Assembly: GCF_001422245.1 (NCBI RefSeq)
Contig: NZ_LMMM01000016.1
Coordinates: 1,242 to 65,241, forward strand
Length of the DNA stretch: 64,000 nucleotides
DNA from: Rhizobium sp. Leaf262
Lineage (GTDB): Bacteria > Pseudomonadota > Alphaproteobacteria > Rhizobiales > Rhizobiaceae
Direction of reading: 5' to 3'
Positions 1 through 64,000 of this stretch are shown here, one piece after another. Every line of letters starts with the position of its first letter. The stretch's first letter is position 1. Below the pieces are notes generated by a model. The model saw nothing but the letters and a program-made list of their open reading frames with translations. It did not search any database and had not been told where the DNA came from. The position numbers and the translations under genes are program-made.

Positions 1-98
1 TGATCGTTCCGATCGCGATGGAAGAAAAGCTGCGCTTCGCGATCCGCGAAGGCGGCCGTACCGTCGGCGCCGGCATCGTCGCCTCGATCGTCGAGTAA
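1..98 (+). CDS. tuf: Elongation factor Tu, C-terminal end (partial)
   Basis: Only the last 31 codons and the TAA stop are inside the window. The reading frame starts at base 3 and ends ...[17 protein letters not shown], which is the conserved C-terminus of EF-Tu domain 3. EF-Tu carries aminoacyl-tRNA to the ribosome as a GTP complex. A tuf copy directly before rpsJ is the normal end of the str operon in alphaproteobacteria. The gene starts outside the window, so nothing can be said about its G domain or its regulation. Confidence 0.95.
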
Positions 99-456
99 TA
101 GGGCAGGCGGCGTCTGCGACGCCGCAGCCTCTACGTCGGGCTTAGGTCCGGCGGGATAATTCTGGACAATGGCGGTGTGAAAAGCACCGCCATTGGACGT
201 TTGATAAAAAGCATCATGGCGTTGCACTTTTAGTGCTTGAAAAATTCGGTGAAAGCGCGTAAACGCGCACTCACACTCACCAGTCGGATTCGTGACGTTT
301 CGCGAAGCCCGGTGATTTAGCAATACAGACTACTGAAATGATTGGGCACTTCGCGTGCTTCTCTCGATTTTTGAAAATCTGCGGCGCCACGATCAACTAG
401 GTTCATGTATTTCCGCGTGCGGAAATCAAAAAAAACAAAGAACAAGGACAAGACGA
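99..456. other. tuf-rpsJ intergenic region with one hairpin
   Basis: No gene is seen in these 358 bases. A perfect 10-bp stem lies at 168-177 and 185-194 with a 7-base loop. It has no following T-run, so it is at best a weak terminator or a processing or pausing site. The stretch before rpsJ probably holds the S10 operon promoter, but I cannot point to convincing -35 and -10 boxes. An upstream in-frame start at 355 would extend S10 by 34 residues unlike the family, so it is not used. Confidence 0.5.
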
Positions 457-765
457 ATGAACGGCCAGAATATCCGTATCCGCCTCAAGGCGTTTGATCA
501 CCGGATCCTCGATGCCTCTACCCGTGAGATCGTGTCGACCGCCAAGCGCACCGGCGCCAGCGTTCGCGGCCCGGTTCCACTGCCTACCCGCATCGAAAAG
601 TTTACCGTTAACCGCTCTCCTCACGTTGACAAGAAGAGCCGTGAGCAGTTCGAAATGCGGACGCACAAGCGTCTTCTCGATATCGTTGACCCAACTCCGC
701 AGACTGTCGATGCTTTGATGAAGCTCGATCTCGCTGCTGGCGTTGACGTGGAAATCAAGCTCTAA
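457..765 (+). CDS. rpsJ: Ribosomal protein S10 (uS10)
   Basis: This is the 102-residue S10 of the 30S subunit, beginning [19 protein letters not shown]. The family's long beta-hairpin contacts 16S rRNA in the head, and in E. coli S10 also joins NusB in antitermination. The ATG at 457 is chosen because it matches the usual length and follows an AAGGAC ribosome binding site at 444-449. It is the first gene of the S10 operon and is 170 bases from rplC. That gap contains no gene. Confidence 0.98.
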
Positions 766-935
766 GACCTCGGCCTGACCTTGCGAAAGTAAGGGCCGAT
801 ATAACAAGGAAGGTACGTGGAGCAATCCAACGTCTTCCAATCCGGAGACCGGAAACGTCGTGAGATGTCGAAGGGAACTCCTTAACAAAGGCCAGAGAGG
901 GTTTTCCCTTCAAGGCTCGCAAGAGGATTGAACCA

Positions 936-1577
936 ATGCGTTCAGGTGTGATTGCACAGAAAGTGGGTATGACCCGCGTCTATAACGACGCAGGTGAACA
1001 TATCCCAGTAACAGTATTGCGTTTGGATAACGTACAAGTCGTTTCCCAGCGCACGGAAGACAAGAATGGCTACACCGCAGTTCAGCTCGGTGCAGGCCAG
1101 TCCAAGGTCAAGAACACGTCGAAGGCGCTCCGCGGTCATTTTGCGGTCGCAAGCGTCGAGCCGAAAGCAAAGCTCGTCGAGTTCCGGGTTTCTCCCGAGA
1201 ACCTCATCGACGTCGGTGCAACACTGACCGCAGATCATTTCCAGGCTGGCCAGCTGGTAGACGTTACCGGCACCACGATCGGTAAGGGCTTCGCCGGTTC
1301 CATGAAGCGCCACAACTTCGGTGGTGGTCGCGCGTCGCATGGTAACTCGATCTCGCACCGTGCACATGGTTCGACCGGTTCGAACCAGGATCCGGGCAAG
1401 GTCTGGAAGGGCAAGCGCATGGCCGGTCACATGGGCCAGACACGCGTCACCACCCAGAACCTGGAAGTGGTCTCGACCGATGAAGGTCGTGGACTGATCC
1501 TCGTGAAGGGCGCCGTTCCCGGTTCCAAGGGTTCCTGGATCATCGTCCGCGACGCCGTTAAGTCGGCAGCGAAGTAA
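936..1577 (+). CDS. rplC: Ribosomal protein L3 (uL3)
   Basis: This 213-residue protein is the large-subunit assembly initiator L3. It has the conserved loop that reaches the peptidyl transferase centre, visible as [18 protein letters not shown] near residues 150-168, and the N-terminal [13 protein letters not shown] signature. The length fits alphaproteobacterial L3. It lies 13 bases before rplD, so the two are co-transcribed. Confidence 0.98.
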
Positions 1578-1590
1578 GGGAGCCTCACCA

Positions 1591-2211
1591 ATGGAATTGA
1601 ACGTCAAAACCCTCGAGGGAAAAGACGCCGGCAAGGTATCCCTGTCGGACGAAATTTTCGGCCTCGACCCACGCCAGGACATCCTGGCCCGCATGGTTCG
1701 TTACCAGCTCGCCAAGAAGCAGCAGGGAACGCACAAGTCCAAGAACCGTTCGGAAGTTTCCCGCACGGGCGCAAAGATGTACAAGCAGAAGGGTACGGGC
1801 CGCGCTCGTCACCATTCGGCTCGCGCACCGCAGTTCCGCGGCGGCGGCAAGGCCCACGGCCCGGTCGTTCGCAGCCACGCTCATGACCTTCCAAAGAAGG
1901 TTCGTGCGCTTGCCCTGCGTCACGCACTCTCGGCAAAGCTGAAGGCTGAAGACCTGATCATCGTCGATCAGCTCGTAGCCAGCGATGCAAAGACAAAGGC
2001 TCTGCTGGGCAATTTCGCAACGCTTGGCCTAACCAACGCTCTCGTCATCGGCGGCGCTGAACTTGATGGCAACTTCAAGCTCGCAGCACAGAACATTCCA
2101 AACGTGGACGTTCTGCCGATCCAGGGCATCAATGTTTACGACATCCTGCGTCGTGGCAAGCTCGTGCTTTCCAAGGCTGCAGTAGAAGCCCTTGAGGAGC
2201 GGTTCAAATGA
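1591..2211 (+). CDS. rplD: Ribosomal protein L4 (uL4)
   Basis: This 206-residue L4 has the arginine- and glycine-rich extended loop ([20 protein letters not shown], about residues 66-85) that lines the peptide exit tunnel. In E. coli L4 represses its own S10 operon, but whether that holds here cannot be seen. Its stop overlaps the rplW start by four bases (ATGA at 2208), which suggests translational coupling. Confidence 0.98.
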
Positions 2212-2501
2212 CGGATCTTCGCCACTACGATGTGATCGTGTCTCCATCGATCACTGAAAAGTCGACGCTGGTCTCCGAACAGAACCAGGTCGTATTCAAC
2301 GTCGCCAAGGACGCTTCGAAGCCTGAAATCAAGGCAGCTATCGAAGCACTCTTCGGCGTCAAGGTCACGGCTGTGAACACACTTATCCGTAAGGGTAAGA
2401 CCCGTCGTTTCCGTGGATTCGCTGGTAAGCGTAAGGATGTCAAGAAAGCCATCGTTACGCTGGCCGAAGGTCAATCCATCGACGTGTCCACCGGACTCTA
2501 A
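2208..2501 (+). CDS. rplW: Ribosomal protein L23 (uL23)
   Basis: This 97-residue protein begins [20 protein letters not shown], the typical L23 N-terminus. L23 sits at the tunnel exit and docks trigger factor and SRP. The basic loop [19 protein letters not shown] near residues 62-80 is the rRNA-binding extension. It overlaps rplD by four bases and is followed after 44 bases by rplB. Confidence 0.98.
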
Positions 2502-2545
2502 AGGTTAGGCCCAAGCGGGCAAAGACCCAAAAGGGAACAAATACA

Positions 2546-3382
2546 ATGGCATTGAAAAGTTTCAATCCGACCACGCCAAGCCAGCGTCAGCTGGTTATCG
2601 TGGACCGTTCTTCGCTCTACAAGGGCAAGCCGGTAAAGGCTCTTACAGAGGGCCTCAGCTCGAAGGGTGGCCGTAACAACCAGGGCCGGATCACCGTTCG
2701 TTTTCAGGGCGGCGGTCACAAGCGGACCTACCGTCTGGTAGACTTCAAGCGTCGTAAATTCGACGTTGAAGGTACGGTCGAGCGTCTGGAATATGACCCT
2801 AACCGCACCGCATTCATCGCGCTCGTGACATACACGGACGGCGAACAGGCTTACATTCTCGCGCCACAGCGTCTCGCTGCCGGTGACAAGGTGATCGCCT
2901 CCGAAAAGCAGGTTGACGTGAAGCCAGGCAACACTATGCCTCTTCAGTACATTCCTGTCGGATCGATCATCCACAACGTCGAGATGAAGCCTGCAAAGGG
3001 TGGTCAGATTGCCCGCTCTGCCGGTACCTATGTCCAGCTCGTTGGTCGCGATGCAGGGATGGCGATCCTTCGCTTGAACTCCGGTGAGCAGCGTTTGGTG
3101 CATGGCTCTTGCCTTGCTTCCATCGGCGCTGTCTCGAATGCCGATCATGGCAACATCAACGACGGCAAAGCTGGTCGTTCACGCTGGCGCGGCAAGAAGC
3201 CTCACGTTCGCGGTGTCGTGATGAACCCGGTCGACCACCCTCACGGTGGTGGTGAAGGTCGCACGTCGGGTGGTCGTCACCCGGTTACCCCTTGGGGTAA
3301 GCCTACCAAGGGCAAGCGCACCCGCTCGAACAAGTCGACCGACAAGTTCATCATGCGTTCGCGCCATCAGCGCAAGAAGTAA
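2546..3382 (+). CDS. rplB: Ribosomal protein L2 (uL2)
   Basis: This 278-residue L2 has an OB-fold plus an SH3-like domain. The family signature [14 protein letters not shown] is present near residues 227-240, including the histidine linked to peptidyl transferase activity in E. coli. The very basic C-terminus is typical. The gene lies between rplW and rpsS (15-base gap) in the standard S10 operon order. Confidence 0.98.
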
Positions 3383-3397
3383 GAGAGGAACTCTCAA

Positions 3398-3676
3398 ATG
3401 GCTCGTTCAGTATGGAAAGGTCCGTTTGTTGACGGCTATCTTCTCACTAAGGCTGAGAAGGTACGTGAAGGCGGACGCAATGAAGTGATCAAGATCTGGA
3501 GCCGTCGCTCCACGATCCTGCCGCAGTTCGTTGGTCTGACATTCGGCGTCTACAACGGCAGCAAGCATGTGCCCGTCTCGGTCAACGAAGACATGGTCGG
3601 ACACAAGTTCGGTGAATTCTCTCCGACCCGGACCTATTACGGTCATGGTGCGGACAAGAAGGCAAAGAGGAAGTAA
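3398..3676 (+). CDS. rpsS: Ribosomal protein S19 (uS19)
   Basis: This 92-residue protein starts [16 protein letters not shown] and contains the conserved [16 protein letters not shown] block. S19 forms the head of the 30S subunit with S13 and contacts the A-site tRNA region. It stops only two bases before the rplV start, so coupled translation is likely. Length and N-terminus agree with the family. Confidence 0.98.
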
Positions 3677-3678
3677 TC

Positions 3679-4068
3679 ATGGCGAAGGCTAAGACCGAAC
3701 GCCGGCTGAAGGACAATGAGGCTCAGGCCATTGCCCGTACGCTTCGCGTCAGCCCCCAGAAACTGAACCTGGTTGCCGCTCTTATCCGTGGCAAGAAGGT
3801 TGATCGCGCTCTCGCCGAGCTCGAATTCTCCCGCAAGCGTATCGCTTCCACCGTCAAGAAGACGCTGGAATCGGCTATCGCGAACGCAGAAAACAACCAT
3901 GACCTCGACGTCGACGCTCTCGTCGTCGCCGAGGCCTATGTCGGCAAGTCCATCACCATGAAGCGTTTCCACGCTCGTGGCCGTGGCCGTGCATCGCGTA
4001 TCGAAAAGCCGTTCTCTCACTTGACGATCGTTGTTCGTGAAGTGGAAGAAAAAGGGGAGGCCGCATAA
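3679..4068 (+). CDS. rplV: Ribosomal protein L22 (uL22)
   Basis: This 129-residue L22 has the start [19 protein letters not shown] and the beta-hairpin [18 protein letters not shown] that extends into the exit tunnel (macrolide resistance region in the family). Its TAA stop shares one base with the rpsC start (TAATG at 4066-4070), a tight coupling. Confidence 0.98.
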
Positions 4069-4799
4069 TGGGTCAGAAAATCAATCCAATCGGCTTCCGC
4101 CTCGGCATTAACCGTACGTGGGACAGCCGCTGGTATGCAGACACTGCCGAATACGGCAAGCTTCTGCACGAAGACCTCGCTATCCGCGCCTACCTGATCA
4201 AGGAATTGAAGCAGGCTGGTATCGCCAAGGTTGTCATCGAGCGTCCGCACAAGAAGTGCCGCGTGACCATTCACTCGGCTCGTCCGGGTCTGATCATCGG
4301 CAAGAAGGGTGCAGACATCGAAAAGCTTCGCAAGAAGATTTCCGAGATGACCTCTTCTGAAACGCACCTCAACATCGTTGAAGTGCGCAAGCCTGAAATC
4401 GACGCAACACTCGTTGCTCAGTCGATCGCTCAGCAGCTTGAGCGCCGCGTGGCTTTCCGCCGCGCCATGAAGCGCGCTGTTCAGTCCGCACTGCGTCTTG
4501 GCGCCGAAGGCATCAAGATCACCTGCGGTGGCCGTCTTGGCGGCGCTGAAATCGCTCGTACCGAATGGTACCGCGAAGGCCGCGTTCCTTTGCACACACT
4601 GCGTGCGGACATCGATTACGGTACGGCTGAAGCCGAAACCGCGTTCGGCATCTGCGGCATCAAGGTCTGGATCTTCAAGGGCGAAATCCTTGAGCACGAT
4701 CCGATGGCTTCCGAGCGTCGTGGGCTCGAAGGCGATGCACAGGGTCCGGCAAGCCGTGAGCGCGGCGATCGTGGCGACCGTCGCCGCGAAAACGCTTGA
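4068..4799 (+). CDS. rpsC: Ribosomal protein S3 (uS3)
   Basis: This 243-residue S3 has an N-terminal KH domain with the loop [13 protein letters not shown] near residues 74-86, and the C-terminal ACGGRLGG-type block (here [13 protein letters not shown]). It forms the mRNA entry helicase site with S4 and S5. The C-terminal tail is rich in Arg, Asp and Gly, about ten residues longer than in E. coli, as is common in rhizobia. Confidence 0.98.
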
Positions 4800-4837
4800 T
4801 TGACGCTGGCGAAAGATAAGCTCGGAGAAGTTAGAAA

Positions 4838-5251
4838 ATGTTGCAGCCAAAGCGTACTAAGTACCGTAAGCAGTTTAAGGGTCGCATTAAAGGCGTGGCC
4901 AAGGGCGGCTTTGACCTGGCATTCGGTGAATTCGGCTTGAAGTCGCAGGAACCGAACCGCGTGAACGCGCGCGAGATCGAGGCGGCCCGCCGCGCGATCA
5001 CGCGTTACATGAAGCGCGCTGGTCGTGTGTGGATCCGCGTATTCCCAGACACTCCGGTCACGGCGAAGCCGACCGAAGTTCGTATGGGTAAGGGCAAGGG
5101 TTCTGTTGAATACTGGGCATGCAAGGTCAAGCCCGGTCGTATGATGTTCGAGATCGACGGTGTTTCCGAGGAGATCGCCCGCGAGGCGCTTCGTCTCGGC
5201 GCTGCCAAGCTCTCGGTGAAGACGCGCTTCGTTCAGCGCATCGCAGAGTAA
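4838..5251 (+). CDS. rplP: Ribosomal protein L16 (uL16)
   Basis: This 137-residue protein begins [16 protein letters not shown] and carries the signature [20 protein letters not shown] near residues 76-95. L16 organises the A-site region of the 50S subunit. It is 38 bases after rpsC and 12 bases before rpmC. Confidence 0.98.
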
Positions 5252-5263
5252 GGAGCAGGCACC

Positions 5264-5464
5264 ATGAAAGCCGAAGACGTTCGCGGCCTCAGCGCCGATC
5301 AGCTCAAGGACAAACTCGTCGACCTGAAGAAGGAGCAGTTCAACCTGCGCTTCCAGAAGGCAACCGGCCAGTTGGAAAAGTCCTCGCGCATCGACGAAGT
5401 CCGTAAGGACATCGCCCGCGTGAAAACCATTGCCCGCCAGAAGGCGGCAGAAGCCAAGGCCTAA
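5264..5464 (+). CDS. rpmC: Ribosomal protein L29 (uL29)
   Basis: This is the 66-residue two-helix protein L29 with the conserved [20 protein letters not shown] stretch. It lies at the tunnel exit next to L23. It starts 12 bases after rplP and ends 12 bases before rpsQ, in the standard S10 operon order. Confidence 0.98.
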
Positions 5465-5476
5465 AGGAAGAATAAT

Positions 5477-5713
5477 ATGCCTAAACGCATTCTGCAGGGC
5501 GTCGTTGTGTCCGACAAGAACGAGAAGACTGTCGTAGTTCGCGTCGAGCGCCGATTCGCTCACCCGCTGCTTCAGAAGACCGTTCGCCGTTCGAAGAAGT
5601 ACAAGGCGCACGACGAAAACAACCAGTACAAGATCGGCGATGTCGTTTCCATCGAGGAATGCGCGCCAATCTCCAAGGATAAGCGCTGGACGGTCGTTTC
5701 CGCCCAGGCATAA
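5477..5713 (+). CDS. rpsQ: Ribosomal protein S17 (uS17)
   Basis: This is a 78-residue OB-fold protein beginning [21 protein letters not shown]17 is a primary 16S rRNA binder of the 30S body. It is the last gene of the S10 block, because a terminator-like hairpin (5773-5802) and a 232-base gap follow before rplN. Confidence 0.98.
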
Positions 5714-5772
5714 TTTCAACAGATTTTCGCGCAGGCCTTGCTATATGCGCGAAAGTCTGTATGAAGCAGCAC

Positions 5773-5802
5773 AAGAACGCTCGTTCACGGGCGTTCTTTT
5801 GC
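5773..5802 (+). terminator. Terminator-like hairpin after rpsQ
   Basis: An 11-bp stem (5773-5783 with 5788-5798, one G-T pair) encloses a TTCA loop and ends in TTTT followed by GCTTT. This is the form of a moderate intrinsic terminator and marks the border between the S10 and spc blocks. The rest of the gap up to 5945 has no gene and may hold a promoter for rplN. Confidence 0.7.
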
Positions 5803-5945
5803 TTTGATGCGCACGGAAGGTCCTTTGGGAAACCACCCTGTCACGATTATTCCGCGCGAAAACAGAGACATTTCATAAGCTGGAACAGGGGGCCGTTCGC
5901 TAGGCGTGCCCAACCGGTCCGGTAACAACAAGAAGGCGACCTGAC

Positions 5946-6314
5946 ATGATTCAGATGCAAACAAACCTCGACGTGGCGGATAATTCCGGCGCACGTCGTG
6001 TCATGTGCATCAAGGTGCTGGGCGGCTCGAAGCGCAAGTATGCTTCCGTTGGCGACATTATCGTCGTTTCGATCAAGGAAGCAATTCCGCGCGGCCGCGT
6101 CAAAAAGGGCGACGTGATGAAGGCGGTCGTTGTTCGTACCGCCAAGGACATCCGCCGCGCTGACGGCAGCGTCATCCGTTTCGATAATAACGCAGCCGTT
6201 CTTATCGATAACAAGAAAGAGCCGATCGGCACCCGTATCTTCGGACCGGTTCCACGCGAACTTCGCGCCAAGAACCACATGAAGATCATCTCGCTGGCTC
6301 CAGAAGTACTGTAA
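5946..6314 (+). CDS. rplN: Ribosomal protein L14 (uL14)
   Basis: This 122-residue protein begins [20 protein letters not shown] and contains [17 protein letters not shown], both diagnostic of L14. L14 lies at the subunit interface and takes part in bridge B8. It is the first gene of the spc block and lies 12 bases before rplX. Confidence 0.98.
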
Positions 6315-6326
6315 GGAGCGATAGCG

Positions 6327-6635
6327 ATGCAGAAAATTCGTAAAGGCGACAAGGTTGTCGTATTGACCGGTAAGGACAAGGGCCGTACCGGCGAAGTAAC
6401 ACAGGTCTTGCCGAAAGAAGACCGGGCTTTTGTGAGTGGCGTAAACATGGTGAAGCGTCACCAGCGCCAGACCCAGGGCCAGGAAGGCGGCATCATCAAC
6501 AAGGAAGCTTCCTTGCACATTTCCAACCTCGCCATCGCCGATAAGGATGGCAAGCCGACTCGCGTTGGTTTCAAGGTTGTTGACGGCAAGAAGGTCCGTG
6601 TGGCCAAGCGTTCGGGAGAAGTGATCGATGGCTGA
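6327..6635 (+). CDS. rplX: Ribosomal protein L24 (uL24)
   Basis: This 102-residue protein has the KOW motif at its N-terminus ([20 protein letters not shown]). L24 is an early 50S assembly protein near the tunnel exit. Its 3' end overlaps the rplE start by eight bases (6628-6635), implying coupled translation. Confidence 0.98.
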
Positions 6636-7185
6636 GTCCAAGTACGAGCCGCGTCTCAAGGCTGAATACGTTTCCCGTATTCGTGGCGCGATGCAGGAGA
6701 AGTTCTCCTACGCGAACGTTATGATGATCCCAAAGCTGGAAAAGATCGTCATCAACATGGGTGTTGGCGAAGCAACGGCTGATTCGAAGAAGCCAACGGT
6801 TGCTGCTGGCGATCTGGCTGCAATCGCAGGTCAGAAGCCGGTTGTTACGAAGGCTCGCAATTCCATCGCGGGCTTCAAGGTTCGCGAAGGCATGCCAATC
6901 GGTGCGAAGGTTACTCTTCGTGGCGCCCGCATGTACGAATTCCTTGATCGTCTGGTCAACATCGCGCTTCCGCGCGTTCGCGACTTCCGGGGTCTGAACC
7001 CCAAGAGCTTTGACGGCCGTGGCAACTTCGCCATGGGCATCAAGGAGCACATTGTGTTCCCAGAGATCAACTACGATAAGGTTGATCAGATGTGGGGCAT
7101 GGACATCATCGTTTGCACGACGGCAACAACGGACGACGAAGCACGGGCTCTTCTGACAGAGTTCAACTTCCCGTTCCGTCAGTAA
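6628..7185 (+). CDS. rplE: Ribosomal protein L5 (uL5)
   Basis: This 185-residue protein has the L5 signature [20 protein letters not shown] and the block [19 protein letters not shown]5 binds 5S rRNA and the P-site tRNA elbow. It overlaps rplX by eight bases and is followed after 33 bases by rpsN. Confidence 0.98.
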
Positions 7186-7218
7186 CCGTAACGACGAGCG
7201 TAGAAAAGGAACTCCGAT

Positions 7219-7524
7219 ATGGCGAAAACAAGCGCAGTTGAAAAGAACAAGCGCCGCCGCAAGACAGTTGCCTCCCAGGCTGGCAAGCGTGCCTCCCTCA
7301 AGGCTATTGTCATGAACCAGTCCCTTCCGATCGAAGAGCGGTTCCAGGCAACTCTGAAGCTCGCTTCGCTGCCGCGTGACGGCTCGAAGACGCGTATCCG
7401 CAACCGCTGCGAAGTAACGGGCCGTCCGCGCGCGTTCTATCGTAAACTCAAGATGTCGCGTATCGCGCTTCGCGAGTTGGGCAATTCCGGCAAGGTGCCG
7501 GGTATTGTCAAGTCGAGCTGGTAA
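7219..7524 (+). CDS. rpsN: Ribosomal protein S14 (uS14), zinc-free form
   Basis: This 101-residue S14 is the long, zinc-independent form. Its C-terminal block [20 protein letters not shown] has a single cysteine instead of the CxxC pairs of the short form. It binds the 30S head late in assembly. The gene is 12 bases before rpsH. Confidence 0.98.
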
Positions 7525-7536
7525 GGAGACGGGCAC

Positions 7537-7935
7537 ATGACAATGACTGATCCTTTGGGTGATATGCTCACCCGAATCCGCAATGGTGCAGCCCGTCGCA
7601 AGTCTTCGGTCAACACACCAGCATCCAGCCTGCGTGCACGCGTTCTCGACGTGCTTCAGGCTGAAGGCTACATTCGCGGTTATTCCAAGGTCGATTTCGA
7701 GAACGGCAAGTCCGAACTCACCATCGAGCTGAAGTACTACGAAGGCGCGTCCGTGATCCGTGAGATCGGCCGCGTTTCCAAGCCGGGCCGCCGGGTTTAT
7801 GTCTCGGTCAAGTCCATCCCGCAGGTCGCGAACGGCCTCGGCATCACCATCCTTTCGACTCCGAAGGGTGTGATGGCCGATCACCAGGCTCGCGAACAGA
7901 ACGTTGGTGGCGAGGTTCTTTGCTCGGTCTTCTAA
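7537..7935 (+). CDS. rpsH: Ribosomal protein S8 (uS8)
   Basis: This 132-residue S8 has the N-terminal [14 protein letters not shown] and the C-terminal [17 protein letters not shown] blocks. S8 binds the central domain of 16S rRNA, and in E. coli it represses the spc operon through an mRNA site near rplE. No such site was identified here. A second in-frame ATG two codons downstream is an equally possible start. Confidence 0.97.
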
Positions 7936-7978
7936 GACCCGAGCAAGGATCTCCTTAACGGACAGACAGGATAGAAAT

Positions 7979-8512
7979 ATGTCTCGTATCGGTAAAAAGC
8001 CCGTTCAGGTTCCTGCAGGTGTGACGGCCAATGTTGATGGCCAGAAGATTACTGCCAAGGGTCCTAAGGGCGAACTGTTCTTCGTCGCCAATGACGAAGT
8101 TCAGGTTAAACTGGAAGATGGTGCGGTCTCCGTAACGCCTGCCAATGACAGCAAGGAAGCTCGTTCCAAGTGGGGCATGTCCCGCACGATGGTCGAGAAC
8201 ATCTTCAAGGGTGTCAAGGACGGCTACGAACGCAAGCTCGAAATCAACGGCGTTGGTTATCGTGCTGCCATGCAGGGCAAGAACCTGCAGCTGGCACTCG
8301 GTTTCAGCCATGACGTGATCTACCAGACTCCGGAAGGCATCACCATTGCCGTTCCGAAGCCAACGGAAATCATCGTTTCGGGTATCAATAAGCAGCAGGT
8401 CGGTCAGGTTGCCGCGGAAATCCGCGAATACCGTGGTCCCGAGCCCTATAAGGGCAAAGGCGTCAAGTACGCCGAAGAACGGATCATCCGCAAAGAAGGC
8501 AAGAAGAAGTAA
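7979..8512 (+). CDS. rplF: Ribosomal protein L6 (uL6)
   Basis: This 177-residue L6 begins [15 protein letters not shown] and ends with the signature [20 protein letters not shown]. It has two related L6 domains and lies near the factor-binding site. The frame is open 75 bases further upstream, but the ATG at 7979 matches the family N-terminus. The upstream part would overlap rpsH. Confidence 0.98.
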
Positions 8513-8524
8513 GGATCACGCGAA

Positions 8525-8887
8525 ATGGCTAGCAGGAAAGAAGCACTTGCACGTCGCGCGAACCGCGTGCGCCGTCAGATCAAAGCGGTTGCCAACGGTC
8601 GTCCGCGCCTGTCGGTTCATCGCTCGTCGAAGAACATCTACGTTCAGGTTATCGATGACGTTGCAGGAAAGACGCTTGCGTCTGCCTCTACGCTCGAAGC
8701 TGATCTGCGCTCGTCCCTGAAGACGGGTGCAGACGTTGCAGCAGCTGCCGTCGTCGGCAGGCTGGTTGCAGAACGTGCCAGCAAGGCTGGTATCAAGGAC
8801 GTCGTATTCGACCGCGGCGCATTCATCTACCACGGCCGTATCAAGGCCTTGGCTGATGCTGCCCGTGAAGGCGGTCTGAACTTCTGA
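8525..8887 (+). CDS. rplR: Ribosomal protein L18 (uL18)
   Basis: This 120-residue protein has the L18 pattern [18 protein letters not shown] and a C-terminal [20 protein letters not shown] block. It binds 5S rRNA together with L5. It lies 12 bases after rplF. The following 119 bases contain an 8-bp hairpin (8896-8903 with 8911-8918) followed by GTTTT, before rpsE. Confidence 0.98.
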
Positions 8888-9006
8888 TATTCGATCTGCC
8901 CGGGCAATGTCCGGGCAGGTTTTCACCGGACCATGCGGGTTTCAGCAATGAAGCCGATGGTCTTTTCGTTTGCCGTTCCACCCGCAAAAGAAAAAGGAAA
9001 AGGACA

Positions 9007-9576
9007 ATGGCACAGGAAAAAAGAGGTTCTCGCGACGATCGCCAGAACCGAGAAGAGCGCGATAGCGAATTCGTCGACAAGCTGGTCGCGATCAACCGCG
9101 TTGCAAAAGTCGTCAAGGGCGGCCGTCGTTTCGGTTTTGCTGCTCTCGTCGTTGTTGGCGACCAGAAAGGCCGCGTTGGCTTTGGTCACGGCAAGGCTCG
9201 TGAAGTTCCAGAAGCAATCCGCAAGGCGACCGAATCTGCCAAGCGCGATCTGATCTTCGTTCCACTTCGCGATGGCCGCACTCTGCATCACGATGTCAAC
9301 GGTCGCCACGGCGCCGGCAAGGTTCTGCTGCGCTCTGCAAAGGCTGGTACCGGTATCATCGCCGGCGGTCCGATGCGCGCTGTTTTCGAAACGCTCGGCG
9401 TTCACGACGTCGTCGCCAAGTCGACCGGTTCCTCGAACCCATATAACATGGTTCGCGCGACGTTCGACGCCCTGAAGCACCAGGTTCATCCTAAGGACAT
9501 CGCTGCACAGCGTGGTCTGAAGTATGCGACCCTTCAGTCTCGCCGCGCCGCTTCTGGCGTTGCTTCTGAAGAATAA
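9007..9576 (+). CDS. rpsE: Ribosomal protein S5 (uS5)
   Basis: This is a 189-residue S5 with an N-terminal double-stranded RNA-binding fold ([20 protein letters not shown]) and the conserved [20 protein letters not shown] region. It works in decoding accuracy and mRNA unwinding with S3 and S4. The ATG at 9007 follows AAAAGGA. An in-frame start further upstream is absent, so this start is firm. Confidence 0.98.
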
Positions 9577-9587
9577 GGAGCAGGATC

Positions 9588-9794
9588 ATGGCCAAGAAGA
9601 CTACTGAAGCCAAGACGACTGTTACGGTCGAACAGATCGGCAGCCCCATTCGCCGCCCTGCGGTTCAGCGCCAGACGCTGATCGGCCTGGGTCTCAACAA
9701 GATGCACCGTCAGCGCACTCTGGAAGATACTCCAGCGGTTCGCGGCATGATCCGTGCTGTCCAGCATCTCGTTCGCGTCGTAGACGAGAAGTGA
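9588..9794 (+). CDS. rpmD: Ribosomal protein L30 (uL30)
   Basis: This 68-residue protein contains [20 protein letters not shown] and [20 protein letters not shown], which identify bacterial L30. It is 11 bases after rpsE and 16 bases before rplO in the usual spc order. Confidence 0.98.
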
Positions 9795-9810
9795 GACGGA
9801 GGAAGTCATC

Positions 9811-10290
9811 ATGAAACTCAATGAAATTAAAGACAACGAAGGCTCCACGAAGGACCGTATCCGCGTAGGTCGCGGTATCGGTTCCGGCAAGGGCAAGACC
9901 GGTGGTCGCGGCGTCAAGGGTCAGAAGGCTCGTTCGGGCGTTGCCATCAACGGCTTCGAAGGCGGTCAGATGCCAATCTACCGTCGTCTGCCAAAGCGCG
10001 GCTTCACCAACATCTTCGCATCTGAATTCGTCACCGTTTCGCTCGGTCGCGTTCAGGCTGCTATCGATGCGGGCAAGCTCGATGCCAAGGCAACGATCGA
10101 TGCTGCTGCTCTCAAGGCTGCTGGCGTCATTCGTCGCCCCAAGGACGGCGTTCGCATTCTGGCTGACGGCGAGCTGAAGACGAAGGTTTCCTTCGAAGTT
10201 GCTGGTGCGTCCAAGCCTGCTGTTGAAAAAATCGAGAAGTCTGGTGGTTCCATCAAGCTTCTGGTTGTTGCAGCCGAAGCCGCAGAGTAA
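9811..10290 (+). CDS. rplO: Ribosomal protein L15 (uL15)
   Basis: This 159-residue L15 has the glycine- and arginine-rich N-terminal region [20 protein letters not shown] and the C-terminal beta domain. It is a late 50S assembly protein. It precedes secY after a 316-base gap with a hairpin. Confidence 0.98.
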
Positions 10291-10606
10291 TATAAGACAA
10301 CGAACGCCCGGTGTGTTTCACTCCGGGCGTTCGCGCTCTAAAGTCGCATAAGCCTTTGAATCCTAATCAATTATATCAAAGATTATGCGGATACTCTCAA
10401 GCAGCGTGAAAATGTTGCGGGGGGAGCCTCACAGTTCCGAAGCATTCAGGTGAATGTGGAGCGGACGAACGAAAACGCGGGTGAGGCATGATTCGGCGAG
10501 AAAGCCGCGATCCGTCCGAAGCCCGGTTTTTGAACCAGTATCTTTTAGACCTTTTCCGGAATTGCCGGTTTCCGTGCCGCTGGACAAGGGTCATGCGGAG
10601 AAATTT
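10291..10606 (+). other. rplO-secY gap with an 11-bp hairpin
   Basis: No gene is recognised in these 316 bases. A perfect 11-bp stem (10301-10311 with 10323-10333, 11-base loop) follows rplO but has no T-run, so it may slow or process the transcript instead of ending it. The frame of secY stays open back to 10454, but the residues there do not resemble SecY. Confidence 0.6.
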
Positions 10607-11947
10607 ATGGCTTCAGCAGCGGAACAACTGGCCTCGAACCTGAATTTTTCGACCTTCGCGAAAGCTGAAGATCTGAAAAAGCGTCTATGGTTCACCCTTG
10701 CCGCACTTCTCGTCTATCGTCTTGGCACGCATATTCCGCTTCCCGGTCTGAACCCGGAAGCCTATGCACAGGCATTTCGCGGCCAGGCGAATGGCATTCT
10801 TGGTCTTTTCAATATGTTTGCGGGTGGCGCAGTCGAGCGTATGGCGATTTTCGCCCTCGGCATCATGCCTTACATCTCCGCTTCGATCATCGTGCAGCTC
10901 ATGACGTCAGTCGTGCCCTCGCTCGAAGCGTTGAAGAAGGAAGGCGAAGCAGGCCGCAAGATCATCAACCAGTATACGCGCTACGGCACGGTGCTGCTCG
11001 GTACTCTACAGGCCTATGGCATTGCCGCCGGTCTCGAAAGCGGGGCAGGGCTCGTCATCGATCCGGGCTGGTTCTTCCGTGTCTCGACGGTCATCACGCT
11101 GCTGGGCGGCACGATGTTCCTGATGTGGCTTGGTGAACAGATCACGTCGCGCGGTATCGGTAACGGTATTTCGCTGATCATCTTTGCAGGTATTGCCGCT
11201 GGATTGCCAGGAGCGCTGGCCCGTACGCTTGATCTTGGAAAGACCGGTTCGCTGTCCACACCTCTGATGCTGACCGTTCTCGTCGTCTGCATCGGCGTGA
11301 TCGCGCTCATCGTCTTCGTGGAAAGAGCGCAGCGCCGCTTGCTGATTCAGTATCCGAAGCGGCAGGTTGGCAACCGCATGTTCCAGGGCGATACCTCGCA
11401 TCTGCCTCTGAAGCTGAACACCGCGGGCGTCATTCCGGCAATCTTTGCCTCGTCTCTGCTGCTGCTTCCCGCAACGGCTGCAGGCTTTACCGACAGCACG
11501 AAGCTGCCGGGCTGGGCAACGACTGTCATTGCGTCGCTGCAGCATGGTCAGCCTCTCTTCATGTTGTTCTACGGCTTGCTAATTGCGTTCTTTGCTTTCT
11601 TCTACACGGCGATCGTCTTCAATCCGAAAGACACCGCCGACAATCTGAAGAAGCATGGCGGCTTCATTCCCGGCATTCGTCCAGGTGAGCGCACGGCTGA
11701 ATACATCGACTACGTCCTGACCCGCATCACCGTTATCGGTGCGATCTACCTCGTCTTCGTCTGTATTCTCCCTGAAACGCTGATTGCACGCACAGGTATC
11801 CCATTAGCCCTTGGTGGTACTTCGCTTTTGATCGTTGTCAGTGTAACTCTTGATACTGTGGCACAGATTCAGGGTCACCTGATCGCCCAGCAATATGAGG
11901 GGCTGATCAAGAAATCGAAACTGCGTGGAGGAAAGAGGGGACGATGA
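10607..11947 (+). CDS. secY: Preprotein translocase subunit SecY
   Basis: This 446-residue inner-membrane protein forms the SecYEG channel for export and membrane insertion. About ten membrane segments are visible. Family blocks include [34 protein letters not shown] and the cytoplasmic loop [20 protein letters not shown]. The ATG at 10607 is preferred over the upstream in-frame one at 10454. It gives the family length, begins [14 protein letters not shown], and has GCGGAG six bases upstream. Its stop overlaps adk by four bases. Confidence 0.97.
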
Positions 11948-12558
11948 GACTGATATTTTTGGGACCGCCCGGCGCTGGCAAGGGAACTCAGGCAAAGCGC
12001 CTGACGGACAAATATTCCATTCCGCAGCTATCGACTGGCGACATGCTCCGTGCAGCCGTCAGCGACGGCTCCGAGATCGGCAAGCGCGCCAAGGAAGTGA
12101 TGGACGCCGGTGGTCTCGTATCGGATGATATCGTCAACCAGATCGTGTCCGAACGGATCGAGCAGCCAGACTGTGCCAAGGGTTTCATTCTCGATGGATA
12201 TCCTCGCACCGTTCCGCAGGCCAAGGCGCTTGCGGACAACATGCGGCAGAAGAACCTTGTGCTGGATGCGGTGATCGAGCTGCGCGTAGATGAAGAGGCG
12301 CTTGTTCGCCGAATCGAAAGCCGCGTTGCCGAAACGGTGGCTGCTGGTGGGACGGTGCGTTCGGACGACAATCCGGAATCGTTCCGCAAGCGTCTGTCTG
12401 AATATCGTGAAAAGACCGCGCCTTTGTCTCAATACTATGAGCAGCAGGGCGAGCTGGTCTTGCTGGATGGCATGGCCGATGTCGATGCGGTTACAGCCGC
12501 AATCGAAGCCGTTCTTGAAAAAGACGGTGATACCGGGGCATCTGCAGCACGTATCTAA
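11944..12558 (+). CDS. adk: Adenylate kinase
   Basis: This 204-residue kinase interconverts ATP plus AMP and two ADP. The P-loop [10 protein letters not shown] is at residues 7-16, and [10 protein letters not shown] carries the AMP-binding region. The LID ([19 protein letters not shown]) is short and has no zinc cysteines, as in other alphaproteobacteria. It overlaps secY by four bases (ATGA), a classic secY-adk coupling. Confidence 0.97.
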
Positions 12559-12782
12559 AGAATCTTGGCGGGGCCGGTTGCTTTTTTGAACCGATTCCGT
12601 TAAACACCGCGCCAACTCGCGACAACCCAAGCGACTGGCGCGGATTTTCCTTTAGGGAAGGAAAGTCCGGGTTCGGTCGTTTTGACTTGTGACGAACAGG
12701 AATTTGAACTGGCGGCAAACTCGTGCCGCTCAAATGAAAGCACCACTTGCCGGATGGCAACTGGAACGCAAGGAGAATAGAC

Positions 12783-13151
12783 GTGGCACGTATCGCTGGC
12801 GTCAACATCCCGACGGCCAAGCGCGTTGTTATCGCCTTGACCTATATTCACGGGATTGGTCCGAAATTCGCGCAGGAAATCATGGACAAGGTCGGTCTTC
12901 CGGCTGAAAAGCGCGTTCATCAGCTGACGGATGCCGAAGTCCTTCAGATTCGCGAAGCCATCGACCGCGACTACCGCGTCGAGGGTGATCTTCGTCGCGA
13001 AACATCGATGAACATCAAGCGTCTGATGGACCTCGGTTGCTACCGTGGCCTTCGTCACCGTCGTGGCCTCCCGGTCCGCGGTCAGCGCACGCACACCAAC
13101 GCTCGTACCCGCAAGGGTCCGGCGAAGGCGATCGCTGGTAAGAAGAAGTAA
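12783..13151 (+). CDS. rpsM: Ribosomal protein S13 (uS13)
   Basis: This 122-residue S13 begins at a GTG ([19 protein letters not shown] when read with initiator Met) seven bases after AGGAG at 12771-12775. An in-frame ATG at 12747 would add 12 residues foreign to the family. The C-terminal [19 protein letters not shown] contacts P-site tRNA and bridge B1. A 224-base gap separates it from adk. Confidence 0.97.
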
Positions 13152-13290
13152 TTTTCCGGTTCTCCGGAAAAGGGGAGGCTGGTGCAAGCCGCACCAGCCT
13201 TTCTGAGTTTGGCGAGATGCTTCTCAAGAGGCTGATCGCCGGTGTAGCCGCTGGAGTTACGGCGGTGAAGAGATCAACGAAAGGACTACC

Positions 13291-13680
13291 ATGGCCAAGG
13301 AAGCCACACGCGTACGCCGTCGCGAACGCAAGAACATCACGTCGGGTGTTGCGCACGTCAACTCGACCTTCAACAACACGATGATCACCATCACCGACGC
13401 ACAGGGCAATGCGATTGCCTGGTCGTCTGCTGGTGCAAAGGGCTTCAAGGGTTCGCGTAAGTCGACTCCATTTGCTGCCCAGATCGCTGCTGAAGATTGC
13501 GCCAAGAAGGCTCAGGAACACGGCATGAAGTCGCTTGAGGTAGAGGTTTGCGGTCCAGGTTCGGGTCGTGAGTCCGCACTTCGCGCTCTCCAGGCTGCCG
13601 GTTTCATGATCACCTCCATCCGCGATGTGACGCCGATCCCGCACAACGGTTGCCGCCCGCGCAAGAAGCGTCGCGTCTAA
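13291..13680 (+). CDS. rpsK: Ribosomal protein S11 (uS11)
   Basis: This 129-residue S11 has the signature block [21 protein letters not shown] at its end (partly conserved across all kingdoms) and [18 protein letters not shown] near the start. It forms the 30S platform. The 139-base gap before it contains two hairpins (about 13153-13170 and 13176-13200). Confidence 0.98.
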
Positions 13681-13866
13681 CGCGTTTCTGTCTGGGAATT
13701 CCGCCTTGCCTTTGGTCTGGCGGAATTTTCGCGTAATCGGCGTGTGGTTGCCGGCTTGTCCGGCGTTCCAACGCTTTCAAACCCTCCGATGAACCCTCGG
13801 GTTCCTCTCGGTGATCATGCTCGGTCCGCCACGATTGGATGGTGGCGGCGAACGGAAGGTTTAAAG

Positions 13867-14877
13867 ATGATTCAAAAGAATTGGCAGGAACTGATCAAGC
13901 CGAACAAGGTCGAGTTCACGTCTTCCAGCCGCACCAAGGCAACGCTGGTTGCCGAGCCGCTGGAACGCGGATTCGGTCTGACGCTCGGTAACGCGCTTCG
14001 TCGCGTTCTCTTGTCGTCTCTGCGTGGCGCCGCTGTGACAGCGGTTCAGATCGACGGCGTTCTGCACGAGTTCTCCTCCATTCCCGGCGTTCGGGAAGAC
14101 GTGACTGATATCGTGCTGAACATCAAGGAAATCGCCATCAAGATGGATGGTGACGATTCCAAGCGCATGGTCGTGCGCAAGCAGGGTCCAGGTGCCGTTA
14201 CCGCTGGCGATATCCAGACGGTTGGCGACATCGAAATCCTCAACCCCGACCACGTTATCTGCACGCTCGATGATGGCGCTGAAATCCGCATGGAATTCAC
14301 CGTCAACAACGGCAAGGGTTACGTGCCTGCAGAGCGTAACCGCGCGGAAGATGCACCTATCGGTCTTATTCCGGTGGACAGCCTTTATTCTCCGGTCAAG
14401 AAAGTGTCCTACAAGGTGGAAAACACCCGTGAAGGTCAGGTTCTGGACTACGACAAGCTGATCATGACGATCGAGACCAACGGTTCGGTTTCCGGCGAAG
14501 ACGCCGTTGCCTTTGCCGCTCGCATTCTTCAGGACCAGCTGGGCGTCTTCGTCAACTTCGACGAGCCGCAGAAGGAAGCAGAAGAAGAATCTGTGACCGA
14601 ACTGGCATTCAACCCGGCGCTTCTCAAGAAGGTCGACGAGTTGGAACTGTCCGTTCGTTCGGCAAACTGCCTGAAGAACGACAACATCGTCTACATTGGC
14701 GACCTCATTCAGAAGACCGAAGCCGAAATGCTTCGCACGCCGAACTTTGGTCGCAAGTCGCTCAACGAAATCAAGGAAGTTCTCGCTTCCATGGGTCTGC
14801 ATCTCGGCATGGAAGTGCCAGCATGGCCACCAGAGAACATCGAAGATCTCGCCAAGCGTTACGAAGACCAGTATTAA
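13867..14877 (+). CDS. rpoA: RNA polymerase alpha subunit
   Basis: This 336-residue protein has the N-terminal dimerisation domain ([25 protein letters not shown] block near residues 30-50) and a C-terminal domain with helix-hairpin-helix residues [17 protein letters not shown]. The C-terminal domain contacts UP elements and activators. The ATG at 13867 gives the usual alphaproteobacterial length. The frame is open to 13744, but that part is not alpha-like. The gap to rpsK carries a 9-bp hairpin at 13697-13727. Confidence 0.98.
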
Positions 14878-15011
14878 CCAATAAAAAGGCAGGCCCTTTA
14901 AAGACTGCCTTTCCCCGTCAAACAGCAGGCACCGTCATCAAGACAACAGCGCCTGCATGTGCCAGGAAACGGCAGGCCCGGATTGGGAACCTGCATTAAA
15001 GGAGAATAGCA

Positions 15012-15437
15012 ATGCGCCACGGAAATTCAGGCCGCAAGCTCAATAGAACCGCCAGCCACCGCAAGGCAATGTTTGCCAACATGGCTGCTTCGCTCATCAC
15101 CCATGAGCAGATCGTAACAACTCTGCCAAAGGCGAAGGAAATTCGCCCGATCGTAGAAAAGCTGGTGACCCTCGGCAAGCGCGGCGACCTGCACGCTCGT
15201 CGTCAGGCAATCTCGCAGATCAAGGATCAGGACGCTGTTCGCAAGCTGTTCGAAGCCATCGCTGAACGTTACGCAACCCGCAACGGCGGCTACCTGCGTA
15301 TCATGAAGGCTGGCTACCGTCAGGGCGACAACGCTGCCATGGCTGTTGTCGAGTTCGTAGAACGCGACGTAGACGCCAAGGGCAAGGCCGACAAGGCCCG
15401 CGTTGCTGCAGAAGCTGCTGAAGCCGAAGCTGCATAA
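15012..15437 (+). CDS. rplQ: Ribosomal protein L17 (bL17)
   Basis: This 141-residue L17 begins [20 protein letters not shown], the diagnostic N-terminus, and ends in an alanine- and glutamate-rich tail typical of rhizobia. It surrounds the tunnel exit. It is the last gene of the cluster. A 134-base gap with a hairpin (about 14884-14911) separates it from rpoA, and a strong terminator follows. Confidence 0.98.
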
Positions 15438-15470
15438 TATCTGACGCTGAAAAGCGTCAAATGATAAAAA

Positions 15471-15498
15471 GCCGGGTGAGCGATCACCCGGCTTTTTT
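15471..15498 (+). terminator. Rho-independent terminator of the alpha operon
   Basis: A perfect 9-bp GC-rich stem (15471-15479 with 15484-15492) with a GCGA loop is followed by six T residues. It closes the ribosomal cluster 33 bases after the rplQ stop. Confidence 0.92.
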
Positions 15499-15608
15499 GT
15501 TGTCGGTTTTGATCTAAAAAGACAAGCCGCTGGATCTGAATGTCGCCGGCAAGTCTGCCGCCCGCTTAACGTCGGTAATCCATTCTGCAAGGCAGCGGCT
15601 TTTGATCG

Positions 15609-16022
15609 TCAGCCGGCATCGACGTGCTTGTCCGTATAGATTTTCCCTTGCCTTGCGATCTGGCGCCAGGGCCGAGCCTTTTTAAGGGGGATATCATAGT
15701 CAGGATTGTTGCGGTCAAGTGTGGTGAACACCAATTGATTGATTGGCTCCGAGGTGCAAGATGCGACGACTTTTCCCTCTGGCCCCAAAATGGCCGCGGG
15801 GCCTTGGGGTGCCTTTTGTGCGGGCGTCGCGCCGCTGATCCAGACACAATTGAAACCGGCGTGAGCGCGTAGTGCGATCTGGAAAAAGTTGCCGATGCCA
15901 CCCTCGCAGAAGTTGACGAGTCGAGCACCCCGCATTGCTGCTTGACGAATGAGGCAGCTTATCGTGCGGCTATTTTCGGCAACGTCGTTCGTGACAGTGC
16001 TTTGTGCTGCGGCAATTTTCAT
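15609..16022 (-). pseudogene. Carbon-nitrogen hydrolase remnant (internal deletion)
   Basis: The 137-residue product starts like a nitrilase-superfamily enzyme (MKIAAAQSTVTNDVAENSRT..., with the catalytic-type Glu in NFCEGG near residue 40). It then jumps to the C-terminal part (NCVWISGATPAQKAPQGPA, AAILGPEGKVVASC). Full-length relatives are about 250-270 residues. The missing middle holds the catalytic Lys and Cys, so the protein cannot be active. The start and a GAGGTGAGG ribosome binding site survive. The frame is intact, so a short protein may still be made. Confidence 0.75.
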
Positions 16023-16034
16023 AGACCTCACCTC

Positions 16035-16907
16035 TCACTCAGGCACCGAGATTCGACCTTTGATATGCTTCAGGTGAGAGACGATGGAAAATGTCATGAT
16101 GACAAGCAGGGACCATGAGCTCCATTTGCCGATATGAACGACGGACCAGGCGCCAAGCTGGTTGGGATAGCTCCAGATGCCGAAGAAGGTAGAGATGTTT
16201 TCTGCGAGCCAGACGAAAAAGCCGATCAGGATGAAGGAGAGCAGAAGGGGCATTTTACGGTCGCGGTCATAGGGACGGTAGATGACGGTGGCGCGGGCAT
16301 AAAGACCGATGGCGCAGGCGGCGATATACCAGCGATAATCGCCGATGAAGTGATGGGTGAAGAAATTGGCATAGATGGCGATGCCCATCAGCGACGCCAT
16401 CCAGTAGGGCGGGTGGTGGCGAATACGGACATCCAGCAGACGCCATGCCTGAATGATGTAGCTGCCGACGGCGGCGTACATGAAGCCTGAAAACAGCGGA
16501 ACGCCGAAAACCTTCGTATAGGCAAAGTCCTGATAGGACCATGATTGAATGCTGCCCGATGTCTTGAACACTTCAAGAGCAAAACCCACGAGGTGAAACA
16601 GCAAGATAGCCTTGGCTTCGTCCAGCGTTTCGAGCTTGCTCCAGATCAGGAAAAACTGGATCGTAAGGGCTATGACGAGAAGAACGTCGTAGCGGGGAAG
16701 GCCGAAAAGACCGTCTCTGGGGACAATGAAGATCGAAAGAAAGAACAGGCCCGCGAAGATGCAGGCTCGAGCCTCCTTTACGCCGAAATAGACGAACTCC
16801 ACCAGGAAGCGTTTTACGCCCTTCAGCTCGCCCCAAGGCCGCATGTCGCAGAGAAAAGCGTCGATCGACGAGAGTCGACTGGCAGGGTAGGCTGTGTTGG
16901 TCTCCAC
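16035..16907 (-). CDS. DUF817 (YoaT-like) integral membrane protein
   Basis: This 290-residue hydrophobic protein has about eight membrane segments and matches DUF817 (B. subtilis YoaT group). Recognisable parts are FVYFGVKEARACIFAG, FLIWSKLETLDEAKAILLFH and NISTFFGIWSYPNQ. Its function is unknown. The GTG at 16907 is chosen because GAGGA lies about seven bases upstream. A TTG at 16937 would add ten residues and has no such site. It ends 12 bases before the hydrolase remnant's start, so the two may have been co-transcribed. Confidence 0.8.
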   Translation of the reverse strand: METNTAYPASRLSSIDAFLCDMRPWGELKGVKRFLVEFVYFGVKEARACIFAGLFFLSIFIVPRDGLFGLPRYDVLLVIALTIQFFLIWSKLETLDEAKAILLFHLVGFALEVFKTSGSIQSWSYQDFAYTKVFGVPLFSGFMYAAVGSYIIQAWRLLDVRIRHHPPYWMASLMGIAIYANFFTHHFIGDYRWYIAACAIGLYARATVIYRPYDRDRKMPLLLSFILIGFFVWLAENISTFFGIWSYPNQLGAWSVVHIGKWSSWSLLVIMTFSIVSHLKHIKGRISVPE

Positions 16908-17118
16908 GTCTTCATCCTCAACGCTGTTTGATTCCAAGCTACATCAGAATCGAAATAGAGCGTTATGATGGTGGAGCCTTTTCAACACATCAATAAGATG
17001 AGACGCGCCGTTGGCACCTTCGCCGCGAGAATGTTTCCGAGGTTCCTTCGGCAATCAAGCGGAAAGTCGTTCCGTCTTAAGGTCAAAAGAAAGGCGCGGT
17101 GATCAGACCGTGTCAACC

Positions 17119-18003
17119 TTACAATTCCTGGCCGAGATTGACGGCGGTTGGAATCTCTTGCGCGGGTTCGCTTTCCTTTTCGCTGCCACCGGCGGCGAGG
17201 TGTCCTGCGATGAGTTCGCCATGAAACCTCGCCATCTCGTAGCAATAGGTGATCTCGCGCTTCTCCGCCGACCAATAGATATCAGGTCGCCCACAGGTCC
17301 GCGCGGTCAGCTTGACGTCGCCCTTCAACTTGTAACCGTTGAAGCTGCGGGCGATCAGATCGAGGACTTTGGATTCCTTGACGATGGTGGCGTAAATATC
17401 CAGAAACGGATCCCGGACGGGCTCATAGCGTGCCACGAATTTCGTCGCACCGGCCTTTGCCACGAATGGCTTCAGCCTGTCATTCCATTCAGCAGCGGTC
17501 TTGGGATAGGCCGTCTCGCAGGCTTTCCAGTCGTTCTTCGGAAGCCCCATCATATCGGCCAGATCACCATAGCCGCCGGCATCCTTGCCAACCATAAGGC
17601 AGGCCATCTGGCGATCTCGACCAATATTGGGAACGAGTGTCGAATAGAGCGGCGCGTTGTGCTCAGGCAGGGCCTGCGATGAGCGAGCAAGATACCAGCT
17701 GTCCGTTGCGTTGACGATGGCCGTATCGAGCCACTCTTCGTTGGCCTCGAGCATCATGGTTGCAGCCAGCTGATCGGCGGGGTCGATCACATCATTGCCC
17801 GTGGGAAGCGGGAGATCGGAAATCAGCATTTTGGCCGCCTCGTGATAGAGGCCGAAGATTGCGTTGCCGATGACGAAGTTGACCGTCTGCTGCAACTGCT
17901 CATCGGTCAGATTGTCGAGCGCGGGCGCGGTTTGCGCGTGGGCGGCAGGTGAAAAAGAGGAGAAAACGGTGACCAGGGAAATGGCCATCAACCTGCGCAG
18001 CAT
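17119..18003 (-). CDS. DUF4344-type putative exported metallopeptidase, motif degenerate
   Basis: This 294-residue protein has a clear signal peptide (MLRRLMAISLVTVFSSFSPA, cleavage after AHA). It resembles DUF4344 proteins, which normally carry a zinc HExxH motif. Here the motif region reads YHEAAKMLISDLPLP, so the second histidine is Lys. The following GREED-type block is replaced by GNDVIDPADQL. The later ARTCGRPDIYWSAEKREITYCYE block is conserved. An in-frame ATG at 18048 would place 15 residues before the signal, so 18003 is preferred. Activity as a peptidase is doubtful. Confidence 0.7.
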   Translation of the reverse strand: MLRRLMAISLVTVFSSFSPAAHAQTAPALDNLTDEQLQQTVNFVIGNAIFGLYHEAAKMLISDLPLPTGNDVIDPADQLAATMMLEANEEWLDTAIVNATDSWYLARSSQALPEHNAPLYSTLVPNIGRDRQMACLMVGKDAGGYGDLADMMGLPKNDWKACETAYPKTAAEWNDRLKPFVAKAGATKFVARYEPVRDPFLDIYATIVKESKVLDLIARSFNGYKLKGDVKLTARTCGRPDIYWSAEKREITYCYEMARFHGELIAGHLAAGGSEKESEPAQEIPTAVNLGQEL

Positions 18004-18153
18004 GGATATGAACTTTCCAAAAAGACGATGTTCGATTGATTGCCACACTCAACGGTACAAGCAATGGGGTGGTTGCCTTCCGACGCAAGAAACGGGTGGA
18101 TACACGCATGTTTGAAGAGCATAGCGACAAAGAAGCAACGCACAGGAGCCGCT

Positions 18154-18622
18154 ATGACCAAGCTTGTATTTGCCGCCATGAACCCCGGTGAGGCGGACGC
18201 CATTCGCCAGGGTGAGCCGGATGCCTATGGACAGAAACCGGAACGCTCGCGTGCTGCCGGAACGTTACCTTGACGTGCTTGCCTTGGGCAGATCAAGGAC
18301 GGCGAGGAGGTGCTTTTGCTGGCCTATCGGCCCTTTCCCGAGCTTCAACCCTTTGCGGAGACAAGGGCCTGTTTTCATCCATATGCAGCCGTGCGGTCCT
18401 TACAGGGCGCAAGAGGTTCTGCCGCCGATGCTGGACAGCCCCGATTATATCGTTCGGGGTTATGGTCACGACGATCGCATCGTCTACGGCACAGGGGCTG
18501 TCATTCCCGTCCAGAAAATCTCGGTCAGAGCCGGAGAGCTTCTCGAGAGAGACGACGTTGCCTATGTCCATGTCCGTTCGGCGCGGAACAATTGCTACCA
18601 ATGCCGAATCGACCGTGGTTGA
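18154..18622 (+). pseudogene. DUF1203-family gene broken by a TGA and a frameshift
   Basis: The start is intact (AGGAG at 18144-18148, ATG at 18154, MTKLVFAAMNPGEADAIRQG). An in-frame TGA at 18271-18273 interrupts the LPCRxCL-type motif where a TGC cysteine codon is expected. The same frame then continues LGQIKDGEEVLLLAYRPF. Near 18361-18367 the frame moves by one base. The C-terminal half (GPVFIHMQPCGPYRAQEVLP, then VYGTGAVIP and VHVRSARNNCYQC) follows to 18622. Two separate lesions make this a pseudogene of a DUF1203 protein, a family of unknown function. Confidence 0.82.
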
Positions 18623-18712
18623 ACGACATTCGACGTAATTTTACGCAATATCCTAAATGGCTTTCAAATCTTCCGTGCAACGATGCGGGAGAGACAAGGG
18701 AGAAGCGTATTC

Positions 18713-19048
18713 ATGACCGGACAGATGACAATGCAGAATCGCGGCGCAAGTCGCAGCAAGACTCGAATCTATGGGACTGTTCAGTACTTCAGTCAGTCCG
18801 TGCAGGGCCGTGTGGTCGATCTTTCGGCAACCGGCATGGCGCTGGAGCTGGACGGGCCGTTTGCGGCAGCCAAGGGAAGCCGGGTCAAGGTGCAAAGCGA
18901 AGACCTCGGTTTTATCGAGGGTACGGTGCAGTGGCAGCACCAGAACAGGCTTGGTCTGCAATTGAAGCTTTCCACCAATACGCTGGCACAACTCTCCTCC
19001 TATTTCCGATTTTTCCATGAAGACGTGAAGCCGACGCTGGCGGGCTGA
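18713..19048 (+). CDS. PilZ domain protein
   Basis: This is a 111-residue single-domain PilZ protein. It has the basic N-terminal region with spaced arginines (RGASRSKTR) and the DxSxxG element RVVDLSATGMALEL, which together form the cyclic-di-GMP site in the family. The ATG at 18713 follows AAGGGAGAAG. A diguanylate cyclase lies at 54182-55408, so the second messenger is plausible in this cell. The partner of this PilZ protein is unknown. Confidence 0.85.
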   Translation: MTGQMTMQNRGASRSKTRIYGTVQYFSQSVQGRVVDLSATGMALELDGPFAAAKGSRVKVQSEDLGFIEGTVQWQHQNRLGLQLKLSTNTLAQLSSYFRFFHEDVKPTLAG

Positions 19049-19084
19049 GCGCTGATTTTACCAGGTGGTCTAAAAAATCTGGAC

Positions 19085-19102
19085 AAGTCACACGCCTGTC
19101 AT
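19085..19102 (+). promoter_or_regulatory. Candidate PHO box upstream of the cyclic phosphodiesterase gene
   Basis: AAGTCAC, four bases, CTGTCAT: two 7-base half-sites with the 4-base spacer of the PhoB consensus (CTGTCAT-N4-CTGTCAT/C). The second half-site is exact. The first keeps the GTCA core. It ends 76 bases before the start at 19179. Phosphate-starvation control would suit a gene that releases phosphate from nucleotides. Confidence 0.5.
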
Positions 19103-19178
19103 TTTGATGATGGACTCCTCTGCAATTCATTCTAGGCTGGGCCTTTCCGTGCAGCCTGAATTTCCTCGAGGAGTTTCC

Positions 19179-21167
19179 ATGTCTTCGCTTATCGGCCTTC
19201 ATCCCATCACGCGCCGCTCCTTGCTGGGCGGCATTGCCGCCTCCTCGGCGCTCGTCATGCTGCACCCCTTTGCGGCGCGTGCGCAGGGCAATCAGGCGCA
19301 TCTGCGCATCATGGAAACCACGGATATTCACGTCCACGTTTTCCCGTATGACTACTATGCCGACAAGCCGAACGATACGCTTGGTCTGGCCCGCACAGCC
19401 TCCATCATCGACAGCATTCGTGCCGAGGCGGGCAATTCGATGCTGGTCGACAATGGCGATTTCCTTCAGGGCAATCCGCTGGGCGATTACATCGCTTACG
19501 AGCGCGGCATGAAGGCCGGTGACAAGCATCCGGTCATCAACGCTATGAACGTTCTGGGTTACGATTGCGGCACGCTTGGAAATCACGAGTTCAATTACGG
19601 GCTCGATTTCATGTTCAACACGCTGGGTGGCGCGAATTTCCCCTACGTCTGCGCCAATCTGACCAAGGGCCAGTTGGCGTCGGATCCGAAAAAGGACGAT
19701 CTGTTCTTCAAACCCTATGTGATCCTTGAAAAACAGATCAAGGACGGCTCCGGTGCGACGAGTCCGGTCAAGGTCGGGATCATTGGTTTCGTGCCTCCAC
19801 AGATCATGATGTGGGATGCCAAGAATCTGGAAGGCAAGGCGCAGACGCGTGACATCGTGGATGCCGCAAAGGCCTGGGTTCCAGTCATGAAGGAAGAGGG
19901 GGCCGATATCATTATTGCCCTGTCTCACTCCGGTATCGAGGGTAAGGGCCAGAGCGACCGTATGGAAAATGCATCGCTCTATCTTGCCGGTGTCGCAGGC
20001 ATCGACGCGGTTTTCACCGGCCATCAGCATCTTGTCTTCCCAGGCCCGAAAACATGGGACGGCATCGAAGGTGCGGATCCGGTCAAGGGCACGTTGATGG
20101 GCAAGCCTGCCGTCATGGCGGGTTTCTGGGGCTCGCATATGGGCCTTATCGACCTGTTGCTCGAAAAGGACGGCAAGAACTGGAAGATCGTCGACTTCAC
20201 GACGGAAGCCCGGCCCATCTACCACCGCGATGACAATCGCAAGATCGTGGCTGATGTCAAAGACAAGCCAGAGGTCATCAATGCCGTCAAGACCGACCAC
20301 GAAGCTGCGCTTGCCTATGTTCGCCGCCCCGTGGGCAAGACGTCCGCGCCACTCTATTCCTACTTCGCTCTGGTGGCTGACGATCCGTCCGTCCAGATCG
20401 TCTCCAATGCGCAGACCTGGTACATCAAGGACATGCTGAAAGAAGGTCAGTACAAGGATCTGCCGGTTCTCTCGGCTGCAGCACCCTTCAAGGCGGGTGG
20501 TCGCGGCGGCTCGGATTATTATACCGATGTCCCCGCCGGTGACATCGCCATCAAGAATGTCGCCGACCTCTACCTCTATCCCAACACGGTGCAGGCCGTG
20601 CTGATCACCGGTGCACAGGTCAAGGACTGGCTGGAGATGTCGGCTGGCATGTTCAAGACGGTAGAGGCGGGTGCAAAAGACGCACCACTTCTCAATCCTG
20701 ATTTCCCTTCCTACAATTACGACGTCATCGATGGCGTGACCTATCAGATCGATCTTTCCAAACCCGCGAAGTTCGACAAGGATGGCAAGGCGGTGAACCC
20801 CGATGTCAGCCGCATCGTCAACCTTCAGTTCGATGGAAAGCCAATCGATCCAGAGCAGAAATTCGTGGTGGCAACCAACAATTACCGCGCAAGCGGTGGC
20901 GGCAAGTTCCCGGCCATTTCATCGGACAAGATCATCTTCGTGGCGCCGGATACCAACCGTGATGTCATCGTTCGCTACATCATCGCGCAGGGAACGATCA
21001 ATCCGTCTGCAGACGATAACTGGTCCTTCGCTTCGATTGCCAATACGACGGCGATTTTCGAGACGGGTCCGAAGGGGCGTCAATACGCCAAGGACGTGAA
21101 GGGTGCCAAGATCGAAGAGGCCGGAGATGGTGCGGAAGGCTTCGCCAAGTTCCGCTTGATCCTGTAA
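19179..21167 (+). CDS. cpdB: 2',3'-cyclic-nucleotide 2'-phosphodiesterase/3'-nucleotidase, Tat-exported
   Basis: This 662-residue periplasmic enzyme hydrolyses 2',3'-cyclic nucleotides and 3'-nucleotides to nucleosides and phosphate. The N-terminus (THRRSLLGGIAASSA-like, here TRRSLLGGIAASSALVM) is a Tat signal ending at ARA. The metallophosphatase motifs METTDIHVHVFPYDYY, VDNGDFLQGNPLGDY, GNHEFNYGLDF and TGHQHLVFPG are all present. The C-terminal 5'-nucleotidase domain follows from about residue 390. The start at 19179 sits five bases after GAGGAG. A longer in-frame start at 19104 is less likely. Confidence 0.93.
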   Translation: MSSLIGLHPITRRSLLGGIAASSALVMLHPFAARAQGNQAHLRIMETTDIHVHVFPYDYYADKPNDTLGLARTASIIDSIRAEAGNSMLVDNGDFLQGNPLGDYIAYERGMKAGDKHPVINAMNVLGYDCGTLGNHEFNYGLDFMFNTLGGANFPYVCANLTKGQLASDPKKDDLFFKPYVILEKQIKDGSGATSPVKVGIIGFVPPQIMMWDAKNLEGKAQTRDIVDAAKAWVPVMKEEGADIIIALSHSGIEGKGQSDRMENASLYLAGVAGIDAVFTGHQHLVFPGPKTWDGIEGADPVKGTLMGKPAVMAGFWGSHMGLIDLLLEKDGKNWKIVDFTTEARPIYHRDDNRKIVADVKDKPEVINAVKTDHEAALAYVRRPVGKTSAPLYSYFALVADDPSVQIVSNAQTWYIKDMLKEGQYKDLPVLSAAAPFKAGGRGGSDYYTDVPAGDIAIKNVADLYLYPNTVQAVLITGAQVKDWLEMSAGMFKTVEAGAKDAPLLNPDFPSYNYDVIDGVTYQIDLSKPAKFDKDGKAVNPDVSRIVNLQFDGKPIDPEQKFVVATNNYRASGGGKFPAISSDKIIFVAPDTNRDVIVRYIIAQGTINPSADDNWSFASIANTTAIFETGPKGRQYAKDVKGAKIEEAGDGAEGFAKFRLIL

Positions 21168-21175
21168 CACCCAAA

Positions 21176-21203
21176 GTCAGGCGCGTTTTCTGGCGCGCCT
21201 GAC
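21176..21203 (+). terminator. Hairpin after the phosphodiesterase gene
   Basis: A 10-bp perfect GC-rich stem (21176-21185 with 21194-21203) lies nine bases after the stop. There is no T-run after it, so it may act by Rho or as a 3'-end stabiliser. Confidence 0.5.
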
Positions 21204-21375
21204 CAATAGCCGGTGAGCAGACGCGGGGCTTTAGAGCTTTTCTTACTGTTCTCGAAAAATTGTTTTTGCAGCGTGCTCCAATTCCTTTTTTTATTCGTAA
21301 TGTGAAACATATCTTTAGAAGCCAGCGCTGCGGTATTGGATGGCAATACCTTTGATTGGCTCGCAGGAGGTTTCC

Positions 21376-22317
21376 ATGCCCACCTATCGCCCGCCCAGAA
21401 TTGCATCATCGGAAATCACCCCGCGGGACATCTATCTTTCCCGAAGAAATTTTATAGGCTCTGCCGCAGGTCTGGCGGCAATGGGACTCTCCACACAATT
21501 TGCCGAGGCGACAGCGCTGACGGCAAAGCCGGGCGCTTACAAGCTCGATGAGAAGGTCACACCGCTCGATGCCGTGACCAGCTACAATAATTTCTACGAA
21601 TTCGGCACGGGAAAATCGGACCCGAAAGCGAATGCTGGCGATTTCAAAACCACACCCTGGACGGTGAAGGTGGACGGGCTTGTCGGCAAGCCGCAGGAAT
21701 TCGGTATCGAAGACCTGCTCAAATATCCGCTGGAAGATCGAACCTACCGCATGCGCTGCGTTGAGGGTTGGTCAATGGTGATCCCCTGGATCGGCTTTTC
21801 GCTTTCCACCATTCTCGATAAGGTCGAGCCGCTTGGCAGCGCCAAATATGTCGCCTTCGAAACGGTCGTGCGTCCTGAGGAGATGTCCGGTCAACGGGGC
21901 TTGTTCCAGCCGCTCGACTGGCCCTATGTGGAGGGCCTGCGGCTCGATGAGGCTCGCCATCCGCTGACGATCCTCGCCGTTGGCCTATACGGCGAAACGC
22001 TGCCAAACCAGAATGGCGCGCCCATTCGGCTTGTGGTGCCGTGGAAATATGGTTTCAAGGGAATCAAGTCCATCGTTCGCATTTCTCTGGTCGAGAAGCA
22101 GCCGGAAACGACGTGGAAGAATTCCAACGCCCGCGAATACGGATTCTATTCCAACGTCAATCCGAAGGTCGACCACCCACGCTGGAGCCAGGCGACTGAG
22201 CAGCGCATTGGTGAAGGTGGTTTTTTCAGCACTCAGAACAGGCCGACGCTGATGTTCAACGGTTATGACGAGGTCGCAAGCCTCTACACCGGGATGGACC
22301 TGAAAGCGAATTATTGA
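21376..22317 (+). CDS. msrP: Protein-methionine-sulfoxide reductase catalytic subunit MsrP
   Basis: This 313-residue periplasmic molybdopterin enzyme repairs oxidised methionines in envelope proteins. It has a Tat signal ([18 protein letters not shown]), and Cys128 in [15 protein letters not shown] is the expected molybdenum ligand. The sulfite-oxidase fold continues through [19 protein letters not shown]. The ATG at 21376 follows AGGAGG at 21365-21370. The next gene, the haem partner msrQ, begins at its stop codon. Confidence 0.95.
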
Positions 22318-22973
22318 TGGCATCGGCCTTTTCGCTTCCCTCCTTGCCAAAACAGTACCAGCCCGCCGCGATATGGGGCCTCTACGTCATCGGGCTTGTG
22401 CCTGGCGTCTGGTATTTTTATCTGGCTGCAACGGGTGGGCTCGGCTTCAACCCAGTCAAGGATTTCGAGCATCTCCTTGGCATCTGGGCGCTGCGATTTC
22501 TGTGCCTCGGCCTGTGCGTCACGCCGCTGCGCGATCTTTTCAACATCAACCTGATAGCATATCGCCGTGCGCTGGGACTTATCGCCTTCTACTATGTGCT
22601 TGCGCATTTTGCGGTCTATCTGGTGCTGGATCGCGGGCTGATATTCAGTTCGATCATCGCCGATATTCTCAAGCGGCCATATATCATGTTCGGCATGGCC
22701 GGGCTTGTGATGCTCATTCCCTTGGCCATCACGTCCAACCGCTGGTCTATCCGCAAATTGGGCTCGCGCTGGAATACGCTTCACAGATTGTCGTATTTCA
22801 TCCTGATTGCCGGCATCCTGCACTTCGTTTTGGCGCGAAAGTCGCTGACGCTAGAGCCTGTCTTCTACATTTCGGTCATGCTTATCCTGTTGGGATACCG
22901 GGCCGCACGTCCGGCCATCATGGCACGAAAGCGTGCGCGAAAGGCCGCGAACGCCCAACGCGTCTCGCGGTGA
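22317..22973 (+). CDS. msrQ: Haem-binding membrane subunit MsrQ
   Basis: This 218-residue protein has about six membrane segments and a ferric-reductase-like haem domain. Histidines sit in YYVLAHFAVYLVLD and WNTLHRLSYFILIAGILHFV. It passes electrons from the respiratory chain to MsrP. Its ATG at 22317 shares one base with the msrP stop (TGATG), showing coupled translation. A TTG one codon upstream is in frame but less likely. Confidence 0.93.
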   Translation: MASAFSLPSLPKQYQPAAIWGLYVIGLVPGVWYFYLAATGGLGFNPVKDFEHLLGIWALRFLCLGLCVTPLRDLFNINLIAYRRALGLIAFYYVLAHFAVYLVLDRGLIFSSIIADILKRPYIMFGMAGLVMLIPLAITSNRWSIRKLGSRWNTLHRLSYFILIAGILHFVLARKSLTLEPVFYISVMLILLGYRAARPAIMARKRARKAANAQRVSR

Positions 22974-23047
22974 AAGCGTAGGGCGCTATTGCCCGCAAGA
23001 TTCAGGCAATCGTCTACGCAGGCTGCAACTCGTTTGACGTTCTCATG

Positions 23048-23074
23048 AAAAAGCCGGTGCCATCGGGCACCGGC
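23048..23074 (-). terminator. Terminator of the cysK-alaX-sseA operon
   Basis: On the minus strand a perfect 9-bp stem (23053-23061 with 23066-23074, loop ATCG on the plus strand) is followed by five T residues. It begins about 30 bases after the stop of the sulfurtransferase-GNAT gene. Confidence 0.88.
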
Positions 23075-23104
23075 TCAGAGACGTTCGAAACGTTGGAGCA
23101 CGCG

Positions 23105-24526
23105 TCAGCTCCTGCGGGAAATCTCCAGATACTCGCTGTCTGTCAGCGGCTCCACCCAGGCTTCATGCGTGCTGACGGGAGAAAAGCCCATCATCTGATA
23201 GAGCTGAAGTGCGCGAGGGTGGTCGAGCGTGTTCGTGGAAACCGTAATCTTTTTCGGATTGTCCTGCCACGCGGCATAAAGCGCCTGTAGCAGGAACCAT
23301 TTACCGACCCCCGCGCCGATGGCTTCTTCCATCAGGCCGAAATAGGAGAGTTCGGTGACATCTGCATCGATGCGATTCAACTCGAAGAAACCGGCAGGCG
23401 CACCGTTCAGATATAGCACCGTGACGGAGTTGGCAGGATCACGCAGCGTTGCGGACAGTTCAGCGTCGCTCATGCGCATACGCTTTTGCCAATGCCAGCG
23501 CTTTCCCACCCGCCAGTAGAGATAGCGATAGAAATGCAGCGGTATATCCGTGGTACGCATGATGGCAGTCTGGATATTCACGGGCACCGGGAGACTGACC
23601 TTGGGCGCCGACGTCATTTCCAGTTGCGTGACATGTGCCTTGATCGGGCCGTTTTCCGATGTTGCGATCGGTTCTGCAGGGCCGGTGACGACAGGTGTGT
23701 CCTGTCTGGAGCCCCATTCCGACCACGAACCGTCATAGAGTGAGTTATCGAAATGACCGAGCGATTCCAGCGCGAGCGTAATGACCGCGGCGGTGACGCC
23801 AGATCCGCAACTCGTCACGACCGGCTGGGTCAGGTCAATGCCCGCATCGGTAAACATTCTGCGGATCGTGGGGAGGTCTTTGAAGCGACCGTTTTCCGAG
23901 AATGCCGTAGCGGGCAGGTTGCGGGCTCCAGGCATGTGGCCTGAGCGCATACCTGCGCGAGGTTCGGCCTCGTCTCCGGTAAAACGACCAGCGCCGCGAG
24001 CATCCGCGACCTGTTCATCGCCCTGATCGACAATGGAGCGCATGGCGGCAAAGGATGTAACACGTTTGGGGTTGAAGTGAACCTCGAAGGTCACGGGCTC
24101 GACATCAGGGCTGCCGCTCTCCAATGGTTTTGCCGCAGCTTTCCAACCGTCCAGGCCACCGTCGAGAACATAGACCTTCTCGGCTCCCATCACGCGTAGC
24201 ATCCACCAGACACGTGGCGCTGAGAAGAAGCCGGGGCCGTCGTAAACGACGATCGTATCATGCTCGCCAATCCCCAGATTACCGACTTCCTGCGCGAAGA
24301 ACTGTGGCGAGGGCAGGGAATGGGGAAGCCCTGTTTCGTGATCTGCTATGACATCCTGATCGAAAAACACTGCACCGGGAATATGGCCGGCCAGATACTC
24401 CTGCTTGCCATTGCGATTGTGTGCCGGCAGATACCAGGACGCATCAACAACTTTGAAATGGGGCGTGCCGAGCTGCTGCTCGACCCAATCCGCCGAAACG
24501 ACGAAACGGCTTTTATCGGTGGTCAC
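23105..24526 (-). CDS. sseA: 3-mercaptopyruvate sulfurtransferase fused to a GNAT acetyltransferase
   Basis: This is a 473-residue two-part protein. Residues about 8-285 are a tandem rhodanese sulfurtransferase with Cys240 in the active loop CGSGVT, typical of 3-mercaptopyruvate enzymes. Residues about 300-473 are a GNAT-like domain (YLNGAPAGFFELNR, then GVGKWFLLQALYAAW and HPRALQLYQMMGF). Ordinary SseA proteins end near residue 285, so this is a fusion joined around residue 293. It is the last gene of an operon with alaX (17 bases upstream) and cysteine synthase. The acetyl acceptor is unknown. Confidence 0.88.
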   Translation of the reverse strand: MTTDKSRFVVSADWVEQQLGTPHFKVVDASWYLPAHNRNGKQEYLAGHIPGAVFFDQDVIADHETGLPHSLPSPQFFAQEVGNLGIGEHDTIVVYDGPGFFSAPRVWWMLRVMGAEKVYVLDGGLDGWKAAAKPLESGSPDVEPVTFEVHFNPKRVTSFAAMRSIVDQGDEQVADARGAGRFTGDEAEPRAGMRSGHMPGARNLPATAFSENGRFKDLPTIRRMFTDAGIDLTQPVVTSCGSGVTAAVITLALESLGHFDNSLYDGSWSEWGSRQDTPVVTGPAEPIATSENGPIKAHVTQLEMTSAPKVSLPVPVNIQTAIMRTTDIPLHFYRYLYWRVGKRWHWQKRMRMSDAELSATLRDPANSVTVLYLNGAPAGFFELNRIDADVTELSYFGLMEEAIGAGVGKWFLLQALYAAWQDNPKKITVSTNTLDHPRALQLYQMMGFSPVSTHEAWVEPLTDSEYLEISRRS

Positions 24527-24543
24527 GATGTCTCTCCCAGAAA

Positions 24544-25281
24544 TCAGGCGGATGCGCCGGGCTTGCCGAAACGAATACGGAAGCGGCGGTTTTCCTTGCC
24601 CTTCTTTTCAATCTTGGCGATGTGGATTTCGCCGACGTCCTGCGTGCTCGACACATGAGTGCCGCCGCAGGGCTGGCTGTCAACGGAAGAATTTTCGCCG
24701 ATGCAGACGAGGCTGACACGGCCAAGACCAATCGGCGGGCGTACATTCTTGGATTTGACGATACCGGGATTGGCCGCGAGCTCTTCATCGGTGATCCATT
24801 GCAGGAAAACCGGGTGATCCTCGTGGACGAGCGCCATGAGTTTTTCGGTCACTTCGTCCTTGTCGATCGTCTCCGACATGTCGAAATCGACACGCGATTC
24901 GTCTTCACCGACGGCGGCACCGGTAATCGGCCAGGGGCACACGACCGATAGCAAATGGCATGCCGTGTGCATCCGCATGAGCCGCAGACGACGCGGCCAG
25001 TCAATTTGCAGCGTCAGTTTCTCCCCAACGTCCGGCAGGGACTGCCCCTCTGAAGGAACATGAATGATGACGCTCTTGTCGGCACCGTGTTTTGCAACAT
25101 CAATGTCGATTGTCGTGCCATCGGCTCGGTGCATGACACCCGAGTCGCCGGGCTGGCCGCCCGATGTGGCGTAGAAGCATGTCTGATCCAGCTCTATGCC
25201 GCCATCTTCATGCACTGCCGTGACGACCGCCTCACATGTGGAGAGATAAAAATCATCACGAAACAGGGCATTCACAGGCAT
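24544..25281 (-). CDS. AlaX-type alanyl-tRNA editing protein
   Basis: This 245-residue free-standing editing protein resembles the editing domain of alanyl-tRNA synthetase. The zinc site motifs are HTACHLL (HxxxH) near residue 105 and CGGTHV (CxxxH) near residue 210. Such proteins remove Ser or Gly wrongly attached to tRNA-Ala. The ATG at 25281 lies 14 bases after the cysteine synthase stop. An in-frame start at 25326 would overlap that gene by about 30 bases and is not preferred. Confidence 0.88.
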   Translation of the reverse strand: MPVNALFRDDFYLSTCEAVVTAVHEDGGIELDQTCFYATSGGQPGDSGVMHRADGTTIDIDVAKHGADKSVIIHVPSEGQSLPDVGEKLTLQIDWPRRLRLMRMHTACHLLSVVCPWPITGAAVGEDESRVDFDMSETIDKDEVTEKLMALVHEDHPVFLQWITDEELAANPGIVKSKNVRPPIGLGRVSLVCIGENSSVDSQPCGGTHVSSTQDVGEIHIAKIEKKGKENRRFRIRFGKPGASA

Positions 25282-25294
25282 AGGGACGCAGACC

Positions 25295-26332
25295 TCAGAC
25301 GGTTTCGTACGGCACCGCGATCTCACGCTTTTCGGTCAGCCATGCGGGGAGGGGAAGACCCTTGGACCGCAGGAAGTCCGGGTTGAAAAGCTTCGACTGG
25401 TAACGATTACCGTAGTCACAAAGAATGGTGACGATTGTATGCCCCGGACCGAGGTCGCGGGCAAGTCGAATTGCACCAGCGACGTTAATTCCAGATGACC
25501 CGCCAAGGCAAAGGCCTTCCGTCGTCACCAGATCGTAGAGCACCGGCAGAGCCTCGGCATCGGAAATCCTGTAGGAAAAATCCGGTTCGAAACCTTCAAG
25601 ATTGGCTGTTATCCGGCCCTGTCCTATGCCTTCGGTGATGGAGGAACCTTCGGATTTCAAAGTGCCGTTCTTGTAGAACTCATACAGAGCTGCACCATCC
25701 GGGTCGGCAAGGCCGATCTTGATGTCAGGGTTGAAGTCACGAAGTCCATCGGCCACGCCCGCCAGGGTGCCACCGGAACCCACCGCGCAGATGAAACCAT
25801 CCACGCGACCATCCGTTTGGTCCCAGATTTCCGGTGCCGTCGTTTCGATGTGGGCTTGACGGTTGGCGATGTTGTCGAACTGGTTCGCCCACACCGCGCC
25901 ATTGGGATCGGTCGCTGCCAGTTGCTTCGCCAGTCTTCCGGAAACCTTCACATAGTTGTTCGGGTTGGAGTAGGGGGCGGCGGGCACCTCTACCAACTGT
26001 GCGCCGAGAAGTTTCAACGCATCCTTCTTTTCCTGGCTCTGGGTCTCAGGAATGACGATGACGGTCTTGTAGCCCAAGGCATTGGCAACGAGCGAAAGCC
26101 CGATGCCTGTATTGCCTGCCGTGCCTTCCACGATCGTGCCGCCGGGACGCAACTGCCCACGCCGTTCCGCATCGCGAATGATGTAGAGAGCGGCGCGGTC
26201 TTTTACCGACTGTCCAGGGTTCATGAATTCGGCTTTGCCGAGAATTTCGCATCCCGTTGCCGCTGAGGCCGCGTTCAGGCGGACGAGCGGCGTATTGCCG
26301 ATAGCGGTAAGAACAGAGGTATGAATGGTCAT
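25295..26332 (-). CDS. cysK: Cysteine synthase A family PLP enzyme
   Basis: This 345-residue fold-type II PLP enzyme makes cysteine from O-acetylserine and sulfide. Lys44 in NPGQSVKDRAA is the PLP lysine. EGTAGNTGIGLSLVANALG is the substrate loop and GGSSGINVAGAIRLA binds the phosphate. It is longer than E. coli CysK (about 323) and belongs to the CysK2-like group, so a related beta-replacement role is possible. It is the first gene of a minus-strand operon with alaX and sseA. Confidence 0.88.
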   Translation of the reverse strand: MTIHTSVLTAIGNTPLVRLNAASAATGCEILGKAEFMNPGQSVKDRAALYIIRDAERRGQLRPGGTIVEGTAGNTGIGLSLVANALGYKTVIVIPETQSQEKKDALKLLGAQLVEVPAAPYSNPNNYVKVSGRLAKQLAATDPNGAVWANQFDNIANRQAHIETTAPEIWDQTDGRVDGFICAVGSGGTLAGVADGLRDFNPDIKIGLADPDGAALYEFYKNGTLKSEGSSITEGIGQGRITANLEGFEPDFSYRISDAEALPVLYDLVTTEGLCLGGSSGINVAGAIRLARDLGPGHTIVTILCDYGNRYQSKLFNPDFLRSKGLPLPAWLTEKREIAVPYETV

Positions 26333-26455
26333 GATCGAGCCTTCTCGTCCAGTCAGCGAATGTGATGCAGTTATCTCCTTGTCAACGTGCGTTGTGACAA
26401 GAAAATATCTTCTGGTGAATAGCGTTCAGACGCAAAATCTTGCCGATAGCAGATT

Positions 26456-27904
26456 TTATTCGCCTTTCTTGATGTCCGAGTATGCCGCAAGCGCACGTTG
26501 CCGTGCCTCGTTATGATCGACGAGCGGTTTGGGATAGCTCTTACCCAACTCGATGCCTGCTTTTTGCAAAACCTCTTTCGGAGCATTGAAGGGCTTGTGG
26601 ATGAACTTTTTATCCAGTTTCGAAAGTTCTGGCACGAAGGTTTTGACATATTCGCCCTCGGGATCGAATTTTTCGCCCTGCAGGATGGGATTGAAGATGC
26701 GGAAGAAGGGTGAGGCGTCGGCACCTGAGCCCGCCACCCATTGCCAGTTGGCGGGGTTGGAAGCCGGATCAGCGTCCACGAGTGTGTCGCGGAACCACTT
26801 TTCTCCCTGTCTCCAGTCGATCAGCAGGTGCTTGATGAGGAAGGATGCAGTGATCATCCTGACCCGATTGTGCATCACGCCGTGCTGCCAGAGTTGTCGC
26901 ATGCCGGCATCGACAATGGGATAGCCCGTCATTCCCTTCGTCCAAGCCTTGAATTTGGCGCTGTCTGTTTTCCATTCGAAGGCATCGAAACTGTCGTTCC
27001 AGTTTTTCTTGTCCAGTTCTGGGAAATGGAAAAGCAGATGGTAGCAAAACTCGCGCCAGACGATCTCCTTGCGAAAACGACTGAGATCATGAGAGGCGAT
27101 GTGAGAAGAAAGGCCACGTGTCGCGTGCCAGACCTGTGCCGGAGAAATTTCTCCCATGGCCAAATGTGGCGACAACATGGACGTTGCGGGCTTTGCCGGG
27201 AAGTCCCTGCCTTCTTCATATCCCTTCAAAGAGTCGTCTATGAACGTTTCGAGATTGTCTGCAGCGCCAGCTTCGCCGGGTGTCCAGACCTCTTTGAATT
27301 GCTTTGCCCAGTCCGGTTTGGTCGGTAAAAGGTGCCAGTTTTTCAGCGTGTCCGATTGAGGCCAATGCGACGGCGAAACCAGTTTCTTGGGAGCCGCTAT
27401 CGGCTCATTCGGTTCATCTCCGCCCTCAAAGGCGCGCCAGAACGGCGTGTAAACCCGGTAGGGACCACCGCTCTTCGTCTTCAATTTGGACGGCTCATGG
27501 AGCAGGTGACCGGCGAAGCTTTCCACCTGAAAGCCATCCTCGCGCAATGTTTTTTTGAGCTTGCTGTCAAAATCCATGCCGTGAGCATCGTATCGGCGGT
27601 TCCAGAACACTGCGGTCGCACCGGTGTCCTTCAGAAGTGATTTCAGAAGCGTTTCGGAGGCTCCCTGCCTCAAAATCAGCTTGCTTCCAATTGCCTCAAG
27701 AGCCTTGGAAAGTGCGGTGAGAGAATGGAGTAACCACCACTCCTGGGCGCCTCCGAGCGCGCCGTCCAGGTGAGGATCTTCATCGCGGATATACACCGGA
27801 ATAACCGGCCCACCATGGTCCATAGCGGCTGCGAGAGCACGGTTGTCGGCAAGTCGTAAGTCTTTGCGAAACCACAAAATTACAGGATCTTTGTTTTCAG
27901 TCAT
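26456..27904 (-). CDS. phrA: Deoxyribodipyrimidine photolyase (class III type)
   Basis: This 482-residue DNA repair enzyme uses light to split cyclobutane pyrimidine dimers. The N-terminal antenna domain begins PVILWFRKDLRLADNRAL. The FAD domain holds YPIVDAGMRQLWQHGVMHNR and DADPASNPANWQWVAGSG. Spacing and wording fit the Agrobacterium PhrA (class III) group better than the plant-type class I enzymes. It ends 124 bases before the cysteine synthase start, in the same orientation. Confidence 0.93.
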   Translation of the reverse strand: MTENKDPVILWFRKDLRLADNRALAAAMDHGGPVIPVYIRDEDPHLDGALGGAQEWWLLHSLTALSKALEAIGSKLILRQGASETLLKSLLKDTGATAVFWNRRYDAHGMDFDSKLKKTLREDGFQVESFAGHLLHEPSKLKTKSGGPYRVYTPFWRAFEGGDEPNEPIAAPKKLVSPSHWPQSDTLKNWHLLPTKPDWAKQFKEVWTPGEAGAADNLETFIDDSLKGYEEGRDFPAKPATSMLSPHLAMGEISPAQVWHATRGLSSHIASHDLSRFRKEIVWREFCYHLLFHFPELDKKNWNDSFDAFEWKTDSAKFKAWTKGMTGYPIVDAGMRQLWQHGVMHNRVRMITASFLIKHLLIDWRQGEKWFRDTLVDADPASNPANWQWVAGSGADASPFFRIFNPILQGEKFDPEGEYVKTFVPELSKLDKKFIHKPFNAPKEVLQKAGIELGKSYPKPLVDHNEARQRALAAYSDIKKGE

Positions 27905-28077
27905 AGGCCACCCGGTTCACTTCGGATTGAATGATTGTTGAAGAGCTTTGTTCCCGCGATCGGCGTATGATAGAGCCTCGCAACACCATGGTTTTCAATT
28001 GGTGAATTATCGTCTCTTGAAGCCGTTTACCGTGGAACCATATGTCGGGTCCAACGTTAGAGGCGGGTTAATTGAGC

Positions 28078-28359
28078 ATGGAAGTCCAATCAATGATGCT
28101 GAACGACGTCAAATGGGAAAGCCCGGTGGTGATTTCCCTGGAAAATGGCGCACCCCGAACCTTCACCGGCGCATACGAAGCTTTCGACTTTCTGCAGCAC
28201 GAGTGGCCAAGCCGTCATGGCAAGGTTTATGAGCAGGCCCTCAGACTGTGTAGAGCGTCACTTATGGGAAGCGTCGGCGGTGAAATTGCCCGCATCGCCT
28301 TTATCGAAGCAAGCCGCGACGCGCATTGCCTTGTCGAAGGCCAGAAACTGGCCTCCTAA
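28078..28359 (+). CDS. DUF982 protein
   Basis: This 93-residue protein has the DUF982 pattern: W-x-x-PVVISLENG, an FDFLQHEWPSRHGKVYEQAL helix and IARIAFIEASRDAHCLV. This rhizobial family occurs in many copies and has no known function. The ATG at 28078 is used. ATGs at 28093 and 28096 are also possible. A clear terminator follows, so it is a single-gene unit. Confidence 0.85.
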   Translation: MEVQSMMLNDVKWESPVVISLENGAPRTFTGAYEAFDFLQHEWPSRHGKVYEQALRLCRASLMGSVGGEIARIAFIEASRDAHCLVEGQKLAS

Positions 28360-28382
28360 GTTTTTCTAGTGTCACTCAAAAA

Positions 28383-28412
28383 GCCACCCAGCGAAAGCAG
28401 GGTGGCTTTTTT
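28383..28412 (+). terminator. Rho-independent terminator after the DUF982 gene
   Basis: A perfect 7-bp stem (28383-28389 with 28400-28406) is followed by six T residues. It lies 23 bases after the DUF982 stop. Confidence 0.88.
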
Positions 28413-28634
28413 AATTCGTGAGCAAGATTTTCGATGAAAACCAAAATCATGTCGTTGCAATGAGAATAATCATGGCAAGATAGGAAATTTCCTTCCAATT
28501 TTCGCCTATTTTTCGTCAAATTCTCGCTAAATTGCAGGAATAGATCGAGGCTCGTCAGCGATAACAATGGCGGGTTCGACCGCTCGTCGCTGCTATACTT
28601 TGAATATGCACACGGGACTTCTGACGGGGCAGGA

Positions 28635-29111
28635 GTGGAGTTCCGCGCGCTTCTAAAGGGCGAGAATTTGAAAGTAACTGCGTTCGTTCTGGCCGCTGCA
28701 CTTTGCGCGGCTTTCACTGCACCCGTATCCGCTGGCATGCTCAACCAAGCCGAAAGATATTCCGGGCTTCATGAAGGTAAAAACAACAAGACGCTCAAGG
28801 CAATCCTTGGCGTCAACCCGCGCAAGACTCCCTGGTGCGGCCATTTCCTGAGCGTCGTGGCAGAGAAGTCAGGTCGGCAGCCGCCGAAGTCATCGGGCTT
28901 CGCGAAATCCTGGACATCGTTTGGTTATGCCGTTCCAACGAGTAATGCAAAGCCTGGCGACGTTGTCGTCGTGCGTAGCGGAAAACGCTATCATGCAGGA
29001 ATTTTGAAGAGCCTCAGCAAGAATACCGCCCAGATACTGGGCGGCAATCAGTCCGGTCGTGTTCAGGTTTCGAACTTCAGCAGGAAGTCGATCGTCTCCG
29101 TCCGTCGCTGA
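28635..29111 (+). CDS. Exported TIGR02594-type (NlpC/P60-like) peptidase
   Basis: This 158-residue secreted protein has a signal peptide ending VSAG near residue 34. The mature part resembles TIGR02594/CHAP-like cysteine peptidases. TPWCGHFLSVVAEKSG carries the likely catalytic Cys, and SGKRYHAGILKS carries the His. A role in cell-wall cleavage is inferred. The start is uncertain: GTG at 28635 is used, while a TTG at 28668 just after AAGGGCGAG would give a more compact signal peptide. Confidence 0.78.
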   Translation: MEFRALLKGENLKVTAFVLAAALCAAFTAPVSAGMLNQAERYSGLHEGKNNKTLKAILGVNPRKTPWCGHFLSVVAEKSGRQPPKSSGFAKSWTSFGYAVPTSNAKPGDVVVVRSGKRYHAGILKSLSKNTAQILGGNQSGRVQVSNFSRKSIVSVRR

Positions 29112-29124
29112 CTTTATCCGCTAA

Positions 29125-29355
29125 TTAAGGCTGCTCCCGCGTGCCAGGGGCAGCGTCGCGCTGGTCGTCGTCTTCCAAATCCGTTGCGACGATAAAAGCG
29201 TCTTCGTGCTGACGTGCGGCCTGACGCCGCGCTCGAAGATTCATCTCCTCGTCTGGATCGACCTCATCAGGCACGCCCTTCAATTCCCGCTCCGTATGGA
29301 AATTGGCGACATCCTTTTCGTCAATATCCAGCGGTTTCGTGTGTTTGTCATCCAT
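29125..29355 (-). CDS. Small highly charged acidic protein
   Basis: This 76-residue hydrophilic protein is rich in Asp, Glu, Arg and Lys, has no membrane segment and has no recognised domain. AAGGAG at 29363-29368, seven bases from the ATG, makes it a real gene. It diverges from the DUF2934 gene and converges on the TIGR02594-type gene with 13 bases between stops. I do not recognise a function. Confidence 0.72.
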   Translation of the reverse strand: MDDKHTKPLDIDEKDVANFHTERELKGVPDEVDPDEEMNLRARRQAARQHEDAFIVATDLEDDDQRDAAPGTREQP

Positions 29356-29487
29356 GTTTCGGCTCCTTCGTTAATGGTCATAACGGTGCCAGATGCTGTG
29401 AAGTTCCTTGTGGGGTTTGTTGTCCCGCGCAGGAACTAATTATTGCGTGCCTTGTTTCTTCACCGAGGACAGCAATGGAGAAGCAAA

Positions 29488-29817
29488 ATGTCTACAGATC
29501 GCGAAGCCGAAATCCGCAGAAAAGCTTACGAGAAATGGGAGAGCGAAGGGCGCCGCGAGGGCGAGCATGAGCGCCATTGGGCAGAAGCCGAACATGAGCT
29601 GAACACCGCCATCGAGGACGGCTCGGCAACTCCTGGCGACGCCAAATCGCCAGCCGCCAAATCGGTAAGGCAGGAGCGTGCAGATGCGTCTGTCGGCGGC
29701 AATGACAACGAGTTGCAGGAAGGGCTGGAAGACAGCTTTCCAGCCAGCGATCCCGTATCGGCGACGTCTACGACCGTTTCCGGTGGGGCAGCCAAGAAAA
29801 AGAACTCGGGCGAGTAA
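29488..29817 (+). CDS. DUF2934 protein
   Basis: This 109-residue charged protein has a DUF2934 motif at its start (EIRRKAYEKWESEGRREGEH followed by HWAEAEHEL, residues about 6-34). The remainder looks disordered and ends in a Lys-rich tail. It is often seen among rhizobial stress-related small genes, and no activity is known. The ATG at 29488 follows GGAG. An earlier in-frame start at 29443 lacks family similarity. Confidence 0.8.
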   Translation: MSTDREAEIRRKAYEKWESEGRREGEHERHWAEAEHELNTAIEDGSATPGDAKSPAAKSVRQERADASVGGNDNELQEGLEDSFPASDPVSATSTTVSGGAAKKKNSGE

Positions 29818-30247
29818 CGCTAACCGTTTCTTCGACCACTGACGTAACCAAAGCAGCATAAGGCCGACGCACAACAGTGCCGTCGGCCAAAAATCCGTCA
29901 TCTGATCCCAAGACCAGTTCGAGACGTAGTAACCATCAATGTGAGGCAGCGGCATCTGCACTGATGTCTCGTAGTCCCGTTTTTCACGTCCTTGAAAGTG
30001 CCCCGCAGAGAAGGCAAGTCCTGCAAGCCCGCAATCTCTTCACGTCATAACAACGCGCATGAGAACCGCGAAGACGATCGCCATGACCACAGCTTCCAGC
30101 ATATTGCCGGCCCAATCCCAGTCCGTTGAATATAAACCCAGTCGATATCCATGATATCATTCTGTCATCGGGAAGGTGAGATTATCTGCAGCGTGTGATG
30201 AGGTCCTGTGACCTTCATCATGACCATTTCCACACTTCTGGAAGAAA
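29818..30247. other. Region with possible tiny membrane ORFs, minus strand
   Basis: No firm gene is seen in these 430 bases. On the minus strand from 29961, MQMPLPHIDGYYVSNW is followed by a hydrophobic stretch (FWPTALLCVGLMLLWL), but that frame then runs into the DUF2934 gene. Near 30100 on the minus strand the sequence DWDWAGNMLEAVVMAIVFAV ends RVVMT and stop. It lacks a good start in frame, so it may be a decayed small membrane protein. Confidence 0.35.
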
Positions 30248-30322
30248 TGGCTCCCCGGGCCGGATTCGAACCGGCGACCTGTCGATTAACAGTCGAATGC
30301 TCTACCGCTGAGCTACCAGGGA
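30248..30322 (-). tRNA. tRNA-Asn(GTT)
   Basis: The minus strand folds as a full cloverleaf. The acceptor TCCCTGG pairs with CCGGGGA (one T-G pair), the anticodon stem-loop contains ACTGTTAATC with GTT, the T-loop is GGTTCGAATCC, and the 3' GCCA is encoded. No intron or mismatch is seen. Confidence 0.96.
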
Positions 30323-30498
30323 ACGTGCGCTGCTTGGCGCGGTGTGAGCGGGGTAATACAAATGCTTTTCCGATTTGCCAAGCGGTTTTTTCAAAAAAAA
30401 TGAATTCCTCTTGTTTTATCCACCGAAGCTCCCACTTTTCCGGGGATGTTGGCATCAAAAAAGATTTCACTGACAGTTCAGCAGAGGGGCATATCGAC

Positions 30499-30783
30499 AT
30501 GACTTTCGGTCTTCACCCTCAAACGGGACGACTCCATCTGGGAAAATGGAGCATGCCGATGCCGCGTTCGCGAGTCGGGCGCATCATTATCGGCGTTTTG
30601 CTCGTCGTTGGCGGTATCCTCGGCTTCCTTCCCATACTTGGTTTCTGGATGGTGCCGCTCGGTCTTCTCGTGCTCTCGCAGGATTTGCCCTATGTGCGGC
30701 GCCAGCGGCGACGGCTTGCCGTCTGGTGGGTCAGGAAGCGGCGCGCCCGTGAAGCGCGCCGAGGCGGCACTATGCGCCCGTGA
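30499..30783 (+). CDS. Small conserved membrane protein
   Basis: This 94-residue protein has two close hydrophobic segments (RIIIGVLLVVGGILGFLP and FWMVPLGLLVLSQDLPYV) and a very basic C-terminus (RRQRRRLAVWWVRKRRARE). It resembles a conserved rhizobial inner-membrane protein of unknown function. The start at 30499 avoids the tRNA, which the longer frame from 30208 would run through. Its end overlaps the exoD end by 14 bases on the opposite strand. Confidence 0.75.
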   Translation: MTFGLHPQTGRLHLGKWSMPMPRSRVGRIIIGVLLVVGGILGFLPILGFWMVPLGLLVLSQDLPYVRRQRRRLAVWWVRKRRAREARRGGTMRP

Positions 30784-31417
30784 GCGAGTTGCTGATGCCT
30801 TGTCCTGCCCAGAAAGCTCCATAGCCGAGGGCAGCGAAGTAAATCGTCGTCAGAATCAGGAAAAGGTAACCACCCAGCACCGTCGCGCCATCACGCTGGA
30901 TCATGCCCGCTGAAAATAGCAGGATCGCGATACCCGGCAGCGTGTTGGAAAACGGCACGAAGCCCAGAGGCATCATCAGCAATATCCCTGCCGCCATGAT
31001 CGCAAGTCCATTGACGCGTGCCATGACGTTGCCTGAGGTCAAGCCGGGAAGACGGGGGCGCATGAATCGATCCAGCTTGGACACGATGGTCACGCCTTTT
31101 TGCAGGGCAGGGGCCAGCCGCGCCGTTTCCATCTGCTTGTCGAGAATGCGTTTCGGTAGCCATGGAAGCCGGTTGAGCGTGATCGCGAGGCTGATCATAA
31201 CGATGGCCGCGCCAAACACAGTACTGACGCCGGGAATCGACACAGGAATCAGGAAGGGAAGGCATGCGATGGCGCACATGAGCAGCAGGCCCTGTTCCCC
31301 AATCGCCTCCATCAACTCACGCAGCGTGATGGTTTTTCCACGCAAATTGCCGATGAGCCTTTCGAGCACTGTGCTCAGGCTTTCCGATGTGTCCTTGAAA
31401 CTGATGTTGTCCGTCAT
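30770..31417 (-). CDS. exoD: Exopolysaccharide synthesis protein ExoD
   Basis: This 215-residue inner-membrane protein of the ExoD family shows the typical TLRELMEAIGEQGLLLMCAI segment and the repeated GLAIMAAGILLMMPLGFVPF block, with four to five membrane segments. exoD mutants of Sinorhizobium have altered exopolysaccharide and alkali sensitivity. The exact activity is unknown. It is monocistronic as far as can be seen. Confidence 0.88.
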   Translation of the reverse strand: MTDNISFKDTSESLSTVLERLIGNLRGKTITLRELMEAIGEQGLLLMCAIACLPFLIPVSIPGVSTVFGAAIVMISLAITLNRLPWLPKRILDKQMETARLAPALQKGVTIVSKLDRFMRPRLPGLTSGNVMARVNGLAIMAAGILLMMPLGFVPFSNTLPGIAILLFSAGMIQRDGATVLGGYLFLILTTIYFAALGYGAFWAGQGISNSLTGA

Positions 31418-31544
31418 GCTTTTTCCCGAAACGATTTCGTTGCGGGTTTAGATAACATTCCAGACATGGCATCGCTATGGCGAACACAACCTTCTGGCGG
31501 TAGTTGCTTTGCACGAATTCGTCAGAAGCGATGATGTCGCAGTG

Positions 31545-31646
31545 TCAGTGAGAAACCCACGAACTGTAGGCGCCAGCCAGCAGCACCAATACTAGAATTC
31601 CTATAATGAACGGGTTCAGCGAAGTAACGAAGCCGACATAATCCAT
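31545..31646 (-). CDS. Tiny membrane protein, 33 residues
   Basis: This short gene starts MDYVGFVTSLNPFIIG, continues with one hydrophobic helix (ILVLVLLAGAY) and ends SSWVSH. A very strong ribosome binding site (GGAGGAGGA, plus-strand 31654-31662) precedes the ATG at 31646, which is the main support. It lies between exoD and the insertion sequence. No family is recognised. Confidence 0.6.
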   Translation of the reverse strand: MDYVGFVTSLNPFIIGILVLVLLAGAYSSWVSH

Positions 31647-31769
31647 GACTATTTCCTCCTCCATTCGTCCCGTCGTTACTATACATCGACTCTCCGAAAT
31701 TTACCAGTATAAATGGATTTTGTATTTGCACTGCAACATAAGGTTTGCAGAGCCTATGCTCTGGGGGGT

Positions 31770-31802
31770 ATTTGAATAAGGCTTATCCCGTTCGCACAGG
31801 TG
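31770..31802 (+). repeat. Left target duplication and left terminal inverted repeat
   Basis: ATTTGAAT (31770-31777) is the left target-site copy. The 25-bp repeat at 31778-31802 is the exact reverse complement of 33996-34020. Confidence 0.93.
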
Positions 31803-31913
31803 CATACCACATGCAGTGCTAGCGTGGAGGCGACTCACTTTCGATCACGAGTAAGAATTTCAGAGATCGGATGAAAAAGCGTCAGGCTTTACCGTAGGTC
31901 CACAAAAGGATCA

Positions 31914-31941
31914 GACAAATTGACCCGCCATCCAATTTGTC
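31914..31941 (+). promoter_or_regulatory. Palindromic operator of the toxin-antitoxin operon
   Basis: GACAAATTG (31914-31922), a 10-base spacer and CAATTTGTC (31933-31941) form a perfect 9-bp inverted repeat 38 bases before the antitoxin start. A related half-site (CATTGTC) follows at about 31945-31951. Ribbon-helix-helix antitoxins bind such palindromes to repress their own operon, so this is the likely autoregulatory site. Confidence 0.7.
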
Positions 31942-31978
31942 TTACATTGTCTTTCATCTCACCAGAGGGAGAAGCCAC

Positions 31979-32239
31979 ATGACCAAGTCGCAAGGATCGG
32001 AATCCGTGACTCTCCGCATCCCCTCGGACGTCGTTGCAAATATTGAGGCCGTCGCTGACGCCACCGACCGTTCACGAAGCTACATCATCGTTCGCGCCTT
32101 GAAGACGTATCTCCTCAACGAAGGAGCGGACATCCTGGCTGCAGCTCGTGGACGAGATCAGATAGCGGCTGGCGAGTATGAGGACATCGACGACATTATC
32201 GCTGATGTGGACAAAATCGTTGCCGGACATGCCGCATGA
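31979..32239 (+). CDS. Ribbon-helix-helix (CopG/ParD-like) antitoxin
   Basis: This 86-residue protein has the RHH pattern at its N-terminus: ESVTLRIPSDVVANIEAVAD, then ATDRSRSYIIVRALKTYL. The C-terminus is acidic (EYEDIDDIIADVDKI), as needed to wrap a toxin. AGAGGGAGAAG precedes the ATG at 31979. Its stop overlaps the toxin ATG by four bases. It should neutralise the toxin and repress the operon at 31914-31941. Confidence 0.85.
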   Translation: MTKSQGSESVTLRIPSDVVANIEAVADATDRSRSYIIVRALKTYLLNEGADILAAARGRDQIAAGEYEDIDDIIADVDKIVAGHAA

Positions 32240-32598
32240 CGCGAGTGAGAGTTTCGAAGGAAGCCGCCAACTTCATTAGGAGCGAAGCGGCTTACCTTCG
32301 TCGTCGGAACCCGCATGCCGCTCAGAGTTTCTCGGATACCATCCGACGCGCGAAGGACGTTTTGAGGACCTTTGCAGATGCGGGGAACGTGACCCATGGA
32401 CTCCAGATCGATGGCGGACTGACACTTGTCGTCGATGCATACCTATTCGACTACATGCGAGACGATGATGATGTGAACATCATCGCAGTACGCCATGGTC
32501 GAATGCTTCAGCTAACGCCAAACGTCGAGGAAGAGCTCGACGACGGCTTGGACATGGAGGAGCCTTATGACGACTCTTCCAGCACCTTCAGGTCGTGA
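32236..32598 (+). CDS. RelE/ParE-family toxin
   Basis: This 120-residue protein has the RelE/ParE fold pattern: an N-terminal strand (MTRVRVSKEAANFI), two helices (AAYLRRRNPHAAQSFSDTIR) and C-terminal strands ending VNIIAVRHGRM. It starts inside the antitoxin stop (ATGA). Gyrase poisoning (ParE) or ribosome-bound mRNA cutting (RelE) cannot be told apart from sequence. The acidic tail after VRHGRM is longer than usual and overlaps the transposase end by 11 bases. Confidence 0.82.
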   Translation: MTRVRVSKEAANFIRSEAAYLRRRNPHAAQSFSDTIRRAKDVLRTFADAGNVTHGLQIDGGLTLVVDAYLFDYMRDDDDVNIIAVRHGRMLQLTPNVEEELDDGLDMEEPYDDSSSTFRS

Positions 32599-33937
32599 AC
32601 CCCGCAGGTTCTGCTTTGACCTGTCTTCCGCGTCTCGCGCACGTGATGGGCGAACCAATCGGAACATGTCGCAGGAAGCCTTTTGTGCATTCTGCCTGAA
32701 CAGGGCTTGGCGGATGAATGTATCGGCGCGTGTTGCGCTCCTCGCCAGGCCGCCTTGGTGGTAGCGCCGGGCGCAACGGCTTTCGGCGGAAATACTTATG
32801 CCGTTCTTCCTCGCTTCGAATGTCGTCGAGGGCGTCGAAGATGTCCATGCCGTTTTCGAAGGCGTATTTTTTGGCACGTTTGAGCCGCTCGGGATCAACC
32901 ATCCCCAGCACCTGGTCTCGGTGCTGATGTTTCCATTTGAGGGTGTCGCCGACGATGCCGCGCCAGGTTACGGGGCCGATCTTCTGGCCAAGGCCGAGAA
33001 GAGTGTCGATGGATGTCTGGAAGCTGCGACGACGGTTCCATCGGAAGACGAACTCATTGCAGTAGATGTCGACGTGCTTCTCTCTAAGGCCGTGGTATGT
33101 CCCCATCGCCCAGCGCTTGAAGTTGGAAAAGATGCGATGAACCCACTTCAGCAAGATATGCGCTGGTAACGCATTCGTGGCACTGAGATTATGTGCTTTG
33201 TGTTTGCGCTCCGGCGGCCGTTCGTAGGCGCTATAACCGTCGGTGATGATCTGTGTGCCTGGCGCGGTGTTCTGGGCGATGAACCGTTGTAGCGTCTCGC
33301 GATCCGCGACTTGAACACGTTCCAACCGCATGCGCCCGGCATAGAACTTGTCGACGATCTCGACCGCTCCGACAAGCACCATCTTCCCTATGGGGCTGCG
33401 GCCTTGTCCTCCTGTGAGGGGGTCCGTTTTCTTCCGATACGGCACGTTTGTCTCGTCCATTTCCACGACGCCACTTAAACGACGACGATCCGGATCGACC
33501 ATGGCGCGACGGAGCTTATGGAGAAGAAGCCACGCGGACTTGTAGCTGGCGATACCAAGCTTGGCCTGGAGTTGAAGGGCTGACATCCCGTTCGAGTGTG
33601 TCGCAACGAGGTATGCGGCCAGAAACCATTTGCGCAACGGCAGATGCGTTCCGTGCATGACCGTCCCCGAAATCAGCGAGGTTTGATGGTGGCAGCCAGT
33701 CCTCGTCCGTTCGCCGTTGTCGTCAACCCGAACACCTTGGCACTCCCAGACCCAAGGCCGTGCCTCAAGCCGCCAAGCACGGTTGCCTCCGCACTTCGGG
33801 CATTTGAAGCCATGACGCCATCGTTTCTTGGCCAGGTAGTCCGCACACGCGTAGTCGTCGGAGAAGTCCGAGGTGAACTTCTCCAGCGATGGAGGCCGAT
33901 CCTCGGCCCAACGAGTTGGAAACAGGCTTTCGCTCAT
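32588..33937 (-). CDS. IS1595-type transposase
   Basis: This 449-residue transposase has an N-terminal zinc ribbon (CPKCGGNRAW, later TGCHHQTS) and the ISXO2-like DDE domain with catalytic-type aspartates in VVEMDETNVPYR and IITDGYSAYER. Further on are WVHRIFSNFKRWAMGTYHG and the Asn-containing CNEFVFRWNRR. The start is uncertain: an ATG at 33937 has a GGGGAGG directly adjacent, and a GTG at 33967 would add ten residues. No frameshift is seen, so the element may be active. Confidence 0.9.
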   Translation of the reverse strand: MSESLFPTRWAEDRPPSLEKFTSDFSDDYACADYLAKKRWRHGFKCPKCGGNRAWRLEARPWVWECQGVRVDDNGERTRTGCHHQTSLISGTVMHGTHLPLRKWFLAAYLVATHSNGMSALQLQAKLGIASYKSAWLLLHKLRRAMVDPDRRRLSGVVEMDETNVPYRKKTDPLTGGQGRSPIGKMVLVGAVEIVDKFYAGRMRLERVQVADRETLQRFIAQNTAPGTQIITDGYSAYERPPERKHKAHNLSATNALPAHILLKWVHRIFSNFKRWAMGTYHGLREKHVDIYCNEFVFRWNRRRSFQTSIDTLLGLGQKIGPVTWRGIVGDTLKWKHQHRDQVLGMVDPERLKRAKKYAFENGMDIFDALDDIRSEEERHKYFRRKPLRPALPPRRPGEERNTRRYIHPPSPVQAECTKGFLRHVPIGSPITCARRGRQVKAEPAGFTT

Positions 33938-33995
33938 CCTCCCCGTATAGCCGAGCAGGGGAGACACGTCATTCGTGAGCGCTAGATGTGGTTAA

Positions 33996-34028
33996 CACCT
34001 GTGCGAACGGGATAAGCCTTATTTGAAT
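33996..34028 (-). repeat. Right terminal inverted repeat and right target duplication
   Basis: The 25 bases 33996-34020 are the exact reverse complement of the left end. ATTTGAAT follows at 34021-34028 as the second target-site copy. Confidence 0.93.
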
Positions 34029-34128
34029 TGCTGCGCTGCGAAGGCGCGGCGCAGATCCGCCTCATTATTGCCTTGCAAGATTTGTCATAAGCGGCCAGCA
34101 CGGTTGGGTCGGTGAATAAAGGTGCGTT

Positions 34129-34716
34129 ATGCTCAAGAGATTATATGCGTGGACAATGGCGCTCGCCGCCAGAAAAACTGCGGTCTGGTGGCTCGGCATC
34201 GTGGCCTTTGTAGAAAGCTCGGTTTTTCTCGTGCCTGCCGACGTTCTGTTTATTCCCATGGTGCTCGCCCGACCGCGTCGCGCCATGTTCTATGCATCGG
34301 TCGCCACGGTTGCCTCAGTGCTTGGCGGCATCGCCGGCTGGTATCTGGGACATTACGCCTTCGAGAGCATAGCCCGCCCGGTCCTGGAATTTTATGGCAA
34401 GCTGGAAAGCTTCGAGCATCTGAAGGCATCGGTCGACTATGAGACCATTTTGCTGCTTCTCGTCACATCCGGTCTTGCGCATCTTCCGCCGATCAAGGTG
34501 GTGACGATTCTGTCCGGTGCCGCCAATATCAGTCTCAGCCTGTTCATTCTCGCTGCAGTCGTCACCCGCGCCGCGCGTTTTTTCATTCTTGCTGGCCTGC
34601 TTCAGCGATACGGCGAACCGATCCGGGACTTCATCGAAAAACGCCTCGGCGTTATAACAGCGGTCGCGGCAGGGGCGCTGATCGCGGTCTATGCGACGTA
34701 TGTCCTGGTGCGGTGA
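34129..34716 (+). CDS. YqaA/DedA-type VTT-domain membrane protein
   Basis: This 195-residue membrane protein has about five hydrophobic segments and a VTT-like (SNARE-associated Golgi) domain. Visible blocks are FVESSVFLVPADVLFIPMVL, GGIAGWYLGHYAF and LRQRYGEPIRDFI-like (LLQRYGEPIRDFIEKRLG). DedA relatives act in lipid flipping, but for this subgroup the role is unknown. The start lies about 100 bases from the right end of the insertion sequence, so its promoter may have been altered by the insertion. Confidence 0.82.
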   Translation: MLKRLYAWTMALAARKTAVWWLGIVAFVESSVFLVPADVLFIPMVLARPRRAMFYASVATVASVLGGIAGWYLGHYAFESIARPVLEFYGKLESFEHLKASVDYETILLLLVTSGLAHLPPIKVVTILSGAANISLSLFILAAVVTRAARFFILAGLLQRYGEPIRDFIEKRLGVITAVAAGALIAVYATYVLVR

Positions 34717-34799
34717 CATTCCTTTAGACGCCGATCCACACGTGACACAGTCTGCCGCCATCTGACGGCAGCATTCAGCTTAGTGTCAGTATTCGCAGC

Positions 34800-34828
34800 C
34801 ATTTTCCTGTCAGACAAACAGGAAAATG
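34800..34828 (+). promoter_or_regulatory. Perfect hairpin covering the ribosome binding site and start codon
   Basis: The bases CATTTTCCTGT (34800-34810) pair without mismatch with ACAGGAAAATG (34818-34828) around a 7-base loop. The right arm contains the AGGAAA ribosome binding site and the whole ATG at 34826. In the mRNA this stem would hide the initiation site of the phosphatase gene. Confidence 0.65.
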
Positions 34829-35422
34829 ATGATGCGCAGTCTTTTGTTTCGTGGCGTTCTGCCGGTCGCCCTCGTGCCGGTCGTGTTTTTGATCTACTTC
34901 GGTTTCATTTTGCTGTCGGGCAACTTCCATGAGGTGATCGCCGGGCAGCTCTATCGCTCCAGCCAACTTTCCGACACGCAACTGGCAAAATACGTGAAAG
35001 CAAATGGCATAAAAACCATCATCAATCTGCGCGGAGAAAACGAAGGCTCTGCCTGGTACCAGCAAGAGACGGCTGTAGCCGAAAAGCTGGGTGTCCAGCA
35101 CGTGGATTTCGGCATGTCCAGCCGCAAGCAACTCGCTCTTGACCGCGTTGCGCAACTTGTCGAGATCATGCGAACCGCCCCGAAACCCATACTTATCCAC
35201 TGCAAGTCGGGCGCTGACCGCACAGGTCTTGCTTCGGCCATCTACGTCAACCGCGTTGCGGGGCTGGATGAGGATACCGCGGAACGTCAGCTATCCATCC
35301 GTTTTGGTCACCTCGGCATTCCCTATCTGTCTTCGGGATATGCCATGGACGAAAGCTGGGAAAAGATCGAGGATGAGAGACCGGTTACCAGTTTCGACAC
35401 TCTTCTGTCTCAAGTCATTTAG
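34826..35422 (+). CDS. Membrane-anchored tyrosine/dual-specificity phosphatase family protein
   Basis: This 198-residue protein has an N-terminal membrane anchor (ALVPVVFLIYFGFILLS). Its phosphatase domain carries the P-loop HCKSGADRTG (CX5R) near residues 123-132 and an upstream IINLRGENEG block. Related proteins act on phosphotyrosine, polyphosphates or inositides, so the substrate is open. Three successive ATGs (34826, 34829, 34832) are possible starts. The first two lie in or at the edge of a perfect hairpin. A hairpin at 34752-34771 lies upstream. Confidence 0.83.
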   Translation: MMMRSLLFRGVLPVALVPVVFLIYFGFILLSGNFHEVIAGQLYRSSQLSDTQLAKYVKANGIKTIINLRGENEGSAWYQQETAVAEKLGVQHVDFGMSSRKQLALDRVAQLVEIMRTAPKPILIHCKSGADRTGLASAIYVNRVAGLDEDTAERQLSIRFGHLGIPYLSSGYAMDESWEKIEDERPVTSFDTLLSQVI

Positions 35423-35476
35423 CGATGTGGAGGCGGTCATCGCAGCGCCGCCTCCGGCCGCTTATCCGAATCTTGA

Positions 35477-35755
35477 TTATCGATTTATATAGACGCCATC
35501 GCCGTAGACGACCGCGCGAGGGTAGCTCCTGCCATAATCCCGACGATTATAACCTCTGTCCCAACGGTCGCGTCTGTCGTAGCGATCGCTTCGCCAGTTG
35601 CGGCGATCATAGTCGCGGTAATAACGGTCGCGATCATACGAGCGATAGTAGACGCCAGAAGAATAATAGCCGCCTGAGCGGTAACCGCGATCGTCCACGC
35701 AGCCGCTAAGGATGCCGACCGACAAAAGACAAATTGCTGCGCTTAAGATTTTCAT
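35477..35755 (-). CDS. Arg/Asp/Tyr-rich lipoprotein
   Basis: This 92-residue lipoprotein has the signal MKILSAAICLLSVGILSGC with a lipobox at LSGC (Cys19). The mature part is almost wholly low-complexity repeats of the form DRRDR, YRSYDR and DYGR, then an ordered C-terminal AVVYGDGVYINR. A GGGAGA ribosome binding site precedes the start. The role is unknown. Such tails may bind surface polymers, but that is a guess. Confidence 0.78.
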   Translation of the reverse strand: MKILSAAICLLSVGILSGCVDDRGYRSGGYYSSGVYYRSYDRDRYYRDYDRRNWRSDRYDRRDRWDRGYNRRDYGRSYPRAVVYGDGVYINR

Positions 35756-36036
35756 GACCGATCTCCCGTTTGATGGACCTCAACGTGCGCTGATGTCCTG
35801 AGTTCCATCGCTGCAAGATGCTGTGCTGCGCTTTAACCAGAGCTGAACAGGTCAGGCAGGTTACATTCATTCCGACGCATCGGATTATCTGTGAAGGTGG
35901 AGGTGGGATGGGCGTAATTCAGGGCAAGCTTCTGTTGCGCCAATAACGATATCTCTCGTCATTGCCTGAAAGATTCGACATGAAGATTTTCACGGAGATC
36001 GCTTAAGGGCGGGGATACCTCAAGCATTTGGAAGAA

Positions 36037-36113
<77 letters not shown>

Positions 36114-36356
36114 ACACAGGACAGGCGTTTATATAGATGGCCGTTCATGCGCAAGTAGAAAATCGCGGCTGCCCGAAAAACAGTGTGGGAAGCTGACCAT
36201 TGGGTGCGAAAATGAGCGTGGTGTAGGCAGGAAGACTGAAGCGTGCCGCATAAGAGGCGAAATGAATAAAATTTACGCAAAATTACTGCCACGATCTTGC
36301 CATAATGCGGCACTCGTGTTTCTCTGTCTTTGCCCTGACTGGAGGGGTAAACGGTA

Positions 36357-36395
36357 GAGACCCGCCATATGCTGGGTGGGACAGCGGCGGGTCTC
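36357..36395 (-). terminator. Hairpin downstream of the 36406-36999 gene
   Basis: A perfect 10-bp GC-rich stem (36357-36366 with 36386-36395, 19-base loop) lies 11 bases after the stop of the minus-strand gene. There is no clear T-run on that strand. The rest of 36114-36356 shows no gene. Confidence 0.5.
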
Positions 36396-36405
36396 CCATT
36401 TCTTC

Positions 36406-36999
36406 TTACATGTCGACGTGCTTTGGCCATGTGAGGTAATAGAAATTGCTGCCCACTGCGCCGAAATAAGCGCACTCGCCAGAAACCATATCAATGTAAT
36501 TCCCGTCGGTATCTTTCACATAGCCTGCGCCGTCTTCACGCTTGACGCGCTGCTTCAGAAACTGGCTCCATCCGATGGCGGCAATCTCCTGGCGCGTGAC
36601 TGTTTGCGGGCGGATTCCCGAAGCATCCCATGCGCTGACAGCAGCGCCTTCAACCGGGTCGTGAATGGTAAGTGTTCCGGATGACAGGGCTTGAGACATG
36701 GCATGCCCTTGTGCAGCACTTGCTGGGTCTCCCGACAGTTCGGCAAGCCAGGTTTTCAGCTCTCTCATGAATGCGGGACCGGTCATGTCGCCGTGGTCTT
36801 CATCTTGTCCCATCGTCTCAGGCACAAGCGTCAGTGTCGGAGCAACGTGGGGTTCAGCCGCATCTTGCTGTGGGATGGTGGCCGTAGGCGCCGCGTCATC
36901 GGTAACGGCGTCTGCTTGCGGTGTCTGCTGCTTTTCTATGGCTTTAAGTGCAAGTTCGGTAGACTGAAGCTGAACATACGATACGAGTCCCAACGCCAT
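36406..36999 (-). CDS. Hypothetical protein, 197 residues
   Basis: I do not recognise this protein. It starts MALGLVSYVQLQSTELALKA, has a Pro/Ala/Gln/Asp-rich linker (about residues 27-60) and ends in a mixed region with QTVTRQEIAAIGWSQFLKQ and GECAYFGAVGSNFYYLTWP. No signal peptide or clear membrane segment is present. The frame remains open to 37173, but the extra N-terminal residues look non-coding. The start at 36999 has AGGAAA about ten bases upstream. Confidence 0.6.
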   Translation of the reverse strand: MALGLVSYVQLQSTELALKAIEKQQTPQADAVTDDAAPTATIPQQDAAEPHVAPTLTLVPETMGQDEDHGDMTGPAFMRELKTWLAELSGDPASAAQGHAMSQALSSGTLTIHDPVEGAAVSAWDASGIRPQTVTRQEIAAIGWSQFLKQRVKREDGAGYVKDTDGNYIDMVSGECAYFGAVGSNFYYLTWPKHVDM

Positions 37000-37169
37000 C
37001 GCTGAGGATTTCCTGATTTTCAGCCCGTTGCATTCATCTGCGCCGTGGCCATCACTTCGAAGAAGTGAGCATTCTCTAGGTCTTTTCTCATGAAAAGACC
37101 GGTTTCCGTCCGTTAAAAAACTGACACAAACCGGTCTAGATTCTTCAACCTGCGCGAAGCTGGAGAAAC

Positions 37170-37319
37170 TCAATTCTCCTGAACAGAGACGCCGTTCGGG
37201 CCGATGTTCATTTCGATGCCTTTGGGCTTCGTCTCTTCGTGCCAGACATAGATGCCGAGCCCTGCAACGGCGATGATCAAGGCGCCGATGATGAGGTAGA
37301 GATTATTCGTCCGCGTCAT
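37170..37319 (-). CDS. Tiny membrane protein, 49 residues
   Basis: This gene starts MTRTNNLYLIIGALIIAVAG, has one N-terminal membrane helix, then a short periplasmic tail with HEETKPKGIEMNIG and GVSVQEN. GGGGAA lies five bases before the ATG at 37319. The hydrophobic helix followed by a charged tail, plus clean boundaries, supports a real gene. The function is not recognised. Confidence 0.65.
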   Translation of the reverse strand: MTRTNNLYLIIGALIIAVAGLGIYVWHEETKPKGIEMNIGPNGVSVQEN

Positions 37320-37385
37320 ATATTTCCCCTAAGCAAGAAACTGCCGCAGCCAAACGCATGAAATCGCAAGAGGTTCCGCTTTTCC

Positions 37386-38939
37386 TCAGTAGGCGTTTTC
37401 AGATTTCAGCAGGCGGATCGGCGTCAGGACGAGAATCTTCAGGTCCAGCCAGAGCGACCAGTTCTCTATATAGTAGAGGTCGTGCGCGGTACGGTTCTTG
37501 ATCTTGTCACCGTGGTCGATCTCTCCACGCCAGCCGTTGATCTGCGCCCATCCGGTAACACCGGGTTTGACCTTATGACGTGCAAAATAATGCTCGACCA
37601 CTTCAGTATATTTGAGGTCACCGGTCTGGGCGTGCACCGCGTGAGGACGAGGACCGACAAGCGAAAGATCACCGGCCAGAACATTGAAGAGTTGTGGAAG
37701 TTCATCGATGGACGATTTGCGCAAGAACCTGCCGACAGGTGTAACGCGAGGATCGTTTTTAGTCACAGCCTTCTTTGCCGTCGGGTCGCTCATCTCCGTA
37801 TACATGGAGCGGAACTTCCACACGTTGATCGTCTCGTTGTTGAATCCGTGGCGTTTCTGCTTGAAGAGGACTGGACCTTTCGACGTCGATTTTACCGCTA
37901 TGGCCGCTCCCAGCATGACGGGCCACAGGAGGGCGATGGAGACAAGACTGAAAATCACGTCGAAAACACGTTTCGCCACCGAGTCCCAGTCGCGCAGCGG
38001 CTTGTCCATGACGTCGAGCATCGGCACGCTGCCGATGTGAGAGTAGGAGCGGGGGCGAAAGCGCAGCTTGTTGGCGTGGGCTGCAATGCGGATATCGACG
38101 GGGAGTACCCAAAGCTGGCGAATCAACTCCAGAATGCGCGCCTCCGCACTCATGGGAATGGAGATGATCAGCATGTCGAGCTTTGTCAGCCGGGCGAACT
38201 CGACAAGCTCTGCAAAAGTACCAAGTTTCGGATAACCGGCAACGACATCAGGCGATCGTGCGCTTTTGCGGTCATCGAAGATGCCGCAAATGCGAATGTC
38301 GTTATCGTGATGTTCCAGCGAACGGATGAGATCTTTCGCGGCCTGTCCGCCACCCACGATGACGGCACGGCGTTCCATCACGCCGTTGCGCCCCCAGTGG
38401 CGAATCATCAGGCCGACGACAATGCGTTCGATGAGCAGAAAAACAGCACTTGCGCCGTACCACAGCCCAAGCGTCTGCCAGGGATCGTTGTTTCTCGGCA
38501 ACAAGGTCGTGGTGAGCAGGATCGTCAGCGCGAATGAGGCGAGAAGCGACGCCTGAATGCGCGGCATCGTTTCCATGGCGCGGCGTAGGGAAGGCAATTG
38601 ATAACTGTCAGCCGTCTGCAGAAGGATGGAGCAGAAGATGCCGTTCCAGATGCAAATCGCTATCATTGCGACACGCGAGCCAAAAGCCTCCGGAGCATCC
38701 AGCGCGTTGACGAGGATGCCGATCACACTCAGGATCACGAACTCGAGCAGCCGCAGTTGACCGATAACGATGTTGGGTGAATGGCTCGTGGCACGAAGCT
38801 GGTTGGCGACTTGCAGCGCCAGCGGATTTAGCGTGACCGGATCGCGCTTTTTCGCTCCGCCATCGTCAACGTTGCGGGCGAGCTTTTTGCGCAAAGCATC
38901 CAGATCGATCGGGTTATTGTCGCCTCCAACCTTACTCAT
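37386..38939 (-). CDS. Undecaprenyl-phosphate sugar phosphotransferase (WcaJ/ExoY type)
   Basis: This 517-residue polyprenyl glycosylphosphotransferase starts surface polysaccharide repeat units by loading a hexose-1-phosphate on undecaprenyl phosphate. It has four N-terminal membrane segments, a nucleotide-binding-like domain (ERRAVIVGGGQAAKDLIRSL, about residues 190-310), a fifth segment and the catalytic domain with KRVFDVIFSLVSIALLWPVM, VWKFRSMYTEM, SSIDELPQLFNVLAGDLSLV and GPRPHA. The sugar is probably glucose or galactose. The Wza-like gene on the same strand (39260-39838) supports a polysaccharide locus. Confidence 0.9.
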   Translation of the reverse strand: MSKVGGDNNPIDLDALRKKLARNVDDGGAKKRDPVTLNPLALQVANQLRATSHSPNIVIGQLRLLEFVILSVIGILVNALDAPEAFGSRVAMIAICIWNGIFCSILLQTADSYQLPSLRRAMETMPRIQASLLASFALTILLTTTLLPRNNDPWQTLGLWYGASAVFLLIERIVVGLMIRHWGRNGVMERRAVIVGGGQAAKDLIRSLEHHDNDIRICGIFDDRKSARSPDVVAGYPKLGTFAELVEFARLTKLDMLIISIPMSAEARILELIRQLWVLPVDIRIAAHANKLRFRPRSYSHIGSVPMLDVMDKPLRDWDSVAKRVFDVIFSLVSIALLWPVMLGAAIAVKSTSKGPVLFKQKRHGFNNETINVWKFRSMYTEMSDPTAKKAVTKNDPRVTPVGRFLRKSSIDELPQLFNVLAGDLSLVGPRPHAVHAQTGDLKYTEVVEHYFARHKVKPGVTGWAQINGWRGEIDHGDKIKNRTAHDLYYIENWSLWLDLKILVLTPIRLLKSENAY

Positions 38940-39259
38940 TCCGTCTTTCCGCAGTCTTGAATGCAGGGGAGGTTACGACAAACTCACTAATAAACGTTTA
39001 GAGCAAAGATTATCAGGTCGTTCATTTTCACCATTATGCGGTGTATATACGCGTTTGCTAAAACTCTCAATGGATGTTTTAAGCCAAAATGGCAGTTTTC
39101 GCCATTCGCAGAAAGGGGGGGGCGGGATACGCAATACCTGTTTACCCGCAACTGTGGGCGATTGAGACGCCGCTGTCTGGCGCAGCGTCTCGGCCGCAAA
39201 CTTTGATCTTGAATCCTTTTGGAAAGACGTGCTGAAACACTTTGGCGCAAGGCCAGGCT
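38940..39259. other. Intergenic region with a G8 tract
   Basis: No gene is seen in these 320 bases between the sugar transferase start and the stop of the Wza-like gene. It contains eight consecutive G residues at 39115-39122 on the plus strand (C8 on the strand of the transferase) and AT-rich stretches nearer the transferase start that probably hold its promoter. Confidence 0.5.
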
Positions 39260-39838
39260 TTAGAAGAAGCGTTCTCGAACGTATATGGTATCACCCGCGA
39301 TCACCGGTCCTGAAATGATGATTCTGCCGGTCATGACATTTGCGTTGATCTTGCGGGTGATATCGACATCGCTTTGGTTGGCGCGAGAGGTAAAGCCACC
39401 TGCAACGGCGATGGCATTTTGCGCTGTCATGCCGGGAACGTAAGAATACTGGCCGGGCCTGCCCACTTCACCCATGACGAAGACGGGTCGATAACGGTCG
39501 ATCTCGATTGTAACATCCGGATTCTTCAGGAAGCCTTGGCGCAGTTTTTGGGCGATGCCGGATTCGAGTTGCGCCACGGTCTTGCCACGGGCCGACACCT
39601 GACCGACCAGCGGAAAGGCGACATAGCCGGACTGATCGACCGTGTAGGTATTGGTCAGCCCGGTCTGGTCGAAGACGTTGACGCGCAGCCGATCGCCGCT
39701 GTCCAGCCTGTAAGGTGCCAGCGCAGCCTCGTTGAAGGCGCGAGGTGCCGGTTTGTACGCGGAGCAACCAGCAAGCGTGGCTGCAAGCGCAACGACCAGT
39801 ACGGATATCAGGCGTGGGGCAGCGAACGTCATCCGCAA
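39260..39838 (-). CDS. Polysaccharide export lipoprotein (Wza/ExoF family)
   Basis: This 192-residue exported lipoprotein has a lipobox LAGC with Cys25. A poly-export domain follows (YRLDSGDRLRVNVFDQTG, residues about 43-120) and an SLBB-like region with GEVGRPGQYSYVPGMTAQNA. It is short for Wza (about 380) and matches rhizobial ExoF-like periplasmic proteins of about 190 residues. It probably works with the transferase at 37386-38939 and diverges from the ATPase-like gene at 40031. Confidence 0.87.
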   Translation of the reverse strand: MRMTFAAPRLISVLVVALAATLAGCSAYKPAPRAFNEAALAPYRLDSGDRLRVNVFDQTGLTNTYTVDQSGYVAFPLVGQVSARGKTVAQLESGIAQKLRQGFLKNPDVTIEIDRYRPVFVMGEVGRPGQYSYVPGMTAQNAIAVAGGFTSRANQSDVDITRKINANVMTGRIIISGPVIAGDTIYVRERFF

Positions 39839-40030
39839 TCATGCTCCAAAGACATTTCTTCATGCGGTTATCAGCCCTTATGGTTAACACCCGGTAAAGA
39901 AACGAATTTTGTCTTTTGCTTTCGTAAGTTTTCACGCTGCGGGTCCATGGTTTAACCCTTGCGTTACCGAAGCTTCCTAAGATCACCGACAAAACGAGGC
40001 CGATGCCTTTGGGCAGAACAGAGTGATAAT

Positions 40031-40666
40031 GTGACCGACAAAGTCCCGCATGCAAATGAGTTCGACGATGAACGGCAAGAGCACCTCAACCTTTCGGTCA
40101 ACGGTGTGGCCGATTTCCTGTCCATGCGGGGGGCCAAGCCGACCGTCGCTCTGCTGTCGCCCAGCGGAGATGATGGTTCGACGGCAACTGTGATGCTGGC
40201 GAGGTCCATTGCTGAACACGGGCGATCCGTTGTCCTTGTGGATATGACGAGCTCTGGCTGCCCAAGCCGTCTCATGTCGCAGGAACCGGGGCTTGCTGGT
40301 GTGGCCGATCTTCTTTTCGGCGAAACGGCATTTGGAGAAACGATCCATCACGATCGCCTTTCCAACGCGCACATCGTGCCGCAGGGAAATGCTCGCCCGC
40401 AACAGGCTGTCCGGGTCATCGAACGCCTGACGATGGTTCTGCATGCGCTTGCAGATACCTATGACACCGTGCTTCTGGAATTCGGCGCCACCGATATGGA
40501 GGGCGTTGCAACGCTGCTGAAATACGTCGACGCGGAAATCGTGGTGTCTCTGCCGGGAGCAGATCGCGACCTTTCCGCTGCAACGATCGGTGAACTGGAT
40601 CGGTTGGGCTATTCGGACGTCGTTACCATGGGCAGCGCGGGTGCCGGAGACAGGACCGCCGCCTGA
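40031..40666 (+). CDS. Standalone ATPase domain of a Wzc/ExoP-type polysaccharide kinase, Walker A lysine missing
   Basis: This 211-residue protein resembles only the cytoplasmic C-terminal half of polysaccharide co-polymerases. The deviant P-loop reads LLSPSGDDGSTATVMLAR, without the GK[S/T] lysine. The Walker A' strand is RSVVLVDMTSS and DTVLLEFGATDMEG is the Walker B-like strand. No membrane Wzz part and no tyrosine cluster are present. The GTG at 40031 is chosen over TTG at 39959. It lies divergent to the Wza-like gene, suggesting a regulatory part in polysaccharide export. Confidence 0.75.
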   Translation: MTDKVPHANEFDDERQEHLNLSVNGVADFLSMRGAKPTVALLSPSGDDGSTATVMLARSIAEHGRSVVLVDMTSSGCPSRLMSQEPGLAGVADLLFGETAFGETIHHDRLSNAHIVPQGNARPQQAVRVIERLTMVLHALADTYDTVLLEFGATDMEGVATLLKYVDAEIVVSLPGADRDLSAATIGELDRLGYSDVVTMGSAGAGDRTAA

Positions 40667-40669
40667 CCG

Positions 40670-40882
40670 TCATTTCTGCTGTTTGGGGCCAGCCATCCAT
40701 TTGATGATGAGCATGGCCGGAAGAATCCACAGCAGTCCAGATACGACGAAATAGCCCAGATGAATCCACCAGGGTTGCGTGGCAAGTGCCGCAGAGGCAA
40801 AACTGGTCGCGATCACCGCATAGGCGACCACCAGCAAAATGATGACGATGGTGCCGATAAATGATCTGAGGCGCTGAGGCAT
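40670..40882 (-). CDS. DUF2842 membrane protein
   Basis: This 70-residue protein has two membrane segments ([20 protein letters not shown] and [18 protein letters not shown]) and ends [11 protein letters not shown], the pattern of DUF2842, an alphaproteobacterial family of unknown function. The ATG at 40882 matches that family. The longer frame to 40999 does not. It converges on the ATPase-like gene with three bases between stops and diverges from ctaA. Confidence 0.85.
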
Positions 40883-41029
40883 GCCGTCTTTCACTCCCTT
40901 GAACTGTCGCTCGCTTATACAGCCGCGACCCAATGCCGCAAAGCTTATTGGCATGCGACAGGGGTGAGAGGGCTTGTTTTGCGCGGTACGTTGTTGCAAA
41001 CCATCGCAAAGACTTGTGGAGTGTCAAGA

Positions 41030-42145
41030 ATGCAGGCGAACACGGTGGCCGCGGCTGAAATTTCTGTCGAGCAACGTCGCGAGGCCGCATTGAAAAAGCT
41101 GGAAAAAGACCGACGCCTCGTGCGTATCTGGCTGCGGGTCGTGCTGTTTGTGCTGTTCTGTCTTGTACTGGTCGGCGGTGCGACGCGCCTGACCGAATCA
41201 GGCCTTTCCATCACCGAGTGGAAGCCGATCCATGGCGCCATTCCGCCCTTGTCCGTTGCCGAATGGGAAGAGGAATTCCAGCTTTACAAGCGTATTCCGC
41301 AATATCAGGAAATCAACAAGGGCATGTCGCTGGAGGAGTTCAAGACCATCTTCTGGTGGGAATGGGCGCACCGGCTGCTGGCGCGGGCGATCGGCCTGAT
41401 CTTCGCGCTGCCGCTGGCTTATTTCTGGCTCACCGGACGTATTGAAAAACGTCTGAGGCTACCGCTTGTCGGATTGCTGGCGCTGGGCGGCTTGCAGGGG
41501 TTCGTCGGCTGGTGGATGGTGTCGTCCGGCCTCGTCAACCGCACGGATGTTTCTCAGTACAGGCTGGCGACGCATCTGACGATTGCCTGTCTGATTTTTG
41601 CCGGTTGCATGTGGATATTGCGTGGCCTTTCGCTTCACTCCGCCCATGTCGCAAGCATCAAGGGCAGACGTTTTGCGGCATTGCTGGCCATTCTCTGTCT
41701 TGTCCAGATTTATCTCGGTGCACTGGTCGCCGGGCTCAATGCCGGCCTTTCCTACAACACCTGGCCGCTGATGGACGGTTCTCTCGTTCCGGGCGATCTC
41801 TTCCTCCAGCAGCCCTGGTGGATCAATCTGTTTGAAAACCCCAAGACGGTGCAATTCGTCCACCGGCTTGGCGCATATGTGCTGATTGCCCTGACACTGT
41901 GGAACATGATTGTCATGACCCGCAGCCAGCCCAACACGCCACATGCGCGCAGGTCCGTCCTCTTCTTCGTTTTGATCTGCATTCAGGCCGGTCTGGGCAT
42001 CACGACGCTGTTGATGCATGTCGATATCCATGTCGCGCTGGCGCATCAGGGCATGGCACTGCTGGTACTGGCGTTTGCAATCGCCAACTGGCGCGGTTTC
42101 GTCGGAGAGTATCCGGTCTCCATAACGCCTGAGGTCAGGGGCTGA
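41030..42145 (+). CDS. ctaA: Haem A synthase
   Basis: This 371-residue inner-membrane protein oxidises haem O to haem A for aa3-type cytochrome oxidase. About eight membrane segments and the family blocks [50 protein letters not shown] and [15 protein letters not shown] (haem-ligand histidines) are present. The start at 41030 gives the usual alphaproteobacterial length. The in-frame extension to 40964 is not typical. Confidence 0.93.
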
Positions 42146-43004
42146 TCAGCAGGGGTGCCGCCACATTGAAGAAGGCGAGGCGCTCTCTGGCATTGTCGTT
42201 CTCTTCGACAGTGCCTCCATCCTCCAGTGACCAGCAGATCGACAGGCCGGCATGGGCCAGAGCGTAGCGCAGAATTTTGTCTTCGCTACAACCGGTCGCG
42301 TCTGCAAAAAGACTGGCCAGCGCCAGAATACGGTCCGGTCTGATAATATCGTCAAAGGCGCCAAGCGGATTGCCGAACACATTGGCGACATCATAGGCAG
42401 GGTCGCCGATAAGCCCCTGTGGATCAATGGCCAGCCAGCCACGCGCGCTGCCGGCAATGATGTTGTCATGGTGCAGATCGCCGTGGAGCGGCCGGATATC
42501 TCTTTGGTTCGAAAGCAGTGCTTCGGCAATATCAGCGGCGCGGCGTAGCACGTCGGACAGGCTATCGTTGCCCCATGATCCTGCTCGTTTGAAAAGCGAG
42601 CCAAAGTGTTCACGCAAGGGTGTCAGCCCCTCGGGCTCAATCGGGCTTGGGGCGTGCATCTCTGCGATAGTCTTGACGATGATGGCGTTACTGGCCGCCT
42701 CTCCGTGAATTCGCCGATGGTCTCGCAGGTTCATCTCGCCGGCATCTTCGAGAAGGCAGACATTCTGCACCTGATCCAGCAGCCGGACAGCGCCGTGGCC
42801 GTTTCGCCATGCCAGAAATGCCATCCCCGGAAGCTCTCCCATACCTCTTGGTTTGAGAGATTTGACGATCGCCGTCGAACCATCACGTCGCATGACGCGA
42901 TGGATGAGGCTGGTATGCGTATCTGCAACAAGAAAGGCGGAGGATATGCTCCACCGCCTTGAAAGTTCGTCTGGTATTCGATCCATGGAACTGGCGTTCG
43001 TCAT
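42135..43004 (-). CDS. APH(6)/hydroxyurea-type phosphotransferase family protein
   Basis: This 289-residue kinase-fold protein has the catalytic loop [15 protein letters not shown] and the metal-binding [16 protein letters not shown], as in streptomycin 6-phosphotransferases and the hydroxyurea phosphotransferase group. Chromosomal copies need not give resistance. Its ATG lies within the argC stop (TGATG at 43006-43002 on the minus strand), so it is translated with argC. Its 3' end overlaps the ctaA end by 11 bases on the other strand. Confidence 0.82.
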
Positions 43005-43936
43005 CACGCCGAGAGCATCAGTTCCATATTCTGAACTGCAGCACCGGATGCGCCTTTGCCGAGATTGTCCAGCAGGGCCACCAGATTGATCTGTGCGCCA
43101 TCGTCAGAGCCGAAGACGAACAGTTTCATCGTGTCCTTGCCCGCAAGCTCTTCCGCATCGATACGGGAAAGCCCTTTACTTTCGTCCAGCGGAACGACGG
43201 AGACGATATTCTGGCCTGCATAATGCGCCACGAGCGCCGCGTGGACGCTTTCGACCGTTGTGCCTTCCTTCAGTCCATCGCCAAACAATGGCACCTGAAC
43301 GATCATGCCTTGCGGGAAGCGTCCGACGGAAGGCGAGAACAGGGGGGCGCGATCGAGCTGGCCATGGATTTTCATTTCCGGCACATGCTTGTGCTTCAGC
43401 GTCAACCCATAGAGAAAGTTGTTGGCGCTGATGGCGTCATCGCGGCTCTGATCTTCCATCTGGGCGATCATCTGCTTGCCGCCGCCCGTATAGCCGGAAA
43501 CGGCATTGATGCTGACCGGATAGTCGGCGGGCAGGACTCCTGCATCGCGCAGCGGGCGGATAAGGCCGATGGCGCCGGTGGGGTAGCATCCAGGGTTGGC
43601 CACGAAACGTGCAGCACGCACCTTGTCCGCCTGCGCCTTGTCCATTTCGGCAAATCCGTAGGCCCAGTCCTTGTGAATGCGGTAGGCGGTCGAGGTGTCG
43701 ATGATCCGGACCTTGTTGTTGCCTTCCACCATAGATACCGCTTCACGCGAAGCCTCGTCCGGCAGGCACAGGATCGAGATATCGGCATTGTTCAGCATGT
43801 CTTCGCGCATGGCAGCATTGCGCCGCTCTGCTTCCGGAATGGACAGCAGTTCGATATCGCGGCGGTCAGCAAGGCGCGTGCGGATCTGCAGCCCCGTGGT
43901 GCCGTGTTCGCCGTCGATGAAGATTTTCGCTGTCAT
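43004..43936 (-). CDS. argC: N-acetyl-gamma-glutamyl-phosphate reductase (type 2)
   Basis: This 310-residue enzyme of arginine synthesis reduces N-acetylglutamyl phosphate with NADPH. It is the short type 2 ArgC, with the active-site Cys117 in [15 protein letters not shown] and an N-terminal dinucleotide region ([19 protein letters not shown]). AGGACAAGGAT precedes the ATG at 43936, and an earlier in-frame ATG at 43957 is less supported. It is coupled with the aph-like gene. Confidence 0.94.
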
Positions 43937-44215
43937 ATCCTTGTCCTGAACTTTCAATGGGTTGCGAGAGTGCGCGGAATCAGTTTGCTAAAGACTTGAT
44001 TCGATCTGGCAGCTTTGTCTAAAGCCACTCGGCGCGTGCCAAGCATATACATTGCAACTGTCGCCCCGGCAATGGCGGTGATGTTCTTGAGACATCCAGA
44101 CGAACGCCACTTTCTATCGATTCAAAGTTCTAAATGCGTTTTGGAAAACCAGGAAACTGGCCTTTACGACATAAAGTTGTTGCTGTAACCGGAAAACCTA
44201 AGGTTGCGAAATCCG

Positions 44216-46174
44216 ATGGTAACAATGACGTATAGAGCTGAGATTGATGGATTACGTGCTGTCGCCGTTCTGTCAGTCATTTTTTCACACGCAAATTTCC
44301 AATTGTTCGGCGGTGGCTTTGTTGGTGTAGACGTGTTTTTCGTCATCAGCGGTTACCTCATCACCACCATTATTCTTGGCGAGTACGCCCGAGGCGAGTT
44401 CTCGCTGGCGCGCTTCTACGAACGCAGGGCCAAGCGGATTTTGCCAGCCTTGTTCTTCGTTTTGATTTGCTCCTCCATCGCTGCATGGTTTCTCCTTCTG
44501 CCAGGCGCTTTCGAAGATTTTTCCAAGAGTCTGATGACGGCAGCGCTGTCGGTCTCCAACTTCTACTTCCTGAAGAAGAACGATTATTTTGCACCCGATG
44601 CGGCAGAGGTGCCCTTGCTCCACACATGGAGTCTGGGCGTGGAGGAGCAGTTTTATATGCTGTTTCCCTTGCTCTTTCTTTTTCGATTGAGCTTTCGCAC
44701 GATTTTTATCGCCGTCGCAGCGCTTGCGGTGACAAGCCTCGTCGCCAGCCAGATCGGTTCCGAGCGCTTTCCCTCCGCCAATTATTATCTGCTCCCAACC
44801 CGTGCCTGGGAAATTTTGGCGGGATCGCTCTGCGCATTCTATGGTTTCGGTCAGCAACGCCGCGCAAACGGAGCGCTCGCGATGCTTGGGCTTGTGCTGA
44901 TTGTCGGGTCTATCCTCGCCTTCGATACGACCACCCGGGTTCCTTCAGTCATCGCATTGTTGCCTGTCGGCGGCGCAGCGCTCTTTCTCCTTCATGCGTC
45001 CCGGCACAATCTTGCGGGCAAGCTGCTGGCTTTGACGCCCCTGGTTTGGCTTGGTCGCATCAGTTTCAGTGCCTATCTGTGGCACCAGCCTGTCTTCGCG
45101 TTCTGGCGCATCAAAAACCTCGATCCGCCCACGCCAGCCATCATGTCTGGACTGATCGTTGTCGTCTTTATTCTTGCCGCCTTGAGTTGGCATTTTGTGG
45201 AGCAGCCCTTCCGGCATCTCCGTGTTTCTTTGCGCCGCGTTGTTACCAGTGTTACGGCCAGCGTCGTGATTATTGTTGGTTTCGGCGCATGGGGGGTGCA
45301 GGAGGGGTTGCCCTTCCGGCTGCCGCCTGAGGTCGCAAAGCTCGTTGAAACAACGAACTGGAGCAGCAAGTGCCTGTTCCAGGTATTTGATGGCATTCCT
45401 GCTCTTCCCGCGCAAAAGTGTATGTTCAACACGCAGGGTGCGCAGAGAACCTACGCCATGTGGGGCGATTCCATCTCTGCGGCTATCACTCCTGCGGTAC
45501 GCGACGAATTGCAGGAGCAGGGGGTAGGGGTGGTGCAACTGACGCATGGTTTCTGTGCGCCGATTATTGGCGTGTGGAACGCTCGCCACGAGCGTGCTGC
45601 TAACTGTGATATCTTCAACAGGAGAGCGATGGAGTATCTTCTGGAAAGCGATGTCGATACTGTCGTTCTCTCAGCGTCCTGGGTCAATTTCTTCAATGCT
45701 GATTATATGTATGTCGATGGCGTTGAAAGGCAGGGTTCGGCTATCGCCGTCGTCGATATGGCACGCAATCTAAAATCAACGATCGATTCACTGGAAAAAG
45801 ATGGCAAGCGGGTGCTGATCGTCTATCCCACACCACGCTTTAAAAAATCGGTCGCTGAAGTTATGGCGACGCATATCATCAAGGGTGATACTACCCCGGA
45901 CTTTGCGTATCCCCATACGCTTTTCAAAGCCGAAACCAAGCGCGCCTATGACGTGCTGGACGCTGCCGCGACAGGGGGAGTGGTCAAGGTCCTTCCTGAG
46001 GCAATATTCTGCGGGCAAGTGGAATCCGAGCAATGTTATTTTGCCCGTGATGGCGTTGCCTACATTGCCGACAAGAGCCACTACACGCTGACGGGTGCGC
46101 ACATGATCGTGGACCATATGATGAAGCAAATCGGCGCTACCCATGTAGCCGACAATATAGTGCCCCAGAGATAG
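44216..46174 (+). CDS. OafA/YrhL-type membrane acyltransferase with SGNH domain
   Basis: This 652-residue protein has an N-terminal acyltransferase-3 domain (EIDGLRAVAVLSVIFSHANF, SGYLITTIILGEYARGEFSL, LLHTWSLGVEEQFYMLFPLL; about ten membrane segments). It also has a C-terminal periplasmic SGNH domain with WGDSIS and DKSHYTLTGAH. Such fusions O-acetylate lipopolysaccharide or other surface glycans. The start at 44216 is chosen among TTG 44204, ATG 44216 and ATG 44225. It stands between argC and rpsI. Confidence 0.88.
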   Translation: MVTMTYRAEIDGLRAVAVLSVIFSHANFQLFGGGFVGVDVFFVISGYLITTIILGEYARGEFSLARFYERRAKRILPALFFVLICSSIAAWFLLLPGAFEDFSKSLMTAALSVSNFYFLKKNDYFAPDAAEVPLLHTWSLGVEEQFYMLFPLLFLFRLSFRTIFIAVAALAVTSLVASQIGSERFPSANYYLLPTRAWEILAGSLCAFYGFGQQRRANGALAMLGLVLIVGSILAFDTTTRVPSVIALLPVGGAALFLLHASRHNLAGKLLALTPLVWLGRISFSAYLWHQPVFAFWRIKNLDPPTPAIMSGLIVVVFILAALSWHFVEQPFRHLRVSLRRVVTSVTASVVIIVGFGAWGVQEGLPFRLPPEVAKLVETTNWSSKCLFQVFDGIPALPAQKCMFNTQGAQRTYAMWGDSISAAITPAVRDELQEQGVGVVQLTHGFCAPIIGVWNARHERAANCDIFNRRAMEYLLESDVDTVVLSASWVNFFNADYMYVDGVERQGSAIAVVDMARNLKSTIDSLEKDGKRVLIVYPTPRFKKSVAEVMATHIIKGDTTPDFAYPHTLFKAETKRAYDVLDAAATGGVVKVLPEAIFCGQVESEQCYFARDGVAYIADKSHYTLTGAHMIVDHMMKQIGATHVADNIVPQR

Positions 46175-46229
46175 GCATAAAGCGGCATCGTGTCGCCAGG
46201 TATTTTCAGTAACCAAAAACTGACAAATG

Positions 46230-46255
46230 AAAAAAGGCGGAGCCGAAGCTCCGCC
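46230..46255 (-). terminator. Terminator of the rplM-rpsI operon
   Basis: An 8-bp GC-rich stem (46236-46243 with 46248-46255, CGAA loop), extended by A-T pairs, is followed on the minus strand by a run of T residues. It lies 24 bases after the rpsI stop. The plus-strand side may also slow transcripts from the acyltransferase gene. Confidence 0.88.
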
Positions 46256-46279
46256 TTTCGATTTTGTATTCCGTAGCGA

Positions 46280-46747
46280 TTAGCGCTTGGAGAACTGGAA
46301 GGAACGACGGGCCTTGGCCTTACCGTACTTCTTACGTTCAACAACACGGCTGTCGCGGGTCAGGAAGCCACCCTTCTTCAACACGCCGCGAAGGCCTGGT
46401 TCGAAGTAGGTGAGGGCCTTGGAAAGACCGTGGCGAACGGCACCGGCCTGGCCGGAAAGACCGCCGCCTGCAACCGTTGCGATGATGTCGAACTGGCCCG
46501 AACGAGCAGCTGCGACGAGCGGCTGCTGAAGGATCATCTGCAGGACAGGACGGGCAAAATATGCCGAGAAGTCGCGACCGTTGATGATGATCTTGCCGGA
46601 ACCGGCCTTGACCCATACGCGGGCTACGGCGTTCTTGCGCTTGCCGGTCGCGTAGGAGCGGCCGAGAGTGTCAACCTTGCGGACGTGCACGGGAGCAGAC
46701 GCTTCCGATGCAGGGGCGAGGTCTTTCAGAGAGGAAAGATCGGCCAT
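46280..46747 (-). CDS. rpsI: Ribosomal protein S9 (uS9)
   Basis: This 155-residue S9 has the family core [20 protein letters not shown] and ends [16 protein letters not shown], the tail that reaches P-site tRNA. The N-terminus is longer than in E. coli (130) by an Ala/Glu/Ser-rich segment, as usual in rhizobia. It starts two bases after rplM. Confidence 0.97.
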
Positions 46748-46749
46748 TA

Positions 46750-47214
46750 TCAGGCGCTCCTTACGTTCTTGCTGTTCAGCTGTGCCACGTCGAGAACGGT
46801 TGGCTGCTGTGCTTCATGCGGATGGTTGGAACCGGCGTAAACGCGAAGGTTCTTCATCTGGCGACGGCCAAGAGGACCACGCGGAATCATACGCTCGATA
46901 GCCTTCTCGAGAACGCGCTCCGGGAAGCGGCCTTCGATGATCTGACGAACGGTACGTTCCTTGATGCCACCCGGATAACCGGTGTGCCAGTAGTACTTCT
47001 TGTCGGAATACTTCTTGCCTGTGAAAACGCACTTTTCAGCGTTGATGATGATGACGTTGTCGCCGTCGTCAACGTGAGGTGTGTAAGTTGCCTTGTGCTT
47101 GCCGCGAAGGCGGGTTGCAACGATGGTAGCGAGGCGACCAACAACGAGGCCTTCGGCGTCGATGATGACCCACTTCTTCTCCACCTCGGCAGGCTTCTGA
47201 ACGAAAGTAGACAT
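46750..47214 (-). CDS. rplM: Ribosomal protein L13 (uL13)
   Basis: This 154-residue L13 begins [20 protein letters not shown] and has the signature [19 protein letters not shown]. It is an early 50S assembly protein. An in-frame ATG three codons upstream (47223) is possible, but 47214 matches the family start. It forms a two-gene operon with rpsI. Confidence 0.97.
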
Positions 47215-47458
47215 TCTTTTCACTTTCTTTTGGACCTGTCACACTTGGATAAGCATGCAGGCGTTTCTTGTTGCTTGAGGCTGAACACTTCTGCGCAGCC
47301 GGGAAGACCGTATTTCCAGGGAAATTCTGTCTGGCGCGCTTATAAGCGGTTGGAAAAATCTCGTCAACGGTGCGTTTCTGGAAGGCTTTAAAAAATAATG
47401 TTTAAAATCAATTGGTTATTAGTGTGGTTTTATAATACCACAATATAACTCGCTGAAA

Positions 47459-48295
47459 TCAACCGATCCGCATGGTCAGAACCCCCATGGCGATGACGGC
47501 ACCGGCAACATATCTCCAGATGCTGGCCTTTTCCTTGAGGAGAAAAACCGAGATCACTATGGCAAAAAGAATGGATGTTTCGCGCAACGCCGCGACGATT
47601 GCGACAGGGGCCTTGGTCATGGCCCAGAGTGCAAGGCCGTAGGAAAGAATGGAGCCTGCGCCACCGGCCAGGCCCCTCCACCAGTTGCCGCGCACATGAG
47701 CGGCCACGGGTGTCCATCCCCTGCGATACAGTGCCCAGGAAAACAGGAGTATGGGTGGCAGCAGTGACATCCACAGTGTGTAGGAAATTGCACTCGTTGA
47801 AAGTCTTGCGCCCACACCATCCACGAATGTGTAGCCGGCAATTACCACAGCATTGGCAAGTGCCAGAAGAATGGGGTGACGACCACCATGCCGCGCTTCA
47901 AAGGCGAGGGTGAGGATGCCGGCGGATATGATCGCGATGCCCGCCATGGCTGCCGTGCTGAGTGTTTCGCCAAGAAACAGGTTGCTGCTCGCGGCGACGA
48001 TGAGGGGCGCTACCCCGCGCATGATCGGATAAACAAGGCCGATATCGCCGACCGTGTAGGCCGCGGCCACAAGCCTGAAATAGGTAAATTGCAGGATGGC
48101 CGAAACCACGAGAAAGGGAAGAGCCACCATTCCCGGCATCGGAAGAAATGGAAGAAAGGGTAGGGAGCAGGCAGCGGCACCTGCCGCAATCAAGGTGGCG
48201 TCCAGTGCCTTGTCCGCACCGGATTTTACCAACGCGTTCCAGCCGGCATGCAAGAGAGCGCCCAGCAAAACCAGCAATAAGACATCAAGTGGCAC
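47459..48295 (-). CDS. EamA/DMT-family transporter
   Basis: This 278-residue membrane protein has ten predicted segments in two EamA halves (LLLVLLGALLHAGWNALVKS at the start, VAIVAALRETSILFAIVISV near the end). Drug/metabolite transporters of this kind export amino acids or other metabolites. The substrate cannot be inferred from context. Confidence 0.85.
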   Translation of the reverse strand: MPLDVLLLVLLGALLHAGWNALVKSGADKALDATLIAAGAAACSLPFLPFLPMPGMVALPFLVVSAILQFTYFRLVAAAYTVGDIGLVYPIMRGVAPLIVAASSNLFLGETLSTAAMAGIAIISAGILTLAFEARHGGRHPILLALANAVVIAGYTFVDGVGARLSTSAISYTLWMSLLPPILLFSWALYRRGWTPVAAHVRGNWWRGLAGGAGSILSYGLALWAMTKAPVAIVAALRETSILFAIVISVFLLKEKASIWRYVAGAVIAMGVLTMRIG

Positions 48296-48824
48296 GGGCG
48301 ACTCACACAGTTTTGGACTTGTTTAGATGCTTATGCCTTATCGAGGGCATTTGCACGGTGCTTGATTCTATCGTTTCGACGCGGTGCCTGGTTACCGTTT
48401 TTTTGACCTCTCCGTCGTCATTAACAATCTATACGTGTTATCGGCTGACGCCGTAGATAACGCCGATGTTAACAATTTCCCGAAAAACCGTGCTGTTAAA
48501 ACGATTGAACCATGGGTCAACGAAAAAATAAATGTGTTTCGGATGGCAATTCGAGTTCGATTTGACATTTTGATGTCGAATGATCGTTTCGAGTTGAACT
48601 GTTTTATCATGAAACATATTTTGCTAATGTAACTATGAGTAGTTTCTAAAATGCGGATGAACAAATGTGGTACAAAAAAAGTACGATTGAGGATTGAGGA
48701 CAGCGTTAGCGCAAACATTGGAGTTGCGGGTCCATGTCGTTCTGGGTGGGCTTTGATAAAACACTTTTCTCGATCACTATGGACGCAGCTTTTTTAGACG
48801 TGGTGCAGGTTGGAGGAGAAAGTG
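48296..48824. other. 529-base AT-rich gap without a gene
   Basis: The stretch is visibly richer in A and T than its neighbours. Short frames on both strands (for example 48392-48718 minus) have no ribosome binding site and no family resemblance. An ATTGAGG direct repeat occurs near 48684-48697. Promoters for the EamA gene and for the CoA-binding gene should lie at its two ends. Confidence 0.5.
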
Positions 48825-49256
48825 ATGAAACACGATATGTATGACGATGGGGACATCACCAGGATATTGAAGGATGTCAAAACAATTGCCGTTCTGGGAG
48901 CGTCTCCCAATCCGGCAAGGCCAAGCCACGGCGTCATGAACTTTCTGCTTTCCAAGGGCTATACCGTCTTTCCGGTCAATCCGGGCCAGGTGGGAACGGA
49001 AATCCTTGGCAGGCCTGTCTACGCAAAACTTGCCGACATTGCCGAGCCGATCGACATGGTTGATGTCTTCCGCGCCTCGGAGTTTCTTCCCGCCATTGTT
49101 GATGAGGTTATTCTACTGTCGCCGAGACCGAAGGTCATCTGGGGCCAGTTGTCTGTGCGTCATGACGATGCGGCAGCCAAAGCCGAGGCTTATGGAATAG
49201 AGGTTGTGATGAACCGATGCCCCGCAATTGAGCATCCGCGTCTCAATATCGCATGA
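48825..49256 (+). CDS. CoA-binding (YccU-like) protein
   Basis: This 143-residue Rossmann-type protein belongs to the CoA-binding family. The GxG-like motif is TIAVLGASPNPARPSHGVM, followed by YTVFPVNPGQVGTEILGRPV. The C-terminus has VVMNRCPAIEHPRL. No catalytic role is known. GGAGGAGAA at 48812-48820 precedes the ATG at 48825. It is followed by metY after 90 bases that include an inverted repeat. Confidence 0.85.
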   Translation: MKHDMYDDGDITRILKDVKTIAVLGASPNPARPSHGVMNFLLSKGYTVFPVNPGQVGTEILGRPVYAKLADIAEPIDMVDVFRASEFLPAIVDEVILLSPRPKVIWGQLSVRHDDAAAKAEAYGIEVVMNRCPAIEHPRLNIA

Positions 49257-49283
49257 TAGTTAGCATAAGTTGCACTTACCATT

Positions 49284-49321
49284 CGCCTTGAGGGCGTTAT
49301 TATCCCTCTGCTCTCAAGGCG
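49284..49321 (+). promoter_or_regulatory. Inverted repeat in the metY leader
   Basis: CGCCTTGAG (49284-49292) and CTCAAGGCG (49313-49321) are a perfect 9-bp pair. An alternative inner stem GAGGG/CCCTC (49290-49294 with 49304-49308) shares bases with the outer one. There is no T-run. It could be a 3'-end hairpin for the upstream gene or a leader structure of metY. I do not see the SAM-II riboswitch consensus. Confidence 0.45.
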
Positions 49322-49346
49322 GGCAGAATGAAATTTGGAGGGACAC

Positions 49347-50630
49347 ATGTCAGAGAATAATCCGGGTTTTTCGACTTTGGCGATTCATGCCGGAGCCGCG
49401 CCAGATCCGACGACCGGCGCGCGGGCGACGCCTATCTACCAGACAACGGCCTATGAGTTCCGCGATTCCGATCACGCGGCAGCCCTCTTCGGCTTGAAGG
49501 AATTCGGCAACATCTACACCCGTATCATGAACCCGACACAGGCGGTTCTGGAAGAGCGGGTGGCTGCGCTTGAAGGGGGCACCGCAGCATTGGCGGTGGC
49601 GTCGGGTCATGCTGCTCAGTTGCTCGTTTTCCACACGCTGCTTCAGTCCGGAGACAATTTTGTTGCGGCGCGCCAGCTTTATGGTGGCTCCATCAACCAG
49701 TTCGGCCATTCGTTTCAGAATTTCGGTTGGCAGGTGCGGTGGGCCGACGCCGCAGACCCCGCCAGTTTCGAAAGCCAGATCGACGCGCGCACGAAAGCGA
49801 TCTTCATCGAAAGCCTTGCCAATCCGGGTGGTACATTCGTGGATATCTCCGCCATCGCCGAAGTTGCCCACAAACATGGCCTGCCGCTGATCGTCGACAA
49901 TACGATGGCCAGCCCCTATCTGCTGCGGCCTATCGAGCATGGTGCCGATATCGTCGTGCATTCGCTCACCAAGTTTCTAGGCGGGCACGGCAATTCCATG
50001 GGCGGTATCATCGTCGATGGCGGAACCTTCGACTGGTCGGCCAGCGACAAATTTCCGGCCCTGTCGCAACCGCGGCCCGAATATTCCGGCGTCGTCTTGC
50101 ATCAGACTTTCGGGAATTTCGCCTTTGCCATTGCGACACGTGTTTTGGGCCTGCGCGACCTTGGACCATCCATCGCGCCGTTCAACGCGTTCCTCATCCT
50201 GACCGGTATCGAAACGCTGGCGCTGCGCGTACAACGCCACTCCGATAATGCGCTTGCGGTTGCCAAATGGCTGAAGGCGCATCCTAAAGTTGGCTGGGTT
50301 AACTACGCAGGTCTGGAAGACAGCGAAAATCATGCGCTTCAGCAGCGTTATTCGCCAAAGGGTGCTGGCTCCGTCTTCACATTCGGCGTCAAGGGCGGAT
50401 ATGCGGCGGGCAAGGCCATCGTCGAGGGGCTGCAACTGTTTTCGCATGTCGCCAATATCGGCGACACACGCTCTCTGGTCATCCACCCCGCATCGACAAC
50501 TCATGCCCAGTTGACGCCTGAACAGCAGACGGCTGCAGGGGCAGGGCCGGATGTGGTGCGTCTGTCCATCGGCATTGAAGATGTAAAGGACATCATTGCC
50601 GATCTGGAGCAGGCGCTGTCAAACGTCTGA
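49347..50630 (+). CDS. metY: O-acetylhomoserine sulfhydrylase-type PLP enzyme
   Basis: This 427-residue Cys/Met-metabolism PLP enzyme has the lysine motif HSLTKFLGGHGNSMGG, the substrate loop FGNIYTRIMNPTQAVLEERV and the aspartate in LPLIVDNTMASPYL. Length and the long loop after the PLP lysine fit O-acetylhomoserine aminocarboxypropyltransferases (direct sulfhydrylation to homocysteine) better than MetZ of about 395 residues. GGAGGG precedes the ATG at 49347. Confidence 0.9.
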   Translation: MSENNPGFSTLAIHAGAAPDPTTGARATPIYQTTAYEFRDSDHAAALFGLKEFGNIYTRIMNPTQAVLEERVAALEGGTAALAVASGHAAQLLVFHTLLQSGDNFVAARQLYGGSINQFGHSFQNFGWQVRWADAADPASFESQIDARTKAIFIESLANPGGTFVDISAIAEVAHKHGLPLIVDNTMASPYLLRPIEHGADIVVHSLTKFLGGHGNSMGGIIVDGGTFDWSASDKFPALSQPRPEYSGVVLHQTFGNFAFAIATRVLGLRDLGPSIAPFNAFLILTGIETLALRVQRHSDNALAVAKWLKAHPKVGWVNYAGLEDSENHALQQRYSPKGAGSVFTFGVKGGYAAGKAIVEGLQLFSHVANIGDTRSLVIHPASTTHAQLTPEQQTAAGAGPDVVRLSIGIEDVKDIIADLEQALSNV

Positions 50631-50660
50631 AATCGAAAGTCGGAACAGGAAAGATCGCCG

Positions 50661-51017
50661 ATGCCCCATACACTCAACTTCAAGTCGGACGGCGATCTTT
50701 CGGCCATTCAGCCAGAAGAGGGCGCACCTGCGCCAGACCGGCTCATATCGGGAGAGCCGACGTTCACCACGTGGAATCTGGAAGAGGCCAGCGGCGGGAT
50801 CTACGCCGGTATCTGGCAATCCACCCCGGGGAAGTGGCGGGTGGAATATGACGAATGGGAATATTTCAACATCCTGGATGGCCATTCCATTCTGACCGAA
50901 GACGGTGGAGTGCCCATTCATCTCAGACCCGGAGACCGTCAGATCATTCGCCCCGGCTTCAAAGGCACTTGGGAAGTCGTGGAGACGACGCGCAAGGATT
51001 ACGTGGTGCGGTTATAG
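50661..51017 (+). CDS. Cupin-3 (DUF861) protein
   Basis: This 118-residue single cupin domain has the DUF861 pattern GIYAGIWQSTPGKWRVEYDE, EWEYFNILDG and PGDRQIIRPGFKGTWEV. The usual metal histidines are partly replaced by Glu/Tyr, as in that subfamily. It lies 30 bases after metY on the same strand, so it may be co-transcribed. The role is unknown. Confidence 0.83.
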   Translation: MPHTLNFKSDGDLSAIQPEEGAPAPDRLISGEPTFTTWNLEEASGGIYAGIWQSTPGKWRVEYDEWEYFNILDGHSILTEDGGVPIHLRPGDRQIIRPGFKGTWEVVETTRKDYVVRL

Positions 51018-51072
51018 AACCGGCCGCAATGTCTTGCTCCACCATCGCGCATAATCTCTGTCACGGTTGAGT

Positions 51073-52320
51073 TCACCAAACCAAATCCAACCGTTCCAGA
51101 CCATGGAAATGGTAGACATCCTTAACCCTCGGCTCCTCGGCCAGGCGCAGTCTCGGCAGCCGTTTGAACAACGACGGAAGCACGATATTCAGCTCCAGCC
51201 TGGCCAGCGGCGCGCCGATGCAGAAGTGGATGCCTGCGCCGAAGGACAGGTTTGGGGCCTCGTTGCGGTCGGGCTTGAAGGTTAGCGGATCGGTGAATTT
51301 TTGCGGGTCGAGATTGGCTGCGGCAAGGATCAGGCTGACCTTGTCTCCACGCTTGAACTTTATGCCGTCGATTTCGACGGGTTCCAGAGCCCAGCGTTGG
51401 AAAATGTGCACCGGTGCGCCGATCCTTAGCGTTTCCTCGACCGTTCGCTCGGTTGTCTTCTCATCGGCGAAAAGGCGAGCGGATTCGATGCCACTGTCCA
51501 GAATAACCCGTACGGAATTGCCGATCTGATGGACGGTTGCCTCGTGTCCTGCGTTCAGTAGCACGATCGTCGTCGAGATCAGTTCGTCGTCGCTCAACAA
51601 ATGGCCTTTATGTTCCGTGTGGATCATGTGGCTCAGCAGATCGTCTTTCGGCTCGGCACGCCGTTGGGCGATCACTGTTCGTACATAATCGGAGAATTCC
51701 TTGGCAGCCGCGTTGGCGAGAAGCTCGTCTTCGCGGGTGCGCTTGAACATGTACATGCCGACATAGGCGTGCGACCACTTCAGCAATTGTGGGCCCATCT
51801 CCTCGGGTATGCCGATCATGCGGGCGATCATTGTGACGGGAATGATGTCGGCGAAGGAGGAGAGGAGTTCGGTGCGTCCATCCTTTTCGAAACGATCGAT
51901 CAGTCCGTTGGCGAGCGCCTCGATTTCTGGCTTCATCTTATCGACATGGCGAGATACGAAGGCCCGGTTCACCAGCGTCCTGAGCCGCGTATGTTCCGGC
52001 GGCTCTATCTCCAGCAGCGAATGGCGTTCGGCGGCGTCAAAGTGGCGAACATGGTCAAGCGGTTGCGGCAGGCCCAGTTCTTCGCGGCTGGCAACATGCA
52101 GGATTTGTCGTCCGAAACGCCTGTCGCGCAACAGCGCATTGACATGGTCGTAGCGGGTGAAGAACCATTGTTTTTGCTCTTCCCAGTAAAAGTTGGGACA
52201 ATGTGCATGCAACGCCGCATAGACGGCGTTCGGGTTGCTGTAGAAGGCGGGATCGCGGGCATCGAGCAAAACGGCACGCCGGTCGGTGTCGATACGAAGA
52301 ACATCAGGCAAGATTTTCAT
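51073..52320 (-). CDS. Cytochrome P450
   Basis: This 415-residue soluble bacterial P450 has Cys367 in the haem loop SFGAGIHFCIGAPLARLE. The I-helix oxygen motif is LNAGHEATVHQIGN and the K-helix has ETLR (ExxR). It is a class I type that would need a ferredoxin and reductase, and none is adjacent. Its substrate is unknown. A ggt gene lies immediately upstream (41 bases) on the same strand. Confidence 0.9.
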   Translation of the reverse strand: MKILPDVLRIDTDRRAVLLDARDPAFYSNPNAVYAALHAHCPNFYWEEQKQWFFTRYDHVNALLRDRRFGRQILHVASREELGLPQPLDHVRHFDAAERHSLLEIEPPEHTRLRTLVNRAFVSRHVDKMKPEIEALANGLIDRFEKDGRTELLSSFADIIPVTMIARMIGIPEEMGPQLLKWSHAYVGMYMFKRTREDELLANAAAKEFSDYVRTVIAQRRAEPKDDLLSHMIHTEHKGHLLSDDELISTTIVLLNAGHEATVHQIGNSVRVILDSGIESARLFADEKTTERTVEETLRIGAPVHIFQRWALEPVEIDGIKFKRGDKVSLILAAANLDPQKFTDPLTFKPDRNEAPNLSFGAGIHFCIGAPLARLELNIVLPSLFKRLPRLRLAEEPRVKDVYHFHGLERLDLVW

Positions 52321-52360
52321 GCCTGATGTCTATCTGAAATCATTGCTGTGAAAAAGCCAT

Positions 52361-54118
52361 CTATTCGCCGACCGCTACGCCTTCACGGCGCGGATCGGCA
52401 CTCCCGACAAGCCCGCTGCCGGTAATCTCGATGGCGTGCAGGCCGGAATTCATTTCTCCTGCCTTGACCTCATAACCCAAGGCTTTCAGCGGTTCTGAAA
52501 ATCGTTCCGCATCCGTCCCGGCTTCTATGTCGTAGGTCCCGAACCGGTTGATGAGGTGCGGCTGGGCAACGATCTTTTCCACGGGTAATCCCCAATCGAT
52601 GTAGGCGACCAGGGCCTGCGCCACATAGCCGATGATCTGGCTGCCGCCCGGCGAACCGATTGCAAGCAGCGGCTTTCCATCTTTCATGACGATAGTCGGC
52701 GCCATGGAGGAGCGCGGTCGTTTTCCCGGTTCCACGCGGTTGGCAACCGGCAGGCTGCCATCATGTGTCTTGAAGGAAAAATCCGTAAGCTCGTTGTTGA
52801 GCAGAAAGCCGTTGGTCATCAAACGCGAGCCAAAGCCGCTTTCGATCGTCGTCGTCATGGACAGAACGTTGCCCTGCTTGTCGACGATGACGAAATGGCT
52901 GGTCGAGGGAAGCTCCAGCGCGGGGCCGCGACCGAAATTCAAGGCATGATCCCATTCGGGCTCCCCGGCCTTCACATCATCTGCAGCAAGAGCCTTGTCA
53001 CCATCCAGTAACATGGCGCGACCACCAAGATAATCCTTGCGCAGCAGACCCTTTATCGGCAGCGGTGTAAAATCCGGGTCGGCGAGGTAGCGTTCACGAT
53101 CCGCAAAGGCAAGGCGCTGGGCATCGCCCAGCAGCCGCCAGCTCTGGACATTGTCAGGCCCCAACGACTTGACGTCGAAATTTTCGAGCGTTCCGAGGAT
53201 CTGGCCCACCGCAACGGCGCCGGAGGAGGGTGGTCCCATTCCGCAGATATCCAGCGCGCGATACGACACGCACACCGGTTCGCGTTCACGGGTTCGATAA
53301 TTGGCAAGATCGGCCAGCGACAAGACGCCGGGGTTGCCGCTCGCCTCGCGGACTGTCTTGACGATGGCTTCGGCAATCGGTCCCTTGTAGAAAGCATCAG
53401 GTCCGTGGGTGGCGATGGTTTTGAGAGTTTCCGCATAGGCAGGATTTTTCAGAACCGCACCAGCCTTGAGCGGCGCGCCGGACTGGTCGTAGAAATAGCC
53501 TCGCGGACCTTCGTATTTTTTGAGCCTGTCGCCTTCCGAAGCAATGAGAGAGGCGAGGCGTGGTGATACCTTGAAGCCATCGGTGGCAAGCATTTCTGCG
53601 GGCTTGAACAGCTCGGCCCATTCAAGCTTTCCGTATGTCTTATGGACATCGGATAAAAGGCGCACGGTTCCCGGCGTCCCGACGGATCGACCGCCCACGA
53701 CCGCGTCCATGAATTTCAGCGGTTGGCCCTTCTCGTCCAGAAACAGCTTCGGAGTGGCTTCCATCGGTGCTGTTTCACGACCGTCGAACGTCGTCAGCTT
53801 TTTGTTTGCCGCATCGTAATAAACGAGGAAGCTGCCGCCGCCGAGGCCCGAACTCTGTGGCTCGACAAGACCCAGCACGGTTTGGACAGCCACCATGGCG
53901 TCAATCGCGTTGCCGCCCTTGGCAATGATCTGGCGTCCGGCTTCCGCGGCCAGCGGGTTGGCGGCGGCAACCATGAAATTTTTCGCCTCCACGCGGCTCG
54001 CAGTCGTCGTTCCCGTTGCCCGTTCCGGTGCTTGCTTGTCGGACGCCTGCTGTGCCTGGACCGATCCGGCCACCAGCGCTGCGGACATCAAGATGCTCGT
54101 GAGAAACCTGATTTGCAT
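52361..54118 (-). CDS. ggt: Gamma-glutamyltransferase, periplasmic
   Basis: This is a 585-residue proenzyme with a signal peptide (FLTSILMSAALVAGSVQAQ). Autocleavage is expected before Thr406 in LELPSTSHFVIVD, giving large and small subunits. Substrate-site blocks are GGGSFLVYYD, GRETAP and RPRSSMAPTIV followed by IGSPGGSQIIGYV. It cleaves glutathione and other gamma-glutamyl compounds. The start at 54118 follows GGAGG. The frame extends nine residues upstream without a ribosome binding site. Confidence 0.93.
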   Translation of the reverse strand: MQIRFLTSILMSAALVAGSVQAQQASDKQAPERATGTTTASRVEAKNFMVAAANPLAAEAGRQIIAKGGNAIDAMVAVQTVLGLVEPQSSGLGGGSFLVYYDAANKKLTTFDGRETAPMEATPKLFLDEKGQPLKFMDAVVGGRSVGTPGTVRLLSDVHKTYGKLEWAELFKPAEMLATDGFKVSPRLASLIASEGDRLKKYEGPRGYFYDQSGAPLKAGAVLKNPAYAETLKTIATHGPDAFYKGPIAEAIVKTVREASGNPGVLSLADLANYRTREREPVCVSYRALDICGMGPPSSGAVAVGQILGTLENFDVKSLGPDNVQSWRLLGDAQRLAFADRERYLADPDFTPLPIKGLLRKDYLGGRAMLLDGDKALAADDVKAGEPEWDHALNFGRGPALELPSTSHFVIVDKQGNVLSMTTTIESGFGSRLMTNGFLLNNELTDFSFKTHDGSLPVANRVEPGKRPRSSMAPTIVMKDGKPLLAIGSPGGSQIIGYVAQALVAYIDWGLPVEKIVAQPHLINRFGTYDIEAGTDAERFSEPLKALGYEVKAGEMNSGLHAIEITGSGLVGSADPRREGVAVGE

Positions 54119-54181
54119 GGCAAAGCCTCCGTTGCTGGCTGCCATGATGATGGCGCTTGCACGTCGAGGTCAAGAACCAGC

Positions 54182-55408
54182 CTACCGATTAGCGATATTG
54201 GAGATGCGGTTTAGGGCGGCAACCTGACGGTTGGCATTGTTGTCGCAGGGGTCTTCGTCGCGGTCTTCCGCGGGCACGACGACGTGGATGGAGCCCTCTC
54301 GAACGACGGTGCGGTTTCGCCCTTCTTTTTTAGCGCCATACAGCGCCCGGTCCGACATCGTCAGCATCGTGCTCAGATCCGCATTCGCAGCGCTCTGGCA
54401 GAAGACACCGGCGCTGACCGTGACGGAGAACCTCTTTCCATCCACATACATCTCCATCCAACTGAACTGAAGGCGTATGCTCTCTGCCAGACTGGCGACC
54501 TTGGAGGAATCGTCCGTCTCCACAAGGCAGCCGAATTCCTCTCCACCCATGCGGATAAGGACGCCTTGATCTTCTGCTATCAGGCTCGCCTGCGAACAGA
54601 ATTTCACCAGCACCTCGTCGCCGCATTGATGGCCGTAGTCATCGTTGATCTTTTTGAAGTGATCGATGTCGAATAGAATGAAGCCGATGAATTTCGACGT
54701 GCCCGACAGCTTCTGCTTCAGCGCGTCGAAGGCCTGCGTCAGTCCGCGGCGGTTCAAAGTTCCCGTCAGGTGATCCGTCATAGCCAGATGTTCGAGGCGA
54801 CGTTCGGTATCCTCCATGAACATCTTGACACTGATCATGATGAGCACGGTGAAGCCGAAGGCGCCCACGATCGCGATCGGTGCCGTCAGCGGCACGAGTT
54901 GATTGTTGATCATACTGTAGGGAATGACGAGGGAGGCCGCGAGTGCCCCGACGAAAGCCTGGATGATCAGCGCCGTCGCCAGAAGTTTGCGGGTTTTAGA
55001 TATGAAGTCTTTCGACGTCAGCAGCGCACCCGCCAGCAGGAGATAGCCGATGCCGGCGCAGGCATGGTAGAGGACGATCCGGGCATTCACGCTGTCGCGT
55101 ACGGGCGGAACGAACATGAAGGCGATCCAGACCAGGGGAGGGATGGCAACCCACCCTTCGACAGGCCTGCGTTCGAGCAACAGTAACCCTGCCAGCCAGA
55201 GACTGAAGCCCGCCAACGCCGATATGTTTCCGAACTGAATGGAGACGAAATCGGGAATACTGCCGCGCAAGGCGACCAGAATGGCGCCCAGCCCGACCAG
55301 AGCAAATCCCGCGCTGAAACATAGATGATGCCGCTTGGCCCGGTCATGCAGCCACAGAACGGCTAGAACTGCCGAAAGGGTCAATGTCTCCATCGACCAA
55401 AGTAGCAT
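54182..55408 (-). CDS. Membrane diguanylate cyclase (GGDEF)
   Basis: This 408-residue protein has six to seven membrane segments (residues 1-195) followed by a GGDEF domain. The active-site loop is GGEEF at residues 288-292 ([11 protein letters not shown]), with the metal region [20 protein letters not shown] before it. It should make cyclic-di-GMP. No RxxD inhibitory site is obvious. The start is uncertain: ATG 55408 is used, with TTG 55429 and ATG 55393 as alternatives. Confidence 0.9.
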
Positions 55409-55883
55409 GCCCGTTCTGGCGTCTAACAAAGACCAAATCCCATCTGTTGCTTTGCATGGATGATAGCTCGACGCCTGACGAAAGGGACGCGCTTTTGCTG
55501 ATTCTCAATAAATGCCTGTCAAAAACCTTTGGCCACGAACGGGTGGTAAAATCGGTTCGGCTTTCACTATCCGTATCAAAACCTAAGAAGTGGTTTCTAC
55601 TTCACGTAACGAAAGTCTGCATATGATGTATGATGATGTGTTTAACCTTTGGTTGACCACTGTTTCGTTTCATCGTTGATGACGCCACTCGCAGTCGGAA
55701 TGCCATTGGTGCGTTTTCAGGTGGCCGTGTATGGGCACAGGCAATATTTGCCGGGACGACATTAAGGATATCCGTCACCTCAGTCTTGAAGAACCGGGCA
55801 ATGACACTCTATGTAGAGAGTAGACGAATAGAATTGATTCCGGGTGCGAAGGCTTGCCGGGTTAGAGTTGACAAAGGACGGAC
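55409..55883. other. Gap before clpP holding its promoter
   Basis: About 475 bases separate the cyclase from clpP. A short plus-strand frame at 55384-55626 has no family resemblance and no ribosome binding site. The only structured elements are the sigma-32-like promoter and small palindrome near 55785-55820. Confidence 0.5.
55785..55814 (+). promoter_or_regulatory. Candidate heat-shock (RpoH) promoter of clpP
   Basis: CTTGAA at 55785-55790 and CTATGT at 55809-55814 are separated by 18 bases, close to the alphaproteobacterial RpoH pattern (CTTGAA with a C-rich TAT-like -10 box). The -10 box lies inside a small palindrome CTCTA-TG-TAGAG. The distance to the clpP start is about 70 bases. Confidence 0.45.
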
Positions 55884-56516
55884 ATGACAAATCCAGTTGA
55901 TACCGCCATGGCTCTGGTGCCGATGGTCGTGGAACAGACCAATCGCGGCGAACGGTCCTATGATATCTATTCGCGTCTTCTGAAAGAGCGGATCATCTTC
56001 CTGACAGGTCCGGTCGAAGACCACATGGCATCGCTCGTTTGCGCCCAGCTGCTGTTTCTGGAATCGGAAAACCCGAAAAAGGAAATCGCGCTTTACATCA
56101 ATTCGCCAGGCGGCGTGGTCACTGCCGGCATGGCGATCTACGATACGATGCAGTTCATCCGTCCTGCCGTTTCCACGCTCTGCGTCGGTCAGGCTGCATC
56201 CATGGGTTCGCTGCTTCTGGCAGCCGGTGAAAAGGGCATGCGCTTCTGCACGCCGAATGCCCGCATCATGGTTCACCAGCCTTCGGGCGGTTTCCAGGGG
56301 CAGGCCTCCGATATCGAGCGTCATGCGCGCGACATCATCAAGATGAAGCGTCGCCTCAATGAAGTCTACGTGAAGCACACGGGACGCACGCTCGAAGAAG
56401 TTGAAAATACGCTCGACCGTGACCACTTTATGGATGCGGACGAAGCAAAAGACTGGGGCGTCATCGACAAAATTCTGACATCTCGTCAGGAAATTGAAGG
56501 CGCAACTGCAAGCTAA
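55884..56516 (+). CDS. clpP: ATP-dependent Clp protease proteolytic subunit
   Basis: This 210-residue serine peptidase forms the tetradecamer of ClpAP and ClpXP. Ser106 in [15 protein letters not shown] and His131 in [14 protein letters not shown] are the catalytic residues. Asp follows in the [11 protein letters not shown] region. AAAGGACGG precedes the ATG. clpX follows after 349 bases. Confidence 0.97.
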
Positions 56517-56865
56517 GGCGTTTGATGTTTGAAGCCTCGAAGTGAAATTCGGGGTTTCAACCGAAAAATAAAGCGCTAATAGTAGATATTAAGGCTGTGT
56601 TGAATTTTTATGACATAGCTTGGAGCCGATCCCACAAAAGCCTCATTTGGGTTTGGGACTGGTCACGAAACAAAATGCCGAGGTTCATCGCTTCGGAGTT
56701 TGAAGGGGAATTCGTTGCCGCCGCTCGTCAGGTCTCGTATCTGGCACGGTTAGTACCCCGGGAACGAAGCGGATGTGGATGCTTATGGGAAGCGACCACG
56801 TCTGCAGACGGTAAGTTGACCGCGTTTCGCCTTGCGAAACAGCGGCGTGCTGGAAGGAAAGAGAT
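56517..56865 (+). other. clpP-clpX spacer
   Basis: No firm gene is seen in these 349 bases. A 90-codon frame (56597-56869) ends inside the first codons of clpX but has no ribosome binding site and no family similarity, so it is not called. The spacer may carry a separate clpX promoter. I cannot point to its boxes. Confidence 0.5.
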
Positions 56866-58143
56866 ATGAGCAAAGTCAGCGGCAGCAACGGCGGCGACTC
56901 TAAAAATACACTCTATTGTTCATTCTGCGGCAAGAGCCAGCACGAAGTCCGGAAACTCATTGCCGGGCCGACAGTATTCATCTGCGATGAATGCGTCGAA
57001 TTGTGCATGGACATCATCCGCGAGGAGAACAAGACCTCGATGGTGAAGTCGCGCGAGGGTGTTCCCACCCCGCAGGACATCATCAAGATTCTCGACGAAT
57101 ATGTCATCGGCCAGAAGCAGGCGAAAAAGATCCTGTCTGTGGCGGTTCACAACCACTACAAGCGCCTTGCGAATTCGTCCAAGAACGGCGACATCGAACT
57201 GGCGAAGTCGAACATCATGCTGGTCGGCCCGACCGGTTGCGGCAAGACTTATCTTGCCCAGACGCTCGCTCGCATCATCGACGTTCCCTTCACCATGGCT
57301 GACGCAACGACGCTGACGGAAGCCGGTTACGTGGGTGAGGATGTTGAAAACATCATCCTCAAGCTGCTCCAGTCTGCCGATTACAACGTTGAACGCGCCC
57401 AGCGCGGCATCGTCTATATCGACGAAGTGGACAAGATTTCCCGCAAGTCCGATAACCCGTCCATCACGCGCGACGTATCGGGCGAGGGCGTTCAGCAGGC
57501 GCTGCTCAAGATCATGGAAGGCACGGTTGCATCCGTTCCTCCGCAGGGTGGCCGCAAGCATCCGCAGCAGGAATTCCTGCAGGTGGATACGACCAACATC
57601 CTGTTCATCTGCGGCGGTGCCTTCGCCGGTCTCGACAAGATCATTTCTGCCCGTGGCGAAAAGACCTCCATCGGTTTTGGCGCGACGGTAAAGGCGGAAG
57701 ACGATCGTCGGGTTGGCGAAGTGCTGCGTGAGCTGGAACCGGAAGATCTGGTCAAGTTCGGCCTCATCCCCGAGTTCATCGGTCGTCTGCCGGTTCTGGC
57801 AACGCTCGAAGACCTCGATGAAGATGCGCTGATCCAGATTCTGTCGGAGCCGAAGAACGCTCTGATCAAGCAGTATCAGCGCCTGTTCGAGATGGAAGAC
57901 GTGGAATTGACATTCCAGGGCGATGCTCTGCGCGAAATTGCCCGCAAGGCAATCACCCGTAAGACCGGTGCGCGTGGTTTGCGTTCGATCATGGAAAAGA
58001 TCCTGCTCGACACCATGTTTGAACTGCCGACATTGGAAGGCGTTCGTGAAGTCGTCATCTCTGACGAAGTGGTTAGCGGTGCGGCGCGTCCGCTTTACAT
58101 CTACGCCGACCGTCAGGACGAGAAGGCCAACGTTTCGGCCTGA
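56866..58143 (+). CDS. clpX: ATP-dependent Clp protease ATP-binding subunit ClpX
   Basis: This 425-residue AAA+ unfoldase feeds tagged proteins to ClpP. The N-terminal zinc domain has the four cysteines in [11 protein letters not shown] and CDECVELC. Walker A is GPTGCGKT, Walker B is [11 protein letters not shown], the pore loop AGYVGED and the sensor region follow. An IGF-type ClpP-binding loop (SIGFGATV) is present. The start follows GGAAGG. Confidence 0.97.
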
Positions 58144-58165
58144 TCTGGCAGAGACCATCGATTTT

Positions 58166-58194
58166 AAAAGGTCCGCCTCTGGCGGGCCTTTTTT
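58166..58194 (+). terminator. Rho-independent terminator of clpX
   Basis: A 10-bp stem (58168-58177 with 58181-58190, one G-T pair, TCT loop) runs into a T-run ending at 58194. It lies about 23 bases after the clpX stop. Confidence 0.9.
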
Positions 58195-58551
58195 GCGTAT
58201 TATGCACGGGAAAGGCCGGATTATCGCGGCTTCGCACGATTTTGCGTTTGGAGCGGATTGCGCTTTCCTGATAGAGTTTTAGAAGTGATTTGCCGCGCTT
58301 TATGACGTTATTTTGAATGTCTGATGTTTTCCCGATTCGTCCAGGCGGAAGAGCGACGGGAGACAAAGCGTACCGTGATGTATTGCGTGTTCCAGATTTT
58401 ATCCGGCCCGGTGGGGCAGGGTATATGCTCCTAGTGACTTGAAAATGACAGTGACGAACTCCACTTTCAGTCACGACAAAGAATATGCCGGAAACTCCCA
58501 AAGAAAGTCCGGCAGGCGTCCCTCCCAAGGGGACCATTGAAAGGAAATGAT
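58195..58551 (+). other. Gap before lon
   Basis: No gene is recognised in these 357 bases between the clpX terminator and lon. The only element I can name is the sigma-32-like promoter candidate at 58438-58466. Confidence 0.5.
58438..58466 (+). promoter_or_regulatory. Candidate heat-shock (RpoH) promoter of lon
   Basis: CTTGAA (58438-58443), a 17-base spacer and CCACTT (58461-58466) resemble the RpoH consensus CTTGAA-N17-CCATNT with one mismatch in the -10 box. It ends 85 bases before the lon start. Heat-shock control of lon is well known in proteobacteria. Confidence 0.5.
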
Positions 58552-60969
58552 ATGACGAACATTACGTCTGCTGCATCTGGTGGTACGTATCCCGTACTTC
58601 CTCTGCGCGACATTGTCGTTTTCCCGCATATGATCGTTCCGCTGTTCGTTGGCCGGGAAAAGTCCATCCGTGCTCTGGAAGAGGTCATGGGTTCCGACAA
58701 GCAGATCATGCTTGTCACCCAGATCAACGCCAGCGACGATGATCCTGACACATCTGCCATTCACCGCGTCGGCACGGTTGCCAACGTGCTGCAACTGCTC
58801 AAGCTGCCCGATGGTACCGTGAAGGTCCTCGTGGAGGGCAAGGGCCGCGCCAAGATCGAAGAATACACTGACCGCGAAGATTTCTACGAAGCCACAGCGG
58901 TTCAGCTCAGCGAGCCTGAAGAAGACCCGGTAGAGATCGAAGCCTTGTCGCGCTCCGTCGTCTCCGAATTCGAAAGCTACGTCAAACTCAACAAGAAAAT
59001 CTCGCCTGAGGTTGTTGGCGCTGCTGGCCAGATCGACGACTACTCCAAGCTTGCCGATACCGTTGCATCGCATCTCTCGATCAAAATTGTCGAGAAGCAG
59101 GAGATGCTCGAGACGGTAAGCGTGAAGCAGCGCCTCGAAAAAGCACTCGGCTTCATGGAAGGTGAGATTTCTGTTCTGCAGGTCGAAAAGCGTATCCGCT
59201 CGCGCGTCAAGCGCCAGATGGAAAAGACCCAGCGCGAATATTATCTGAACGAGCAGATGAAGGCGATCCAGAAGGAGCTCGGCGACGGCGAGGATGGCCG
59301 TGACGAGATGGCCGAACTGGAAGAACGCATTTCCAAGACCAAGCTCTCCAAGGAGGCCCGCGAAAAGGCGGATGCCGAGATGAAGAAGTTGCGCCAGATG
59401 AGCCCGATGTCTGCGGAATCGACCGTGGTTCGCAATTATTTGGATTGGTTGATTGGCCTCCCGTGGGGCAAGAAGTCCAAGATCAAGACCGACTTGAACG
59501 CTGCGGAAGCCGTTCTCGAGCAGGATCACTTCGGTCTGGACAAGGTCAAGGAACGCATCGTCGAGTATCTGGCCGTACAGGCTCGTGCATCGAAGATTCG
59601 CGGCCCGATTCTCTGCCTCGTCGGTCCTCCCGGCGTTGGTAAGACCTCGCTTGCCAAGTCGATTGCCAAGGCGACCGGTCGTGAATATGTGCGTATGGCG
59701 CTGGGTGGCGTTCGCGATGAAGCGGAAATCCGCGGTCACCGCCGGACCTATATCGGCTCCATGCCTGGCAAGATCGTCCAGTCGATGAAGAAGGCCAAGA
59801 AATCCAACCCGCTCTTCCTGCTCGATGAAATCGACAAGATGGGTCAGGACTTCCGCGGCGATCCTTCATCCGCTCTGCTGGAGGTGCTTGATCCGGAACA
59901 GAACTCGACATTCATGGACCACTATCTCGAAGTGGAATATGACCTGTCGGACGTGATGTTCGTGACGACTGCCAATACGCTGAATATTCCTGGCCCGTTG
60001 ATGGATCGTATGGAAGTCATTCGTATTGCCGGTTACACGGAAGACGAAAAGCGCGAGATCGCCAAGCGGCACCTGCTGCCCAAGGCAATCAAGGAGCACG
60101 CATTGCGGCCGGAAGAATTCTCCGTCAGCGATGATGCCTTGATGGCCATCAGCCAGCAATATACCCGCGAAGCCGGCGTTCGTAGCTTCGAACGTGAATT
60201 GATGAAGTTGGCCCGCAAGGCGGTAACCGAGATCATCAAGGGTAAGACGACATCCGTTGCTGTTAGCGCAGCCAACATTCAGGACTATCTGGGTGTACCG
60301 CGTTACCGCCATGGTGAAGCCGAACGGGAAGATCAGGTCGGTGTCGTCACCGGTCTGGCATGGACCGAAGTGGGCGGCGAGCTGCTGACCATCGAAGGTG
60401 TCATGATGCCGGGTAAGGGTCGTATGACCGTAACCGGTAACCTGAAGGAAGTGATGAAGGAATCGATTTCGGCTGCGGCATCTTATGTCCGTTCGCGCGC
60501 GGTTGATTTCGGCATCGAGCCTCCACGTTTCGACAAGTCGGACATTCACGTTCACGTGCCGGAAGGCGCAACACCGAAGGATGGTCCATCCGCCGGTGTG
60601 GCCATGGCAACAGCAATCGTGTCGATCATGACGGGTATTCCAGTCGATAAGAACGTTGCGATGACGGGTGAAATCACTCTTCGTGGTCGCGTCCTTCCGA
60701 TTGGTGGCTTGAAGGAAAAGCTGCTCGCCGCGCTGCGCGGCGGCATCAAGAAGGTGTTGATTCCGGAAGAGAACGCCAAGGACCTGGCGGACATTCCTGA
60801 CAACGTCAAAAACGAGATGGAAATCATCCCGGTTTCGCGCATGGGCGAGGTGCTGCGACATGCTCTCGTTCGTATGCCGGAGCCAATCGAATGGGATGGC
60901 AGCATCGAGACACCTGTGATCGCCACCGTCGAAGGTGTGGATGACAGCGGTCAGACAATCGCACATTGA
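58552..60969 (+). CDS. lon: ATP-dependent protease Lon
   Basis: This 805-residue Lon has an N-terminal substrate domain ([20 protein letters not shown]), an AAA+ module with Walker [10 protein letters not shown] and Walker [12 protein letters not shown], and the C-terminal protease with Ser680 in [11 protein letters not shown] and Lys723 in [14 protein letters not shown] as the dyad. AAAGGA precedes the ATG at 58552. It lies between clpX and hupB, the common alphaproteobacterial order. Confidence 0.97.
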
Positions 60970-61016
60970 GATGTGACTGACAGGTCTGGTGCTAAATTAG
61001 CACAAAAACGCAAAAA

Positions 61017-61042
61017 GGCTGGCAGAAATGCCAGCCTTTTTT
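61017..61042 (+). terminator. Rho-independent terminator of lon
   Basis: A perfect 8-bp stem (61017-61024 with 61029-61036, GAAA loop) is followed by six T residues, about 48 bases after the lon stop. Confidence 0.92.
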
Positions 61043-61170
61043 GTGAAAAGATTGCCAGACCCCTTGTTTTTCAGGCCATTCCGGCGCTTTTGGGTGGCGG
61101 TACGCGAATAGATAAGTATTCTGCGCCAATCCATTTTGAGTCGTTTCAAACCATTGAAAGGGGTGGAAAC

Positions 61171-61446
61171 ATGAACAAGAACGAGCTCGTTTCTGCAGTT
61201 GCCGAAAAGGCTGGTCTCACGAAGGCCGATGCCGCTTCTGCTGTCGACGCAGTTTTCGAAACCGTACAGGGCGAATTGAAGGCCGGTGGCGACATCCGTC
61301 TCGCAGGCTTTGGCAGCTTCACCGTAAGCCGTCGCGAAGCCTCCAAGGGCCGTAACCCATCCACGGGTGCAGAAGTCGATATTCCGGCTCGCAACGTTCC
61401 AAAGTTCTCCGCAGGCAAGGGCCTGAAGGACGCCGTCAACTCGTAA
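61171..61446 (+). CDS. hupB: Histone-like DNA-binding protein HU
   Basis: This 91-residue HU has the signature GFGSFTVSRREASKGRNPST on the DNA-binding arm and an N-terminal helix pair MNKNELVSAVAEKAGLTKAD. It bends and compacts DNA. GAAAGGGG precedes the ATG at 61171, and the open frame from 60973 is not HU-like. It follows lon and its terminator, so it has its own promoter in 61043-61170. Confidence 0.97.
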   Translation: MNKNELVSAVAEKAGLTKADAASAVDAVFETVQGELKAGGDIRLAGFGSFTVSRREASKGRNPSTGAEVDIPARNVPKFSAGKGLKDAVNS

Positions 61447-61556
61447 TTTTCCAGACACCGGCCGTCCCTTGCGGCGTGCGGGTGGTGCTCAGGTATACGA
61501 GGAATAAACAGGAATCGTCGCGCAGTTTTGCGAGATGAAACCATCGAAATGCGAAG

Positions 61557-61582
61557 AGCCCGGCGTCATGTCGGGCTTTTTG
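61557..61582 (+). terminator. Rho-independent terminator of hupB
   Basis: A 6-bp GC-rich stem (61557-61562 with 61572-61577) is followed by a T-run. It lies 110 bases after the hupB stop, immediately upstream of the PHO box. Confidence 0.8.
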
Positions 61583-61601
61583 TTTATCAGCCTTTGTTTA
61601 A

Positions 61602-61619
61602 TTGTCATTTGCCTGTCAC
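61602..61619 (+). promoter_or_regulatory. Candidate PHO box of the phytase-like gene
   Basis: TTGTCAT, four bases (TTGC) and CTGTCAC form the 7-4-7 arrangement of the rhizobial PhoB box (CTGTCAT-N4-CTGTCAC) with a single mismatch at the first base. It ends 55 bases before the ATG at 61675, in a promoter position. Confidence 0.65.
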
Positions 61620-61674
61620 GTCTGTGTCGCAAAAGCCCAGTCATGCATTTTTCCAGTGCACCGAAGGGGACATC

Positions 61675-63873
61675 ATGACATTTCGTTTTTCGAGTGCTGC
61701 GCTGACCGCAGCGCTTTTCGCTTCTGCCGCGTTTCCAGTGGCAGCCGAGCAGGTTTTCAACCGTATCTCGTCGTTTCCTGTCTCGTTGAACCTTCCTTCC
61801 TACAAGGACAAGAAGACGATCACGTCGGCGGAAATCGTGACTGCCAGTGAAGATGGCAATACGCTGATCTATTCCGATAGCCCGCTGGGCGGTATCGGCT
61901 TTGTCGACATCAAGGATGCCAAGGCACCAAAGGCGCTGGGCGCTTTGATGATGGATGGCGAGCCGACATCGGTTGCCGTGTCCGGTGCTAAGGTTCTGGC
62001 TGGCGTCAACACGTCCGAAAGCTACGTCAAGCCAGCTGGCAAGCTGGTGACGGTCGATATCGCCACCCGCAAGATCGAAGCCAGCTGTGAGCTCGGCGGC
62101 CAGCCGGATTCCGTTGCTGTTTCCCCGGACAAGAGCTTCATTGCCATCGCCATCGAAAACGAGCGTAACGAAGAGGTCAATGACGGCGCACTGCCGCAGA
62201 TGCCTGCCGGCTTCCTCGTGACCATCGGCCTCAAAAACGGCGCACCGGATTGCTCGACGCTCAAGAAGATTGATGTCACCGGGCTTGCCGAGATTTCGCC
62301 GGAAGATCCGGAACCCGAATTCGTTTCCATCAATGCCAATGGTGAAATTGCCCTGACGCTTCAGGAAAACAACCATATCGTCATCGTCGATGGCAAAAGC
62401 GGCAAGGTTACGAGCCACTTTTCCGCAGGCACGGTCGATCTGAAGGGCATCGACACCAAGACCGATGGCCAGCTGAAATTCACCGACAGCCAGGACGCCC
62501 GCAAGCGCGAGCCGGATGCGGTGAAGTGGCTGGACAACGACCGAATCGTCATCGCCAACGAGGGTGACTGGCAGGGCGGTTCACGCGGCTTCACCATTTT
62601 CGACAAGACGGGCAAGCTGCTTTACGAAGCTGACTCTTCCTTCGAACATGCCGTTGCCGCCCTCGGCCACTATCCTGAAAAGCGCTCCAAGGCCAAGGGC
62701 ATCGAGCCTGAAGGTCTGGAAGCCGCAACATTCGGCAATGACAAGTATTTCTTCGTTCTGGCCGAGCGTGCATCTGTGGTCGGCGTTTACAAGGACACGG
62801 GCGCAGAGCCCCAGCTGACGCAAATCCTCCCATCGGGCATTTCGCCTGAAGGCGCGGTCGCCATTCCCTCGCGCAACCTTCTCGTCACCGCCAACGAGGC
62901 CGATCTGGTCGAAGATGGCGGCGCGCGTTCGCATGTCATGATCTATGAGCGCTCGGAAGGGCAGGCGGCCTATCCGCAGCTCACCTCCGCCACTGTCGAT
63001 GGCGCACCGATTGGCTGGGGCGCGCTGTCCGGCCTGACGGCTGATGCGGAAAAGGACGGCATTCTCTATGCGATCTCCGACTCGGTCTACGGCAACCAGC
63101 CGTCGATCTACACCATCGACGCCACCAAGAAACCTGCGGTCATCACCAGCGTTCTGCGCGTAAAGCGTGATGGTCTGGCAGCACAGAAGCTGGATATGGA
63201 AGGCATCACGCTGGACGGTAAGGGCGGCTTCTGGGTCGCTTCCGAAGGCAACACCGAAAAGCTCGTTCCGCACGCGCTCTACAACGTCAATGCCAAGGGC
63301 GAGATCAAGGCTGAAATCGCTCTGCCAAAGGAACTGCTGGAAGGCGAAACCCGATTCGGCTTCGAAGGCGTGACCATGATCGGCAAGGGCGATGACGCTA
63401 CCCTTTGGATGGCTGTTCAGCGCGAATGGGGCAAGGCTGAAAAGGGCATGGTCAAGCTCGTCTCCTACAATCCAAAATCCAAGGAGTGGGGTGCCGTGCA
63501 CTATCCGCTGGACAAGGCTGATGACGGCTGGGTCGGCCTTTCCGAAATCACCGCGCACGGCGACAATGTCTACATCGTCGAGCGCGATAACCAGATCGGC
63601 GACAAGGCGAAGATCAAGAAGCTCTACAGCGTCGCCATTGCCGACCTGAAGCCCGGCAAGATCGGCGGCGAACTGCCGCTCGTCAAGAAAACGGAAGTCC
63701 ACGACTTCCTGCCTGACCTGAAGGCCCAGACAAACGGCTATGTGGTCGACAAGCTGGAAGGCTTCACCTTCGACAAGTCCGGCAAGGCCTTTGCGGTAAC
63801 GGATAATGACGGCGTGGATGATTCTTCGGGCGAGACTTTGTTTTTCCCGGTCGATTTGAAGGGCACGCACTAA
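61675..63873 (+). CDS. Exported esterase-like/phytase-like protein
   Basis: This 732-residue secreted protein has a signal peptide (FSSAALTAALFASAAFPVAA, mature from about residue 25). The first half has a beta-propeller-like repeat pattern (GEPTSVAVSGAKVLAGVN, GQPDSVAVSPDKSFIAIAIE). The C-terminal part resembles the esterase-like activity of phytase family: GIEPEGLEAATFGNDKYFF, KLDMEGITLDGKGGFWVASE and KLEGFTFDKSGKAFAVTDND. It probably acts on phosphate esters. The upstream PHO box supports a phosphate-starvation role. The ATG at 61675 is the one before the signal. The open frame from 61528 is not used. Confidence 0.85.
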   Translation: MTFRFSSAALTAALFASAAFPVAAEQVFNRISSFPVSLNLPSYKDKKTITSAEIVTASEDGNTLIYSDSPLGGIGFVDIKDAKAPKALGALMMDGEPTSVAVSGAKVLAGVNTSESYVKPAGKLVTVDIATRKIEASCELGGQPDSVAVSPDKSFIAIAIENERNEEVNDGALPQMPAGFLVTIGLKNGAPDCSTLKKIDVTGLAEISPEDPEPEFVSINANGEIALTLQENNHIVIVDGKSGKVTSHFSAGTVDLKGIDTKTDGQLKFTDSQDARKREPDAVKWLDNDRIVIANEGDWQGGSRGFTIFDKTGKLLYEADSSFEHAVAALGHYPEKRSKAKGIEPEGLEAATFGNDKYFFVLAERASVVGVYKDTGAEPQLTQILPSGISPEGAVAIPSRNLLVTANEADLVEDGGARSHVMIYERSEGQAAYPQLTSATVDGAPIGWGALSGLTADAEKDGILYAISDSVYGNQPSIYTIDATKKPAVITSVLRVKRDGLAAQKLDMEGITLDGKGGFWVASEGNTEKLVPHALYNVNAKGEIKAEIALPKELLEGETRFGFEGVTMIGKGDDATLWMAVQREWGKAEKGMVKLVSYNPKSKEWGAVHYPLDKADDGWVGLSEITAHGDNVYIVERDNQIGDKAKIKKLYSVAIADLKPGKIGGELPLVKKTEVHDFLPDLKAQTNGYVVDKLEGFTFDKSGKAFAVTDNDGVDDSSGETLFFPVDLKGTH

Positions 63874-63947
63874 GCGCAAGTCGGATAACCGGGAACGTTA
63901 ACGTCTCGGCGTCTGGGCGACATGATTAGTCGGCATTAATAGTGAAG

Positions 63948-63978
63948 CGCTCGCAATCGACAGATTGCGGGCGTTTTT
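63948..63978 (+). terminator. Rho-independent terminator of the phytase-like gene
   Basis: An 11-bp stem (63948-63958 with 63963-63973, one T-G pair, GACA loop) is followed by five T residues, 74 bases after the stop. Confidence 0.88.
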
Positions 63979-64000
63979 GCTGAGGGACATATTGTCACCA

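Follow-up and report, generated by a model that had tools for sequence, protein, structure and literature searches.

Passenger genes in IS1595 and Tn3 elements

Insertion sequences that carry passenger genes, the 'transporter ISs' (tIS), have been identified in the IS1595 family, as stated in the section of the ISsaga paper (PMC3129680) that cites a 2009 paper on the family. This agrees with the premise of the original prediction that passenger genes are known in IS1595 elements. In the Tn3 family, the portion of Lima-Mendez 2020 (PMC7157771) used here describes the repeated acquisition of type II toxin-antitoxin (TA) modules (ParE, PIN_3 and others) beside the transposition genes, the exchange of these pairs between transposons by recombination, and a proposed role as transposon stabilisers. 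An IS1595 copy on plasmid 3 of the arsenite-oxidising bacterium NT-25 (LR723679.1) contains, inside its ends, a transposase gene and a converging pair encoding a RelE/ParE toxin and a ribbon-helix-helix (RHH) antitoxin. The NT-25 record labels the transposase ISRhtr1; the genes are labelled but not the unit.

The 64,000-nucleotide stretch of Rhizobium sp. Leaf262 DNA analysed here (the window) contains, within 31770-34028, one complete IS1595-family element of 2243 bp, read directly from the sequence. The element resembles the IS1595 tIS in its transposase domains, inverted-repeat ends, 8-bp target duplication and the location of cargo inside the ends; it carries non-transposition genes in an otherwise ordinary IS. 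It differs in its cargo, a complete RHH-ParE operon together with the promoter region of that operon; relatives carry RHH-PIN or AbiE pairs. The NT-25 copy has, like the window element, an exact 8-bp duplication, but its transposase is only about 52-57% identical to that of the window over the aligned parts and its ParE 28% identical over 89 aa. Repeated type II TA acquisition and recombinational exchange are shared with the Tn3 elements as portrayed in the portion of the paper cited above. In contrast to these, the window element is only 2.2 kb, and has a transposase of another superfamily and no resolvase; its TA pair occupies the segment from the transposase 3' end to the terminal repeat and is oriented towards the transposase gene. 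In addition, one of its relatives carries an AbiE pair. The longest ORF inside the ends encodes the 459-aa IS1595 transposase, in place of the transposase of about 1000 aa plus resolvase that typify Tn3. IS1595 passenger genes and Tn3 TA pairs are established knowledge; a TA pair in an exchangeable IS slot looks like a novel variant.

Anatomy and target site of the element

The layout is that of an IS1595-type mobile unit enclosing a complete TA operon. The two 25-bp terminal inverted repeats, 31778-31802 (plus strand; passenger side, the right end in transposase orientation) and 33996-34020 (minus strand; transposase side, the left end), are complementary at 25/25 positions, and identical copies of ATTTGAAT occupy 31770-31777 and 34021-34028. 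Both the perfect ends and the exact 8-bp target duplication had been predicted. A search with 23 bp of the end, tolerating up to three mismatches, gave only two sites in the 5.05-Mb, 21-contig genome, both of them ends of this element, and a reversed-pattern control gave 0 matches; a chance origin of the repeats was therefore rejected.

The transposase is encoded on the minus strand (32588-33937, 449 aa from an ATG). Position 33937 is probably its start, because the frames of two relatives, L010 and L011, begin at the equivalent ATG. A GTG at 33967 lengthens the frame upstream, to 459 aa. As predicted, the ORF is uninterrupted by internal stops, and it matches DDE_Tnp_IS1595 (PF12762, 3.3e-28) and Zn_ribbon_IS1595 (PF12760, 9.2e-9) in Pfam, and IS1595 (NF033547, 4.2e-52; 177 bits, cut-off 75) in NCBIfam. 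This ISXO2/IS1595-type DDE transposase with a zinc ribbon, the terminal inverted repeats and the 8-bp duplication are the features of the IS1595 family, whose subgroup names include ISNwi1 and ISSod11.

The contig that carries the element is 421 kb long. The ORFs on either side of the insertion have facing ends that align in element-free congeners. With the element removed, the joined 840-nt flank aligns unbroken across almost its full length in four genomes (G016, G023, G017 and G009); in a fifth (G020) the aligned part is 210-840. These five congeneric genomes provide the empty site that the original prediction had proposed to seek. As they are only 70-76% identical in DNA, the insertion is dated simply as later than the species splits; the claim of a recent insertion holds to the extent that it followed the split from the empty-site species, but these genomes give no finer date.

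The toxin-antitoxin operon and its chromosomal relatives

The passenger genes, both on the plus strand, encode an 86-aa RHH (CopG/RHH_1) antitoxin (31979-32239; RHH_1, 1.7e-6) and a 120-aa toxin of the ParE superfamily (32236-32598; ParE_toxin, PF05016, 1.5e-7), with both matches above the Pfam cut-offs. The antitoxin stop overlaps the toxin start through ATGA, and the toxin and transposase ORFs converge, sharing their final 11 nt (32588-32598). A ParE-family toxin preceded by an adjacent RHH_1 DNA-binding antitoxin in one operon is the arrangement of type II ParDE systems. Upstream lies a promoter-like site, TTGACC - 17 nt - TACATT (31920-31948, plus strand), which by itself is weak (1 in the region against 0.9 expected by shuffling); of the 13 upstream regions aligned, 7 have TTGAC at this position. 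Overlapping the -10 is a direct repeat, TTGTCTTACA-TTGTCTTTC (31937-31955, plus strand), a putative operator. Two GTCTTAC-like copies, with at most one change each, occur in 10 of the 13 regions (3/3 IS-borne and 7/10 others). The common upstream region and the ATGA overlap are in keeping with the predicted operon.

The pair had been described as RHH/RelE-ParE. Both genes are present and complete, but the toxin is predicted to adopt a ParE rather than a RelE fold. With a toxin model of moderate quality (mean pLDDT 76.5), Foldseek returned 13 PDB matches at E<=0.001, comprising 12 chains of ParE-type complexes plus PrpT, and the first RelE chain appeared only at rank 17; a RelE identity was rejected. 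The predicted fold resembles the solved ParDE systems of Mesorhizobium opportunistum (5ceg/6x0a) and PaaA2-ParE2 (5cw7), although sequence identity to the 13 best fold matches is only 14-22%. The title of 5ceg does not contain the word ParE, and we take the entry to be a ParE-type complex. The single toxin sequence had no match among PDB chains at E<=0.1, and a toxin profile matched 6x0a alone (0.011). The dN/dS of the TA genes is about 0.1, which points to purifying selection on both reading frames; part of the underlying divergence may date from chromosomal residence. The genome encodes another TA relative, 41% identical, which might act as a cross-neutraliser.

Relatives of the toxin (E<=1e-12) were found in 28 of 394 Rhizobiaceae genomes, at 32 places including the window. 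Of the 31 non-window places, 29 were inspected along with one plasmid match; of these 30 loci, 29 have the antitoxin, none has the transposase, and none has a pair of IS ends within the flanking stretch examined. Judged from these comparisons, the window pair belongs to a chromosomal Rhizobiaceae lineage, whose promoter and direct-repeat (operator-like) motif it has retained. The weak antitoxin tree does not tell whether the IS-borne copies form one clade.

The existence of IS-free TA loci of the same lineage could suggest that an IS landed by chance beside or around a resident TA locus. This explanation has next to no probability and is refuted by three observations: the target duplication encloses the TA pair and the transposase together, the congeners lack the pair at this locus, and a related element, L010, bears this TA pair enclosed by ends and a target duplication of its own. 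L010 also provides the second occurrence of ends plus TA pair that the original prediction had called for, and identifies the pair as a passenger; neither of the findings named there as refuting a passenger, a TA pair at this locus free of transposase and ends or a nested insertion, was made.

Cargo and its exchange among related elements

L010 is a hybrid. Its left 1300 nt are 94.0% identical to L011, which has other cargo, and 69.0% to the window element, while its TA genes and right end match those of the window (non-coding right end 67.0%, against a shuffle maximum of 58.5%, n=20). At four-fold sites the window and L010 are identical at 60/149 in the transposase and 61/95 in the TA genes (Fisher P 4e-4); this count excludes the transposase codons beyond the frame change in L010, and the numbers are the same with them. 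As the halves of L010 match different elements, the TA pair has passed from one IS backbone to another together with the right end, as an exchangeable block. The four-fold difference and the L010/L011 chimera argue against a TA pair ancestral to the clade and lost elsewhere. The L010-L004 comparison shows the same direction without significance (70/152 vs 26/45, P 0.18). For the window and L004, which require no exchange, transposase and antitoxin divergence are equal (114/186 vs 24/41, P 0.86), which fits a TA pair in their common ancestor.

The wider panel comprised 37 loci, excluding L019-L021 (29-36% identity), from which 22 distinct elements were derived by dropping loci without an acceptable pair of ends (L018, L067-L072, L080) and merging repeats of L060, L012, L017 and L008 (L061-L065, L076, L077), as judged by equal length and the same or nearly the same transposase identity. 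An exact 8-bp duplication flanks the ends as called in 18 of the 22, window included. Of the 16 that have cargo, 15 hold it in the stretch running from the transposase gene to the far end. Recognised TA pairs account for five, of three unrelated kinds (RHH-ParE, RHH-PIN and AbiEi-AbiEii); one further element has an antitoxin without a toxin, three hold doubtful TA candidates and seven carry other genes (GNAT, nitrilase plus hydrolase, DUF805, HTH, membrane-like ORFs and ORFs without identification). The remaining six have no gene-sized cargo, as is the case for L005, L006 and L007, whose backbones are related to that of the window.

Among the doubtful candidates, the cargo of L016 and L079 perhaps resembles a PemK-like pair, judged by eye. 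Their toxin-like proteins are mutually homologous (hhalign 99.3%) and had no match in Pfam or NCBIfam; the L079 protein and a profile of its relatives retrieved nothing useful from PDB sequences, and a poor model of a homologue (mean pLDDT 61.3) gave no fold match at E<=0.001. The L013 cargo, tentatively a TA pair, is split: its P-loop piece has matches only below the cut-off, and nothing matches the piece downstream. Of ten distant IS1595 copies examined (L130-L139), seven (L132-L138) are cargo-free, 1.0-1.15 kb long and flanked by exact duplications, two (L130, L131) have ends but lack an exact duplication, and L139 gave no clear result. No transposase relatives were found in viral contigs, and a class-wide genome search at E<=1e-60 returned the window's own genome alone (1/385).

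These data bear on the view that the slot takes any short gene block, so that a working TA pair could reside there without benefit to the element, TA pairs being frequent simply as short, self-contained units common in mobile DNA. Consistent with such neutral cargo are the unrelated or unidentified genes in seven of the 16 elements with cargo, and the cargo-free close backbone L005 (87.1% identical over 1300 nt). On a transposase tree whose long branches were flagged as unsure, the TA label (nine rows, doubtful included) needs eight changes and clusters no more than shuffled labels. Nevertheless, we consider neutral cargo somewhat unlikely: the window genome has few such toxins (7 ParE and 6 PIN places in 5.05 Mb), the TA frames have stayed under purifying selection, and five of the 16 cargo blocks are recognised TA pairs of three unrelated kinds, albeit in a small panel without a formal test and representing at most four separate acquisitions, as the window and L010 have one TA in common.

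Alternatively, the pair may serve mainly the host or replicon, through stress responses, plasmid or region maintenance or anti-phage arrest, with the IS as a mere vehicle. Five related copies are plasmid-borne (L075-L079), the AbiE pair of one relative is listed by PADLOC, and relatives of the window pair exist without any nearby IS. The window copy, however, lies between ORFs that align in element-free congeners, and its pair had no PADLOC match at E<=0.001; this role is improbable.

A possible role in element stability

The best explanation, with a probability of roughly 0.6, is a transporter-type IS1595 element whose cargo slot was filled by a captured, block-exchanged RHH-ParE operon that would stabilise the element. 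On this reading the mobile machinery consists of the transposase and the two ends, and the slot of the region from the transposase 3' end to the far end. The ParDE-type operon was taken, promoter and direct repeat included, from the chromosomal pool of the Rhizobiaceae, and has later passed between IS1595 backbones by recombination, in one block with the right end. Once expressed, the antitoxin would bind the direct repeat over the -10 and repress the operon, and ATGA coupling would hold toxin below antitoxin. On loss of the element or its carrier the antitoxin would be the first to decay, leaving the ParE toxin, a probable gyrase inhibitor, to halt growth, such that lineages retaining the element prevail. 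Stabilisation by the TA pair is plausible, but the pair is not required for persistence, as six of the 22 elements lack gene-sized cargo and the cargo of seven others consists of non-TA genes. Nor do copy numbers show any success: the transposases of the window, L010, L012 and L066 are single-copy in their genomes, and the most amplified element (five copies, G588) is cargo-free. The exception is L079, an element with a doubtful TA candidate, whose transposase occurs on two plasmids of one strain.

A broader proposal, that this Hyphomicrobiales IS1595 clade is a modular vehicle for addiction modules, is unlikely when taken as a whole. It would combine a constant transposase half to which different right-end halves can be attached; the independent loading of ParDE, RHH-PIN, AbiE and perhaps PemK-like and P-loop kinase-like pairs, passed between backbones; and a coupling of antitoxin shortage to lower transposition. 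As the TA operon of the window points towards the transposase gene and overlaps its 3' end, transcripts of the operon would extend into that gene in antisense.

The element extends the idea of TA pairs inside transposons, described for Tn3, to a 2.2-kb insertion sequence. The family also offers a small natural system for asking whether TA pairs within transposable elements stabilise the element itself, as related backbones exist in cargo-free, TA-bearing, antitoxin-only and other-cargo forms whose stability is directly comparable.

Organisation of the element and its insertion site

The complete element (31778-34020, 2243 bp) has perfect 25-bp inverted ends and is flanked on either side by the exact 8-bp target duplication ATTTGAAT. 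The transposase (32588-33937, minus strand) contains IS1595 DDE and zinc-ribbon domains. On the plus strand, a ribbon-helix-helix (RHH) antitoxin gene (31979-32239) is followed by one for a ParE-type toxin (32236-32598), whose start lies within the antitoxin stop codon. Sequence and domain analyses agree with the original prediction of an IS1595-type element, delimited by such ends and duplication, that houses an RHH/ParE-type pair. The toxin and transposase ORFs are convergent and share 11 nt, leaving no space for an intervening terminator. The single promoter-like site in the region (31920-31948, plus strand) compares with 0.9 expected. In the 5.05-Mb draft genome each element end occurs once (≤3 mismatches allowed), and the transposase is present as a single copy.

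The nearest gene-like ORFs (≥150 aa) outside the element have their element-facing boundaries at 31417 and 34129, and thus no gene-like ORF of this size was disrupted by the insertion. These flanking ORFs (30770-31417 and 34129-34716) have, by eye, the look of membrane proteins, and the ends that face each other can be aligned in congeners lacking the element. A search of 39 genomes (the host and 38 relatives) with both flanks joined at the duplication (840 nt) gave a one-piece match over nearly the full length, at 70-76% identity, in four congeners (G016, G023, G017 and G009), and a match from position 210 to the query end in a fifth genome, G020. Direct alignment displayed no insertion at the junction in these congeners, although the surrounding bases are poorly conserved and an exact ATTTGAAT was not seen. 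The element and its toxin-antitoxin (TA) operon therefore came in together. The divergence of the empty-site genomes means that the date of insertion cannot be narrowed further.

Relatives of the TA pair and its promoter region

A protein search, limited by word matches, identified 24 toxin relatives at E≤1e-3, while at E≤1e-12 relatives were present in 28 of 394 family genomes, at 32 places including the window. The 30 loci checked comprised 29 of the 31 non-window places (the other two lacked a locus) and one plasmid match; 29 contained a matching antitoxin and 29 a matching toxin. Neither a transposase relative nor a pair of IS ends was found at any of the 30 loci (∼1.5 kb each side, except for the longer plasmid locus), and two contained a lone near-match to an IS end (5/20 mismatches). 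Alignment of 13 upstream regions, three IS-borne and ten others, revealed two GTCTTAC-like repeats, each with at most one change, directly upstream of the gene in ten, seven of which also contain TTGAC at −35. The direct repeat overlaps the −10 and is altered in three loci (L003, L086 and L088). As these features are common to IS-borne and other copies, the module must have brought its promoter region along when it was captured.

The modelled toxin structure (mean pLDDT 76.5, with a weak part from around residue 90) gave 13 PDB matches at E≤0.001, consisting of 12 chains of ParE-type complexes and PrpT; these include 5ceg, which we take to be such a complex, its PDB title giving only toxin/antitoxin. 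Chains of RelE, YoeB and YafQ rank lower, and the modelled fold is closest to ParE. The window's genome also encodes, outside the window, a toxin relative (G000:C4:73034-73336) that is 41% identical and has its own antitoxin; cross-talk between the two systems is possible.

Cargo of related elements

A transposase search of genome contigs identified 18 loci, to which others were added from plasmids and whole genomes. Examination of 37 loci by a script seeking ends and duplication, and removal of eight without acceptable ends and seven repeats of one element, left 22 distinct elements, including that of the window. The 8-bp duplication is exact as called in 18, and also in L008 once the right end is shifted by one base; it is inexact in L075 and L016, while L004 is truncated by a contig end. 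Elements of this kind are uncommon, occurring at E≤1e-60 in 11 of 394 family, 6 of 397 order and 1 of 385 class genomes (the window's genome counted in each, and scoring limited to four candidates per genome).

Six elements (L005, L006, L007, L017, L060 and L074; 1.58-1.73 kb) contain short ORFs but no gene-sized cargo. In 15 of the 16 cargo-bearing elements the cargo follows the transposase, in the slot before the right (far) terminal repeat, the exception being L073, where an HTH gene precedes it. Recognised TA pairs are present in five of the 16, all convergent with the transposase gene: RHH-ParE in the window, L010 (named through identity to the window's pair) and L078; RHH-like-PIN_3 in L012 (PIN_3 1.7e-15; RHH_5 7e-4, below the cut-off); and AbiEi-AbiEii in L066. 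The last element (G456:C12, 3454 bp) houses its pair inside ends with an exact 8-bp duplication; PADLOC identified both genes (4.9e-69 and 1e-71), and Pfam AbiEii (1.4e-40), with AbiEi_4 just below the cut-off. AbiEi-AbiEii is known both as a type IV TA and for anti-phage defence. The ParE of L078 (LR723679.1, positions 3900-6023, NT-25 plasmid) is only 28% identical to that of the window, apparently reflecting a separate capture into the same slot. As the window and L010 have one TA in common, the five pairs represent at most four acquisitions. As a yardstick rather than a formal test, the window's genome contains seven ParE and six PIN places.

Inclusion of antitoxin-only and doubtful cargo raises the TA count to at most 9 of 16. 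At positions 1413-2233 of L004 an 86% identical antitoxin is accompanied by a 140-aa coiled-coil gene at the toxin's place, and no toxin was found there; such an element could shield cells that lose a TA-bearing copy. The doubtful cases are L013, L016 (in a MAG) and L079 (Indioceanicola plasmid). L016 and L079 have homologous two-gene cargo (second genes, hhalign 99.3%), in which the toxin-like second gene matched no known family; the L079 protein has 66 relatives. Cargo of L013 and L016 runs in the same direction as the transposase. The remaining seven elements carry other genes: GNAT (L008), nitrilase and hydrolase (L015), HTH (L073), DUF805 (L075) and ORFs of unassigned family in L009, L011 (searched in NCBIfam) and L014 (membrane-like start). 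In L139 (NC_015178.1, Acidiphilium, 4502-5017), where a search revealed no clear element ends, an antitoxin gene annotated MbcA/ParS/Xre meets a distant IS1595 transposase gene, the two sharing 4 nt.

Exchange between backbones and possible benefit to the element

The window's element is 81-97% identical per 100 nt to the cargo-free L005 up to element position 1300, beyond which identity falls to background before rising again at the right end. L010 shares 94.0% identity with L011 across the first 1300 nt from the left end, yet the slot contains the RHH-ParE pair in L010 and a small unassigned gene in L011. L010 combines a left end of the ATGGC form, that of its own clade, with a right end of the AAGGC form belonging to the clade of the window, although the right end of L011 likewise reads AAGGC. 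The non-coding stretch from right end to antitoxin is 67.0% identical between the window and L010 (58.5% at most in 20 shuffles), compared with 33-43% between the window's right end and the right ends of seven elements that carry different cargo or none; when aligned less stringently, the right ends of L010 and L011 are 50.0% identical across 132 columns. At four-fold sites the window and L010 are identical at 60/149 positions in the transposase vs 61/95 in the TA genes (P=4e-4). The proportions are equal for the window and L004 (114/186 vs 24/41, P=0.86), and lean the same way, not significantly, for L010 and L004 (70/152 vs 26/45, P=0.18). From the chimeric L010/L011 relationship, the right-end match and the four-fold-site contrast we conclude, at the level of sequence, that the TA pair was swapped between IS backbones. 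Mapped onto the transposase tree, the TA label (nine rows, doubtful cases included) changes eight times, gains and losses counted together; six of the changes are forced by well-supported branches, and the total is about that of shuffled labels.

Transporter ISs are described in the ISsaga paper, which cites a 2009 IS1595 paper for them (PMC3129680). TA pairs occur in 39 of 190 Tn3 transposons through several acquisitions and recombinational exchange, transposon stabilisation being suggested, and that 2020 study regarded it as important to establish whether such genes bring promoters of their own (PMC7157771). A 2021 TA review names Tn3, the term ‘insertion sequence' being absent from it. A 2023 IS1202-family paper mentions three tIS whose ORFs are unidentified and, close to such IS, dif modules that contain TA genes. 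Among the matches listed from the open-access literature, no title or abstract opening reported TA genes as cargo of IS1595 elements or of transporter ISs, although such elements may already stand in ISfinder or the 2009 paper.

Sequence comparison supports the mobile unit, its cargo and origin, the promoter region with its direct repeat, the exchange, and purifying selection on the TA genes (dN/dS ∼0.1), although part of the underlying divergence may precede life on the IS. The operon would be autorepressed, its product would be toxic to the cell, with gyrase the putative target, and the pair could stabilise the element post-segregationally. Of the elements with a recognised pair, the four whose genomes were counted (the window's, L010, L012 and L066) each have a single transposase copy there, G456 containing L066 and the different element L015; one strain carries the transposase of the doubtful L079 on two plasmids. 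Relatives without cargo persist, and amplification is greatest for an element with five transposase copies in G588 (L060-L063 and L158), which is cargo-free in all four copies examined (1584 bp each). The single copies, together with the persistence and amplification of cargo-free elements, argue against a strong selfish benefit of the TA pair.
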